A stretch of DNA of 64,000 nt from Gammaproteobacteria bacterium. Lineage in GTDB: Bacteria; Pseudomonadota; Gammaproteobacteria; SZUA-229. The notes under the pieces were generated by a model. The model had not been told where the DNA came from, did no database searches, and worked only from the letters and a program-made list of their open reading frames with translations. Each line of letters begins with the position of its first letter. The stretch's first letter is position 1. A program made the position numbers and the translations under genes. This document shows, piece by piece, positions 1-64,000 of this stretch. The stretch is from NCBI GenBank assembly GCA_030148865.1, contig JASBSR010000002.1, forward strand, positions 62,001-126,000. Direction: 5' to 3'.

Positions 1-92
1 TCCTGGATCGCCATCAGGTATTCAAATCTCTGGAATTTCCCGTCGATGAACAACGCCTGAAGCAGGCGCTGGAGCAGATTGCAAATGCTTAA
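1..92 (+). CDS. 3' end of an unidentified CDS (partial)
   Basis: Open frame from window start (...LDRHQVFKSLEFPVDEQRLKQALEQIANA*) whose TAA overlaps the ATG of the next ORF. Confidence 0.5.
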   Translation, partial: LDRHQVFKSLEFPVDEQRLKQALEQIANA

Positions 93-747
93 ACTGGTAT
101 TTATTGATCAACCCGGGATGCACGAGCGCCATTTACGGCGGCGGGTGAATAATCCCCTGTTTGCGAATTCGAGCATGACGCAGCAGGATATTCTTGCTGC
201 CCGTGCCCAGGATGAGCAGGAGCTGGAAGCCTTTTTGCAGGAATTTCATGCTCTCGCCCGTGACGCCAGCGCACTTGATGCCACCGCTGACAGCGAAGTT
301 CTGATTGCGCTCAAATCACGACTGGATCAGAGTTACGAGCGCTGTTGCGGCCAGATGGGCGCGCACGCTGAGATCCAGCAGGGACTGGCAACCCTGATCG
401 AGGCCATTATGGGCGCGGTAGTGCACGCTGCTGCGCACGATCCGCAGGCGCTGGCCCGGCTCGAAGACGAAATCGTGGCGCGTAAACAGCATTTTGAAAT
501 GCTGGGCTATCCTTTGATTGTCGACATGCTGCGCCCGGATTCGCCGCTGGACGCGGATGAACTCGTGCCCAGCCTGCTCAGCGCGCCGGAAGATGAGGCG
601 CTCGCCGCCGCCAGCCTGTTCGACACCGACCAGCGCAGTCTGGTCTGTCAGCAGGCACAGGCGCTGCTCGACCACCTGACCGGGGCGGGGGTTGATGTGC
701 GTGCGGCGCAGCAGTTGCTCGATTCGATCCGGCAATTATCGGCTTAA
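85..747 (+). CDS. conserved hypothetical protein
   Basis: ORF track 79..747 (TTG); ATG at 85 overlaps the upstream stop, suggesting translational coupling. No family recognised. Confidence 0.7.
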   Translation: MLKLVFIDQPGMHERHLRRRVNNPLFANSSMTQQDILAARAQDEQELEAFLQEFHALARDASALDATADSEVLIALKSRLDQSYERCCGQMGAHAEIQQGLATLIEAIMGAVVHAAAHDPQALARLEDEIVARKQHFEMLGYPLIVDMLRPDSPLDADELVPSLLSAPEDEALAAASLFDTDQRSLVCQQAQALLDHLTGAGVDVRAAQQLLDSIRQLSA

Positions 748-861
748 ACCAGAGCCAGCCAGTAATCGGCTCGACCGGCTGTCAAAGCCAGGCTAATCCC
801 TTTATTATTACAGTTGTATTTGTGGTCGGTTTTGCAGTACAAAGCGCGACTCTGTTAATTC

Positions 862-1578
862 TTGTGGAACAGCCCTATGGTACAGCCTGACAATCCGGAT
901 GACCTGCTTATCGAAAGCTCGGAACCGACCCAGTCGATTGAGTTTCTTACCGAGTATCTCGAAAAAAAGCAGGCGGAATTAGCCGCGCTGCCAGAGACTG
1001 CCGATAACATCACCCGCGCGCGGCTGAAGCTGGATGTGGCCGAAGCCCTGGTGGGCGTCAACCGCAGCGACGAAGCCTGGGAAATGGCGCGTGCCGCGTT
1101 TGATGTGCTGCTCGTGTCCGAGGCCTGGCAGGAAGCCGTCGAAGCCTGTGATGTGCTCTATCAGACCGGTCAGCCGGCATCTCTACTGGCGCTCGCTCAC
1201 GGCGTCTGGCTGGCGGTGACTTATCCCATCGACCCCAGCCTGTCGGTCAATATGCTCAGCTATATTATCGATGAAACGCCTGCCAAAGCTGATGGCGCCG
1301 CCGTCGCTGCGGTCAGTGCGCATTACATTGCTGATATCCGCAGCAGCGGCAAGGCGCACGACAGCCTGACGTTTCTGACCCGGGAAATGCTCGCCAATGT
1401 TGCCAAAGCGCACTCCGCAGTGGCGGATCAGGAAGCAATGAATGTCTGGATGGAAAAGCTGGGTCTGTATGAACCGGAAGTGTTTCTGCCGCGTCTATCG
1501 CTGGTGCTGGGTGCAATCGTGCCGCAGGATCAATGGTGGTTTGATCGCGCAGCGCTGCGTGCGAAGATTCCTGACTAG
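862..1578 (+). CDS. hypothetical protein, helical (TPR-like appearance)
   Basis: Long ORF, Ala/Leu-rich helical sequence; start may be the internal ATG (MVQPDN...). Confidence 0.65.
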   Translation: MWNSPMVQPDNPDDLLIESSEPTQSIEFLTEYLEKKQAELAALPETADNITRARLKLDVAEALVGVNRSDEAWEMARAAFDVLLVSEAWQEAVEACDVLYQTGQPASLLALAHGVWLAVTYPIDPSLSVNMLSYIIDETPAKADGAAVAAVSAHYIADIRSSGKAHDSLTFLTREMLANVAKAHSAVADQEAMNVWMEKLGLYEPEVFLPRLSLVLGAIVPQDQWWFDRAALRAKIPD

Positions 1579-2234
1579 TGGTCTTTTACCAGCGTCAGGC
1601 GGCTGATATCTGGCAGTGACGCGGCTTTTTTTTCTGGCGGGTGTTCTAGCAGATCTGCGCCGATGTCGGCGATACTGATGTCGCTGGTATCGAGGATCGG
1701 TGCTGCTGTTACCGGCTGTGGATGTTCGATCACATGGGCGCCGACTTCGGCCAGGGAGATATCACTGATGTCGCCGATGAGCACCGGTGTCATGGGTTGT
1801 GGATGTTCGATGACATGGGCGCCGACTTCGGCCAGGGAAATATTGCTGATGTCGCCGATGGGCGCCGGCGTGACGGGCTGTGGATGTTCGATCACATTGG
1901 CACCAACCTCGGCCATGCTGATATCGCCGGTGTCAATTTCAGTTTCGGGTGGACCCTGACCGACCCGGGTGCTGCCAGTGGTGGCTGGTGGCAAGCTGTC
2001 GGTGGTTTCAAGCTTGATGGTGAGCCCGATACGCTCCAGTGTGAGACGGTATTTTTCGGCAGTGAGATCATCGACCTGGCTCTTGATGACGCGACGTTGT
2101 CCCGAAAAATAGGATTTGACTTTTTCCGGTGTGGTTTTGAACAGCTTCGCCATCGCCGCCTGCGCCGCCTTGCGGTCGGTGCCGGGCTGGAGAATGCCGT
2201 AAAACACGATGTCGAAGCGTTCGCTCATGTGCAT
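1575..2234 (-). CDS. hypothetical protein: ~70-aa N-terminal domain followed by 27-aa tandem repeats
   Basis: ORF MHMSERFDIVFYGILQPGTDRKAAQAAMAKLFKTTPEKVKSYFSGQ...; C-terminal repeats of GDISDISLAEVGAHVIEHPQPVTPAPI. Confidence 0.75.
   Translation of the reverse strand: MHMSERFDIVFYGILQPGTDRKAAQAAMAKLFKTTPEKVKSYFSGQRRVIKSQVDDLTAEKYRLTLERIGLTIKLETTDSLPPATTGSTRVGQGPPETEIDTGDISMAEVGANVIEHPQPVTPAPIGDISNISLAEVGAHVIEHPQPMTPVLIGDISDISLAEVGAHVIEHPQPVTAAPILDTSDISIADIGADLLEHPPEKKAASLPDISRLTLVKDH
1636..1940. repeat. 81-bp tandem repeat, 3 well-conserved copies plus a degenerate copy
   Basis: TGTGGATGTTCGAT(C/G)ACAT(G/T)GGC recurs at 1717, 1798 and 1879, exact 81-bp period; in frame inside the 1575..2234 CDS. 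Confidence 0.9.
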
Positions 2235-2269
2235 ACACCAATATTGCTATGCCCCCAAGTGTAGCCGAT

Positions 2270-2548
2270 TCAGCTGTCTTTTTTGGGTTTGACCAGCTTC
2301 ACTACCTGCGAGCTTTTTCTCGGTTCGTCAGCATAGCGGGGGCGGTGCTCGGGGCGTCCCTGGCTTGCGTTTAGCTCTTGTTCACGTGCTGTGATCAGGG
2401 CAAAGCACTGCTTGATATCGTCGATGGTGGCCGCATTTAGCGGGTGACGCATCCCCGGCGGCGGGGTAGTGTCGCGCACCACGCTAGACAGTACCTGACG
2501 CATGGTGATTAAAATCTGGTGTTCGATGGTAAGGTCATTGTCGCTCAT
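2270..2548 (-). CDS. small hypothetical protein
   Basis: 92-aa ORF, ATG start, no overlapping better ORF. Confidence 0.55.
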   Translation of the reverse strand: MSDNDLTIEHQILITMRQVLSSVVRDTTPPPGMRHPLNAATIDDIKQCFALITAREQELNASQGRPEHRPRYADEPRKSSQVVKLVKPKKDS

Positions 2549-2668
2549 GGGGTCGGGTTGCCAGTGTTAGTTGCGGTGTGGTAAAGGTATAATAGTCTAC
2601 CAATTTACTCGGGTATTGTGTGTGTCAGCGAGTCGCTGGCTATGATACCGAATTCGCGGGAGTTTGAT

Positions 2669-2911
2669 ATGCCCTATTATGTATACAAAATGACGGCCAC
2701 CGAAGGCATGGCGCTGGTGAAAAATCTGGAACTCATGGAGCAGTTCGACACTTTCAAGACGGCCAAAAATTTTGCCCGCGATGCGCGCGCGCAGCAGGAT
2801 GCAGCGGATACCACCACGATCAAGGTGATGTTTGCCGACAATCAGCTGCAGGCAGAAGAGCAATTGCTCCAGCATCGCGATAAACCCATCGTCATGGAGC
2901 ACGAAAAATAG
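2669..2911 (+). CDS. small conserved hypothetical protein (MPYYVYKMTATEGM...)
   Basis: ORF track 2618..2911; internal ATG at 2669 gives a plausible start (MPYYVYKM). Confidence 0.6.
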   Translation: MPYYVYKMTATEGMALVKNLELMEQFDTFKTAKNFARDARAQQDAADTTTIKVMFADNQLQAEEQLLQHRDKPIVMEHEK

Positions 2912-3123
2912 GCGCATCTGGCCGCTGTTCGCCGACGATGGAAGAATCTGAGTACAAAAGCACTTACCGGCAGATCGTCAGTGTGGCCTGTAGGTTCGAA
3001 AAAGCGCTCACCAATCATCGGGCAAAATGTAGCTATGCCAGCCATTTCTGCCTCGCTGATCGTGAAGGCTATGTTTGTAAGTCGGAGAAATGTGCTGTGA
3101 TATGTGGTGATTTTCTGCAAAAT

Positions 3124-3396
3124 ATGCGAGAAAACTCAAGATTCACATTGAAGTTGAAAACCGTCGGCAAGGCCCTGCCGCACAATATGGAGATTCGCGT
3201 GCAGGCTGGTGGTCTGCTCGGTCTGCAGCAGGCGCTCTCGGCTATAGCCGAGGATGCTGGTGTCGAGGACGTTCGCAGCCTGATCAGTACTGCGATCGAC
3301 CACTACGGCAGTCTGGACGCCCTGCCATATACCGATATTGTACAATCCGTGGCCCAGTTTCAGGGTCGCAAACGGCGACAACGCCGGGATCTTTGA
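3124..3396 (+). CDS. possible small hypothetical protein
   Basis: C-terminal half of ORF 2938..3396; starts at 3124 or 3187 possible; low-complexity basic tail. Confidence 0.35.
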   Translation: MRENSRFTLKLKTVGKALPHNMEIRVQAGGLLGLQQALSAIAEDAGVEDVRSLISTAIDHYGSLDALPYTDIVQSVAQFQGRKRRQRRDL

Positions 3397-3966
3397 GAAT
3401 TTTATGGGCCCGAGCAGAACAGAATCGTACGTGCCCGCCGTTGCGATGAATAGGTCAGCATGAATTTTAGGGAGGTGCTGGAAAAGCACCGCGAGACGCT
3501 GATTCGGTTCAAATTTCTGTTGCTACGGATTAACGAAACCCACATGAAAGGCCTGGCAGTCGAATGACACTTACAGAAGGTTTTTTGTGTTTTCCGTCAT
3601 TTCTGTAAGCTGCTGGCGGGAATCCAGTTTTATATTCGTGTGATTCCCGCCAAAAACACGGCAACGACGATGGATTTTAGTACTATGCACTGAAGTCAGT
3701 CCCATTAGCCTGGAAATCTAGTCTGGCAGTCACTTAATTCCTGTGGATAAGTTTGGGGATGAATGTTTTGCGAAATGTGTTTTTTCAGACATTGTAACCA
3801 CCGAAGATTTTTGATACACACCCAGGATTCAAATAAATAGCTATATCTAACAATGGCTTGAAAAACATTTTTGGGTCTGGGTGGATATTTTATCCAGATA
3901 AGCCATTGTTTGTCCGGGGTCACCACCATATCTTGTGGCCTGTGTAAAACCTTACTACTACGCGAA

Positions 3967-4695
3967 TCATTTGAGCGCGGACAATGCGTCTTTTTTGCAC
4001 ACTGCCTGATAGGGCGTGTCACGCACTTTATCGTGCAACTGCATACGATAACGCACGAAGTCGGCCTGATTTTCCATGTGCAGGAAGGGGTTGCCCTCAA
4101 ATTGCGCCTGCAGGGTTGAGCTGGGTTGCTGGGGCGCATAATTATGCCCCGGCAGCAGAATTGTGTCGGCTGGTAACTGCTGACGAATTTTTTTCAGCGT
4201 GGTGTACATTTGTTCGGGATCACCGCCGGCCAGATCACAGCGGCCACAGCCAAACACGAACATGGTATCGCCCGCGATGAGATGGTGGTGTTCGTGATCG
4301 TGCAGCAGATAGCAGGCTGAGCCGGGGGTATGGCCGGGGGTGTGCATCACATCGATTTCGCTCTCACCCAGGCGGATAACATCTCCGCCGTGGTGCTGTC
4401 TGGCTTTGGGCAGGCGGGCACCCCAGAAATCGGCTTCTGCTTTGAGTAAATGAATTTCGGCATCGTATTCTGCGAGCACTGTGTCGATGCCATTGATGTG
4501 GTCATAATGACTGTGGCTGAGCAGAATGTCAGTGATGCGAATATTGTGTTGCCGGGCGTCTTCTAACACCTGTTCCACATCCCATGCCGGGTCGACAATT
4601 GCGCCACGGCCACTGGCGTGGTCGTGTAGCAGATAGACAAAATTTTCCATGGGGCCGAGTTCGTGGCGATGTATCGAGCAGGTCGGTGAGCTCAT
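3967..4695 (-). CDS. MBL-fold metallohydrolase (glyoxalase II-like)
   Basis: LSHSHYDHINGID, HTPGHTPGS, GDTMFVFGCGRCDLAGGD motifs; likely start MSSPTCSIHRHELG at 4695. Confidence 0.9.
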   Translation of the reverse strand: MSSPTCSIHRHELGPMENFVYLLHDHASGRGAIVDPAWDVEQVLEDARQHNIRITDILLSHSHYDHINGIDTVLAEYDAEIHLLKAEADFWGARLPKARQHHGGDVIRLGESEIDVMHTPGHTPGSACYLLHDHEHHHLIAGDTMFVFGCGRCDLAGGDPEQMYTTLKKIRQQLPADTILLPGHNYAPQQPSSTLQAQFEGNPFLHMENQADFVRYRMQLHDKVRDTPYQAVCKKDALSALK

Positions 4696-4892
4696 GCTGA
4701 CTCCAGTATGTTGGCTTGCGGTTGAGTCGCCAAGTATAACTCCCGCTAGGTCATTGTTAGAATCGTCACCGGCCGAGATGAATCCTGATCCGGGTTCTGT
4801 GGCACTTCTGGCCGGTAAGCAGCGAATGCTGTCAGGCTTGATATCAGCGTTGGCATTGTGAGCGAGTGACAAACCAGGCCTGAGACTATTTC

Positions 4893-5324
4893 GTGATGAC
4901 ATCATCAGCAGACAAAAATCGACCCTGTATCGGTGTGGCTGTGCTCGTCTGGCGCGGTAGCGAAGTCCTGCTGGGTGAACGCATCAATGCAGGCCAGGCC
5001 AGTTGCTGGCAGTTCCCCGGCGGCCATCTGGAGTATGGCGAAGATGTGCTCAGCTGTGCACGACGCGAAGTGCGAGAGGAGACTGGCCTGAAAATCGAAC
5101 CGCTAAAACAGGTGGCGTATAGCGGTGATGTCTTTATCACAAATGGCCGCCAATATGTCACGCTGTTTGTCAGTGCGCAGCTAGCGGGCGGCAAGCCAGA
5201 GGTCAAAGAACCTGAAAAATGCGCGCGCTGGCAATGGTTTTCACCTGCGGCTTTGCCGGAACCCCTGTTCACCCCGATAACAAACTTGTTGCGAGCCCAT
5301 CCCGATCTGAGTGATTTGATTTGA
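4893..5324 (+). CDS. Nudix hydrolase
   Basis: Nudix box-like GGHLEYGEDVLSCARREVREETGL. Confidence 0.93.
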   Translation: MMTSSADKNRPCIGVAVLVWRGSEVLLGERINAGQASCWQFPGGHLEYGEDVLSCARREVREETGLKIEPLKQVAYSGDVFITNGRQYVTLFVSAQLAGGKPEVKEPEKCARWQWFSPAALPEPLFTPITNLLRAHPDLSDLI

Positions 5325-5568
5325 GATGTGGGTGCTTCAGCAGGCGGGCATAGATAAAATTTGCCAGATTATCAGCACGACTATCCGTCAAATCATATTC
5401 ACACTGCCAGCTAATCGCAGATTCGGTGTCACGTTTGCCAGCACTGAGCTGAAACTTAATCGGTATCTGATTTATGAACCAGGCAAACACATCCATATCT
5501 GCAGCAGTAAACCAGTGTCGTGTGGCAGAGTGCGTGTTTTGTCTGGCGGGCTTGATTTCTCGCAGCAT
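5269..5568 (-). CDS. small conserved hypothetical protein
   Basis: ATRHWFTAADMDVFAWFINQIPIKFQLSAGKRDTESAISWQ reads as a folded small protein; preferred over the opposing 5326..5592 ORF. Confidence 0.5.
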   Translation of the reverse strand: MLREIKPARQNTHSATRHWFTAADMDVFAWFINQIPIKFQLSAGKRDTESAISWQCEYDLTDSRADNLANFIYARLLKHPHLKSNHSDRDGLATSLLSG

Positions 5569-5693
5569 AAGTTTACTCTGGCAGTTTGCTGATTGATATT
5601 TGTTGGCATCAGGCCGAAATATAAATGGAATTCACGGCCGTTGATGTGATCAACTTCTACAATCAGAGTAATGGTTTTAAATGGGGGCGCAAC

Positions 5694-8573
5694 ATGGGTC
5701 AGTCACACCGACTCGGCATGCAGGAACTGTGGGATAGCTCACAACTTTATGGGGGTAGTGCAGCCTGGCTGGAGTCCATGTATGAGTCCTATCTTAAAAA
5801 TCCTGATAGTGTTGAGCTGCGCTGGCGGCAGTATTTTGACACGCTACCCGTGCTTGCAGCAGGCGCTATTGCTGATGCGGGTATCGACGTTTCGCATCAG
5901 GATATACGTCAGTATTTTAAACAGCTGGCCAGCGGAAAGTCGGGTGCGCGGCAGGCAGTGGACGAACGCGGTGATATTGAATACGAACGTAAACAGGTGC
6001 GTGTATTACAGCTGATTAATGCCTATCGTTTTCGCGGTCATCAGCATGCTCGGGTGAATCCGCTGCATCGCCGCTGGTCAAAAGGAGTCGCTGAGCTATC
6101 GCTGGAGTTCCATGAGCTTGCCGCCAGTGATCTGGCGACCCGGTTTAAAACCGGGTCGCTGGTTGGTGAACCGACACTGCCGCTAAAAACAATTTATGAG
6201 ACCCTGCTGGAGACCTATTGCGGTTCGATCGGTGTCGAATACATGCACATCATCGAGACAGCAGAAAAGCGCTGGATACAGCAGCGTCTGGAAGGCTCAC
6301 GCGGCAAGATCGTGTTATCGCAGGCAGAAAAAAATAATATTCTGTTACAGCTAACAAATGCCGAGGGGCTGGAAAAATATTTGCATACCAGATATGTCGG
6401 ACAAAAGCGTTTTTCACTGGAAGGTGGTGAATCATTAATCCCATTACTGGATGAACTGGTGATGCGCGCCGGCGTCGCCGGCGTGAAAGAAGTGGTGATC
6501 GGTATGGCGCATCGTGGGCGCTTGAACGTGCTGGTCAATATTCTCGGTAAAACGCCAGCAGAACTGTTCAGCGAATTCGAAGGCACCAAACACATTGAGC
6601 AGCTGACGGGTGATGTGAAATATCATCTAGGCTTTGCATCTAATATGAACACGCCCGGTGGGCCGGTACATCTTGCGCTGGCATTCAACCCTTCACATCT
6701 GGAAATCGTTGCTCCGGTTGTTGAGGGCTCGGTACGGGCGCGTCAATGGCGGCGTGGTGACCGCGAAGGCGCAGAAGTGATCCCGGTACAAATCCACGGT
6801 GATGCTGCATTCTCCGGTCAGGGTGTGGTAATGGAAACCCTGCAAATGTCGCAGTCACGCGGTTATTCAACGCGTGGCACGGTACATATTATTATTAATA
6901 ATCAAATTGGTTTCACCACCAGTTTTCGTGGTGACGCCCGGTCTACATTTTATTGTACGGATGTCGCAAAAATGGTGGACGCACCAATCTTCCACGTGAA
7001 TGGTGATGATCCGGAAGCGGTGATCCATGTCACGCGGATGGCGCTCGATTACCGCATGACATTCAAAAAAGATGTAGTCATCGATATGATGTGCTATCGC
7101 CGACATGGTCACAACGAAGCCGACGAACCCAAAGCCACACAACCGATGATGTATAGTGAAATTGACGAGCTGCAAACTACGTGTACGCTATACGCAGAGC
7201 AGCTCATAAATGAAGGCGTGCTCAGCGAAGCGCAAAATCAGGAAGTGCTACAGCAGGTGCGTCAGCGACTCGAGGCAGGCGAGTGCATGGTGTTGCGTAA
7301 GCTACCGGATAGTCGCGTCGATCATTCCAGTCGGGTGAACTGGAAGTTATATGCGCAGGCCTCGATTCTCGACGAAGTGGATACTACGGTGGCGCTGGAT
7401 GAAATTCGGCGTTTGCAGAAACTAATGGAAGTTCTGCCGGAAGGTTTTGAATTGCAGAACAGAGTCAGCAAGGTCGTTGAGGATAGAAAAAAAATGTGCG
7501 CAGGCGCGTTGCCGATCGACTGGGGTTACGCCGAGACCCTGGCCTACGCAACCCTGGTTGCCGAGCGCTATTCGGTGCGATTATCAGGCCAGGACAGTGG
7601 TCGCGGCACATTTTTTCATCGCCATGCGGTGCTGCATAATCAGGTGAATGGCGAGTCCTATATCCCGTTGCGCGCAATAGGGAATGCGATCGATAATTTT
7701 CTGGTGATTGACTCATTGTTATCCGAGCTCGCCGTGCTTGCCTTCGAATATGGATTTTCTACAACGGAGCCCACTACGATGACTATCTGGGAAGCGCAGT
7801 TCGGAGACTTTGCCAACGGTGCGCAGGTGGTGGTCGATCAGTTTATTTCTGCTGGTGAACATAAATGGGGGCGCTATAGCGGTCTGGTGATGCTGTTGCC
7901 GCACGGTTTTGAAGGCCAGGGCGCGGAGCATTCATCGGCACGGCTAGAACGTTATTTGCAATTATGCTCGGTGCACAATATGCAGGTTTGTGTGCCCAGT
8001 ACGCCAGCGCAGATTTTTCATCTGCTGCGTCGGCAAATGGTGCGCAAGTGCAGAAAACCCCTTATTGTTATGACGCCCAAAAGCCTGCTGCGCCATAAAG
8101 CCTGCGTCAGTACGCTGGAGGATTTGACCGAGGGTGGTTATCAATGGGTGATTCCCGAAGTCGATGCCCTGGATCCGAAGCAAGTTAAACGTGTCATTCT
8201 GTGTTGTGGCAAGTTATATTACGAGTTGCTGGAAAAACGCCGTCAGGAAAAAATCGACAACGTAGCAATGATCCGTCTGGAGCAGATATATCCACTGCCC
8301 GGAGCAAAGCTCGACAGGATTTTATCGGTGTACACTGAGACCAATGATCTGCTCTGGTGTCAGGAAGAACCAAAAAATCAGGGTGCCTGGGATTTTTGTA
8401 AACCACGGTTTGCCGCGATGCTGGATACCCGCTGGCAGCTTGGTTATGTTGGGCGGCCACCTTCATCTGCACCAGCGGTGGGCTCTGCAAAGTTGCACGC
8501 CCTGCAGCAAGCTGAGCTCATTGAGCAGGCGTTTAGTTTTGGCCAAAGAGACGACATCATCGAGAACGATTAA
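5694..8573 (+). CDS. sucA: 2-oxoglutarate dehydrogenase E1 component
   Basis: Full-length; [14 protein letters not shown]-like region, [41 protein letters not shown]-like GGGGGCG before ATG at 5694. Confidence 0.97.
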
Positions 8574-9808
8574 TGAGTGTAGAAATTAAAGTCCCAGTGC
8601 TACCCGAATCGGTCGCTGATGCGGTGATCGCGAGCTGGTACAAACAGCCTGGTGACACGGTGCAACAGGATGAAACTCTGGTCGATCTGGAAACCGACAA
8701 GGTGATACTGGAAGTGCCGGCATTGAGCTCGGGTGTATTAAAAGAAATTCGCTACCAGGTGGGTGACACGGTTACTGCCAACCAGATACTCGCGGTCATC
8801 GATGAGGCTGCAGTAAAGAATAATTCGCCTTCCGCAAAGGCCGCTGGTGTAACAACGGCGGTGAATAGTCATGCAGCAGAAGAATCTGGTCCGGCAATCA
8901 GCCCCTCGGCAAAAAAAATGATGGCCGAACAGGGTCTGGCTGCTGCTGATATTCAGGGTAGCGGCAAACACGGGCGAGTGCTCAAGCAGGATGTTATCGC
9001 TGCTTCGGCGCAGCGCGTACCGATGACAGCCGCACCCAAAAATGCAGCGGTAAAGCCCGCGCCGGCATCGAGTGACAGCACGACCGCAGCAGTTCCAGCC
9101 TTTGGAAGGCGTATCGAAAAACGTGTACCGATGTCACGTCTGCGCGCGCGCATTGCAGAACGTCTGGTACGGGCGCAAAGCGATGCTGCAATTCTCACCA
9201 CATTCAATGAGGTCAACATGCAGCCTCTGATGGAAATGCGCAAACGCTATCGTGATCGTTTTGAAAAAAACTTTGGTGTACGTCTGGGGTATATGTCCTT
9301 GTTCGTGAAGGCCGCTGTCGAAGCCTTAAAGCAATCACCGGTGATGAATGCTTCGGTGGATGGTAATGATATCGTTTATCACGGTTATTTTGATATTGGT
9401 ATCGCGGTCTCAGGACAGAACGGTCTGGTGGTGCCGGTGTTGCGTGATGCAGATCAAATGTCGATTGCTGAAATCGAGCAGGCCATTGCCGATTTCGCCA
9501 GCCGCGCAAAAACCAATGCATTAAATATTGAGGAGCTTACCGGTGGAACATTCACTATAACTAATGGTGGTGTGTTCGGCTCAATGCTGTCTACTCCGAT
9601 ACTTAATCCGCCCCAGGCAGCAATTTTGGGTATGCATAATATCAAAGAGCGCGCTATGGTGGTCGATGGTAATATTGTGGCGCTGCCGATGATGTATCTT
9701 GCGCTGTCGTATGACCATCGTTTAATTGATGGCCGGGAAGCAGTGCGGTTTCTGGTAGTGATTCGAGATTTTCTGGAAGACCCGACGCGAATGATTCTGG
9801 GTCTGTGA
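8573..9808 (+). CDS. sucB: dihydrolipoyllysine-residue succinyltransferase E2
   Basis: Lipoyl domain ([13 protein letters not shown]), E3-binding region, catalytic [17 protein letters not shown] overlap with sucA. Confidence 0.97.
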
Positions 9809-9832
9809 AAACAGTGTTGTTTTACTATAGAC

Positions 9833-11263
9833 ATGACTAAAAAATTCGACGTCATTGTAATTGGTGCCGGTCCTGCGGGATACGTGGCAGCGATTCGGTG
9901 TGCACAGCTGGGCTTGAAAACCGCCTGCGTTGATGAATGGCAAAATCCTGCTGGTGAGCCATCCCTCGGTGGTACCTGTTTAAATGTCGGCTGCATTCCT
10001 TCCAAGGCATTGCTCGAATCATCATATCTTTTTCATCAGGCGCAAACCGGGCTGATGGATCATGGCATCAGTGTTGCTAAAGCCGCGATCGATGTTGCTG
10101 CGATGATGAAACGAAAAAACAGAGTAGTCGGTGATTTAACTTCGGGTATTGCGGGTCTGCTCAAAACCAGCAAGGTTGAATTATTTCATGGCCACGCCAG
10201 ACTGGTGTCGGGGAAGCAGGTCAGACTAAAACCGCGCCGTAGTAAAAATGTGCTACAAACGCTGGCAGCGGATCACATCATCATTGCTACGGGTTCGTCG
10301 GCAGTAAGGCTTGATCGCGCAAAACTTAAAAAAGACTTTATCTGTGACTCCACGGGTGCGCTTGATTTTGAAACCGTACCCGAGCGCCTCGGTATTATAG
10401 GAGCGGGTGCAATCGGTCTCGAACTGGGTAGCGTCTGGTCGCGACTGGGCTCGAAAGTTGTTTTGCTGGAAGCGATGGACAGTTTTATACCAGCCGCAGA
10501 TACACAGGTAGCTCAGCTGGCACTCCGCGGTCTTAAAAAACAGGGGCTGGATATTCGGCTGGGTGCGCGCCTGCTAACGACGCAGATGAAAGGTCAGGCA
10601 GTGGTGGTCGAATACGAAACCAGCGCAGGTAAGCGCAGTGAGGAATTCGATAAACTCATCGTTGCTGTGGGCCGCAAGCCCAATAGTGATTTATTGCTCG
10701 ATGAAGAGATGAAACTCGAACTCGATGAGCGGCGTTTTATTCTGGTCAATGAATTTTGCGAAACTAGCGCACCAGATATTTACGCCATTGGTGATGTCGT
10801 GCGTGGCCCCATGCTTGCGCACAAAGGTTCGGAAGAGGGTATTATGGTTGCGGAACGTATCGCCGGCCATTATGCCAGCGTGAATTACGATGCGATCCCG
10901 TCTGTTATTTATACTCATCCGGAAATTGCCTGGGTGGGCAAAACTGAGCAGGACTGCAAGTCGCTAAATATTCCGATCAAAACAGGCAGTTTTCCATTGC
11001 TCGCCAGTGGTCGTGCGCGCGCAATGAATGAAAAAGAAGGCATGGTGAAAATTATTTCGCATACTGAAACTGATCGCGTACTTGGTGTGCACATCTATGG
11101 TACCCAGGCTTCTGAACTAATCGCTACCGCAGTCTCTGCTATTACCATGGAGGCGAGCACCGAGGATATTCAGCTCACTATGTTCGCGCATCCAACCTTG
11201 TCAGAAGCGATACATGAAGCGGCACTGCATGTGGATGGTCGCGCGATACATATTAAAAATTAA
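9833..11263 (+). CDS. lpd: dihydrolipoyl dehydrogenase E3
   Basis: GAGPAGYVAAIRCAQLG, GGTCLNVGCIPSKALL, AIGDVVRGPMLAHKGSEEG. Confidence 0.97.
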   Translation: MTKKFDVIVIGAGPAGYVAAIRCAQLGLKTACVDEWQNPAGEPSLGGTCLNVGCIPSKALLESSYLFHQAQTGLMDHGISVAKAAIDVAAMMKRKNRVVGDLTSGIAGLLKTSKVELFHGHARLVSGKQVRLKPRRSKNVLQTLAADHIIIATGSSAVRLDRAKLKKDFICDSTGALDFETVPERLGIIGAGAIGLELGSVWSRLGSKVVLLEAMDSFIPAADTQVAQLALRGLKKQGLDIRLGARLLTTQMKGQAVVVEYETSAGKRSEEFDKLIVAVGRKPNSDLLLDEEMKLELDERRFILVNEFCETSAPDIYAIGDVVRGPMLAHKGSEEGIMVAERIAGHYASVNYDAIPSVIYTHPEIAWVGKTEQDCKSLNIPIKTGSFPLLASGRARAMNEKEGMVKIISHTETDRVLGVHIYGTQASELIATAVSAITMEASTEDIQLTMFAHPTLSEAIHEAALHVDGRAIHIKN

Positions 11264-11381
11264 CCGGTAGTAGCCGCATTCATTATTTAAAAACGGGTCG
11301 GTGTCAGCGAGCAAAGGCTGTATAATCAACCGCTTTCGTCTTTCGATTACTTATATACTGTACGCTACCGAGAATACTGCT

Positions 11382-12557
11382 ATGAACCTTCACGAATATC
11401 AGGCGAAACAGATTTTCGCGCAATACAACCTGCCAGTGCCAAAAAATGTGGTAGTAGACTCTATCGACGATGTCGAAGTAGCTTTGCAAACTCTGCATCG
11501 CGGCGGGCTGGTGGTGAAAGCTCAGGTGCACGCCGGTGGTCGCGGTAAAGCCGGTGGTGTTTCGCTGGTAGAGTCCGGTGCAGACGTGAAGTCTGCTGTC
11601 AGGAACATGCTGGGAACTCAGCTGGTCACCTACCAGACGACTGCTGAGGGTCAGCCAGTGAATCAGGTGCTGATTGAGGAAACCTGCAATATTGCCCGCG
11701 AGCTTTATCTGGGGGCGGTTGTGGATCGCAGTACACGGCGTGTAGTCATTATGGCATCGACCGAAGGTGGAATGGAAATTGAAAAAGTCGCTGCCGAGAC
11801 GCCTGAAAAAATTCTGCAAACAAAAATCCATCCAGTGACAGGCCTGCAACCCTATCAGGCACGTGAGCTGGCCTTCGGCCTTAAACTGGAAGGCGAGCAA
11901 ATCAAACAATTTTCTAAACTGCTTTCTGGTCTGGCCACGATGTTTGTCGAGAAAGATTTGAGTCTGGTCGAAATTAACCCTCTGGTCGTGACTCAGGACG
12001 GTAACCTGCTGTGCCTCGATGGCAAGATAAATATTGATGACAACGCGCTGTTCCGTCAAAAGCAGCTACTGGATATGCGTGATGCCTCACAGGAAGATGC
12101 GCGCGAGAATCGCGCGCGTGAGTGGGATCTCAACTATATTTCGCTCGATGGTGATATCGGCTGTATGGTTAATGGTGCTGGCCTGGCAATGGCGACGATG
12201 GATTTAATTAAACTCTGTGGTGGTGAGCCAGCAAACTTTCTCGATGTCGGCGGTGGTGCGACTAAAGAGCGAGTCTCTGAAGCTTTTAAAATAATTCTTT
12301 CGGATGAAAATGTGAAGGGCGTACTGGTCAATATCTTTGGTGGTATCGTGCGTTGTGATTTAATAGCCGAAGGCATTATCGGTGCCATCGAAGAAATTAA
12401 GGTGAGCGTGCCAGTCGTGGTGCGGCTCGAAGGTAATAATGCTGAATTTGGCAGCCAGCTATTAAAAGACAGTGGCCTGAACCTGCTTGCAGCGAATGAT
12501 CTTACTGATGCCGCAGAAAAAATTGTTGCTGAAGTCAAAAAAGTTAAAGGCAAGTAA
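11382..12557 (+). CDS. sucC: succinate--CoA ligase beta subunit
   Basis: [20 protein letters not shown]..., ATP-grasp; start at 11382. Confidence 0.97.
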
Positions 12558-12559
12558 TT

Positions 12560-13432
12560 ATGAGTGTTCTGATTGATAAGGAAACCCGGGTTATATGCCA
12601 GGGCTTTACCGGCAAGCAGGGTACGTTTCATTCTGAACAGGCGATTGCCTATGGCACTGGTATGGTGGGTGGAGTCACCCCCGGCAAGGGTGGTCAGATG
12701 CATCTTGATCTGCCGGTATTTAATACCGTGCGCGAAGCCGTCGACGAAACCGGTGCTGATGCCTCAGTCATTTATGTGCCGGCCCCGTTTTGCAAAGACT
12801 CGATGCTGGAAGCGATTGATGCCGGGGTAAAACTTATTGTCTGTATTACCGAAGGAATTCCAACACTCGATATGTTGCAGGTGAAAATGGTGGCGAATGC
12901 TGCTGGTGCCAGAATCATCGGGCCAAACTGTCCGGGAATTATTACCCCGGGCGAATGCAAAATTGGCATTATGCCTGGTGCGATACATAAACCTGGTAAG
13001 GTCGGCGTGGTTTCACGTTCTGGAACGCTCACCTATGAAGCAGTCAAGCAAACCACTGACCTCGGCTATGGCCAGAGCACCTGCATCGGTATTGGTGGCG
13101 ACCCCATTCCTGGCACCAGTTTTATCGATTGTCTGAAACTGTTTGAGCACGATCCGCAGACCGAAGCGATATTGATGGTCGGCGAAATTGGTGGCAGCGC
13201 GGAAGAAGAAGCCGCCGAATTTATTCAGCTTGAAATTAGCAAACCCGTGGCGGCCTTCATCGCCGGGGGTACTGCGCCCAAAGGTAAACGTATGGGTCAC
13301 GCCGGCGCGATTATTGCCGGCGGCAAAGGCACCGCGGCAGAAAAATTTGCCGTACTCGAAGCCGCAGGCGTGACCACCGTGCGTTCACCTGCGGAACTTG
13401 GCCTCGGTATCAAACAGGCAACTGGCTGGTAG
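12560..13432 (+). CDS. sucD: succinate--CoA ligase alpha subunit
   Basis: [29 protein letters not shown]..., [20 protein letters not shown], phospho-His region GHAGAI. Confidence 0.97.
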
Positions 13433-13490
13433 CATTCCCGCTGCCTATAATATCATCTTGCAAGGTTCTCTTTGGCAAACAGCTTTTGAG

Positions 13491-15375
<1,885 letters not shown>

Positions 15376-15412
15376 TTACCCCGCTGGCATTACGCCCGCT
15401 TCTGGAGTGTTT

Positions 15413-15877
15413 ATGAAGATTATCCCAATACTATGTTTGTTGTTAGTGACCACCCATGCCACGGCCGCAGAAAAAGCGGTGTTTCAGCAAAGCGTGCCTA
15501 AGCCGGTGGCCGAGGTCTATGACGAGGTACGCGAGGCACTGGAAAATGCCAAATTTTCAGTCGTGTTCGAAGCCAATATCGGCAAAAGACTGGCGAACTT
15601 TGCCGATCGCTGGGGCGATGATTACAACAAAAGCGGGCTCAGCGCGATTCGCAGCATGGCGTTCTGCAATGGCCGTTATGCCAATCAGGTGAGTAATTTA
15701 GACCCGAGCATGCTTGGTTTTTGCCCGCTGCACTTAACTCTGATCGAAAAATCCGGCGCGACCACGGTACTGTTCAACCGCCCCAGCGCTGCGATTCGTA
15801 ACAGCCCGGCTTTGCCCGTGTTGCGCGAAATCGAAACCAGTGTAATCACCGCTATCGGTCTGGCATTGCGCCCCTGA
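15413..15877 (+). CDS. exported DUF302-like protein
   Basis: Signal peptide MKIIPILCLLLVTTHATA; C-terminal GFCPLHLTLIEKSGATTVLFNRPS. Confidence 0.65.
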   Translation: MKIIPILCLLLVTTHATAAEKAVFQQSVPKPVAEVYDEVREALENAKFSVVFEANIGKRLANFADRWGDDYNKSGLSAIRSMAFCNGRYANQVSNLDPSMLGFCPLHLTLIEKSGATTVLFNRPSAAIRNSPALPVLREIETSVITAIGLALRP

Positions 15878-16055
15878 GGCTGTCGCAGGAGTGGGTTTTG
15901 GTGTCAGTTTGTTCGTCTGTCCGATGAGCTGCATGGTAATGCCGCAAAACAGAGCTATAAAAAGTACATTATTATAAAGAAACCCCCGATTTGTTGCCTT
16001 CTTGTTGATCAGGCCTGAGCGGGTGTGTCAGTCAAGGTTGACCCTGGGAGGGGGC

Positions 16056-18641
16056 ATGGCAGAAACAGCGTCCAGCCAACGAGTTCTGGTAGTCGAAGAG
16101 TCGGCTACACTGCGTTACATCCTGGGAAAATCGATACAGAAGCAAGGCTACGAACTGTTTGCCATTGATGGTATCGATTCTGCCGCTGCGGCTCTGAAAT
16201 CCAGCAATCAAATCCTGCGCGCAATTGTGCTCGGCTGGCCGAACTACCATGCCGGCGCAGCATCACGCATGTTTCTCGCCTTACTCGATAGCAAACATTA
16301 CCGGCATCTGCCAGTGGTGTTCTTGTGCAATGATCCTGAGCCGGAAATTCTCAACTGGATGGGCGCACGTCACAATGCTGCGCTCGTGCCCTGGGAAAGC
16401 TACCAGGAAGTTGTCACTTCGTTGCAAACCCTGCTCAAGCCTGAAGTGGTTCGCATCCGACCGCGCGCTAAAATGGGTGATGCGGCGACACGTGTGCTGT
16501 TCGTTGATGACTCACACAGCATTCGTGCCTATTATCAGCGCCTGCTGGAAACACACGGTTATCGTGTCGAAGTTGCAGACTCGGTAGCGAGTGCTTACAC
16601 AAAAGCTCAGGCGCAGCCGTTTGATATCGCGATTGTGGATTATTTCATGCCGGATGAAAATGGTTATGTGCTTTGCCAGCGATTGCGTGACAACCCTGAA
16701 ACTGCGCACATCACAACAGCGGTGATTACTGGCACCTATCTCGATCAGGTCATTCGCGATTGTCTCAATGCCGGCGCGATTGAATGTATGTTCAAAAATG
16801 AAGCCGAAGAGTTGTTTCTTGCGCGTCTGGCTTCATTAAAACGTCTCATCGATGTGCAAAAATCGATAGATCAGCAACGCGACCGGTTAGCGGCGATTCT
16901 GGAATCCGTTGGCGAAGGGGTATATGGTGTCGACAAACAGGGAAGAGTCAGTTTTTTAAATCCGGCCGCACTTGCCGTGCTGGGGTATGACAATGCTGAC
17001 GAGCTTATCGGTAAGCTGGCGCACGACAGTTTTCATTTCCATGATGCATTAGCTGAGGAGAAGGACGATAAACTGCTGCGTTCCTATGCCAGTGGTGAAG
17101 AACTTAAGAACTGGGAAACAAAATTTCAGCATCACTCGGGCAAGGCAATCCCTGTTGATTGTACGCTCTATAATCTGCGAACCACTGAAAATGCTGAAGG
17201 CTCTGTCGTCGCATTTCGCGATATTTCCAATCGAAAAATGCTGGAAGAAAAACTCCGCTGGCAGGCGACGCATGACCATCTGACTGAATTATACAATCGC
17301 CGTTACTTTGAGCTCCGTCTCGACCGCGAATTACGCGAAACTAAACGCGTTAGAGCCAGTAATGCGCTGGTGTATATCGACCTGGATCGATTTAAGTATG
17401 TGAATGATACCGTCGGGCACGAGACCGGCGACCGTCTGCTTGTTGATATTAGTCGGGTGTTAACGAAGCATGTGCGGGCAAAAGATGTGCTCGCTCGCAT
17501 CGGCGGAGATGAATTTGCGGTGATATTCAAAAATGTTGATGCCAATAAAGCCGTGGCGCAATCTGAAGACCTACGCCTGTCACTCAATAATTTACGCGTC
17601 AACTGTGATGGACAATGTTATGTTGTGCATGCCAGCATCGGTGTCGCAATGATGGACAATAGCTGTGTTACCGCTGGCGATGCGCTGGCAAATGCCGATA
17701 TTGCCTGTCATATTGCAAAGCAGCTGGGCCGCAATCGCACGCATCTTTACGAAAAGAGTAATGATGAACGCAATATCATGGGCACTGAGCTTGGCTGGTC
17801 ATCACGCATTATGGATGCTTTGAAAAATAATGGCTTTGAGTTGAGCTACCAGCCGATTATGCCGATGGCTGCTGTTGATCTGGATAATCTGCCAGCGCAG
17901 AATGGTTTGATCTGGCAGCGGCATATTCGCAGTGCGAATGATATTTTTCAGTATGAAGTGCTGGTGCGCATGCAGGGTGAAGGCGGACGCATGTTTTTTC
18001 CGGAAACGTTTATCCCCACAGCTGAGCGTTTCAATATGATGACCGATATTGACATGTGGGTGCTGGATCGCGCGCTTCACGATGTCGACGCCACCGGTAG
18101 TCCAAAGGGTAAAATCCAGCTATCAGTGAATCTTTCCGGGCATACTCTGGATAACGATACTGCGCAGCGAAAAATTCGAAATATTATTGAAGCGCATAAT
18201 GTGCCGCCGAGTTCCATTGTGTTTGAAATCACCGAAACCAGCGCGATCTCAAATCTCGAACAGGCAAACCTGTTTATCGAGGATATGCATGCAGTCGGTT
18301 GTCGGTTTTCACTCGACGATTTTGGTTCTGGATTTTGCTCGTTTGCGCAGCTGAAAAATCTGCCCACCGACTTTGTTAAAATCGATGGCCAGTTTGTGAA
18401 AAGCATGGCGCGTGGTGCCACCGATCGTGCGATTGTCACAGCAATGAATGATGTCGCGCATTCTTTGGGTCGCCACACTGTGGCAGAATATGTCGAAAGC
18501 GCAGAGGTGGTGCGTTTATTGAAGATTTGCGGTGTTGATAAATTGCAGGGGCACTATATTTCCGCGCCTCTGATTAGTTTGCCGCACGGCAATGTGGTGC
18601 GCCTGCGACCCAGCTGGCACAATGAAGATTCAGTCTCCTAA
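16056..18641 (+). CDS. REC(degenerate)-REC-PAS-GGDEF-EAL signalling protein
   Basis: Second REC VDDS...[28 protein letters not shown]-type YEVLVRM, FEITETS, DDFGSGF, AEYVES. Confidence 0.92.
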
Positions 18642-19547
18642 CCAGTCTCTGGGCTTCAGATATTTTTCGTAGAGCTTGGCTTCGCGGCTGCCGGGGGCAG
18701 GTGTCCAGTTGTAACGGAAATGCACCACCGGTGGCAACGACATTAAAATTGATTCGGTACGACCGCCGGTTTGCAATCCAAATAGCGTGCCGCGATCATA
18801 GACCAGATTAAATTCTACATAGCGTCCACGACGATAGAGCTGAAAGTCTTTTTCCGCAGCGGTGAAGACGGCGTCTTTTCTACGCATCACGATGGGTAAA
18901 TAAGCGTTCAGATAATGATTACCCACGCTCTGTATAAAATTGAAGCAGTTGTCAAAACCACCAGCATTTAAGTCATCAAAAAACAAGCCGCCGATGCCGC
19001 GTTGTTCATCACGGTGTTTGATATAAAAATACTCATCGCACCATTTTTTATAACGCGGATAGACATCCTCGCCGAAACTTTTACAGGCTTCGTGTGCCAC
19101 TGTGTGCCAGTGCACACAGTCTTCGTCGTAGCCGTAGTAGGGCGTTAAATCAAAACCACCACCGAACCACCAGACCGGGTCGGCGCCGTCTTTACTGGCG
19201 ATAAAAAAACGGATGTTGGCGTGCGAGGTGGGGATGTGCGGATTGTTGGGATGAATCACCAGCGACACCCCCATGGCCTGAAAATCGCGCCCGGCGAGTT
19301 CAGGGCGGTGCGCAGTGGCAGAGGCGGGTAGTTCATTGCCGTAGATATGTGAAAAATTAATCCCCGCCTGTTCAAACACATCACCGTCTTTAAGTACGCA
19401 GGAAATACCGCCCCCGGCGCCTTGTTCGCGTTGCCATTCATCTTTGATGAATTGTGCTTTGCCATCGACCTGTTCGATGCTCAGACAAATGCTGGATTGC
19501 AGAGTCAGCAAGTATTCTCGTACAGTGTTTATGTCGGGTGTAGTCAT
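18630..19547 (-). CDS. hemF: oxygen-dependent coproporphyrinogen III oxidase
   Basis: [82 protein letters not shown]. Confidence 0.97.
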
Positions 19548-19549
19548 GC

Positions 19550-20104
19550 TTATGCGCGGTAAATTTGTTGTGTCTGTATGTGTTTCAGCGTCGATGGCCG
19601 GCCAGTGCCAGCCTCATCATCAATGAGAATACTGTCCAGATCAAAATGAAACCAGCGATGCAGTTGCAGACTGTTGATTGCTGGTGGCTGACCTGCTGGA
19701 TTAGCACTGGATGATACCAGAGGGTGAGCGAGATATTGGCATAACTTGCTCACCACCGGATTGTCGGTAACGCGCACTGCGATACTGGCGTTGCCGCCGG
19801 TGAGTTCATGCGGCAGATGAGCGCGTGCAGGTACAACCCAGCTAGTGGGCTTTGCTGCGACACGAATTCGATTACGGGCAGCAGTGTCATCAAGTTCGAT
19901 GAAGTCGCTTAACTGGTTAATGTTAGCGGCGAGCAATATCAGGCCTTTGCCGGGCGCGCGGTTTTTTAAACGATTAAGCTCAGTGAGTGCGCTGATGTTG
20001 AGTGGGTCGCAACCCAGGCCATAGACGGTGTCGGTGGGGTAGGCGATGATGCCGCCGTGGCGAACCATGTGCGCGGCGCGGCGAATAGCGAATGAGCTAG
20101 CCAC
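19550..20104 (-). CDS. tsaC: threonylcarbamoyl-AMP synthase (YrdC/Sua5)
   Basis: [21 protein letters not shown](A/G)[21 protein letters not shown]. Confidence 0.95.
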
Positions 20105-20107
20105 GGC

Positions 20108-22573
20108 CTAAGATTTTTTAGCGGCCGTTTTTTTCTTTGCCGTTTTTTTTGTTGTTTTCTTTTTAGTGACTTTTTTCTTTGGCGCAGCTTTTTTCCTGGG
20201 AGCTGCTTTCTTTTTCGGCGCTGTTTTTTTCCTGGCGGCTTTCTTTTTCATCAGCTTGCCACCGCGACCGCGGCGCACCGGAGCCTCTTCGAGAATTTTG
20301 GTGCACTGTTCCAGGGTTAAATTCTTCGGCTCCATGTCCTTGGGAATTTTCGCGTTCTTGGTGCCGTCGGTGACATACGGACCGTAGCGGCCGTTGAGCA
20401 CTTCGATGTCGGTACCTTCGAAACTGTTGATATGTTTGTTGGCGTCGAATTCTTTTTTCGCACGTACCAGTTCCATCGCCTGTTCGTAATTGATGTTGTA
20501 CGGGTCGACGCCCTGTTCCTGGTAGGCCTTGTTGATGGAAACAAATTTGTTATCGTATTTAACATAGGGACCGAAGCGACCGTAGTTGGTCGACAGGGCT
20601 TCGCCATCAGGAGATGTGCCGAGATCACGCGGTAGCTGCATTAAAAATTCGACATCGTCCATGGTGACGTCGTTCATTTTCATGCCGGGACGCAAGCTCG
20701 CGAATTGCGGTTTTTCTTCGTCGTCTTTATCGCCGATCTGGACGAAAGGCCCGTAAGGCCCCATGCGCACTGTGACTGGCTTTCCGGTCTTGGGGTCGGT
20801 GCCGATTAAGCGCGACTGGGCAACATCGGCGCGACTGACATTGGCTTCTTTGTCGTCGACCAGATCTTTGAACGGTTTCCAGAAATTGCGTAGTAATGGC
20901 ACCCAGTCTTCTTCGCCGCGTGAAATCGAATCGAGCTCGTCTTCGAGTTTTGCGGTGAATTCATAATCGACATACTGAGTGAAATGATCGGTCAGGAAGC
21001 CATTGACGATGCGACCGATGTCGGTCGGTGTAAAGCGACGGTTTTCGAGCTCGACGTATTCGCGATTCACCAGTGTTGAAATAATACTGGCGTAGGTCGA
21101 AGGCCGGCCGATGCCGTACTCTTCTAATGTTTTTACCAGACTGGCTTCACCGTAACGTGGTGGTGGCTCGGTGAAGTGTTGGTCACTGCGCACTTCGAGT
21201 AAATCGATTTTTTCGCCTTCTTTGAGTTCGGGCAGCAGTTTGTCATTGCTGCTGTCGTCAGCCTTGTCTTCATCTGCACCTTCGAGATACACCGTCATAA
21301 AGCCGGGGTGTTTGATGGTCGAGCCGGTGGCGCGAAAAGCATTGCCCTCACCGCAGCCGAGATCGACCGTGACCGTGTCGAGCGTGGCGTGGATCATCTG
21401 ACAGGCCATGGCGCGTTTCCAGATGAGTTCATAGAGCGCGAACTGATCCGGTTTGAGAAACGACTTGATGGTCTCGGGTATATGATTGACCGAGGTCGGT
21501 CGAATCGCTTCGTGCGCTTCCTGTGCGTTCTTGGATTTGTTTTTGAAACTGCGCGGCTCGTCAGGAAGATAGTCCCTGCCATAACTCTTTTCGATCAGGG
21601 AACGAATTTCAGCGATGGCTTCTGCGGCCAGATTTAACGAGTCGGTACGCATATAGGTAATGAGACCGACAGTTTCGCCACCGAGATCGATGCCTTCGTA
21701 TAACTGCTGTGCGGTACGCATGGTGCGTTGTGCGCTAAAGCGTAATTTTCGCGCAGCGTCCTGTTGCAGAGTCGAAGTGGTGAACGGCGCTGACGGATTG
21801 CGCTTGCGTTGTTTTTTTTCAACCTTGTCAATGCTGAGTTTGCCGCCGGAGGCCTGCAATAAAGTTTTGCGTGCTGTGGTAGCGTCAGCTTCATTGGTAA
21901 TACTGAACTGTTTGATTTTTTCGTTGTGGTAAAGACTTAACCTGGCGCTGAAGTTCTGCTGGTTTTTACTGGTGTCGGCTTCGATGGTCCAGTATTCCTG
22001 GGGTTTAAAATTTTCAATTTCAATTTCGCGCTCGACGATGAGTCTCAGAGCCGGGCTTTGTACTCGTCCGGCAGACAGGCCGCGCTGGACTTTTTTCCAG
22101 AGCAGGGGCGAAAGATTAAAGCCCACCAGGTAGTCGAGCGCGCGACGTGCCTGCTGGGCATTGATTAGATCGACCGAGAGTTTGCGCGGGCTTGCGATCG
22201 CATCCTGAATCGCGCGTTTAGTGACCTCGTTGAATACCACGCGATGTACGTCTTTGCCATTGAGCAGACCTTTTTCCTTGAGCAACTCGTAAAGATGCCA
22301 TGAAATGGCTTCTCCTTCACGATCCTGGTCGGTCGCGAGATACAGGGTGCTGGCCTTATCGAGTAGTTTGGCGATTTTGTCGACGTGTTTCTCGTTGCGT
22401 TCGATAATCTGATACTTCATTTCGAAGTTGTGCTCAGTATCGATGGCACCCTCTTTGGGTACTAAATCACGCACGTGACCGTACGACGCGAGTACCTTGA
22501 AGTCCTTGCCAAGATATTTTTCGATGGTTTTCGCTTTAGCCGGCGACTCTACGATAACGAGATTGGAACTCAT
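20108..22573 (-). CDS. topA: DNA topoisomerase I with Lys/Ala-rich C-terminal tail
   Basis: MSSNLVIVESPAKAKTIEKYLG, DQDREGEAISWH, GLITYMRTDS; C-terminal topoisomerase repeats and KKKAARKKTAPKKK... tail. Confidence 0.97.
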   Translation of the reverse strand: MSSNLVIVESPAKAKTIEKYLGKDFKVLASYGHVRDLVPKEGAIDTEHNFEMKYQIIERNEKHVDKIAKLLDKASTLYLATDQDREGEAISWHLYELLKEKGLLNGKDVHRVVFNEVTKRAIQDAIASPRKLSVDLINAQQARRALDYLVGFNLSPLLWKKVQRGLSAGRVQSPALRLIVEREIEIENFKPQEYWTIEADTSKNQQNFSARLSLYHNEKIKQFSITNEADATTARKTLLQASGGKLSIDKVEKKQRKRNPSAPFTTSTLQQDAARKLRFSAQRTMRTAQQLYEGIDLGGETVGLITYMRTDSLNLAAEAIAEIRSLIEKSYGRDYLPDEPRSFKNKSKNAQEAHEAIRPTSVNHIPETIKSFLKPDQFALYELIWKRAMACQMIHATLDTVTVDLGCGEGNAFRATGSTIKHPGFMTVYLEGADEDKADDSSNDKLLPELKEGEKIDLLEVRSDQHFTEPPPRYGEASLVKTLEEYGIGRPSTYASIISTLVNREYVELENRRFTPTDIGRIVNGFLTDHFTQYVDYEFTAKLEDELDSISRGEEDWVPLLRNFWKPFKDLVDDKEANVSRADVAQSRLIGTDPKTGKPVTVRMGPYGPFVQIGDKDDEEKPQFASLRPGMKMNDVTMDDVEFLMQLPRDLGTSPDGEALSTNYGRFGPYVKYDNKFVSINKAYQEQGVDPYNINYEQAMELVRAKKEFDANKHINSFEGTDIEVLNGRYGPYVTDGTKNAKIPKDMEPKNLTLEQCTKILEEAPVRRGRGGKLMKKKAARKKTAPKKKAAPRKKAAPKKKVTKKKTTKKTAKKKTAAKKS

Positions 22574-22608
22574 TGAGTGGTTTTGCCCGATTGATTTAAC
22601 AGCTTGTG

Positions 22609-23091
22609 TTATTGCATATAGTCGACAATTTCATCGAATACCAGACTTTCCATCCAGGCAAAGGCATTTTCTTCACCGGGGTGGGTGTGCAGAATAATCA
22701 TGGCGATCCATTTCAGTTGTTCGATATCAAGCTCATGGTTGAGTGCAATCACGCGATCCAGTACCACTTCACGCGTGACCGGGGTAAGAATGCCGGTCTG
22801 TTCGAGATAGATTAAAAATCCGAGACAGTCTTCATTGAGGACGATTTTTTCCTCTTCACTGAATATACGCACGCTATCGATCCGGCACGGAGTGCAGGAC
22901 TCGGCTTCACCCTGGAGCAGAGCGAGATCTTCCAGCCAGTCGAAGGCCTGGTTGATTTCAGGGTTTTCAAAACCCATTTCTTCGAGCCGATTGTGCATGT
23001 CGTCGCGTTCATCCATGGTGGTGTTGTCGTCACCCAGATAGCGTTCGAAGAGAAACATAAGAACGTCTACCACGGATTGTTTGATAATCAT
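22609..23091 (-). CDS. smg: Smg family protein (DUF494)
   Basis: KQSVVDVLMFLFERYLGD N-terminus; located between topA and dprA as in many Gammaproteobacteria. Confidence 0.93.
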   Translation of the reverse strand: MIIKQSVVDVLMFLFERYLGDDNTTMDERDDMHNRLEEMGFENPEINQAFDWLEDLALLQGEAESCTPCRIDSVRIFSEEEKIVLNEDCLGFLIYLEQTGILTPVTREVVLDRVIALNHELDIEQLKWIAMIILHTHPGEENAFAWMESLVFDEIVDYMQ

Positions 23092-23124
23092 TCGGTGCCC
23101 TGTTAGTTGATGCCGGCCTGCGAT

Positions 23125-24240
23125 TTAGACGCGCGTATAGCGGCCGGCTTTACATACCACGCTGCCCTCGAGCTCCAGTATTAGCAGCATTGAGGCGACT
23201 TCGGCGGCGGTATAACCACTGCATTCCACAATGGCGTCGATGGCCAGTGGCTCATAGTCGAGGCATTTGAGCAGTTTCTTATGGTCCGGGTCAAGTTCTG
23301 CTTGCTTCTGCGGGTACTGCCTGTGGCTGTCTGCGGGGGGCTGGGCTGGGTTTGTGCTGGCACTTGAATGGGCCAGGTGCACGGCCAGTTCTTCGAGAAT
23401 ATCGTCTGCGGTCTCGACCAGTTTGGCGCCCTGGCGGATTAACTGGTGGCAGCCGCGCGCCAGTGGATTGTGGATCGAGCCGGGGATGGCGAAGACTTCG
23501 CGGCCCTGTTCCATGGCGTGGCGGGCGGTGATTAATGAGCCGCTGCGGAATGCGGCCTCAACCACCAGGGTGCCCAGCGAAAGCCCGCTGATCAGTCGAT
23601 TGCGGCGCGGAAACAGGCCGCGCTGGGGCTCGGTGCCGATTGCCATTTCAGACACTATGGCACCATGATTCGCGATTTGCTCCGCCAGCTGGCGGTGACT
23701 GGCGGGATAGACGATATCAAGCCCGTGAGCGACCAGGGCGACTGTGCCGGCCAGACCCTGCAGTGCACCCTGATGGCAGGCGCCATCAATACCGGTGGCG
23801 AGGCCGCTGCTGATGGTAATGCCGGCATTGGCGAGATGCCGGGCAAATTCGCGCGCGGTACGTTCGCCCGAGGCGGTGGGGTTGCGACTGCCGACCATGG
23901 CCAGCTGCGGCTGCAACAGATACTCGGGATCGCCGCGCAGATAGAGCAGGGGCGGTGGTTCATCGATGTGTTTGAGCAGCGGCGGATAGCGCGAGTCGCA
24001 CAGACAGATCAGGTGGTGCTGATCCTGCGCCAGCCAGTCGAGGTCGCGGGCGATGGCGTCCGTGCTGATGGTTTGCAGAGCCGATATCACGGTCTGTGTC
24101 AGGCCGGCGTGTTTGAGGTCTGCACCGCGCGCGTTTAGAGCTGCGCGCGGCTCGCCAAAATGTGACAGTAAACGGTGGTAGCTGACGGCTCCCAGTCCGG
24201 GAACGCGGTGCAGCAGGAGCCAGGCTTCGGTGTCGATCAT
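23125..24240 (-). CDS. dprA: DNA-processing protein DprA
   Basis: AMVGSRNPTASGERTAREFARHLA, SGLATGIDGACHQGAL, PRRNRLISGLSLGTLVVEA. Confidence 0.96.
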   Translation of the reverse strand: MIDTEAWLLLHRVPGLGAVSYHRLLSHFGEPRAALNARGADLKHAGLTQTVISALQTISTDAIARDLDWLAQDQHHLICLCDSRYPPLLKHIDEPPPLLYLRGDPEYLLQPQLAMVGSRNPTASGERTAREFARHLANAGITISSGLATGIDGACHQGALQGLAGTVALVAHGLDIVYPASHRQLAEQIANHGAIVSEMAIGTEPQRGLFPRRNRLISGLSLGTLVVEAAFRSGSLITARHAMEQGREVFAIPGSIHNPLARGCHQLIRQGAKLVETADDILEELAVHLAHSSASTNPAQPPADSHRQYPQKQAELDPDHKKLLKCLDYEPLAIDAIVECSGYTAAEVASMLLILELEGSVVCKAGRYTRV

Positions 24241-24257
24241 CCCTGATTGTAAGCGAA

Positions 24258-25445
24258 CTATTGCGGAGTGGCGACCACGTCGCGAACGTGAATCACGTTG
24301 GTGGATTCCATCATCAGGCCGTAACTGACTTTGTCGAAGGTACGGAAAATCATCATCAGGCCACTGCGTTCGTCCGGCAGTTTGACTTCATCGCCGCTGT
24401 TGACCGGATCATAGTGATCGCGGACGGTATCACCTTTGGTGTACGTGGCCAGCAGGTTGCCAGCTTCGAGGCCGTCTTTGGTGCCCAGATTGATTACCGC
24501 GATCTGGAACTTGGCGATACCGAACAGAGCATCGAATAATGAAATCACCTGGCCGTTAAGTTTACGATCTGGTACTTTGGGAAAATACAGCGAATTGTAC
24601 GAACTCTTGTCGGTCGGCAGCAGGCGGTCACCGATCAGCACTTCGCGTTCGGTGAAGGTGAGTTCACCGATCGCCGGATCACCGTATTTTTTGATGTGGA
24701 CTTCACCCGCATAAATCGCTTCGTAGCCGAGCAGTTCATCGCTATCGGGGTCGATCAGTTTTTTGCCAGGGCGAAATACGGTGAAGCGCACTCGCTCTTT
24801 GTCCAGTTCGCCGCGGATAAACACCCGGTTACCCTGGCCAAGAACCAGATGTTCGTCATCGCTGCCCAGTATGTAAGGTGCGCTTTCCAGCTCTTCTTTG
24901 GTGACCACGCGTGGTCGGGTGGTGAACTGGCGGATGGCGTCGCTGGGAATCGAAGGAATGCTGGCGGCGATGTCATTACGGTAGATGCTGGGGCTAAGCT
25001 TGCGTATCGGTAAACCGGTTTCGGTGGCCGCTTTGGTCGTGCTCGTAATTTTCGGGTTGACCACGATCTGAGGCTGGCCATCGACATAGATAAGGGTCAG
25101 GATATCGCCGGGAAAAATTAAATGCGGATTTTCCACCTGCGGATTGCGCTGCCAGATTTCTGGCCAGTACCAGGGGTCTTTTAAAAACAGGCTGGCGATG
25201 TCCCACAGGGTGTCGCCTTTTTTCACGGTGTATTGCACCGGGTGATTTTGTTTGACGCGGATTTTACGTTTTTCCGGTGGCGGCGTGGCCTCAGCCTCGG
25301 TAACGATCACGGGTCCCGAGTTCACGGGTTCAGCAACGTCTGGGCGTGGTTCGGGGCTGGAACAGCCGATAAGACCGGACAATAGCCCGAGTAAAGCGAA
25401 AAAGGGTACAATTGTAGCCCGGACTGTGCTGACAGGTATTTTCAT
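24258..25445 (-). CDS. LysM peptidoglycan-binding domain lipoprotein/exported protein
   Basis: Lipobox-like LLSGLIGCSS; LysM VKKGDTLWDIASLFLKDPWYWPEIWQRNPQVENPHLIFPGDIL. Confidence 0.92.
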   Translation of the reverse strand: MKIPVSTVRATIVPFFALLGLLSGLIGCSSPEPRPDVAEPVNSGPVIVTEAEATPPPEKRKIRVKQNHPVQYTVKKGDTLWDIASLFLKDPWYWPEIWQRNPQVENPHLIFPGDILTLIYVDGQPQIVVNPKITSTTKAATETGLPIRKLSPSIYRNDIAASIPSIPSDAIRQFTTRPRVVTKEELESAPYILGSDDEHLVLGQGNRVFIRGELDKERVRFTVFRPGKKLIDPDSDELLGYEAIYAGEVHIKKYGDPAIGELTFTEREVLIGDRLLPTDKSSYNSLYFPKVPDRKLNGQVISLFDALFGIAKFQIAVINLGTKDGLEAGNLLATYTKGDTVRDHYDPVNSGDEVKLPDERSGLMMIFRTFDKVSYGLMMESTNVIHVRDVVATPQ

Positions 25446-25590
25446 TGTTAGTATATTTCCCTGATTTTATCCGTTGTTTTCAGGAGTTTGGCTGATAAAC
25501 TTCTATTTCTGAAACAGGTTTCAATTAAGTGTAGCAGAAATCCCCCGTCTAGCGCCGAAATGGCAAAAATACCGGTACTTCAAAACAAAT

Positions 25591-26100
25591 ATGGCTTTAC
25601 TCGACATTTTGCACTATCCCGATTCTCGTTTACGCACGATCGCCCAACCTGTGGCCGAAGTCAGCGTCGAGGTTCGCCACCTGGTGAATGACATGTTCGA
25701 TACCATGTATGCTGCTCCGGGCATTGGTCTGGCGGCGACGCAGGTGAATGTGCACCAGCGCGTGATCGTGATTGATGTCAGCGAAGAAAAAAACCAGCCG
25801 CTGTGTTTAATCAATCCCGAGATTATCGCCAGCGATGGCGTTGAGGTAATGCAGGAAGGCTGTCTTTCGGTGCCCGAGATATACGAGAATGTGGAACGTG
25901 CTGATCACATTAAAGTACGCGCGCTCGATCAGCACGGCAATCAATACGAACTCGAAGCCAGCGGCTTACTGGCGGTGTGCATTCAGCACGAAATGGATCA
26001 TCTGATCGGTAAATTGTTTGTTGATTACCTGTCGCCGTTGAAGCAGCAACGCCTGAAGAAAAAGCTGCTCAAGAGTCAGCGCCAGAGTGTGGCGCTTTAA
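25591..26100 (+). CDS. def: peptide deformylase
   Basis: [33 protein letters not shown]. Confidence 0.97.
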
Positions 26101-26145
26101 GCGCGCTGATCGCCGTATCAACACTAATATTTTTAGAGTCTGAAC

Positions 26146-27105
26146 ATGACACAGCGAATTGTCTACGCGGGCACCCCCAGGTTTGCCGTCGCCGCGCTCG
26201 ACGCACTGGTGGCGGCACACTATCAGGTGGTCGCGGTTTATACCCAGCCGGATCGCCCTGCCGGTCGCGGGCGTGAGCTGAGCGCGTCGGCGGTGAAACA
26301 GGCGGCACTGCGGCATCAGCTTCCGGTTATGCAGCCTGACAATTTCAGCTCGGTGCAAGATCGTGCGGCGCTGGCCGCGCTCCGACCCGATTTGATGATT
26401 GTCACCGCCTACGGTTTATTGTTACCGGCTGAGGTGCTGGCAATACCGCGCCTGGGCGGTATCAATATTCATGCGTCTCTGTTGCCTCGCTGGCGTGGTG
26501 CAGCGCCCATCCAGCGTGCTCTGCTGGCTGGTGACCAGGTCACCGGGGTGACAATTATGCAAATGGATGCGGGTCTGGATACCGGCGATATGCTGGCAAA
26601 AAAAACCTGCGCCATTGGCGATAGCGATACCGGTTCGAGTCTGCACGATGCACTGATGCAAGTCGGGGCTGAATTATTGATTGAGACCTTGCCCGGAATA
26701 CTCGCGGATAGCATCCGGGCAGAGCCGCAGGAGCAGGCTCAGGCCTGTTATGCGCGCAAGCTCAGTAAGCAGGAAGCCGAGATCGACTGGCAGCAGAGCG
26801 CGCTCGAGATTGCACGCGCGGTGCGCGCGTTTCACGGCTGGCCGGTGGCGTTTACCCGGTGGCAAAAAAATCAGCGCGTGGAAATATTGCGCGTCTGGCG
26901 CGCTACGGTGCTGGCCCAGGAGAGTTCCGAGCAACCGCCTGGCACCGTGATCGCCAGTTCTGCCGAGGGGATTGATGTCGCCACCGGACAGGGGGTGCTG
27001 CGTTTGCTCGAAGTGCAGGCCACCGGCAAACGCGTCATGTCCAGCGCGGATTTTTGCAATGCGCAGAAGCTGGATGGTCAGCGGCTCGGCGCAGAGCCTG
27101 CCTGA
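26146..27105 (+). CDS. fmt: methionyl-tRNA formyltransferase
   Basis: [37 protein letters not shown]. Confidence 0.97.
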
Positions 27106-27110
27106 ATCCG

Positions 27111-28421
27111 GTGAAACTCAAAGCCAAGGCCACAGCGCGTGTCGTCGCCCTGCAACTGCTGGATAAGGTACTGCATCAGGGCCAGTCGCTGAGCCAGCTC
27201 AAAGCCCAGACGCAGGGGCTCAATTCTCGCGAACGTGCGCTGTGTCTTGAATTGGTGCAGGGCGCGTTGCGCTGGCGCTGGCGGCTGGAATTTTATCTGC
27301 AGCAGTATCTGCAAAAACCGCTGCGTAACAAAGACCGTGATGTCCAGGTGCTGCTGTTACTGGCAATCTACGAAATTACTCAATTGCAGACGCCGGATTA
27401 CGCCAGCGTGAATGAAGCCGTGCAGCTGACGCGCGCGCTCGGCAAGTCCTGGGCGAGTGCCTTGGTCAATGGGGTGTTGCGCAAGTGCGTGCGTCAGCAG
27501 CAGAGCAATTCGTTGCCATTGCCCGTCAGTGAAAGCGCGCGTTACGCCTGCCCCGACTGGCTCATTACCGCGATCAAAACCGACTGGCCGGAACACTGGC
27601 CGGCGATACTCGAGGCCAGCAATCAGCGCGCGCCGGTCTGGTTGCGGGTAAACCTCAGTCAGTTTGAAACGGCAGCCTACCAGCAGCAGTTAGACGCGCG
27701 CGGACAGCGCACACAGCAACACCCGATTGCCGCGCAGGCGCTGGCGCTAGAGCAGCCCTGCGATGTTACCGGGTTGCCCGGTTTTGCCGAGGGTGCGGTT
27801 TCGGTACAGGATGCCTCGGCGCAAATCGCAGCACAGTTGCTGGCGGCGCAGGCGGGTGAGCGGGTGCTGGATCTGTGCGCAGCACCAGGAGGCAAGACCT
27901 GTCATTTGCTCGAGCTGGAGCCGATGCTCGCACTGGTTGCGGTCGATATCGAAGCCGAGCGCATGCAACGCGTGCAGCAGAATTTGACGCGTACCCGGAC
28001 TCAGGCCGAATGCGTTGTGGCCGATGCGTGTAACCCTGACATCTGGTGGGATGGCGTCGCCTTTGACCGGATCTTGCTGGACGCACCGTGTTCGGGCAGT
28101 GGCGTGATTCGTCGCCACCCCGATATCAAAAGTCTGCGGCGTGACACTGACATCGCTCAGCTGGTCGGGCTGCAGCAGCAAATTTTGCAGACCGCCTGGC
28201 GGGCGCTGAAACCCGGTGGTGAACTGCTGTACGTCACCTGCTCGTTGTTGCGCGCAGAGAACCAGCAGCAGATTGCGCAGTTTCTGGCGCAGCAGCCGGA
28301 TGCTGCGGAGCTGGTAATTTCGCCCGCTCTGGGTCATGCCTGTGAGCACGGTCGACAGCTGTTGCCGGGTGAAGATGATGGTGATGGTTTTTACTTTGCC
28401 CGCCTGGGAAAATTGCACTGA
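27111..28421 (+). CDS. rsmB: 16S rRNA (cytosine(967)-C(5))-methyltransferase RsmB
   Basis: VLDLCAAPGGKTCHLLEL, DAPCSGSGVIRRHPDIK, YVTCSLLRAENQQQI; GTG start at 27111. Confidence 0.96.
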   Translation: MKLKAKATARVVALQLLDKVLHQGQSLSQLKAQTQGLNSRERALCLELVQGALRWRWRLEFYLQQYLQKPLRNKDRDVQVLLLLAIYEITQLQTPDYASVNEAVQLTRALGKSWASALVNGVLRKCVRQQQSNSLPLPVSESARYACPDWLITAIKTDWPEHWPAILEASNQRAPVWLRVNLSQFETAAYQQQLDARGQRTQQHPIAAQALALEQPCDVTGLPGFAEGAVSVQDASAQIAAQLLAAQAGERVLDLCAAPGGKTCHLLELEPMLALVAVDIEAERMQRVQQNLTRTRTQAECVVADACNPDIWWDGVAFDRILLDAPCSGSGVIRRHPDIKSLRRDTDIAQLVGLQQQILQTAWRALKPGGELLYVTCSLLRAENQQQIAQFLAQQPDAAELVISPALGHACEHGRQLLPGEDDGDGFYFARLGKLH

Positions 28422-28502
28422 GGGCAGAGAGCTGTGCAATGCGGGATTTATCGGCGTAAACTTCGCGCCATTGTTGTGTGACAAACAGACTGTGAAACAG
28501 TA

Positions 28503-29879
28503 ATGAATATTTTAATTCTGGGCGCGGGGCAGGTGGGTTACTCGGTTGCGTCTAATCTTGCCTCCGAAGCGAATGACATTACCCTGGTCGATACCAGTGC
28601 CGAGCAGCTCGATGAGATCCGTAGTCGTCTCGACATCCAGACGGTTCATGGCCATGCCTCACATCCCGATGTGTTGATGCAGGCGGGTGTCGCCGATGCT
28701 GACATGCTGATTGCGGTCACCAATAGCGATGAAACCAATATGGTCGCCTGTCAGGTGGCGCACAGCCTGTTTCATACTCCGACCAAGATCGCTCGTGTGC
28801 GCGCCCAGGAATATCTCAAGTACACAGATTTATTCCAGAAAGACTCTGTGCCCATCGATGTTCTAATTAGCCCCGAACAAATTGTCTCGAGTTATATCCA
28901 GCGCCTGATCGAATACCCGGGAGCTTTGCAGGTGCTGGATTTCGCCGGCGGCAAGGCGCAGCTGGTGGGTATGAAAGCGTATCATGATGGCCCCCTGGTG
29001 GGGCATGAATTGCGCACCCTGCGTGATCACATGCCTGGCATCGACTGTCGTGTCGCTGCGATTTATCGCCACGGTGCCGGCATTGTGCCAAAAGGGGATC
29101 GTGTCATCGAAGCCGACGATGATGTGTTTTTTATCGCGGCGCGCAAAGACATTCGCCGAGTGATGGCAGAAATCCGCAAGCTGGATAAAAACAGTCGTCA
29201 TATCATGCTCGCGGGTGGCGGTAATATTGGTGCGCGTCTCGCAGCTTCACTGGAACAGAAACATCAGGTCAAAATCATCGAACGCAATCCTGAACGCGCC
29301 AGAACGCTGTCACATGAACTCAATAAAAGCATTGTGTTACTCGGTGACTCAGCCGATGAGACATTGTTGCTGGAAGAAAATGTTGATCAGATGGATGTGT
29401 TCTGCGCGCTGACCAACGATGATGAAGCCAATATCCTGTCTGCCATGCTGGCCAAGCGTATGGGTGCGAGCAAGGTGATGTCGATTATCAATCGGTCGGC
29501 GTATGTTGATCTGATCGAGAGTCAGGGCGTGATTGATGTTGCCATTTCGCCTGAGCAAATTACCATCGGCGCCTTGTTGACCCATGTGCGCCGGGGTGAT
29601 GTCGTGGCAGTGCATTCTCTGCGACGCGGCGCTGCTGAAGCGATTGAAGCCGTTGCGCATGGCGACAGTAATACCTCGCGGGTGGTGGGTCGCAGTGTTG
29701 AAAATGTACAATTGCCAGAAGGTGCTACGATTGGCGCTATCGTGCGCGGCGATGAAGTGATCATGGGACATCATGATGTGGTGATTCAGGCAGGAGACCA
29801 TGTCATTATTTTTCTGCTCGACAAGAAAAAACTTCCTGCGGTTGAAAAACTGTTTCAGGTCAGCGTGACTTTTATCTAA
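28503..29879 (+). CDS. trkA: Trk system potassium transporter TrkA
   Basis: MNILILGAGQVGYSVASNLASEANDITLVD; duplicated RCK_N/RCK_C domains. Confidence 0.97.
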   Translation: MNILILGAGQVGYSVASNLASEANDITLVDTSAEQLDEIRSRLDIQTVHGHASHPDVLMQAGVADADMLIAVTNSDETNMVACQVAHSLFHTPTKIARVRAQEYLKYTDLFQKDSVPIDVLISPEQIVSSYIQRLIEYPGALQVLDFAGGKAQLVGMKAYHDGPLVGHELRTLRDHMPGIDCRVAAIYRHGAGIVPKGDRVIEADDDVFFIAARKDIRRVMAEIRKLDKNSRHIMLAGGGNIGARLAASLEQKHQVKIIERNPERARTLSHELNKSIVLLGDSADETLLLEENVDQMDVFCALTNDDEANILSAMLAKRMGASKVMSIINRSAYVDLIESQGVIDVAISPEQITIGALLTHVRRGDVVAVHSLRRGAAEAIEAVAHGDSNTSRVVGRSVENVQLPEGATIGAIVRGDEVIMGHHDVVIQAGDHVIIFLLDKKKLPAVEKLFQVSVTFI

Positions 29880-29884
29880 TCCAG

Positions 29885-31336
29885 ATGCGCTTTACTATTA
29901 TCCAGCGGCTGGTTGGCTTATTGCTGATGTTATTCAGCATTACCCTGCTACCTCCCTTTATTATCGATTTAATCTATGGCGAAGATGCGGGTACGGCATT
30001 CTTTTTCAGTTATGTTGTGCTGGTCGTGCTGGGATTAGTGATGTATCTGCCAGCGCGCAATGTGCGTGGTGATTTCAGGTTGCGCGACGGTTTTATGGTC
30101 GTTGTGCTGTTCTGGGTGGTGCTGGGGATGGCGGGGGCTTTACCTCTGGTGTTTTATAGTGATCTTGCGGTGAGTTTTACCGATGCGGTGTTTGAGTCCA
30201 TTTCTGGACTCACCACCACCGGTGCCACCGTGCTCACTGGTCTGGATGAAATGCCGCACGGAATTTTGTTTTATCGCCAGGAGCTGCAATGGCTGGGCGG
30301 GATGGGAATTATTGTGCTCGCGGTGGCCGTGATGCCAATGCTGGGCATCGGCGGCATGCAGCTGTATCGTGCCGAAGCGCCGGGGCCGGTGAAAGACAGC
30401 AAGCTAACACCGCGCATTGCTGAATCTGCGAAAGCGCTCTGGTACATTTATCTGGGTCTGACTATTGCCTGTTCCCTGGCCTACTGGTTGGCGGGCATGA
30501 ATGTGTTCGATGCGGTATCGCACAGTTTTGCCACACTTTCGACCGGGGGCTTCTCAACCCATGATGCCAGTCTGGGGTATTTCAACAGCCCGCTGATAGA
30601 AGCGATTGCTGTGGTTTTTATGTTTCTCGGTGGGGTCAATTTTGCCCTGCACTTCGCCGTGGTTCGTTCCTATAATTTGATGCATTACATCCGAGATAGT
30701 GAATTTCAGATGTATGCCATAACATTGCTGGTGGCAGCAACTTCGATCATTGCCTGTTTTTATAGCCAGTACGCAGTGTTTGATTTGTCTGATGCGGTGA
30801 GACAGGGTGTGTTTAATGCTGTGTCGATGGCAACGACAACAGGCTTTACCACTAGTGAGTTTTCGAGCTGGCCCGCGTTTATCCCGGTGATGCTGATTTT
30901 TGTGGGCTTCATGGGGGGCTGTGGCGGCTCCACGGGTGGTGGCATGAAGGCCATTCGGCTACTTCTGCTGATCAAACAAGGTCAGCGTGAATTGATGCGT
31001 CTGATTCACCCGAATGCACAGGTCGTGGTAAAGCTGGGTAAAAAACCCATGTCAGAAACGGTGGTTGAATCTGTCTGGGGATTCTCTGCAGCCTACGTCG
31101 CCTGTTTTGTGATTATAATGCTGGTGATGATGTTCAGTGGGGTCGATCAGGTGACTGCATTTTCGGCGGTGGCTTCAACATTGAACAACGTAGGCCCCGG
31201 GCTGGGTGAGGTGAGTGCCAACTATGCCAGTCTGAATGATCTGGATAAATGGGTGCTATGTTTCTCCATGCTGCTGGGTCGTCTTGAAATCTTCACCTTG
31301 CTGGTGATGTTTACCCCGGCGTTCTGGCGCAAATAG
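29885..31336 (+). CDS. trkH: Trk potassium transporter, TrkH family
   Basis: Multi-TM; SGLTTTGATVLTGLDEMPHGILFYRQELQWLGGMGIIVL; FMGGCGGSTGGGMKAIR. Confidence 0.96.
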   Translation: MRFTIIQRLVGLLLMLFSITLLPPFIIDLIYGEDAGTAFFFSYVVLVVLGLVMYLPARNVRGDFRLRDGFMVVVLFWVVLGMAGALPLVFYSDLAVSFTDAVFESISGLTTTGATVLTGLDEMPHGILFYRQELQWLGGMGIIVLAVAVMPMLGIGGMQLYRAEAPGPVKDSKLTPRIAESAKALWYIYLGLTIACSLAYWLAGMNVFDAVSHSFATLSTGGFSTHDASLGYFNSPLIEAIAVVFMFLGGVNFALHFAVVRSYNLMHYIRDSEFQMYAITLLVAATSIIACFYSQYAVFDLSDAVRQGVFNAVSMATTTGFTTSEFSSWPAFIPVMLIFVGFMGGCGGSTGGGMKAIRLLLLIKQGQRELMRLIHPNAQVVVKLGKKPMSETVVESVWGFSAAYVACFVIIMLVMMFSGVDQVTAFSAVASTLNNVGPGLGEVSANYASLNDLDKWVLCFSMLLGRLEIFTLLVMFTPAFWRK

Positions 31337-31367
31337 TTTGTTCAGTTTCTGCCAGCAGACAGTGTGA

Positions 31368-32336
31368 ATGAAAACCACAACACCACAACAAAGTCGTTTT
31401 TTGCCGCGCTTTAGCATGGCACTGTTAGCACCGCGCTACTGGTTACTCTGGTTGTTGCTCGCGGTGTTTTATGTGTTCAGCTGGTTGCCGGTTGCGGTGA
31501 TTGATCGTGTCGCGAACAGACTTGGCGATTTTGCAGCAAAAAAAAATCGCAAGCGGGCGCTGGTGGCGCGCAGGAATTTAGAACTCTGTTTCCCGGATAA
31601 ACACCCGGACGAAATCGAGATACTGATACGTGATCATTTTCGCGCTTATTTACGTAGTTTGTTGCACTATCCACTGATCTGGTGGGCGCCGCGCTGGCGT
31701 TTGCAGCGTCACATAGAACTGCAGGGAGAAGAATTGATTGCGCAGCAGCGTGTTCAGGGCAAAAATATTATTATCTTGACCTGCCATAGTGTCGGGCTGG
31801 AGTTTTCGGTTGCCGCGCTAACAAAATACACGGCCTGCGCCGGGCCGTATAAAGCGATGGCACATCCGTTGCTCAACTGGCTGGTGGCCAGAGGCCGGCA
31901 GCAGAATAACGCCCGAGTTTTTACCCGTGATGAGGGTTTGCGACCTCTGGTGCAAATGGCACGCAAGGGTCGGGCGATAATCTATCTTGCTGATGAAGAT
32001 TTAGGGCCTGAGGTATCGGTGTTTGTGCCATTCTTCGGGGTACAAAAAGCCACGATTTCGGTGCTCGGACGATTAGCCAAAACCTGTAATGCAGCGGTGT
32101 TGCCCTGTATCAGTTGCTACGATGCGGCATCAAGGAAATACCGAGTCAGGTTGCTGCCGGCGCTGCAAGATTTTCCACAGGGTGATGACCAGATCAATGC
32201 TCGGGTGATGAATGCCGCGATTGAGGCGGCGGTGCGGGAATGTCTGCCGCAGTATTTCTGGACCATGAAGTGGTTTCGCACTCGACCGCCGGGTGAGGCC
32301 GATCTTTATATGGGGGAGTATCAGGACTCACAGTAG
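31368..32336 (+). CDS. lysophospholipid/lipid A acyltransferase (LpxL/HtrB family)
   Basis: ARRNLELCFPDKHPDEIEILIRDHFRAYLRS, LTCHSVGLEF, VSVFVPFFGVQKATIS. Confidence 0.9.
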   Translation: MKTTTPQQSRFLPRFSMALLAPRYWLLWLLLAVFYVFSWLPVAVIDRVANRLGDFAAKKNRKRALVARRNLELCFPDKHPDEIEILIRDHFRAYLRSLLHYPLIWWAPRWRLQRHIELQGEELIAQQRVQGKNIIILTCHSVGLEFSVAALTKYTACAGPYKAMAHPLLNWLVARGRQQNNARVFTRDEGLRPLVQMARKGRAIIYLADEDLGPEVSVFVPFFGVQKATISVLGRLAKTCNAAVLPCISCYDAASRKYRVRLLPALQDFPQGDDQINARVMNAAIEAAVRECLPQYFWTMKWFRTRPPGEADLYMGEYQDSQ

Positions 32337-32363
32337 CCGGTAGTACTGGTTTTTTCTCAGGCG

Positions 32364-32390
32364 ATAAAAACCCCGGAACAAGTCCGGGGT
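32364..32390 (-). terminator. Rho-independent terminator of the CsrB-like RNA
   Basis: 8-bp perfect GC-rich stem ACCCCGGA/TCCGGGGT, 5-nt loop, followed by TTTTTAT on the minus strand. Confidence 0.88.
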
Positions 32391-32550
32391 CGGATAACAT
32401 CCTTGCTTGGTGATTGAGCCTCCGCGCTGTAGCATTCGCCGTCTTTCCGTGTAAACTTCCTCTGGAGTCTCGAGAACTACATCCTGATCCCTGTATGCGT
32501 TTGCTACCTTACGTCCCTGAGTCCCTGTACGGCTCTTTCCATGTGTCCTG
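32365..32550 (-). ncRNA. CsrB/RsmB/RsmZ-family CsrA(RsmA)-sequestering small RNA (predicted)
   Basis: Minus strand: CGCAGGACACATGGAAAGAGCCGTACAGGGACTCAGGGACG...ACAGGGATCAGGATG...GAGGAAG...CGGAAAG...CGGAGG...AAGGATG then ACCCCGGA-CTTGT-TCCGGGGTTTTTAT terminator; ~10 GGA motifs; no supported ORF. Confidence 0.82.
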
Positions 32551-32556
32551 CGAATG

Positions 32557-32562
32557 ATTATG
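32557..32562 (-). promoter_or_regulatory. putative -10 element of the CsrB-like RNA
   Basis: CATAAT on minus strand, ~10 nt before the first GGA motif; weak TAGCTT 17 bp upstream. Confidence 0.45.
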
Positions 32563-32606
32563 GTGGCTGTGCCGAGCTTAAGCTATCAGGTAGTTTGGTG
32601 GTGGCT

Positions 32607-32624
32607 TGTAAGAAAGCGCCTACA
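32607..32624 (-). promoter_or_regulatory. GacA/UvrY/LetA-type response-regulator binding site
   Basis: TGTAGGCGCTTTCTTACA (minus) matches TGTAAG-N6-CTTACA with one mismatch; lies upstream of the putative promoter. Confidence 0.72.
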
Positions 32625-32655
32625 AATTTCTGCACATGTTCAGTCTAATTGACGC

Positions 32656-33108
32656 ATGATCGCGCTCTTACAACGTGTCAGGGGTGCCTCCGTGGCCGTC
32701 GATGGGGCTATTATTTCCAGTATAAACAGTGGCTTACTGGTTTTTGTCGGGGTGGTAAAAAATGATAGCGAGGTGCAGGCAGCGCGCCTGGCCGAACGCC
32801 TGCTGAGTTACCGGATTTTTGCCGATGATAAGGATAGAATGAATCTATCCTTACGCGATACCTGCGGAGAGATTTTACTAGTGCCGCAATTTACTCTGGC
32901 CGCCGACACCCGCAGTGGAAATCGACCCAGCTTGACTCCCGCCGCCGGGCCGGAGAAAGCGCAACACCTGTTCGCGCAGGTAGTTGCTATAATGCAGCAA
33001 CAGATAGATGCCGGAGCGTTACAAAAAGTGCAGACTGGCCGCTTCGGCGCAGACATGGCAGTCGAGCTGGTAAACGACGGGCCTGTCACCTTCTGGCTGG
33101 AAACCTGA
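32656..33108 (+). CDS. dtd: D-aminoacyl-tRNA deacylase
   Basis: MIALLQRVRGASVAVDGAIISSINSGLLVFVGV, VPQFTLAADTRSGNRPSLTPAAGP. Confidence 0.96.
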   Translation: MIALLQRVRGASVAVDGAIISSINSGLLVFVGVVKNDSEVQAARLAERLLSYRIFADDKDRMNLSLRDTCGEILLVPQFTLAADTRSGNRPSLTPAAGPEKAQHLFAQVVAIMQQQIDAGALQKVQTGRFGADMAVELVNDGPVTFWLET

Positions 33109-33143
33109 CCGGATAAATATGATTGAATCGACTGGAGTAAACC

Positions 33144-33737
33144 ATGAGCAAGCGTAGCGCCAGTGTTGAACGCAACACACTGGAAACCCAGATCAGGGTC
33201 GAAGTGAATCTTGACGGCACTGGTGTGTGCAAACTTGAGACCGGGCTGCCGTTTCTGGAGCACATGCTGGATCAGGTCGCGCGTCATGGCCTGATCGATA
33301 TCACCATCGCCGCCAGCGGTGATCTGCACATCGATGCCCACCACACAGTGGAAGATATTGGCATTACGCTGGGACAGGCGGTGACTCAGGCGGTGGGTGA
33401 CAAAAAAGGCATTGTGCGTTACGGTCACGCCTATGTGCCGTTAGACGAAGCACTGTCGCGGGTGGTGATCGATTTTTCTGGTCGTCCGGGGCTGGAGTAT
33501 CAGGCTGAATATCCGCGGGGCATGATCGGTGATTTTGATGTTGATCTGTTCCACGAATTTTTTCAGGGCTTTGTCAATCACGCCAATGTCACTCTACATA
33601 TCGATAATTTGAAAGGCGCGAATGCGCATCATATTGCCGAGACCGTTTTCAAAGCCTTCGGCCGCGCGCTGCGCATGGCGCTGGCGATGGATGCACGCAT
33701 GTCCGGCATCACACCCAGCACCAAGGGCAGTCTGTAG
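33144..33737 (+). CDS. hisB: imidazoleglycerol-phosphate dehydratase
   Basis: [54 protein letters not shown]. Confidence 0.97.
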
Positions 33738-33745
33738 ATACGATC

Positions 33746-34399
33746 ATGAGTTCAATAATAGCCGTGGTGGATTACGGCATGGGTAACTTACGTTCGGTGG
33801 CGAAAGCGCTGGAGCATGTGGTCGAACCGGGCCAGCAGGTGCTAGTGACATCGAAACCAGCCGACATTGCTGCGGCTTCGCACGTGGTATTCCCGGGGCA
33901 GGGTGCGGCGCGCGATTGCATGCGCGAATTAGATCAACACAAACTGGTCGAGCCAGTGCTGGCGGCTGCGCGTAGTAAACCTTTTCTTGGCATTTGCATG
34001 GGTTTACAGGTGTTAATGCGTCACAGCGAGGAAAACGCAGGCGTTGACTGCATGAATCTGTACCCGGGTGAGGTGCGAGCACTGGCACCGAGGCTGGCGG
34101 CGGCGGGTGAGATGGCGCTGAAAATTCCACACATGGGCTGGAACAATGTGATGCAGTCGGGTTCCCATCCCTTATGGAACGGGATTGCGCAGAACAGCCG
34201 GTTTTATTTTGTACATAGTTTTTTTGTCGATCCCGAAGATCCGTTACTCGCCAGTGGTCACAGTCGCTACGGGATAGAGTTTACCTCGGCGATTGCATGC
34301 GCTAATGTGTTTGCTGTGCAGTTTCACCCCGAAAAAAGCGCCGACGACGGTTTGCGTCTGCTGCACAACTTTGTGCGCTGGAATGGTCAATACGCGTAA
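33746..34399 (+). CDS. hisH: imidazole glycerol phosphate synthase subunit HisH
   Basis: VVDYGMGNLRSVAKALEHV, GICMGLQVL, VQFHPEKSADDG. Confidence 0.97.
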   Translation: MSSIIAVVDYGMGNLRSVAKALEHVVEPGQQVLVTSKPADIAAASHVVFPGQGAARDCMRELDQHKLVEPVLAAARSKPFLGICMGLQVLMRHSEENAGVDCMNLYPGEVRALAPRLAAAGEMALKIPHMGWNNVMQSGSHPLWNGIAQNSRFYFVHSFFVDPEDPLLASGHSRYGIEFTSAIACANVFAVQFHPEKSADDGLRLLHNFVRWNGQYA

Positions 34400-34432
34400 C
34401 GCGAAAATACTCATGTCTCAGGAGATTTACCA

Positions 34433-35164
34433 ATGTTGCTGATCCCCGCCATTGACCTTAAAGATGGTCAGTGTGTTCGTTTGCGTCAGGGAAAAATGGA
34501 AGACAATACTGTATTTTCCGATGATCCGGTGGCAATGGCCGGGCGTTGGGTCGCGACCGGCGCGAAACGACTGCACATCGTCGATCTCGATGGCGCGTTT
34601 GCGGGCAAGCCGAAAAACGCCGGTGTCATCCACGACATCGCCAGCGCCTATCCTGATATTGAAATTCAGCTCGGTGGCGGTATTCGCGATGAAGAGACCA
34701 TCGTTGCTTATCTCGATGCTGGCGTCAGCTATGTGATTATCGGCACCCAGGCGGTGAAAGAGCCGCACTTCATCAATGAGATATGTGTTGAGTTTCCTAA
34801 ACGGATTATCGTCGGGCTTGATGCCAAAGACGGCAGGGTTGCGATTGATGGCTGGTCAAAACTGTCGAAGCACGATGTTATCGACATGGCGCAGCGTTTT
34901 GAAAAAGACGGTGTTGAAGCCATTATTTATACCGATATTTCACGCGATGGCATGATGCAGGGTGTGAATATCGATGCCACGGTGAAACTGGCACAGGCGA
35001 TCTGCATTCCGGTGATCGCCTCCGGCGGTATTACCACAATGAAAGATGTGCAGGCGCTGGCGGCGGTCGAAGACGAAGGCGTGATTGGGGCTATTACCGG
35101 GCGTGCAATTTATGAAGGTACGCTGGATTATGCTGAGGCGCAGGCCTGGCTGGACGCGCAATAG
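34433..35164 (+). CDS. hisA: phosphoribosylformimino-5-aminoimidazole carboxamide ribotide isomerase
   Basis: [46 protein letters not shown]. Confidence 0.97.
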
Positions 35165-35179
35165 ACGGCTGAAAATATT

Positions 35180-35953
35180 ATGTCACTCGCAAAACGTATT
35201 ATTCCCTGTCTCGATGTTGATAACGGCCGCGTGGTTAAGGGTGTGCAGTTTGTCGATATTCGCGATGCCGGTGATCCGGTGGAAGTCGCGCGCCGCTATG
35301 ATAAAGAAGGCGCGGATGAAATTACCTTTCTCGATATTACCGCCAGCTCGGATGATCGCGATACTATTGTCCATGTGGTCGAACATGTGGCCGAAGAAGT
35401 GTTTATTCCGCTCACCGTTGGTGGTGGCATACGCAAGCTGGAAGACGTACGCACCATGCTCAATGCCGGCGCCGATAAAGTTGCGATCAATACCGCAGCA
35501 GTGTTCAATCCTGATTTTGTCCGCGAGGTGAGTGACCGCATCGGCTCGCAGTGCATTGTGGTGGCAATCGACGCCAAGCAGGTGAGCGCCGCAGGCGAGC
35601 CTTTACGCTGGGAGCTGTTCACCCACGGTGGCCGCAAACCGACCGGACTCGACGCCGTCGAGTGGGCGCAGAAAATGACAGACTATGGTGCCGGTGAAAT
35701 TTTACTGACCAGCATGGATCGCGATGGCACCAAAGCCGGGTTTGATCTGACGCTGACGCGAGCGATAGCCGATGCCGTGTCGATTCCGGTGATTGCTTCC
35801 GGCGGGGTCGGCAATCTCGACCATCTCGCCGAGGGCGTACTCGAAGGCCGGGCCGACGCTGTGCTCGCCGCCAGTATTTTTCACTTCGGTGAATACACCG
35901 TTGGTCAGGCAAAACAACGCATGGCAGAACGTGGTGTTGAGGTGCGCTTATAA
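35180..35953 (+). CDS. hisF: imidazole glycerol phosphate synthase subunit HisF
   Basis: [54 protein letters not shown]. Confidence 0.97.
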
Positions 35954-36342
35954 TGACTAGCTGGCTCGACGAAGTGGGTTTTGATAGCCAGGGTCTGGTG
36001 CCGGCGATCGCCCAGGATGCCGACACCGGTAAAGTGCTGATGCTGGCGTGGATGAACCGCGAGGCATTGCAGCTCACAGCAGACAGGGGTGAGGCTGTGT
36101 ACTGGTCGCGTTCGCGCGATAAGCTTTGGCATAAAGGTGAAGTATCCGGCCATGTACAAAAAGTGCTGGAAATCCGTTTTGATTGTGACGCGGATGTGAT
36201 TCTGCTAAAAGTGGAACAGGTAGGTGGCATTGCCTGTCATACTGGACGTGAAAGCTGTTTTTATCGGCTGCTGAAAAACCATAGCTGGGTCGAGGTCGAC
36301 ACGGTGATCAAAGACCCCAAAGACATTTACGGTAGCGAGTAA
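35953..36342 (+). CDS. hisI: phosphoribosyl-AMP cyclohydrolase
   Basis: [54 protein letters not shown]. Confidence 0.97.
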
Positions 36343-36659
36343 TGGCCGATCCGATTTTGACATCGCTGGCAGAAGTGCTGGAAGCGCGCAAACAGGCAGC
36401 GCCGGATTCTTCCTATGTCGCCGCTTTATACGCCAAAGGCACGGATGCAATTTTGAAAAAAATTGGTGAAGAAGCCACCGAAATGGTGATGGCAGCAAAG
36501 GACGGTGATGCCGATAAAATTATTTATGAAACTGCGGATTTATGGTTTCACACACTGGTATTACTGGCGCATCAGGGGTTGAGCCCGGATGCAGTATTGC
36601 AGGAGCTGGGGCGACGCTTTGGTGTCTCCGGCCTCGAAGAAAAGGCCTCACGCAAGTGA
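36342..36659 (+). CDS. hisE: phosphoribosyl-ATP diphosphatase
   Basis: [42 protein letters not shown]. Confidence 0.96.
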
Positions 36660-36692
36660 GCCGCGTTTACAACGAACACGAGTGAGTACGAC

Positions 36693-36917
36693 ATGGGTAT
36701 AAGTATCTGGCAATTATTAATTATTCTGGTGCTGGTGGTTTTGATTTTTGGTACCAAAAAACTTAAAAACATGGGTGGTGATCTGGGCTCGGCGGTAAAA
36801 GGTTTTAAGAGCGCGATGAAAGATGGCGCCAGCGAAGAGACCACCAGCAAACAGCTCGATGAAGATGGCAACATTATCGAAGGCGAAGTGACCTCCAAAA
36901 ACAAAGACAAGGTTTAA
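36693..36917 (+). CDS. tatA: twin-arginine translocase subunit TatA
   Basis: [39 protein letters not shown]. Confidence 0.96.
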
Positions 36918-37007
36918 ATATTAATCTGTCTGACACCTGTCATCTAAACTGGGCAGCGTTTATGGGCCACCTTTCATCTTTCATTTTTCACGGTTCATTC
37001 ATTCACC

Positions 37008-37391
37008 ATGTTTGAGATCGGTTTCTGGGAAATTTTTCTTATCCTGATACTGGCTTTGCTGGTGATCGGTCCCGAGCGTTTGCCGAGCGCAGCGCGCAAG
37101 GCGGGCTACTGGGTCGGTCGCGTGCGGCGTTATGTCGAGGGGGTGCGCAATGAAGTCGAGCAGGAGTTCGATGTTTCTGAATTCAAACGCCTGATGCATA
37201 ACCAGGAAGTGCAGATCAACGAATTACAACGCAAGCTCAATAGTCAGTTAGACGATGATGCCCTGACGACCTCGGATGATGACGGCCTGCCTCAATATGA
37301 ATTGCACGATGATGCACCCGAAACGGAAAAACAGGTGGCTTCGACTGATGATAAGACCGATGTTAAAAAATCGGATGTGTCTTCATCATGA
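37008..37391 (+). CDS. tatB: twin-arginine translocase subunit TatB
   Basis: MFEIGFWEIFLILILALLVIGPERLPSAARKAGYWVGRVRR. Confidence 0.96.
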   Translation: MFEIGFWEIFLILILALLVIGPERLPSAARKAGYWVGRVRRYVEGVRNEVEQEFDVSEFKRLMHNQEVQINELQRKLNSQLDDDALTTSDDDGLPQYELHDDAPETEKQVASTDDKTDVKKSDVSSS

Positions 37392-38269
37392 GCGAAACAG
37401 ATCAGGATAGAGCTGAGGATAAAGAGCAAAGTCTGCTCGACCACCTGAAAGAACTGCGCGACCGTTTGTTGCGCATGGTACTGGTGGTGCTGGTGTTGTT
37501 TCTTTCCCTGTTCGCGTTCTCGGAACAGATTTTTAGTTATGTCGCCCAGCCGTTGCTGGCGTTGATGCCGGAAGGCACATCGATGATCGCGACCGGGGTC
37601 ACGTCACCGTTTCTGGTGCCGTTCAAGCTGGTGCTGTTGCTGTCGGTGTTGCTCGCAGTGCCCTATTTACTGCACCAGATCTGGGGCTTTATCGCACCGG
37701 GGCTCTACAGCCATGAAAAACGTCTCGCTGGTCCCCTGCTGATTTCCAGTGTGGCCCTGTTTTACTGCGGTGTGGCTTTTGCCTATTTTGTGATTTTTCC
37801 CATTTTGTTCGGTTTTTTTATCAGCATCGCGCCCACCGGGGTGGCGATGATGACCGACATCGGTCAGTACCTGGATTTTATTATCACCATCTTTTTTGCT
37901 TTTGGCATTGCTTTTGAAGTGCCAGTAGCGACTTTTTTACTGATTGCTGCGGGTGTGACCACGCCTCGTGCGCTGGCAAAAAAGCGACCCTACATTATTA
38001 TTGGTGCTTTTGTTGTTGGCATGGTACTGACGCCGCCTGACGTGATTTCACAATCTCTGCTGGCGATCCCGATGTGGCTGTTGTTTGAGCTGGGTCTGGT
38101 GATGTCGCGTATTTTTCTCAGGCCGAAATCAATTATCACCCAGAACGATGAATATGAGATTCTGGAAGAAGGTCACAGCGAACTGAACGATGATGAAATG
38201 GATAGTATGCTCGACGAAATGGAAGCCGAAGAGGCCGAAAATCGCCAGTTACCACCGGAAAAACCATAA
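37388..38269 (+). CDS. tatC: twin-arginine translocase subunit TatC
   Basis: SLLDHLKELRDRLLRM, six-TM topology, LTPPDVISQSLLAIPMWLLFELGL. Confidence 0.97.
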   Translation: MSETDQDRAEDKEQSLLDHLKELRDRLLRMVLVVLVLFLSLFAFSEQIFSYVAQPLLALMPEGTSMIATGVTSPFLVPFKLVLLLSVLLAVPYLLHQIWGFIAPGLYSHEKRLAGPLLISSVALFYCGVAFAYFVIFPILFGFFISIAPTGVAMMTDIGQYLDFIITIFFAFGIAFEVPVATFLLIAAGVTTPRALAKKRPYIIIGAFVVGMVLTPPDVISQSLLAIPMWLLFELGLVMSRIFLRPKSIITQNDEYEILEEGHSELNDDEMDSMLDEMEAEEAENRQLPPEKP

Positions 38270-38370
38270 ATTCGGGGCCAAACTGTTTGCCGCTATTCAT
38301 GTCGAAGGGTGGATGGTGTAGAATTCTGCCCGCAATGAAAATTACTGATACAAGGGGATTGGGTTACTAA

Positions 38371-39909
38371 ATGGTCGAAAAAAGAAGCATTCCCCGTCGG
38401 CCTACAATCCTAATTATTCTTGATGGTTTCGGCGTCAATCCGAGCCGCATTAACAATGCGGTGCAGGAAGCGAATACACCGCGTCTCGACGAATATTTTT
38501 CCAGAAATCCACACACCACGCTCGATGCCTGTGGCAACGCTGTGGGTCTGCCCGATGGCCAGATGGGAAACTCAGAAGTCGGTCACATGACACTCGGTTG
38601 TGGTGCGGTGCTACGCCAGGACCTGGTGCGCATCAACGATGAAATTAAGAGTGGCGAGTTTTTCAAAAATGCCGCGCTGGTCAACGCTGTTGAAGACGCG
38701 TTGGCGCATGATCGCCCGGTACACCTGGTGGGCTTAACTTCCGACGGTGGTGTTCACAGTCACATCGATCATTTATTTGCGCTCATTGATTTATGTGCGA
38801 GTCAGAAAGCAAAACCAGTGGTGCACATGATCACCGACGGTCGCGATACTGCGCAAATGCACGCACTGGTAGATTTGCAGAAGCTGGAAGATAAACTCGA
38901 AGACGCTGATGGTTGTATCGCGACTGTTTGTGGGCGCTACTTTTCTATGGATCGTGATCATCGCTGGGATCGTACCGAGCAGGCGTGGCGTGCCATGGTG
39001 CTGGGTGAAGGCCGCAGTGCGGAAAACGCGCGCTACGCTGTCGAAGCGGCTTATGCGAATAATGAAACCGATGAGTTCATCGTGCCGACTGTATTGAATG
39101 ACGCTGAGTTGATTCAAAGCGGTGACAGCGTAATCTTTTTTAATTTCCGCAATGACCGACCACGCCAGTTAACCGCTGCTCTGAGTCAGGAAAATTTTGA
39201 CAAGTTTGATCTGCACGATTTTGAAGGCGCCACGGTTACCTGTTTAACTGAATATGACCCCGAGTTTTTATTGCCCATTGGCTACGCGCCGGAGCGGCCA
39301 CAGGCGACCGTCGCTTCGGTGGTGAGTCGCGCCGGTTACAAGCAGTTTCATTGCGCGGAAACCGAAAAGTACGCACACGTGACCTATTTTTTTAATGGCG
39401 GAAAAAAACAGCCATTCGCCGGTGAAACCCACGTTATGGTGAACTCACCTGATGTCGCGACCTACGATTTACAGCCTGAGATGAGTGCGGCTGAAGTGGC
39501 TGACAAAGTTATCGAGGCGCTGCGTTCGGGCGAATATGGGTTTATTATGGTGAATTTTGCCAATGGTGATATGGTCGGTCATACCGCGATTCGCGATGCC
39601 GTGATCAAGGCGGTAGAGGCTCTGGATAGTGAAGTCGGTCGGGTACTCGATGCTGCTGTTGAAACTGGTTTCTCGGTCATCCTGACTGCCGATCATGGTA
39701 ACTGCGATGAAATGGTTGACCCGGTAACTCAGGAGCCGCATACGCAGCACACATTGTATCCCGTACCGTGTATGGTGATTGACGAGGTGAGCTGGTATTT
39801 ACGCCCGGGTGGTTCGTTAAGTTCGGTCGCCCCGACACTGCTGCAGCTCATGGGACTACAGCAACCGCCAGCAATGACGGGTAAATCGTTATTGATGCGC
39901 GAGTATTAG
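38371..39909 (+). CDS. gpmI: 2,3-bisphosphoglycerate-independent phosphoglycerate mutase
   Basis: RPTILIILDGFGVNPS, GNSEVGHMTLGCGAV, DGRDT, HVTYFFNGGKKQPFAGE, TADHGNCDEM. Confidence 0.97.
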   Translation: MVEKRSIPRRPTILIILDGFGVNPSRINNAVQEANTPRLDEYFSRNPHTTLDACGNAVGLPDGQMGNSEVGHMTLGCGAVLRQDLVRINDEIKSGEFFKNAALVNAVEDALAHDRPVHLVGLTSDGGVHSHIDHLFALIDLCASQKAKPVVHMITDGRDTAQMHALVDLQKLEDKLEDADGCIATVCGRYFSMDRDHRWDRTEQAWRAMVLGEGRSAENARYAVEAAYANNETDEFIVPTVLNDAELIQSGDSVIFFNFRNDRPRQLTAALSQENFDKFDLHDFEGATVTCLTEYDPEFLLPIGYAPERPQATVASVVSRAGYKQFHCAETEKYAHVTYFFNGGKKQPFAGETHVMVNSPDVATYDLQPEMSAAEVADKVIEALRSGEYGFIMVNFANGDMVGHTAIRDAVIKAVEALDSEVGRVLDAAVETGFSVILTADHGNCDEMVDPVTQEPHTQHTLYPVPCMVIDEVSWYLRPGGSLSSVAPTLLQLMGLQQPPAMTGKSLLMREY

Positions 39910-39920
39910 TTTCTATCAAG

Positions 39921-39967
39921 CCCAAACAATAAAAAAGCCTCGTTAAGAGGCTTTTTTATTGTTTGGG
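39921..39967. terminator. bidirectional intrinsic terminator
   Basis: 21-bp perfect inverted repeat CCCAAACAATAAAAAAGCCTC-GTTAA-GAGGCTTTTTTATTGTTTGGG between convergent genes; T-run on both strands. Confidence 0.93.
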
Positions 39968-39975
39968 TAAAAATC

Positions 39976-42153
39976 TTAGTGATGCCTGAGTCCAGTGAGG
40001 CCATTTCTACTGGCACCATGCATGGCCTGTGGTTCCTGGATTAATAGTTGCGCAATCACATCCGGCTGTAATGGTTTACCGAACAGGAAGCCCTGTGCTT
40101 CATTGCAATCGATGCTGCGCAAATAATCGAGCTGGGTCTGGGTTTCGACGCCTTCTGCGACCACATTCAGTTGCAGGCCTTTTGCCATTGCGACGATGGT
40201 GTTGACGATGGTGTTATCACCTTTTGAAAAACGATTTTCCTTGAGGAAGGTGCGGTCAATTTTCAGAGTTTGAATTGGCAGGCGGTGCAGGTAACTTAAA
40301 GATGAGTAACCGGTGCCGAAATCATCAATTGCGATAGTCACACCAAATTCGCTGAGTTCTTTCAGCTTGCGTATTATGCTGTCCATGTCATCCATGATGG
40401 TATTTTCCGTAATTTCGATTTCGAGTGTATTACCCGGCAGGTCAAATTCTTTTAATGTTTGCTTGATAACGGGAATAATATTTTTTTCGACCAGCTGACG
40501 TGCGCACATGTTGATTGACATGCGTACGCTTGGCAGGCCCGCCGTGCGCCAGCGGCTGAGTTCGGCTAATGCGCTTCTCAGTACCCAGTGGCCTACTTCG
40601 ACAATCAGGCCGCTTTCTTCAGCAAACGGAATAAATTCGCAGGGTGAAATAGTGCCGTGTTCCGGGTGCTCCCAGCGCAGCAGCGCTTCAACACCAACAA
40701 TTTCACCGGACTTTAAGTTAATCTGTGGCTGATAGACAAGTTTGAACTCGTTATTTTCCAGCGCCTTATGGATGCCGGTATCCATGGACAAATTCTGGAA
40801 GTACGGTGTATTCATGTCATTGGAGTAGAACTGATAGCCGTTTTTACCCTTGCCCTTGACGTGATACATGGCAACATCGGCGTGTTTGATCAGAGACTCC
40901 ATGTTGGTGCCGTCCTGTGGGTACATCGCAATACCGATGCTGACGCTGACGTACAGCTCATGACCATCCACTACAAAAGGATCTTTGAGTATGCTGGTGA
41001 TCTTCTGTGCGATGGCAGTGACATCTTCGCGTTTCTCGCCCAGTTTGGGTAATAGTAGTGTGAATTCGTCGCCGCCAAAGCGCGCCAGGGTGTCACCCTC
41101 ACGCAGACAACTTTTGAGTCGTGTGCTGACCTGTTGCAGTAATTCATCGCCAATCATATGGCCAAGGCTGTCGTTGATATTTTTGAAGCGATCGAGATCG
41201 AGAAACATCACGGCGAGAGCTTCACTTTCACGTTTTGCCTGAGAGATGGCAAGCGTCAGACGGTCACGTAGTAACGCCCGGTTGGGGAGTTTGGTTAATA
41301 AATCGTGGTAGGCCTGGAAGTTGATGGTCTCTTCGGCCATCTTGCGATCCGTGACGTCGCGCGCAATGCCGTAGGTGCCAAGATAGGTTTTTTGTTCGCC
41401 ATCATTGGGATTGGTGTAGATGCCCATCGAGCTGAGCTCGATCGGTAGCGCACGGTTTTCAAATATCCTGGGCACGCCATCGTCTTTACATTTCAGGCGC
41501 AGTTCGATATTGCGTGAAGCGCGCTTACCAATGCGACGTTCATTGAAAACATATTTCGCCTGTTCAAGATCATCATGATGCACAAGCAGTGAATAATGTT
41601 TTCCGATCAGTGTGTTTTTCTCAAAACCGAGCAGACTTTCGACGCGTTCATTAATAAAAGTGAAGTGGCCTTCTGGATCGAGAATATAAATAATGTCGGG
41701 TGAGGTGTCGACCAGGTAACGGTGAAGTCGTTCAGATTCACGTAATTGTTGCTGCATGAGCTTGTTTTGTTTTTCGAGTTTTTTCTCTTTCAGCGCATTG
41801 CTCAGGGTCAGTATCAGTTCATCTGCCGCGTAGGGTTTGCGTAGGAAATCGTAAGCGCCTTTGGAAACGGCTTCGCGCGCTGATTCGAAAGATGTTTCGC
41901 CGCTGACAATAATGACAGCAGTCTCGATACGGTTTTCTTTGATGTGCGCCATCACATCGTGGCCTGACACATAGGGCATATACAGGTCGAGCAGGGCCAC
42001 ATCGTATATATTCTGGTCAAGTTTGAGAATGGCTTCTTTGCCGCCGATGGCAGTGTCTGCGGCATAACCGCGGGCGGCGAGAAGGTCTTTCAGGCTTTTG
42101 AGGATGACGGGGTCATCATCGACAATCAGAATTTGCTGCAGTTTTTGACTCAT
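39976..42153 (-). CDS. REC-PAS-GGDEF-EAL response regulator
   Basis: ILIVDDDPVILKSLKDLL...LLDLYMP; PAS; RFGGDEFTLLLP; VEALLRWEHPEHG, EITENTIM, DDFGTGYSSL, VAEGVET. Confidence 0.95.
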   Translation of the reverse strand: MSQKLQQILIVDDDPVILKSLKDLLAARGYAADTAIGGKEAILKLDQNIYDVALLDLYMPYVSGHDVMAHIKENRIETAVIIVSGETSFESAREAVSKGAYDFLRKPYAADELILTLSNALKEKKLEKQNKLMQQQLRESERLHRYLVDTSPDIIYILDPEGHFTFINERVESLLGFEKNTLIGKHYSLLVHHDDLEQAKYVFNERRIGKRASRNIELRLKCKDDGVPRIFENRALPIELSSMGIYTNPNDGEQKTYLGTYGIARDVTDRKMAEETINFQAYHDLLTKLPNRALLRDRLTLAISQAKRESEALAVMFLDLDRFKNINDSLGHMIGDELLQQVSTRLKSCLREGDTLARFGGDEFTLLLPKLGEKREDVTAIAQKITSILKDPFVVDGHELYVSVSIGIAMYPQDGTNMESLIKHADVAMYHVKGKGKNGYQFYSNDMNTPYFQNLSMDTGIHKALENNEFKLVYQPQINLKSGEIVGVEALLRWEHPEHGTISPCEFIPFAEESGLIVEVGHWVLRSALAELSRWRTAGLPSVRMSINMCARQLVEKNIIPVIKQTLKEFDLPGNTLEIEITENTIMDDMDSIIRKLKELSEFGVTIAIDDFGTGYSSLSYLHRLPIQTLKIDRTFLKENRFSKGDNTIVNTIVAMAKGLQLNVVAEGVETQTQLDYLRSIDCNEAQGFLFGKPLQPDVIAQLLIQEPQAMHGASRNGLTGLRHH

Positions 42154-42228
42154 TTTAATCTCTAGTGTGCAAAGGCATCGGGGCCTTTGTGGTCATGGTT
42201 TGCACAAAACAGAGCGGGCTGTTTTTGT

Positions 42229-44412
42229 TCATTTTTTAGGCAGGAAGATGTGAAAACTCGTGCCTTTATCGCTGCTTTTGCAACTGATCGATCCGTGCAG
42301 TTCGTTGACTAAATTTTTGACAATGGTAAGCCCCAGACCCGCGTGTTCTGTGCCTTTTCGGGTTTCGACCGGCGAGAACAGTTTGGGTAGTGTGTCGGGG
42401 CTTATGCCCGGGCCATCGTCGGATATAGAAATTTCGATATGCTCTTTACCGTCAACATTCACATTATCCTGAGTGTAGACCATGATTTTGCCGTTTGCCG
42501 GCAGAGCTTCGACAGCATTTTTAATAAGATTGGTATAGATCTGTTTGAGCGCGTTTTCATTGCTCATCACTGGCCTGATCTGCTTGTCGAGCTGCAGTTT
42601 GATGGTGATTTTGCTGGCGGCGCAGATTGAAGTCTGGAATACCAGAGTGAGATCGGAAATCAGTGCATTGATGTCTGCCAGCGCCGATTCTTCCACGGGC
42701 AGACTGGGCTGTGACAGGCGTTCGAGTATGCTGCTGGCGCGCTGAATCTCGGCCTTGATGGTTTTTAGATCGGCCTGTGCGGGGTGGTCGGCTTCCAGCT
42801 TATAGCCCAGTATTTCCAGATAGTTATTCATGATACTGAGCGGATTGCGCACTTCGTGCACGACCTCGCGGACATGTGATTCGAGCACTTTGCCGGCATT
42901 CAGGTCTTCTTCCTGCTGACCATTTTTGCCGGGGTTGCGTATTACGCTAATGGTGTGTGCGATTTCACTGGCAAATTGATCGAGCAGGCCGAGCTGCTTC
43001 CACAGAACCTGCTGTTGCAGAGGGTCGACACCCAGCACGAGTGTGCCGATGGCGGCATTGCTCATAATCATGGGCAGGCAAATCATGCCTTCGCCCTGGG
43101 TCAGGCTGATCAGTTGCCGATCAATAACACTCAGCGGCTGCGCGCGATCATCGAAGCTGTGCAAAGCCTGTTTTTCCAGCAATGCGCTGGCTACCATGCT
43201 GCGCTCCGGTACTAGCGGGATGCGCAACTGATCGAGTCGCGCCGGCTGTTTTTCGCTGGCCATCGCGTGTAGCAATTTGTCATCGTCGTCATACAAAAAT
43301 AGAATGCATTTACTCACGCTAAACAAAATACCAACGTGTTGTTCGATGGCGTGTAATAGCTGTTTTTCACCATTAATGCGAGACAGATGCTGGTGCGCAC
43401 CATCTAGCATGGCGATGTTGCGAATCTGTTCGGCGAGCTGTACCTGTTTATATTCTTCGCGGGCTTTTATTTGTCGGGCGGTGTCGCCATCGACCATGCC
43501 ATCGGTCAGTAAATCAATTTCGAGTTTGCTGGCCAGGTGTGCCACCCGGGTGCGTGACTGGTCCAGCAGTTCCACAAGCCAGTCGCGCGTAAAACCGAAA
43601 ACAGTTTCGGCCTCGGTATATATATGTGTGTCTTCGGGTTTGAAGTCGTTGCTCGCCAGCTGGTTGGCAAGGTGAATGATTTTGACCAACGGATGTGCAT
43701 CGATCACGCTCTCCAGGTTCTCGTGGTGATACAGCACAGCATCGACCAGAAAAGGGTTTATCTGGTGTTTGCGCAATAAAGCCGCACCGACGTCATGGTG
43801 CGTGGTCTGGAACGTTTCATTTTCGAGGTCGTGAAAATTGTCGTCTTCCGAAAGCTCAGCAAAAGTGACTGTGTATTTATCCGGAAAAGCATTTTCCAGT
43901 GCCAACTGTCCGATATCGTGTAACAGACCAGCTCCATATGCATCGTTGGGCTGTGGATAGTGCAGTTCGGCGGCGATGGCCTCGGCGAGAGTGGCGCAGA
44001 GAATAGAATGTTGCCAGTGTTGTTTGATGAATTCGGTGCGCTCATGATTGTAGCGCGAAAAAAACTGCTGCGCCGCCGAGGTAACCGCGATGCTTTTGAT
44101 GGTATTGATGCCCAGTTGCTGCAATAGCTGTTCTGGTGGCAGGGGTTTGTCGCTGGCTCGGCACTGACGGCTGCACACTGACATCACTTTCAGGTAAAGC
44201 GAAGGGTCCATGCGCAGCACTTCTGCGAGTTGTTCATAAGACAGGCTTTCGTCGTGGCAAATAGCGAGCAGGCGCAGCAAAACGTGGGGCAGGCTGGGCA
44301 GCTTGTCCACGTCGGTTTTCTGTACAATCTTGCTGGCTTCTGTTTGCATACCTGCGCTGGTGTCATGGCTCATGGGTTCCGAATCCCGCGCTGGTGCGGC
44401 TTTTCGGGGCAA
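42229..44412 (-). CDS. HDOD-GAF-histidine kinase
   Basis: HDOD (VDKLPSLPHVLLRLLAI...LLHDIGQLAL), GAF-like middle, HisKA HEVRNPLSIMNNYLEILG, HATPase NLIKNAVEALP/DDGPGI/GLGLTIVKNLV. Start may be 44373. Confidence 0.9.
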   Translation of the reverse strand: MPRKAAPARDSEPMSHDTSAGMQTEASKIVQKTDVDKLPSLPHVLLRLLAICHDESLSYEQLAEVLRMDPSLYLKVMSVCSRQCRASDKPLPPEQLLQQLGINTIKSIAVTSAAQQFFSRYNHERTEFIKQHWQHSILCATLAEAIAAELHYPQPNDAYGAGLLHDIGQLALENAFPDKYTVTFAELSEDDNFHDLENETFQTTHHDVGAALLRKHQINPFLVDAVLYHHENLESVIDAHPLVKIIHLANQLASNDFKPEDTHIYTEAETVFGFTRDWLVELLDQSRTRVAHLASKLEIDLLTDGMVDGDTARQIKAREEYKQVQLAEQIRNIAMLDGAHQHLSRINGEKQLLHAIEQHVGILFSVSKCILFLYDDDDKLLHAMASEKQPARLDQLRIPLVPERSMVASALLEKQALHSFDDRAQPLSVIDRQLISLTQGEGMICLPMIMSNAAIGTLVLGVDPLQQQVLWKQLGLLDQFASEIAHTISVIRNPGKNGQQEEDLNAGKVLESHVREVVHEVRNPLSIMNNYLEILGYKLEADHPAQADLKTIKAEIQRASSILERLSQPSLPVEESALADINALISDLTLVFQTSICAASKITIKLQLDKQIRPVMSNENALKQIYTNLIKNAVEALPANGKIMVYTQDNVNVDGKEHIEISISDDGPGISPDTLPKLFSPVETRKGTEHAGLGLTIVKNLVNELHGSISCKSSDKGTSFHIFLPKK

Positions 44413-44792
44413 TCTACTGGCTAATCATGTCAGCTTGTCTGGTTGGAGAAAACCGGTATATTCATGGCAACATGCAATAATCGTACACGAACTGAAAATA
44501 CCAGTAGAATCAGCAGTATAGGGTAAAAATTGAGCAAATGTATATGTATTATGTAAGCTTTTCCGACGAACTGTGGGGTTTTGTACCATCTGCGGTGAGC
44601 GCTGTGACAACAGGCAAAAAAGTGGGGATAAACCCGTGAAAACACAAAATGTTGTGGAATTTGAGTGCAGTATAAACTACATGTCGGGGTTTTCGCTTTC
44701 ATCTTCACGGCAGATGTGATAATAATGTCGAGCGGTTTGTTATATGGGGCGTCGGCAAGGGCGCTGAAAATAATAACGATAGACAGCAAACT

Positions 44793-45230
44793 TTGAAATC
44801 ACAGGCAAAAACTGAACTTCTGTCACTGGTTGAGACCCTGTCTGATGAACATTCTCAGGATCTTCTGACCCCGCAAAATATCGATCAGCTGCGCGCGAGT
44901 GCGCACTATGTGCTGCTCGACAAGTGTCTGGAACTGAGCAAGGCGCGACCTTTTTTCTGGTCGCTGGTTGAGGCCTATGTCGACCGCTTTCAGGTATATC
45001 CTTTCGATGTCACACGAGCTTTATTCAGCTACCTGGAGTTGCGCGATTACCCCGAAGATGAAATGAAAACCCTGGTGCAGCAACTCGAGGCTCGTTATCT
45101 GGAACAGCATGGCCGCCCCCTGAAACAGGCTGCCGAACTGGTAACTCGACCGAGCAGCCTCGACGGCGAAATTCAGGATTTGCGCGACAGTCTGAAATAT
45201 GCAGCACTGGTGGAAGACCTGAAACGCTGA
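44793..45230 (+). CDS. hypothetical protein
   Basis: 145-aa ORF with TTG start; balanced composition, no overlapping better ORF. Confidence 0.55.
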   Translation: MKSQAKTELLSLVETLSDEHSQDLLTPQNIDQLRASAHYVLLDKCLELSKARPFFWSLVEAYVDRFQVYPFDVTRALFSYLELRDYPEDEMKTLVQQLEARYLEQHGRPLKQAAELVTRPSSLDGEIQDLRDSLKYAALVEDLKR

Positions 45231-45288
45231 TACTGATCCAGTTATTAGCGTAGCGGGGCGTGACTGGCGCGCCAGGAATACTGCGGCT

Positions 45289-45996
45289 TCAGTTTTCCTG
45301 GGTGGCCGGGCTGGTGGTTTCGGCTGGTGTTGTCTGTTCCATGACAGGTTCTGCCGAGAGTGCAGGTGTGTAGCCGGTCTCCTGCACCGGTTCGGTTTCG
45401 GGCATGGCTGGCGGGGTGGCTGCCACCGATAAGTCACTGACGACAGGCTCGGCCTCAATATAATCGGGCTGCGCCTGGGGTAAGAATGCTTCGCTATCGA
45501 CACCAGAGCTATCCTGCTCGGGCAATTGCAGACGCGTCAGCTGACCATTACTGTGCGCCAGAATAACGTGGTCGGTGGCGACAAAGTCGAGCCGGCCTTT
45601 GTTAAACACCTCATCACCGAGCGCGAAAGTTTCTTCATGGCCGGGTTCTGCCTGGATAATTGCCAGGCTGCTGGTGCCGCCGGTATTGGCAACAATGCCG
45701 CGCAGAGTCAAATTGAGCGATGGGTCCTGTTTCGCTTCCTGATACTGCGGTGTGCTCTGGTCTTCTGTGCCAAATAAATGCGAGGCCGCCAGCGGGCCGA
45801 TGTCAGCCGGGTTTTGACTGGGAGCTGGTGTCGAGATGCCTGCTGCGGATGGTGCTGCGGGCCTGGGCCCAGTCGCGAAATGATAGAGTTCGATCACGAT
45901 CAGACATAACAGTGCCAGCACGACAGCCATCGCTGGCAGTTTTGTAATTGCGCCATTACCTGAAAGCGAAAGGAGTTTCATAATCGCCCGATACAA
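45289..45996 (-). CDS. type II secretion GspC-like protein (N-terminal/HR domain)
   Basis: Single N-terminal TM, ASHLFGTE..., LNLTLRGIVANTGGTSSLAIIQ, ALGDEVFNKGRLDFVATDHVILAHSNGQLTRLQLP; no PDZ recognisable. Confidence 0.72.
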   Translation of the reverse strand: MYRAIMKLLSLSGNGAITKLPAMAVVLALLCLIVIELYHFATGPRPAAPSAAGISTPAPSQNPADIGPLAASHLFGTEDQSTPQYQEAKQDPSLNLTLRGIVANTGGTSSLAIIQAEPGHEETFALGDEVFNKGRLDFVATDHVILAHSNGQLTRLQLPEQDSSGVDSEAFLPQAQPDYIEAEPVVSDLSVAATPPAMPETEPVQETGYTPALSAEPVMEQTTPAETTSPATQEN

Positions 45997-46447
45997 AAAA
46001 TAACTCGCTATCTATAAGCATTTTTTAGCTGCTATGCAATCTTTTTTATTGTCCCTGGCGGCGGTCGGGGTTGTTAGCAGCGTGGTCGAAGCAGAACAGA
46101 AATAATGAGCGATCAAGTCCGTATTGATGCGTCAGGGTGAGATTAAGAGCATGGTGCAGATCAGGTGTCACCAGAAAATAGCAGTAAATGAGATACGAGC
46201 AATAAAACGAATCATCATGAGTTTTAAATCTGCACCTTGTGAGTGTTACCTGCAATGTGTGAGCCACTGTACGTAGTGAGGCTCTGGTGCAATGATTATC
46301 GTTGTAATTGATGGGTCTTATAGTTACCATCAGACAAGCTGGAACCTGCTGTGTTCAAACTTCAATATACAACTGTAGCGGCAAACGATACAGTCTGGAA
46401 AAGGCGGGTAAGATTTTTCTGTTTCTTACCGTCAGGTGATGTGTCTG

Positions 46448-46867
46448 TTAATGGCCAGCCATACTTTTGTGTTTTGTGCGGGTAACCAGAACGACGCCTG
46501 TTACGATTAGTGCAATACCACTGCTGCGTAGTCCGGTGATAGTTTCATTGAACCCTGGCCATAAACTTGCGCCCAGGTAGACCAGAACATAACTCAGGCT
46601 TAATAGCGGGTAGGCAAAGCTGAGTTCATATTTTGTCAGTGCCGCCATCCAGAACAACATTGACACGGCGTAACATGCCAGACCTGCAAGCACCCATAAG
46701 ATTGCTGTCGGGTTTAATGTATCCAGTGCAAAATTTCGCAAAAATTCAGTATTTGAATGCGCGAGCTCCAGCATGCCATATTTCATCAATAGTTGTGCGC
46801 TGGCGGATAGCACAATTGTGCTGATCACAAAGGCCATGCCTTTGTACAGAGTGTATGTGTTGTTCAT
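46448..46867 (-). CDS. arnF: 4-amino-4-deoxy-L-arabinose-phosphoundecaprenol flippase subunit ArnF
   Basis: EamA/SMR-like 4-TM protein; last gene of arn cluster. Confidence 0.85.
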   Translation of the reverse strand: MNNTYTLYKGMAFVISTIVLSASAQLLMKYGMLELAHSNTEFLRNFALDTLNPTAILWVLAGLACYAVSMLFWMAALTKYELSFAYPLLSLSYVLVYLGASLWPGFNETITGLRSSGIALIVTGVVLVTRTKHKSMAGH

Positions 46868-47214
46868 GATAACGATACCAGAACCACGCCCAGTGTAATA
46901 AATACCACTCCCAGCCAGCGTTGACCGCTGATGGTTTCATTTAGATAAAATCGTGATATCAACAGGACGATGACAAAACTCAAACTGAGTAGTGGGAAAG
47001 CCTTGCTAACTTCCATGTCAAACAGCACGTACAGCCAGATCAGAGCGCCGCTGGCCAGGCAGCACACGGCCCACCAGGTTTCTTTCTGGAGAAACAGGCG
47101 GTGTAGAAACCGGGGTGGCACGGCGACCAACGCAGCTTTGTCTGCGGCCAGTTTTTGCAGCAGTTGACCGCTTAGGGTCAGACACAAAGATGCAAAAACA
47201 AAAATATATTCCAT
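46864..47214 (-). CDS. arnE: 4-amino-4-deoxy-L-arabinose-phosphoundecaprenol flippase subunit ArnE
   Basis: SMR-like (VSKAFPLLSLSFVIVLLISRFYLNETISGQRWLGVVFITLGVVLV), overlaps arnF start. Confidence 0.88.
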   Translation of the reverse strand: MEYIFVFASLCLTLSGQLLQKLAADKAALVAVPPRFLHRLFLQKETWWAVCCLASGALIWLYVLFDMEVSKAFPLLSLSFVIVLLISRFYLNETISGQRWLGVVFITLGVVLVSLS

Positions 47215-47313
47215 TATAGAACGACGCTGAGGTGAAATAATGGCTCAAAGGCGCTGATTCGCGCGACGAAAACTAAAACATTATTCTGATCTATGGCATG
47301 GAGGTTTATCACA

Positions 47314-49077
47314 TTAATCCTGCGTATTCACCTTGACATTATTGGTGGTCGCTGAGGTGTCATTTAACGCGGGAATAAGCCATAAATCAAAAATACCGTA
47401 GCTATATCTCACCGCATCTGCAGGCAGTTGGGGCACCATGCCGTCCGCGCAACCATCTGAGCACACCATAGCAACAGGATGCGTATACTGGTTTTTAAGC
47501 AATAGTGCAGACAGATCATCAGGCCTGAGCAGGCGATGTTTTGCGTCAGGATATTGCAGTCCATATTCCAGTTCGCCGGGACTAATTAAATAAATATCGT
47601 TTCTGTGCAAAGTCCATGATACCGCACCAATCACATACGAGTCTGCGATTACGATAGCGTTGGCAGGTATTTGCGCGCTATGTTGCTGTATCAGTACGCC
47701 TGGGCTTTTGTGTGCGGAAGCACGATCAGGAAAAGCCAGATGCGCTATCAATAATAAAGGTACAAAGCTGAGAGCGATGCTCATTATGATTGTATGTGTG
47801 TGTTTTGATTTAAACGCGATAACGCCCGCGATCAGAACAGCGATTAATGACAGCATTACGGCCAGGTAGCTGCACCATTCGTCTGAGTGGTAAATCGCGT
47901 ACCTGGTGTACACAGATTGAATTACAACCAGAGTGATCAGCGCGATTGCAAAAAAAATAAAATTCAGTAGCAGACCCATATTAAACAGGCGAATACTCGG
48001 GCGTCGCAGGTATTGCTGCAGGCCCGCTGCCATGAGCACAGCCATGGGGGGGAAGCAGGGCAGAATATAGGTGGCCAGTTTACCGTTGGAGGCAGAGAAA
48101 AAGCCTATCGGCAGTAGTAGCCATAACCAGAGAAAGCGAAACAGGGCGGTCTGGTCGGAGTTGTGGCTTTTTTCTTTGAGACCGCTGATTGCCGCCGGCG
48201 CAAAAGACAGCCAGGGAAAGGCAAGCAGGGGAAGTGCTACCAGAAAATAATAAAATGGTGCCTTGTGTTGTGCATGGCTGGAACTGAAACGATGAATGTG
48301 TTCGACCCAGAAAAAATAATGCCAAAAATCGCTTTCTCGAGCGTGAATCAGGATCGCCCAGGGCATCGCCACCAGCGCTGCAATCAGCACCGCCAGCCAG
48401 CCATAACTGAACAGGCTGCGCCACTTGCGTTGCCATAACATCCACGGTACCAGTACGATGACAGGTATCGCCAGTGCCAGAAAACCTTTGGTCAGAAATG
48501 CCAGCCCCAGACTAAGGCCAGAAATTATCCAGTACAGCAGGGCTCGTCGGCCCGGGGCGGCACGCGCTGCCATATAAAACGATACTATGCCGGTGCTCAG
48601 GAACAGGCTAAGAAAATTATCCAGAACGCTAAACGTACCGACCAGATAAACCTCAAAGAAACTCAGGTGGATCAATGCAGCATACAGGGCAAGTCGCTGA
48701 CTGCGCAGGCTACTGCGCGCAAACAGAAACACCAGCAGTGTGGTCAGGCCAGCCGCGAGGGCGCTGGGTAATCGTGCAGCAAACGTGTTCTCGCCCAGGA
48801 TGGCGATAGAGCCAGCGTTAAGCCAGTAACCGAGAGGCGGTTTTTCAAAATATCGCAGGCCGTCATAGTGTGGCACCACCCAGTCACCACGACTGAGAAT
48901 TTCGCGCGGAATTTCTGCGTAGCGCGTTTCATCAGGGATTAACAACGGGCGCACACCGAGAGGTAACAGATATAGCAGCAGGTATAAAATTATAATGGCT
49001 GCTGCGAGCCAGCGGCTGGATCGATCTGCTGTTGGCGTGGCTGTGGAGATGTTCAGAGTCACCGCGGCACCGGTCAT
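47314..49077 (-). CDS. arnT: lipid A L-Ara4N transferase ArnT
   Basis: LIPDETRYAEIPREILSRGDWVVPHYDGLRYFEKPPLGYWLNA; multi-TM; start MTGAAVTL. Confidence 0.94.
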   Translation of the reverse strand: MTGAAVTLNISTATPTADRSSRWLAAAIIILYLLLYLLPLGVRPLLIPDETRYAEIPREILSRGDWVVPHYDGLRYFEKPPLGYWLNAGSIAILGENTFAARLPSALAAGLTTLLVFLFARSSLRSQRLALYAALIHLSFFEVYLVGTFSVLDNFLSLFLSTGIVSFYMAARAAPGRRALLYWIISGLSLGLAFLTKGFLALAIPVIVLVPWMLWQRKWRSLFSYGWLAVLIAALVAMPWAILIHARESDFWHYFFWVEHIHRFSSSHAQHKAPFYYFLVALPLLAFPWLSFAPAAISGLKEKSHNSDQTALFRFLWLWLLLPIGFFSASNGKLATYILPCFPPMAVLMAAGLQQYLRRPSIRLFNMGLLLNFIFFAIALITLVVIQSVYTRYAIYHSDEWCSYLAVMLSLIAVLIAGVIAFKSKHTHTIIMSIALSFVPLLLIAHLAFPDRASAHKSPGVLIQQHSAQIPANAIVIADSYVIGAVSWTLHRNDIYLISPGELEYGLQYPDAKHRLLRPDDLSALLLKNQYTHPVAMVCSDGCADGMVPQLPADAVRYSYGIFDLWLIPALNDTSATTNNVKVNTQD

Positions 49078-49979
49078 ATAATATTTCTCGCGGCCTGCCA
49101 GCAAACATGGCCTTCACGTCCAGCAATGGGTCTCTGCTCAATTTTGCCCTGTGGAATAGTTGTCTGGCCATCAGGTAGCAAATGATACAAAGGCCGTAGT
49201 TGTATTTTCTGCGATTTTGCCAGTGAGAGAAACTGCTGGAACAGACTTATTCGAGATATGCCTTCGACTTCTGCGTGGATCGTGAGCACATTTAAATCGC
49301 CGGGGCGCAGCAAAGATAAAATATAGGCGTTGTAATTGCTGTCGTTAATGCCATCACGGCCAATGACTTCATCGTAGGTAGGCAGTGTTACCGGAATTTG
49401 TGTTGTGACCAGGCGACCGTCCACCACGGGCTGAAAAATACTTTCGCCACGACAGTCGCTGTTGTAGTTAAAGCCTAACGACGCTTTTTCCCGAAGCGTT
49501 TCATTTGTGCATTTCCAGCCAGCCGCTGCTGAACACTGCACGGGCTGGCCGAGTATAGCTGCAAGCTGGTCCATGCCCAGTTGTATTTGTTGCTGAATTT
49601 GTGCGCGGTTCATGTGCTCCAGCTGTGTCTGCCAGTGATGATGATCCCAGGCATGAAGTCCGATTTCGTGTCCAGCCTTTTGAGTATCGCGAATCACACT
49701 GGCAAGATGTTTGCCAATCATCGGTCCCGGCCACAGGGTGCCGCGTAGCAAAATATCCCAGCCGTACAAACTGGCGGCCTGTGAGCGCCACATTTTGTAG
49801 AGAAACGCAGGCTTTAGCAGACGCCAGAGATGACGCCCCATGTTGTCTGGCCCGACACTAAAGAAAAAACTGGCGTGTACGTCATGCGTCTGTAGAATCT
49901 GTAGTAGTCGTGGGACGCCGTCGCGTGTGCCGGTGAAAGTGTCGACATCGACGCGCAGCCCCAGCGTGCAGTTGTGCAT
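49074..49979 (-). CDS. arnD: 4-deoxy-4-formamido-L-arabinose-phosphoundecaprenol deformylase ArnD
   Basis: LGLRVDVDTFTGTRDGVPRLLQIL, HEIGLHAWDHHHWQ; polysaccharide deacetylase fold. Confidence 0.94.
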   Translation of the reverse strand: MHNCTLGLRVDVDTFTGTRDGVPRLLQILQTHDVHASFFFSVGPDNMGRHLWRLLKPAFLYKMWRSQAASLYGWDILLRGTLWPGPMIGKHLASVIRDTQKAGHEIGLHAWDHHHWQTQLEHMNRAQIQQQIQLGMDQLAAILGQPVQCSAAAGWKCTNETLREKASLGFNYNSDCRGESIFQPVVDGRLVTTQIPVTLPTYDEVIGRDGINDSNYNAYILSLLRPGDLNVLTIHAEVEGISRISLFQQFLSLAKSQKIQLRPLYHLLPDGQTTIPQGKIEQRPIAGREGHVCWQAARNII

Positions 49980-50004
49980 TGAGTCTATCGCTGAAATTGC
50001 AGAT

Positions 50005-52029
50005 TCAGCCACGCTTGTTGGCAACAGAGTGATCCTGCGGGCTATTTTCAGTTCTGGTATTGACGTATTCGTGCAGGAAAAAATCGAGTGTCTCGGCAAC
50101 AGACGTTTCAAATGAAATATCTGGTTTCCAGTCGAGTAGCTGTTTTGCGTTTTCGATGCTCGGGCGTCGGTGTTGCACATCCTGATAGCCCTCGCCGTAA
50201 TAGGCGCGGCTTTCGCTCACGACCATACCGGCAAAAGGTGGGAAATGGTTACGCATTTCGTGTTGGTCGAATTGCGTGACCAGGGTTTCTGCGAGCTGAC
50301 GAATGCTGGCATCGTTATCGGGATTGCCGATATTAATAATTTCACCGTCACATACGCCATCTCGGTTTTCGATTATACGAAATAAACATTCGACACCATC
50401 GGCAACATCGGTAAAGCAACGTTTTTGTTCGCCACCATCTATCAATTGAATCGGTGTGCCTTCAACCAGATTTAGAATTAATTGTGTGATGACGCGTGAA
50501 CTGCCGATACGCGCCGATTCCAGTGTGTCCAGTCGTGGCCCCATCCAGTTGAAGGGGCGAAACAAGGTAAACTTGAGGCCCTCAGTTTTTCCATAGGCCC
50601 AGATTACGCGGTCGAGTAACTGCTTGCTGCAGGAATAAATCCAGCGTTGCTTATTAATGGGCCCCAGGATTAAACGCGACTGATCTTCATCGAACATATC
50701 ATCATCGCACATGCCATAGACTTCTGATGTGGAAGGAAAAACTATGCGCTTATGGTATTTTGCACAATAACGCACAATGCGCAGGTTTTCTTCAAAGTCG
50801 AGTTCGAATACGCGCAACGGGTTGCGGGTGTATTCAATAGGAGTGGCTATCGCGATTAATGGCAGAATCACGTCGCATTTTTTGACATGGTATTCAATCC
50901 ATTCGCGGTGAATGGAAATGTCACCTTCATGAAACTGAAAATCAGGCTGGTCACGGAAACGGGTGATAGCATTATCATGCAGGTCCATGCCGTGCACTTC
51001 ATAATGACCATCGGCCAGTAAGCGCTCTGTCAGGGCATTGCCGATAAATCCATTGACGCCGAGAATCAGCACGCGTGTTTTGCGGCCATTGTTGCTGTGG
51101 CTCGGTAGGGGCCCCATGCGCAACCCGTTGACCAGATTGAGTTCACTGGATAATTGCTCGCCTGTCATATAAACACTGCCCTCGGCTTCGGCAAAAACAA
51201 TTTGCAAAGCACCTTCGCCGCAGGCGATCACCAGTGGCGCGGTCGAGAGAATGGTGCCGGGGGTGCTTTTTCTGACGGGTACCGCCACTGCACAGGATTC
51301 CCAGACAGTGAGCTTGCGCTGACCGCGATAGGTGAATGCACCGGGGTAAGGTCGACTCACGGCACGTATCAGGTTGTGTATAGTGGTAGCAGGCTGATTC
51401 CAGTCGATAGCACCATCCTGTGCCGTGCGTCGACCCACATAACTGGCAGCAGAGTGATTCTGTGGCTGGCGAGGTGCGGTTCCATTTTTAATCAGTGGCA
51501 GGTACTGGTCGAGCATGTCGGCAGCGGCAGCGGTGGCTTTCTGGTTAAGCGTGAGTGCTGTGTCACTCGCATCAATGGTGATTGACTGCTGACAGACAAT
51601 ATCACCCGCGTCGGCTTTTTCAGTCATGTAATGCAGTGTAATACCGGTTTCGGTTTCACCGTTGATCAGCACCCAGTTAATGGGCGCGCGTCCACGGTAT
51701 TTTGGCAACAGCGAACCGTGCAGATTTAACGCACCAGCTTTGGGGATATCGAGTATCGTGTGGCTGATTAAATCTCGATAATAAAACGAGAACAGGATGT
51801 CAGGTGCCAGTGCTCGGATTTTTTCGACCCAGACAGGATGATTGATATCACCGGGTGAGTACACAGGAATGCCCTGTTGTGCTGCCAGTTTGGCTACCGA
51901 GTCGAACCAGATACTCTCAGTCGCGGAGTCTGGATACGTAAAGATCGCCTGAATAGTAATATCATTGCGTAACAAGGCCTCGATCCCGGCACAGCCCATA
52001 TTATGATAGGCGAATACGATGGCTTTCAT
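50005..52029 (-). CDS. arnA: bifunctional UDP-L-Ara4N formyltransferase/UDP-glucuronate decarboxylase ArnA
   Basis: N-terminal formyltransferase ([19 protein letters not shown]) and C-terminal SDR ([28 protein letters not shown]). Confidence 0.96.
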
Positions 52030-53039
52030 GGCAGCTCCTGACGGGTTGATTCTTTACTTAATAGTGATGTCACTTGCGCATCGGTTTTGTTACCCGAAAC
52101 AACATCCTGTATAAAATAGCGTGGTCGTGCGCGCACATCGTTGTATATTCTGCCGATGTACTCACCTAGTAGCCCCATGGCCAGCAGTTGTACACCGAGA
52201 AAAATAAATAGAATGGAAAATATGGTAAAAATACCCTCTGCAGCCCATGCTGCACCGTAGATAAGCCGCATCGTGAGTAGTAAAAAGCTGAATAAAAAAC
52301 CCATACCTGCCAGCGCGCTGCCAGCAAGACTCAGCAGACGTAATGGGAACGTTGTCATGCTGGTGAGTAAATCAAACTGCAGGTTGATTAATTTCCAGAA
52401 GCTGTATTTGGATTCACCCTGCGTACGTTCGGCATGGGCGACCATAACCTCATCGGTTTTATTGGCAAACGAGTTGGCAAGCACAGGAATGAATGTGCTG
52501 CGTTCGTGACACTTCAGCATGGCTTCGATGATTGAGCGGCGATAAGCGCGCAACATGCAGCCGTAGTCGTGCATCATAACACCAGTGGATTTTTGTACGC
52601 CTTTGTTCACTAATCGAGATGACCAGCGACGAAACATGGAATCCTGCCGGTTTATGCGCACGCTGCCGACTACATCACAACCTTGCTCAATCGGTAGTAA
52701 TAGCTTGGGGATTTCTTCGGGTGGATTTTGCAGGTCGGCGTCCAGTGTTACCACGACCTCGCCACGCGATTGTGCGAAGCCGGCGAGTACGGCAGCGTGT
52801 TGGCCAAAATTTCGATTGAGTAATACACCGACAATGGCGCCATCATTTTCTTCGGCAGCAGTTCTGATAATCTGTGCTGAATCATCACGACTACCATCAT
52901 TGACCATTATGATTTCGAACGGCTTACCAATGTTGTGGCAGACTGTGAGGCAACGTCGTACTAATTCCGGTAAATTTTGTGCTTCATTGAATACCGGGAT
53001 GACTAATGATAACCAGGGTTTCTTCACATGCTCGCTCAT
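52026..53039 (-). CDS. arnC: undecaprenyl-phosphate 4-deoxy-4-formamido-L-arabinose transferase ArnC
   Basis: GT2 ([38 protein letters not shown]) with C-terminal TMs; ATGA overlap with arnB. Confidence 0.95.
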
Positions 53040-54193
53040 GGCATTTTTTGCCCTGATAGTATGGATTGAATCGCATCGACAACACGTGCGACATCGCTGT
53101 CTTTCATGCCAGGAAATAAAGGTAAAGACAGAAGACGCTCTGAGTTCCATTCCGTATTAGCCAGTACACCGGGTTGTATCGGAAACTGATCTCGGTAGTA
53201 TTTCTGCAGGTGCACCGCGCGAAAATGCAAGCCAGCTCCAATACCAAACGTCTTCAGGCGGGAAATAAAATCATCTCGACTGATGCCGCTAGTGTCGATG
53301 TCGAGACGCACAATAAACAAATGCCAGGCATGTTGCATCGGGTAATCGGGTATTGATAACGGCATCAGCTCGGGCACAGCAGCAAGTTGCTGGCAATATA
53401 GTGCAGCCAGTTCTGCGCGGCGCCGGTTTAGTGCGGGCAGGCGCGCCAGTTGTCCCAGACCAAGTACTGCATTCATATCGGGCAGGTTGTACTTAAACCC
53501 TGGTTCGATCACTTCCGCCTGCGGTGAGCGCCCCTGGATTTCTCGGTCGAAGGCATCGACACCAAGACCGTGAAATTTGAGACGACGAATTCGTTCGGCG
53601 AGCACGGCATCATCACAGCAAAACATACCGCCTTCGCCAGTGGTAATGTTTTTGATGGGGTGAAACGAAAAAATTGCATTCCCCTGCTGACCCACTGGCT
53701 GTTGTCGATAGTAGCTGCCGGTGGCGTGGGCAGCATCTTCTGCCAGGGTAATCTGATGCTTGCTGGCGAGTGCGCGTAGTGGTGCAAGATCCAGCACAGC
53801 TCCGGCAAAATGCACAGGCACTATGAGTCGTGTGCGCGTGTTGATGAGTGGTTCGATCAGGGTGGCGCTGGTCATGAGCGTGTCGTGTTCGACATCGACA
53901 AAAACCGGGGTGGCGCCACGTGCGACAATCATGTTCAGCGTTGAGACCCAGGTCATAGATGGGGTAATCACTTCGTCGCCTGGACCAATATTCATGGCGT
54001 GTAATAAAAGATGCATGCCCGCAGTCGCCGAAGCCAGCGCAATCGCGTGCTGACAGCCGGTGAGTTCGCAAAATTTTTGTTCCAGTTCCACTGCTTTCGC
54101 GCCCGTGGTGATCCAGCCCGATTGCAGAACATCGACCACAGCAGCGATTTCTGTGGTGCTAATCGAAGGCCGCGACAGCGGTAAAAATTCCAT
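53036..54193 (-). CDS. arnB: UDP-4-amino-4-deoxy-L-arabinose aminotransferase ArnB
   Basis: [56 protein letters not shown]. Confidence 0.96.
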
Positions 54194-54512
54194 TGCAGTT
54201 CCTCAAGGATAAAGCTGTGGTAACTGGCCAAACTTTGGCGAGATCAGCGCCCGTTAGCATATTTCTTGTGCCAGCGATACGGATCCGGTGTGGTGTATTT
54301 TGCCAGTGGTTTATTATCAATATTTCGGCTGCTTGAGTTCGTTACCATTTGGCAAGTTTTGTTTTGTGAGTGATGCTGTGCCCGTGATCAGGCTTGCTAT
54401 TCGGTAATCTTTGGGCAAGCTTTTCGCAAGGTAGGGCATGCCAGAATCGGTTTTGACGCTGGATTTTCAGGCGACTGCGTGCCAGCAGCGGACTTTAGAT
54501 GGGGGGTTATAA

Positions 54513-55235
54513 ATGCGATTTATAATACCGGTGCTTACCTGTAGTGCTGTGATTGGTCTTCTCAGCACCAGTCTGGCGATGGCTGCGAACAATCGGGCTC
54601 AAATTTGTGACAATAATGTGACAGCCGGGGATATGGTTTCAAAAACCTTAATGAAAATGGAATCACCCGCAGAAGACATGTTAGACATGCTCGTAAACAA
54701 TAACAGGGTTGAGCTAAAGCGGCTGTATAAAAATATAGGTGCTGATATGATTGCTCTCAATCAGCTGGCGACCGCCTGTGTCACTGGTGCGCAGTCAAGA
54801 AGTATCACTCTGCAAAATTCCTGGTTCGATCTGATCAGACTAGAAATGAAAGAAATGGATGATATGCCTGCGCTGGCGTTCGCGATCAATCAGTTTTCAG
54901 GGCAGCTGATTATTGCGACAGACTTCAAGCCTGAGTCTGGAAAAAACGTGGCGTGGATGGACTACCTCGGACGAGAACTATTGATACTGAATCAATATTC
55001 GCACTCAGATTCTAATCAAACATTAGTGACAACTCGAAAATGTGAATTACAGAAAACCTGGAAAAAACTCAGGCCACTGGTGATGACTAATCCGCATGGG
55101 CCTGAACTTGTACACGAGATCGATCTATTGATCCGCAGTCTGATGCGTGAAACTCAGGCAGAAAAACTTGTTATGCTGGCGAACCAGGAGCTCAAAGCGG
55201 TAGACAAAATCGAGGGACTTTTTCATATAAATTAA
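54513..55235 (+). CDS. exported hypothetical protein
   Basis: Signal peptide MRFIIPVLTCSAVIGLLSTSLAMA; helical remainder, no recognised family. Confidence 0.7.
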   Translation: MRFIIPVLTCSAVIGLLSTSLAMAANNRAQICDNNVTAGDMVSKTLMKMESPAEDMLDMLVNNNRVELKRLYKNIGADMIALNQLATACVTGAQSRSITLQNSWFDLIRLEMKEMDDMPALAFAINQFSGQLIIATDFKPESGKNVAWMDYLGRELLILNQYSHSDSNQTLVTTRKCELQKTWKKLRPLVMTNPHGPELVHEIDLLIRSLMRETQAEKLVMLANQELKAVDKIEGLFHIN

Positions 55236-55354
55236 TAATCATGAACTGTCTGTTGCCTTAGGTCTACATTAGTCAGATATTATTATCAGACGCGATTGCA
55301 ATTGTGGTATGCAGCTACATCAGCAACTATATATAGAACAGGAGAGAAATAATT

Positions 55355-55813
55355 ATGCTTAATATTGCACACATACATCCGATGCTGGTTCATTTCCCGC
55401 TGGCTTTATTGCCGCTGGTAATTGCAGCGCAATTGCTTGTCGTATTTAAAGGCGATGGTTTATTTGATCGTTCCTGTTTGTCATCTACAGCGATGGTATT
55501 GCTGGCGCTGGCCGCAGTTGCCGCGATATTTGCCGCAGTGTTCGGTGATCTGGCGCTGGATCAGGCGCTGACCACAGGCGTGCCGTTAGCTTCACTGGAA
55601 ACGCACGAAGAGCTGGGGCAACTGACAGCAGTTGTGTTATCAACACTGGCTGCGATTGAGCTCTGGTTTTATCGCAAGAGGCACAATGGTCTTGCGCTGG
55701 ACTGGAGTTTTTTGTTGCTTGGTGTTGGTACGCTGATTCTGCTGTTAAGCACAGCCTGGTTTGGTGGCCAGCTGGTGTACGATTTGGGCGTTAATGTAAT
55801 GACGACTCGTTGA
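55355..55813 (+). CDS. DUF2231 membrane protein
   Basis: HPMLVHFPLALLPLVIAAQLL, four predicted TMs; GGQLVYDLGVNV. Confidence 0.85.
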   Translation: MLNIAHIHPMLVHFPLALLPLVIAAQLLVVFKGDGLFDRSCLSSTAMVLLALAAVAAIFAAVFGDLALDQALTTGVPLASLETHEELGQLTAVVLSTLAAIELWFYRKRHNGLALDWSFLLLGVGTLILLLSTAWFGGQLVYDLGVNVMTTR

Positions 55814-55858
55814 AGAAGGGTTGTTTTTCAACATAATAATATTCCAAAGGACAGACGC

Positions 55859-57229
55859 ATGACACGGGTGTATGCTCGAATATTATTATCAGCCGGATTT
55901 AGTCTATTATCAGCGTGCGCCAGTTATAGCCCACTGCCATTGCCCGAAGCATCGCCGTTGGCGGTCAGTCTCAGCAGCCTGCAGGTCAAGGCCTCGCAAC
56001 TTCGCACCGACACCCAATCTCTGTACCCACTCAATTTTAGTGACGGTTTGGATCTGACAGAAATCGCAATGCTGGCGGTACTGATGAATCCTGAGTTACG
56101 CGCGCAGCGTGCCCGACTTGGTGTCGCGCGTGCGCAGGCGTTTGCTGCCGGGGTTTTGCCCGACCCGCAATTGGCGAGCAGTCTGGATCACCCGGCCGAT
56201 GGCGGTGTCGCTCTGGTCGATGCCTGGAGTCTGGGGCTGTCCTATGATCTGGGTTCGCTGATCAATCGTCAGGCACGGCTCGACGCCGAGCAGAGTGTGC
56301 AGATGCAGGTTCAGCTCGAAGTGCTATGGCAGGAATGGCAGGTGATTCAGCGTGCACAAACGCTGGCGGTCAGGTATAAACTCGAAGCGCGACGTCTGGC
56401 CTTGCTGAAAAGTATGCGCAGTCTGTACGCGGATCGATTTAAGAAATCACGACGCGCGCTCGCCGAAGGCAATGTCACCATGGATAATAATGGCATTGAC
56501 CTCACCGCATTGCTCGATAGTCTGAGTCAGCTCAGCCAGCTCGAACAAACGCATAATCAGACCCGGCATGCACTTGGTCTGTTATTAGGGCTGCAATCGA
56601 ATATCGAGTTTGCGATCGCCGAGCTGCCGCCGGAAAAAAATCTGGACACCGTGCTGCTACGTCGTCAGCTTAAGCGTCTACCAGAGCTACGCCCGGATTT
56701 ACTGGCGCTGAAAGCTGGCTATCAGGCGCAGGAAAGTCGAATTCGAGCCGCGATTCTGGCACAGTTTCCAAGCTTCAATCTGGGGGTTTCGCGCGCGCGT
56801 GATACTGGCAATGTTTACACTAACGGTTTTAATATCGGTCTTAGCCTGCCATTGTTCAATGGCAACAAAGGTGTGATCGCAGTTGAGCGTGCCACGCGTG
56901 AACAACTGTATCAGGAATACCAGGTGCGGCGCGCGCAGGCCGATGATGATATTGCACGCCTGCTCGATCTACAAACGATTATCAGCCGGCAGCGCGATAG
57001 CCTGATGCAATATTTACCGACTCTGGAATCGATAGTGATGCGGGCACGTAAAGCCTATCAACGCGGTGACCTGAATGCCCTGACCTTTCTCAGCCTGGAA
57101 TCCACCTGGCTGAATAAACGACTCGAAGCCATCAGCCTGTTGCAAAACCAGTGGGAAATACAGATTTCATTCCAGGTATTGCTGGCGTTGCCGGATAGCG
57201 GTCTGTCGCCACCCAAGCCACCACGGTAA
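55859..57229 (+). CDS. TolC-family outer membrane efflux protein
   Basis: Lipobox LLSACAS; MNPELRAQRARLGVARAQAFAAGVLPDPQL; duplicated OEP helices. Confidence 0.92.
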   Translation: MTRVYARILLSAGFSLLSACASYSPLPLPEASPLAVSLSSLQVKASQLRTDTQSLYPLNFSDGLDLTEIAMLAVLMNPELRAQRARLGVARAQAFAAGVLPDPQLASSLDHPADGGVALVDAWSLGLSYDLGSLINRQARLDAEQSVQMQVQLEVLWQEWQVIQRAQTLAVRYKLEARRLALLKSMRSLYADRFKKSRRALAEGNVTMDNNGIDLTALLDSLSQLSQLEQTHNQTRHALGLLLGLQSNIEFAIAELPPEKNLDTVLLRRQLKRLPELRPDLLALKAGYQAQESRIRAAILAQFPSFNLGVSRARDTGNVYTNGFNIGLSLPLFNGNKGVIAVERATREQLYQEYQVRRAQADDDIARLLDLQTIISRQRDSLMQYLPTLESIVMRARKAYQRGDLNALTFLSLESTWLNKRLEAISLLQNQWEIQISFQVLLALPDSGLSPPKPPR

Positions 57230-57241
57230 AGAGAACTGAAT

Positions 57242-58282
57242 ATGAATAAGCATCTAATATTAGGTACCGGTTTACTGTTCAGTGCGTTGCTGTTATCTGC
57301 TCCGGCAGCGCAGTCTGCAGAAGCGCCATCAGTGGCGGTTAAAACGGCCGTAGTGAAACAACAGGCGATGGCCGAAATGCTACTTAGTTACGGTGTGCTC
57401 GAGCCTGACCCGGATCAGGTGCTGAGTTTGTCGTTGCCACGTGCCGGTCTTATTAATCGTATCTGGGTGCGGCTGGGTCAGCGGGTCAGGAGTGGTGAAA
57501 AATTACTGGAGATTATTACTGCACCCGAGGCGCGCATGCAGTTTCTGCAGGCAAGCAGCGCAGTCGATTTTGCGCGGCGCGAGCTGGAGCGTAAGCAGGC
57601 GCTATTGCAGGAACAGCTGAGTACGCGAACCGAAGTGGATAACGCGAAAAAAAATCTGCGCGATGCGCAAGCGACACTCGATGCGCTGCGTAAGCGTGGT
57701 GTCGGACGCGAACAGGAAATCCTGCGAGCACCGGTCGACGGTATTATCACGCAACTCAATACAGCTCAGGGGCAGCGCGTGCAGGCAGATACTACCGCCT
57801 TGTTAATCGCCTCCGAGCAGCGTCTGGTTGCGCGACTGGGTGTCGAGCCTGAAGATCTGACCTTGCTTAAACCGGGCGCGACGGTGAGTATCAGCTCGGT
57901 GTTCGGGCCTTCGGTCCGGGTAGAGACGACGGTGCGGGAAGTGCACGCTATGATTAATCCCGCCACCCATCTGGTGGATGTGCTGGCGGCTATCCCCGAT
58001 CAGCAGGTGCGGGATCTGGTGCTGGGCAGTCGCATTCTGGGGCGGATACATTTACCCGAAAGCACCCATCTGGTAGTGCCGCGTAGTGCCGTACTGGGGC
58101 TGCAGCCGGACAGTTATGTCTATAAAGTCATTGCTGGTAAGGCGGTACAGGTGCCGGTCACCGCAGGCGTGGAAGCCGATGGCCTGATCAGTGTCAGCGG
58201 TGATTTACAGCCTGGTGACCCTGTAGTCGTCAGTGGTAATTATGAACTCAGCGATGGCATGTCCGTTCGGGGTGCGCCCTGA
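57242..58282 (+). CDS. RND efflux periplasmic adaptor subunit (HlyD/MFP family)
   Basis: Signal peptide; barrel-sandwich (RIWVRLGQRVRSGEKLLEI...RAPVDGIITQLNTAQGQRVQADT). Confidence 0.93.
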   Translation: MNKHLILGTGLLFSALLLSAPAAQSAEAPSVAVKTAVVKQQAMAEMLLSYGVLEPDPDQVLSLSLPRAGLINRIWVRLGQRVRSGEKLLEIITAPEARMQFLQASSAVDFARRELERKQALLQEQLSTRTEVDNAKKNLRDAQATLDALRKRGVGREQEILRAPVDGIITQLNTAQGQRVQADTTALLIASEQRLVARLGVEPEDLTLLKPGATVSISSVFGPSVRVETTVREVHAMINPATHLVDVLAAIPDQQVRDLVLGSRILGRIHLPESTHLVVPRSAVLGLQPDSYVYKVIAGKAVQVPVTAGVEADGLISVSGDLQPGDPVVVSGNYELSDGMSVRGAP

Positions 58283-61200
58283 TGGATATTGCGCACTGGG
58301 CGGCGAAACATCGGCGTTCGATTTTGTTTCTGGCACTGATTCTCGCTCTGGCTGGGGTCGCAGCCGGGCTTAAATTACCCGTCGCTCTGTTTCCTCATGT
58401 CAATTTCCCACGGGTGGTGGTGACGCTGGATGCCGGTGACCGTCCCGCCGATCAGATGGTGATCGCGGTGACGCGCCCGGTCGAACAGGCGGTGCGTTCG
58501 GTGCCCGGGGTCGTGGGTTTACGCTCCACCAGCAGTCGCGGCAGCGCTGAGCTGTCGATTAATTTTGGCTGGGGTGATGACATGGTGGCGGCCATGCTCC
58601 AGGTAGAATCTGCGATCAATCAGGTCATGCCCGAATTACCCGCCGCCACACGACTGAATGTCAGGCGCATGGATCCGACGGTATTTCCGGTGGCGGCCTA
58701 CAGCCTGACCTCGGATACCGAGTCGCTGGTCCAGTTGCGCGATCTCGCCAGTTATCAGCTGGTGCCGCTGCTATCGTCGGTGAACGGGGTATCGCGTGTC
58801 GAAGTACTGGGCGGTGAGCGCGCCGAGTATCGGGTGGAAGTTGATCCGGAAAAACTCGCAGCTTTTGGTCTGACCTTCAGTGATGTCGCACAATCCGTGT
58901 CTGCCAGCAATGTTCTGCAGGCAGTGGGTCGGCTGGAAGATCATTACAAATTGTATCTAATGCTGTCAGATACCCGGATCGCGTCGATTAAAACCATCGA
59001 AGACACCGTATTGCGCAGCGGCAACGATGGGCTGGTACGACTCGATGATATCGCTCGGGTATACCCGACGACTGCGCCGCAATGGTTACGCGTCACGGCG
59101 GATGGTCACGATGCAGCCCTGCTGCAAATTTATCAACAACCGGGGGGCAACACGGTTCAAATTGTCGACGCGATCAAGCAGCGTCTGCAAAGTTATCAGA
59201 AGAAACTGCCCAGTGATGTGCACATTGCGAACTGGTATGACCAGAGTCAGCTGATCACCGAGTCGGCGAAAAGTGTGCGTGACGCGATTGCCATTGGCAT
59301 TGTGTTAGCCGCGATTGTGCTGCTGATATTTTTACGCAGCATAAAAATAACGCTGGTGGCAGTGTTGATAGTGCCAGCGGTGCTGGCGACGACTATCCTG
59401 CTGCTGAATGTTTTAAATATGAGTTTTAATATTATGACACTCGGCGGCATGGCAGCCGCGGTGGGCCTGATTGTCGATGACAGTATCGTCATGATTGAAC
59501 ATATTATTCGTCGCCTGCGTCAGCGCAGCGATGATCTGGCACTGACGATACGCGAAGCGGCGATCGAGTTTACCTCGCCACTGGCCGGTTCTTCTGCGGC
59601 GACCATCATTATCTTTGCACCACTGGCGTTTTTAAGCGGCGTCACCGGCGCGTTTTTTAAAGCCCTGTCCTTAACTATGGCCAGCGGTCTACTGATTTCG
59701 TTTTTGCTCGCCTGGCTGGCAGTGCCGTTATTGGCTGAACACCTGCTCAGCCAGAAAGATGCCGCCAAAGAAGACGGCGGCCCCTGGTTCAGAACAATCC
59801 AGCGATATTATCTGCAATTGTTGCACCGCCTGATGAAGCTGCCGGTGCTGGTGCTGGCGGGTATTATTCCGTTGCTGGTGCTGGGCTATGTGGCATTCAC
59901 CCAGGTGGGTTCAGGTTTTATGCCACAGATGGATGAGGGTGGTTTCATCCTCGATTATCGCACTGCTGCCGGTACCTCGCTAACAGAAACCGATCGACTG
60001 CTGCGACAGATAGAAGTGATTTTGCAGCAGGATCCTGCGGTTGATACCTATTCCCGGCGTACCGGCCTGCAACTCGGGGGGGGGTTAACCGAGGCGAATT
60101 CGGGTGACTTTTTCGTTCGTCTCAAAGGCTTTCCACGGCCACCGATCGAAGAAGTGATGAGTACCATCCGCGGAAAAATTGAAACACAAGTGCCCGGCGT
60201 GGGAGTCGAAATGGCCTTGTTAATGGAAGATATTATCGGTGACCTCACAGCGGTGCCGCAACCGGTAGAGATTAAACTGTATAGCGATAAACCGGCGGAG
60301 CTACTGACTGTTGCACCGCGTGTCGCGAAAGCGATTGCCGCCATCAACGGTGTGGTGGATGTAAAAGACGGCATCGTACTGGCCGGTGATGCGATTAATA
60401 TTATTGTCGATCGTGACAAGGCCGCGCTCGAAGGCATTGACCCCGAGCTGGTGACCCAGCAGCTCAATGCCTGGTTTAACGGTCTGGTGACGACTCAGGT
60501 GCAAAAAGATATCAAACTTATCGGTGTCCGCGTCTGGGTGCCGGCTGCGTCTCGCGACAGAAGCAATGCGGTTGACAAAATATGGTTACGCGCGCCGGAT
60601 GGTCATCGTTTTCCGCTCAAACGTATCGCCAGAGTATCGCTCGAAGTCGGTCAGCCGCAAATCACCCGCGACAACTTAAAACGCATGGCAGCGGTGACTG
60701 CACGCATTAGCGGACGTGATCTCGGTTCGACGATTCAGGACGTAAAACAGGTGCTGGCGAAAGCCGATCTGCTACCTGCGGATATGTATTACCAGCTTGG
60801 CGGTTTATACAAACAGCAACAAATTGCCTTTCACGGCCTGATCGCGGTGTTTATTGCCGCGCTGGCGCTGGTGTTTTTGTTGCTGCTGTTTCTGTACGAA
60901 GAATTTGCCGCTGCGATCTCGATTATGGTGTCGCCATTGCTGGCCATGGCGGCGGTGTTTATCGGTCTCTGGATGACAGATATCGAATTGAATATCACTG
61001 CGATGATGGGCATGACCATGATTGTCGGTATTGTTACCGAGGTTTCGATATTTTACTTTTCGGAATACCACGAGTTGTTACGGCAGAATCAGGACAGACA
61101 AACAGCGCTGGTTGCAGCCGGCAATAATCGTTTGCGGCCGATTGCGATGACCACGTTCGCGGCAATACTCGCGTTGCTACCATTGGCGCTGGCTCTGGGT

Positions 61201-61320
61201 CAGGGCTCTGCGATGCAGCAGCCGCTGGCAGTCGCCATTATCTCGGGTCTACTGGTGCAAATCCCGCTGGTGTTGCTGGTGATGCCGGTGATCTATCGGC
61301 GACTGGCAGGCATCCGCTAA
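58282..61320 (+). CDS. efflux RND transporter permease subunit
   Basis: 12-TM RND architecture, internal duplication; MAAAVGLIVDDSIVMIEHI; TGATG overlap with adaptor. Confidence 0.96.
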   Translation: MDIAHWAAKHRRSILFLALILALAGVAAGLKLPVALFPHVNFPRVVVTLDAGDRPADQMVIAVTRPVEQAVRSVPGVVGLRSTSSRGSAELSINFGWGDDMVAAMLQVESAINQVMPELPAATRLNVRRMDPTVFPVAAYSLTSDTESLVQLRDLASYQLVPLLSSVNGVSRVEVLGGERAEYRVEVDPEKLAAFGLTFSDVAQSVSASNVLQAVGRLEDHYKLYLMLSDTRIASIKTIEDTVLRSGNDGLVRLDDIARVYPTTAPQWLRVTADGHDAALLQIYQQPGGNTVQIVDAIKQRLQSYQKKLPSDVHIANWYDQSQLITESAKSVRDAIAIGIVLAAIVLLIFLRSIKITLVAVLIVPAVLATTILLLNVLNMSFNIMTLGGMAAAVGLIVDDSIVMIEHIIRRLRQRSDDLALTIREAAIEFTSPLAGSSAATIIIFAPLAFLSGVTGAFFKALSLTMASGLLISFLLAWLAVPLLAEHLLSQKDAAKEDGGPWFRTIQRYYLQLLHRLMKLPVLVLAGIIPLLVLGYVAFTQVGSGFMPQMDEGGFILDYRTAAGTSLTETDRLLRQIEVILQQDPAVDTYSRRTGLQLGGGLTEANSGDFFVRLKGFPRPPIEEVMSTIRGKIETQVPGVGVEMALLMEDIIGDLTAVPQPVEIKLYSDKPAELLTVAPRVAKAIAAINGVVDVKDGIVLAGDAINIIVDRDKAALEGIDPELVTQQLNAWFNGLVTTQVQKDIKLIGVRVWVPAASRDRSNAVDKIWLRAPDGHRFPLKRIARVSLEVGQPQITRDNLKRMAAVTARISGRDLGSTIQDVKQVLAKADLLPADMYYQLGGLYKQQQIAFHGLIAVFIAALALVFLLLLFLYEEFAAAISIMVSPLLAMAAVFIGLWMTDIELNITAMMGMTMIVGIVTEVSIFYFSEYHELLRQNQDRQTALVAAGNNRLRPIAMTTFAAILALLPLALALGQGSAMQQPLAVAIISGLLVQIPLVLLVMPVIYRRLAGIR

Positions 61321-61362
61321 TGCTGGATAATGTGCACTATGTTCGCCTGCAAACTTGCTGGC

Positions 61363-62745
61363 TTAGGTCGGCAAAATCAGACTGACGCGTAGCCCCGGCT
61401 GATTGTCTTCCAGTTTTAGTTCAGCTTTGTGCAATTCTGCCGCCGCCCGTACCAGGCTCAGGCCCAGACCATTGCCGGTGGTACTGCGCTCTGACTCCAG
61501 ACGCACAAACCGTTCGAGTACGTGCTCGCGTTGATCGCCTGCTATGCCGGGGCCATTATCACTAACACTTAGCCAGAGTTTGCCCGCCTCGGGTTTTGCT
61601 TCGAGCAGAATCATGGCGCTATCTGGTGTGTATTTAAAAGCGTTATCGAGTAAATTGCCAACGGCCTGCGCGAGTAAATGTCGATTGCCGACGAATTTAA
61701 GATTAGCCTCGATCTTCAGAGATAAGTGTTTGCCCTGAGCTTCGGCCTGATCTAGGTAAAGCTCTCCCAGATCCTGCAGCAAGGTGGTCAGGTCGATTGT
61801 TTTCCATTCACCTCGAACACTGCCTGCTTCGGCCTGGGCGATCTCCAGCAGTGCGTTAAAGGTACGAATCAGCTCATCGCAATCCTGCAGGGTTTCTTCC
61901 AGTGCAAGCATATATTCCCCGGCGTCACGACCCTCGAGCAGGGTGACTTCGATGCGATTACGCATCCGTGCCAGTGGCCGGCGTAAGTCATGCGCAATAT
62001 TGTCGGTGACCTGATGCATGCCGGTGAGCAGTTTTTCGATGCGCTCCAGCATGGTGTTGAGATGACCTCCCAGCTCGTCGAACTCATCGCCCTGACCGGT
62101 GAGCTGGACCCGCCCGGACAACTCACCGGCGGTTACACTTTGCGCAGTGGCATTGATCGAATCAATACGTTGCAGCAAGGTACGACCGAGTAGCCAGCCC
62201 ATGGTGAGTGCGAGACCGACCGAGACCGCGAGAATAATGGCCATGGTGCCAAGAATAAATTCCTGCAAATCCTCGGCCTGCTGCACACTCTGACCGATGA
62301 GCAATCGACTGCCATCATCGAGTTGCATTGCAATCATAGGCCAGAAACCATCTTCGTCGGCGTGTCGTCCGGGGATGAGATCATCCTCAACCCAGACATT
62401 ACGTACGATCTTATTGGTCGCAAAATTGTTTGGCCAGCCGGTTAAATTGCCCGCCAGCAACGCCCCGTCTGTCGACTGTAATAAATAGTAGCGTTGGTTG
62501 TCGCTGTTGTTGCGCTGGAGCTCTTCGTTGATGCTGGTAATTAATGCATCGCGGCCAGTGTCATGTTCGATTTGATTGAGGCGCGCGAGCTCGCTTTCCA
62601 GACTGGCTGCCATTTGCGCATCCACATAATGATCGATGGTCCAGTACAGCACGCCCAGCCCGAGGGTAATTAACAGGGCATAAAACAGAGCATAACGCAG
62701 TGCCAGCCGAATCGCGGTGGTGTGGCGTAATCTATGGAGATTCAT
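61363..62745 (-). CDS. two-component sensor histidine kinase
   Basis: TM-periplasmic-TM-HAMP; NIAHDLRRPLARMRNRIE; NLLDNAFKYTP; DNGPGIAG; GLGLSLVRA. Start at 62745. Confidence 0.94.
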   Translation of the reverse strand: MNLHRLRHTTAIRLALRYALFYALLITLGLGVLYWTIDHYVDAQMAASLESELARLNQIEHDTGRDALITSINEELQRNNSDNQRYYLLQSTDGALLAGNLTGWPNNFATNKIVRNVWVEDDLIPGRHADEDGFWPMIAMQLDDGSRLLIGQSVQQAEDLQEFILGTMAIILAVSVGLALTMGWLLGRTLLQRIDSINATAQSVTAGELSGRVQLTGQGDEFDELGGHLNTMLERIEKLLTGMHQVTDNIAHDLRRPLARMRNRIEVTLLEGRDAGEYMLALEETLQDCDELIRTFNALLEIAQAEAGSVRGEWKTIDLTTLLQDLGELYLDQAEAQGKHLSLKIEANLKFVGNRHLLAQAVGNLLDNAFKYTPDSAMILLEAKPEAGKLWLSVSDNGPGIAGDQREHVLERFVRLESERSTTGNGLGLSLVRAAAELHKAELKLEDNQPGLRVSLILPT

Positions 62746-63409
62746 CGAGTCGGTAGCCGACACCGCGGACGGTGTGCAGTAGAGGATGCTCAAAATCGCG
62801 ATCTATTTTTGAGCGCAGGCGACTGATCTGAGTGTCGATAACATTGGTTTGTGGATCGAAATGGAAATCCCAGACCTGTTCGAGCAACATGGTTCGCGTC
62901 ACCACCTGGCCGGTGTGGCGCATAAAAAATTCCAGCAGGCGTAGTTCCCGAGGTTGCAGACGGATGACCCGACCGGCACGTGTCACTTTGTGTTTGAATA
63001 TATCGAGTTCGAGATCGCCGACACTGAGTCGTGATGGGCCGTCGATATCGGCACTGCGTCGCGCCATAGCATCCAGCCGCGCCAGCAGTTCGGCAAAGGC
63101 GTAGGGTTTCACCAGATAGTCATCACCGCCGGCACGCAGACCCTCGACGCGATCGTCGACTTCACCCATGGCGCTCAGTACCAGCACCGGGGTGTTGTTA
63201 TTGTCGGCGCGTAACATGCGGATGATCGACAGCCCGTCGCGTTTCGGCAACATGCGATCGACCACCAGAATATCGTATTCCCCGGTGAGTGCCATGTGCA
63301 GGCCATCATCACCATCGCTGGCGTGATCCACCTGATGCCGATTCTCGCTGAGACCTTTGATCAAATAGGCGGCGGCACTCTGGTCATCTTCTATTAACAG
63401 GATATGCAT
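62732..63409 (-). CDS. OmpR/PhoB-family response regulator
   Basis: ILLIEDDQSAAAYLIKGL, LVVDRMLPKRDGLSII, winged-helix LRLLEFFMRHTGQVVTRTMLLEQVW. Confidence 0.95.
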   Translation of the reverse strand: MHILLIEDDQSAAAYLIKGLSENRHQVDHASDGDDGLHMALTGEYDILVVDRMLPKRDGLSIIRMLRADNNNTPVLVLSAMGEVDDRVEGLRAGGDDYLVKPYAFAELLARLDAMARRSADIDGPSRLSVGDLELDIFKHKVTRAGRVIRLQPRELRLLEFFMRHTGQVVTRTMLLEQVWDFHFDPQTNVIDTQISRLRSKIDRDFEHPLLHTVRGVGYRLDESP

Positions 63410-63438
63410 AGCAGCATGATAGCGTATATCGGTGAACG

Positions 63439-63466
63439 GACAGTCTTACTATATAGTAAGACTGTC
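63439..63466. promoter_or_regulatory. 28-bp perfect palindrome upstream of the response regulator
   Basis: GACAGTCTTACTATATAGTAAGACTGTC, 30 bp upstream of the regulator start. Confidence 0.6.
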
Positions 63467-63720
63467 GAGTAGCGCGCTGGCCGTGAAACACAGACACAAT
63501 GCCCGGCAGCTGGCATCGATTTGTTCACGGTGGGTTTTATCGCCGCTTTCAGCAGCGCGTTTTTTGCCGTCTCCGGCCTGATAGGCTTTCATCCGCCATT
63601 TCGTATCGTGTACCGGCGTGACTTCCAACGGGTGAGGATGGCCCGCGTTTGGCGCAGCGAGCGTTTACTGCATTTTCCCACGGCTGGTGATGAGAGATAG
63701 AACAGGATAGTTACGATTTC

Positions 63721-64000
63721 TCAGTGGCCACGATTTAATTGTATTCGCCTGGCAGCGTTCTCTCGCCAGCTCAGCGCAATCAACGCCAGCAGGCAAAATG
63801 CACCACCTGTATAAAATGTATATGCCGCCCCAAGCTTGTCCCATATCAGGCCGGCGACCCCGCTGGCAATCAGCATCGCGATGCCGCTGACCAGATTAAA
63901 AAATCCATAAGCCGTGCCGCGTAGATCGGTGGGCGCGGTATCGGCGACCATGGTGGCCAGCAGACCCTGGGTGATGCCCATGTGCACACCCCAGAGCGCA
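63721..64000 (-). CDS. MFS transporter, C-terminal part (truncated by window edge)
   Basis: Frame stays open past 63987 to window edge; DLRGTAYGFFNLVSGIAMLIASGVAGLIWDKLGAAYTFYTGG. Confidence 0.85.
   Translation of the reverse strand, partial: ALWGVHMGITQGLLATMVADTAPTDLRGTAYGFFNLVSGIAMLIASGVAGLIWDKLGAAYTFYTGGAFCLLALIALSWRENAARRIQLNRGH

Follow-up and report, generated by a model that had tools for sequence, protein, structure and literature searches.

Within the window, our term for the whole 64-kb stretch of DNA that was analyzed, a short gap separates the gene for an LpxL-type lipid A acyltransferase from dtd, the gene for D-aminoacyl-tRNA deacylase, and the matches of the two flanking proteins to PF03279 and PF02580 bear out the identities given to them in a first-pass annotation. 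On its minus strand, the gap carries a predicted GGA-rich small RNA (sRNA), whose 5' end is inferred from the position of the -10 box and from where conservation begins on the 5' side. The features of the locus are as follows.

31368..32336 (+), LpxL-type lipid A acyltransferase gene (PF03279); convergent neighbor, context only
32365..32551 (-), predicted GGA-rich sRNA of ~187 nt; matched over its full length by covariance models R1 and R2 (151.7 and 135.7 bits)
32366..32390 (-), intrinsic terminator, from folding; homologues keep both the stem and the T-run
32404..32416 (-), highly conserved segment CAATCACCAAGCA, just after P1; alignments A1 and A3
32416..32420 (-), helix P1, 3' strand GGCTC, from covariation
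32429..32434 (-), helix P2, 3' strand TGCTAC, from covariation
32502..32507 (-), helix P2, 5' strand GTAGCA, from covariation
32531..32535 (-), helix P1, 5' strand GAGCC, from covariation
32557..32562 (-), -10 element CATAAT; CATAAT/CATACT conserved upstream of most homologues
32583..32589 (-), conserved CTGATAG, lying between palindrome and -10 box; alignment A1
32607..32624 (-), GacA/UvrY-type palindrome TGTAGGCGCTTTCTTACA; centered 64 nt upstream of the RNA 5' end
32656..33108 (+), dtd (PF02580); divergent neighbor with conserved synteny, not part of the sRNA

GGA content, coding capacity, and terminator

The first-pass annotation had described a gap without a supported open reading frame (ORF), with about ten GGA motifs on the minus strand followed by a strong intrinsic terminator, and had expected an RNA of ~185 nt; our analysis confirms this observation of a GGA-rich, terminator-ended, noncoding gap. 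All of the listed motifs are present, and the predicted 187 nt (minus strand, 32365-32551) hold 11 GGA, 10 ahead of the terminator and 1 within its stem. This count lies above that of dinucleotide-preserving shuffles of the window copy (mean, 6.5; p = 0.010) and of mononucleotide shuffles (mean, 4.9; p = 0.002), and the segment is the sole 187-nt stretch with 11 GGA on either strand of the window, where the mean is 1.6. All 45 homologues exceed their shuffled expectation (mean of 12.1 GGA versus 7.05 in shuffles), 44 of them individually at p <= 0.05, and full-length homologues carry 9 to 17 GGA each; 415 of the 546 GGA sites in the 45 homologues take the form A-N-GGA. On the RNA's own strand no ORF is longer than 12 codons, the length of the longest closed one, and no ORF is conserved among the homologues. 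For the terminator, ACCCCGGAC-UUGUU-CCGGGGU-UUUU, the folding energy is -16.1 kcal/mol (z = -3.0); it is visible in Rfam alignments and by folding, and a simple consensus terminator scanner did not list it.

Conservation and genomic setting

Homologues were found by blastn and with covariance models. In a set of 60 genomes, blastn gave matches in 12, the window's own genome included; of the others, ten are genuine homologues belonging to the same taxonomic family. The match in genome G004 (L012) was rejected because it covers only a terminator-like stretch; the true copy of that genome lies elsewhere. Comparison of the intergenic region in relatives, which the first-pass annotation had proposed as a check, shows that the RNA is kept: covariance model R1 finds it in 42 of the family's 54 genomes, and the enlarged model R2 finds it in 45. 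It is present in 20 of the 22 good-quality family genomes and in 12 of 14 genera. Identical copies occur on four public contigs titled only as Gammaproteobacteria MAGs, and a search of a plasmid collection gave no match.

In most homologues the RNA stands head-to-head with dtd and starts 100 to 185 nt from it, while in a more distant group it lies ~1.1 kb from dtd. In the window, the two divergent genes share the ~104 bases that lie between them (32552-32655); the palindrome sits ~32 bases from the start codon of dtd, so that gene might also be affected by it.

When model R2 was run on 388 genomes across the class, it gave one strong and five weak matches outside the family. The strong one (L155, genome G405) comes from a genome classified in a different family and keeps the LpxL-sRNA-dtd order, which may reflect a misplaced contig or a misclassified genome. 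Two of the weak matches (L161 in G134 and L162 in G324) have a perfect TGTAGG-N6-CCTACA box upstream; L161 also has nine GGA and a dtd gene ~1.1 kb away, so it may be distantly related to the locus described here. The weak matches in G169, G247, and G306 are without the box, look like chance or repeats, and were set aside.

In one genus, several genomes have an additional copy of the sRNA:

L138, 2048-2235 (genome G068)
L143, 1611-1802 (genome G070)
L141, 223-403 (genome G035)
L136, 1501-1703 (genome G067)

Where the neighbors of these second copies can be read, they include carA and/or sugar transferase and epimerase genes of the exopolysaccharide type. Csr sRNAs usually have sibling copies, and those found in this genus, next to carA and the exopolysaccharide-type genes, offer a natural case of sRNA duplication.

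RNA structure

Conserved features of the aligned homologues are blocks of GGA, a GAGCC close to the 5' end, GTAGCA, and, toward the 3' end, GCTACAGCGCGAGGCTCAATCACCAAGCA ahead of the terminator. Two long-range helices, P1 and P2, enclose most of the GGA sites. When 11 sequences are aligned with MAFFT, 93% of cells pair in P1/P2, and the covariation of these helices exceeds that of all 500 shuffles and of all slid controls. In the alignment of 45 sequences, both partners vary in 14 of the 16 pairs, and the covariation again exceeds that of all 500 shuffles and all slid versions; this alignment was fitted to the model structure and so leans toward it, and the independent MAFFT alignment of 11 agrees.

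The first-pass annotation had proposed that folding be used to see whether the GGA sites sit in hairpin loops, and predicted folds of the 45 homologues, in which GGA are about as often unpaired as other purines (probability of 0.63 versus 0.62, p = 0.81), give that placement no support and do not exclude it either. Folded as a single sequence, the window copy is no more stable than its shuffles (z = 0.09), and single-sequence folding was discarded as uninformative for this copy.

Upstream box and regulators

Upstream of nearly every full-length homologue lies a TGTARG-N6-CYTACA palindrome matching at 11 to 12 of 12 positions, centered ~64 nt from the RNA 5' end, or ~86 nt in the more distant group, with CATAAT between it and the RNA, just ahead of the RNA start. 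The window palindrome differs by one mismatch from TGTAAGN6CTTACA, the UvrY site that ChIP-exo and footprinting located ahead of csrB and csrC (consensus TGTAAGNNNNNNCTTACA; PMC4682653), and our Escherichia coli csrB control contains the equivalent site. The conserved CTGATAG is a possible promoter or accessory element. The window palindrome lies just outside the coordinates of the first-pass annotation, where it had gone unnoticed.

Only two perfect TGTARGN6CYTACA sites occur in the whole genome, the window palindrome being one of them. The other, TGTAAGAAAATTCTTACA, lies at C5:73069-73086 (L164, 1501-1518) and possibly marks a directly GacA-controlled gene; a second GGA-rich sRNA there was considered and rejected, since only 4 GGA lie downstream.

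The genome encodes both halves of the corresponding two-component system. For the GacA orthologue, NF007018 is clearly the best family as judged by profile score (273 bits, 7 bits under the 280-bit cutoff, versus 148 for the next family), and the GacS/BarA orthologue has NF008318 as its best match and contains PF09984. The assembly of this MAG contains neither csrA nor alaS, the latter an essential gene. In the relatives, 43 of 60 of which have csrA, this gene directly follows alaS and precedes tRNA-Ser and tRNA-Arg; in several genomes lacking csrA, alaS is missing or only partly assembled, and the single-contig genome G027 has a run of N after alaS. The spot between alaS and the tRNA genes is repeat-prone. 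Because alaS, the usual neighbor of csrA, is missing too, the absence of csrA is probably an assembly gap, with one region missing rather than a gene lost, and we do not take it as refuting a Csr/Rsm role.

Relation to known Csr/Rsm RNAs

The first-pass annotation had called the locus a CsrB/RsmZ-family sRNA, and the two parts of that claim fared differently. Membership in the sequence families fails: the window stretch has no match to the Rfam CsrB, CsrC, RsmY, and PrrB_RsmZ models at E <= 10, eight loci including distant relatives have none to the Csr/Rsm families at E <= 5, and neither the window nor twelve related loci match anything in Rfam 15 at gathering thresholds. This negative result is informative because the same search finds E. 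coli CsrB (E = 4e-112, 380 bits). The functional part of the claim has strong support in the conservation, the GacA-type box, the GacA and GacS/BarA genes, the GGA content, and the terminator, and the suggestion that the RNA works like CsrB/RsmZ seems largely right even though it is not a sequence member of those families. Since the test of family membership failed, we file the RNA, on sequence evidence, as a new, uncatalogued sequence family within the known Csr/Rsm functional class.

Pseudomonas RsmX, RsmY, and RsmZ have multiple unpaired GGA and a palindromic upstream sequence (PMC2375449), and the RNA described here resembles them in its upstream GacA-type palindrome, its short multi-GGA form, its occasional occurrence in several copies, and its intrinsic terminator. 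It differs from them in that it matches the Rfam models neither in sequence nor in structure, in its conserved core (GAGCC..GGCTC, GTAGCA..TGCTAC, and CAATCACCAAGCA), and in its place next to dtd. With E. coli CsrB and CsrC (RF00018, RF00084) it shares many GGA, an upstream UvrY 18-bp inverted repeat, and its own terminator, but CsrB, at 369 nt, is about twice as long; the CsrB Rfam model does not match here, nor does model R2 match at the E. coli csrB locus. Csr sRNAs are usually without sequence conservation and hard to find by bioinformatics (PMC11882849). Like Pf1, Pf2, and Pf3 of Pseudoalteromonas fuliginea, for which experiments demonstrated a role in the Csr system (PMC11882849), our RNA is lineage specific and is recognized by repeated GGA, promoter, and terminator, whereas those RNAs carry 25, 21, and 9 GGA and belong mainly to another genus, and ours is known from sequence alone.

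Discussion

Our results argue strongly that the locus encodes a GacA-activated, trans-acting sRNA of the Csr/Rsm type that titrates CsrA. We infer that the RNA is transcribed and is bound by CsrA, and the following scheme would connect the elements of the locus. Phosphorylated GacA, acting with GacS/BarA, would bind the palindrome at 32607-32624 and activate the promoter that has the CATAAT -10 box, giving a transcript of ~187 nt with its 3' end at the terminator (32366-32390). P1 and P2 would frame a flexible RNA with ~10 GGA sites, mostly of the A-N-GGA form, that may capture CsrA/RsmA dimers and draw them away from the leaders of target mRNAs, and this titration would change translational control of the Csr regulon.

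The rival reading that survives best, which we nonetheless consider unlikely, is that of a conserved base-pairing (Hfq-type) sRNA, or another RNA under GacA control, that serves mainly some purpose other than CsrA titration and for which the GGA are secondary. The segment CAATCACCAAGCA near the 3' end, which is among the best conserved parts of the RNA, is not GGA and could be a seed or a protein site, and the lack of preferential unpairing of the GGA in predicted folds also bears on this reading; against it, every full-length homologue has its 9 to 17 GGA, almost always significantly enriched, and the conserved box keeps a fixed spacing, as in known csr/rsm sRNA genes (PMC4682653). Considerably less probable still is a cis-acting element or untranslated leader of dtd or of the acyltransferase gene. 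The strong dtd synteny would fit such an element, as would a palindrome between two divergent starts that could act on dtd too, but the RNA is antiparallel to both neighbors and has its own terminator, and homologous copies lie at unrelated loci, for example beside carA and sugar transferase genes. A third rival, a purine-rich gap that is dense in GGA by chance and adjoins an unrelated terminator, might be suggested for the window copy alone by the p value of only 0.01 in dinucleotide shuffles and the unremarkable single-sequence fold, but it is already refuted by conservation across 12 genera, together with covariation and box spacing.

We raise, tentatively and as a less probable extension of the reading that we favor, the possibility that the RNA forms a family of its own, hitherto undescribed, and serves as the main CsrA sponge under GacA control throughout an order of Gammaproteobacteria that are mostly uncultured (an order that, as sampled, contains only this one family), with its own two-helix architecture and with CAATCACCAAGCA giving it a second activity toward a target mRNA or another protein.

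This is an annotation advance that is useful rather than surprising, as the function is familiar while the RNA family is new and is found in no RNA family database. The covariance model and the GacA-type box would together define a Csr-type sRNA for an entire family of Gammaproteobacteria, most of them uncultured, and supply a ready-made Rfam entry, and the finding would place GacS/GacA-CsrA control in that family.
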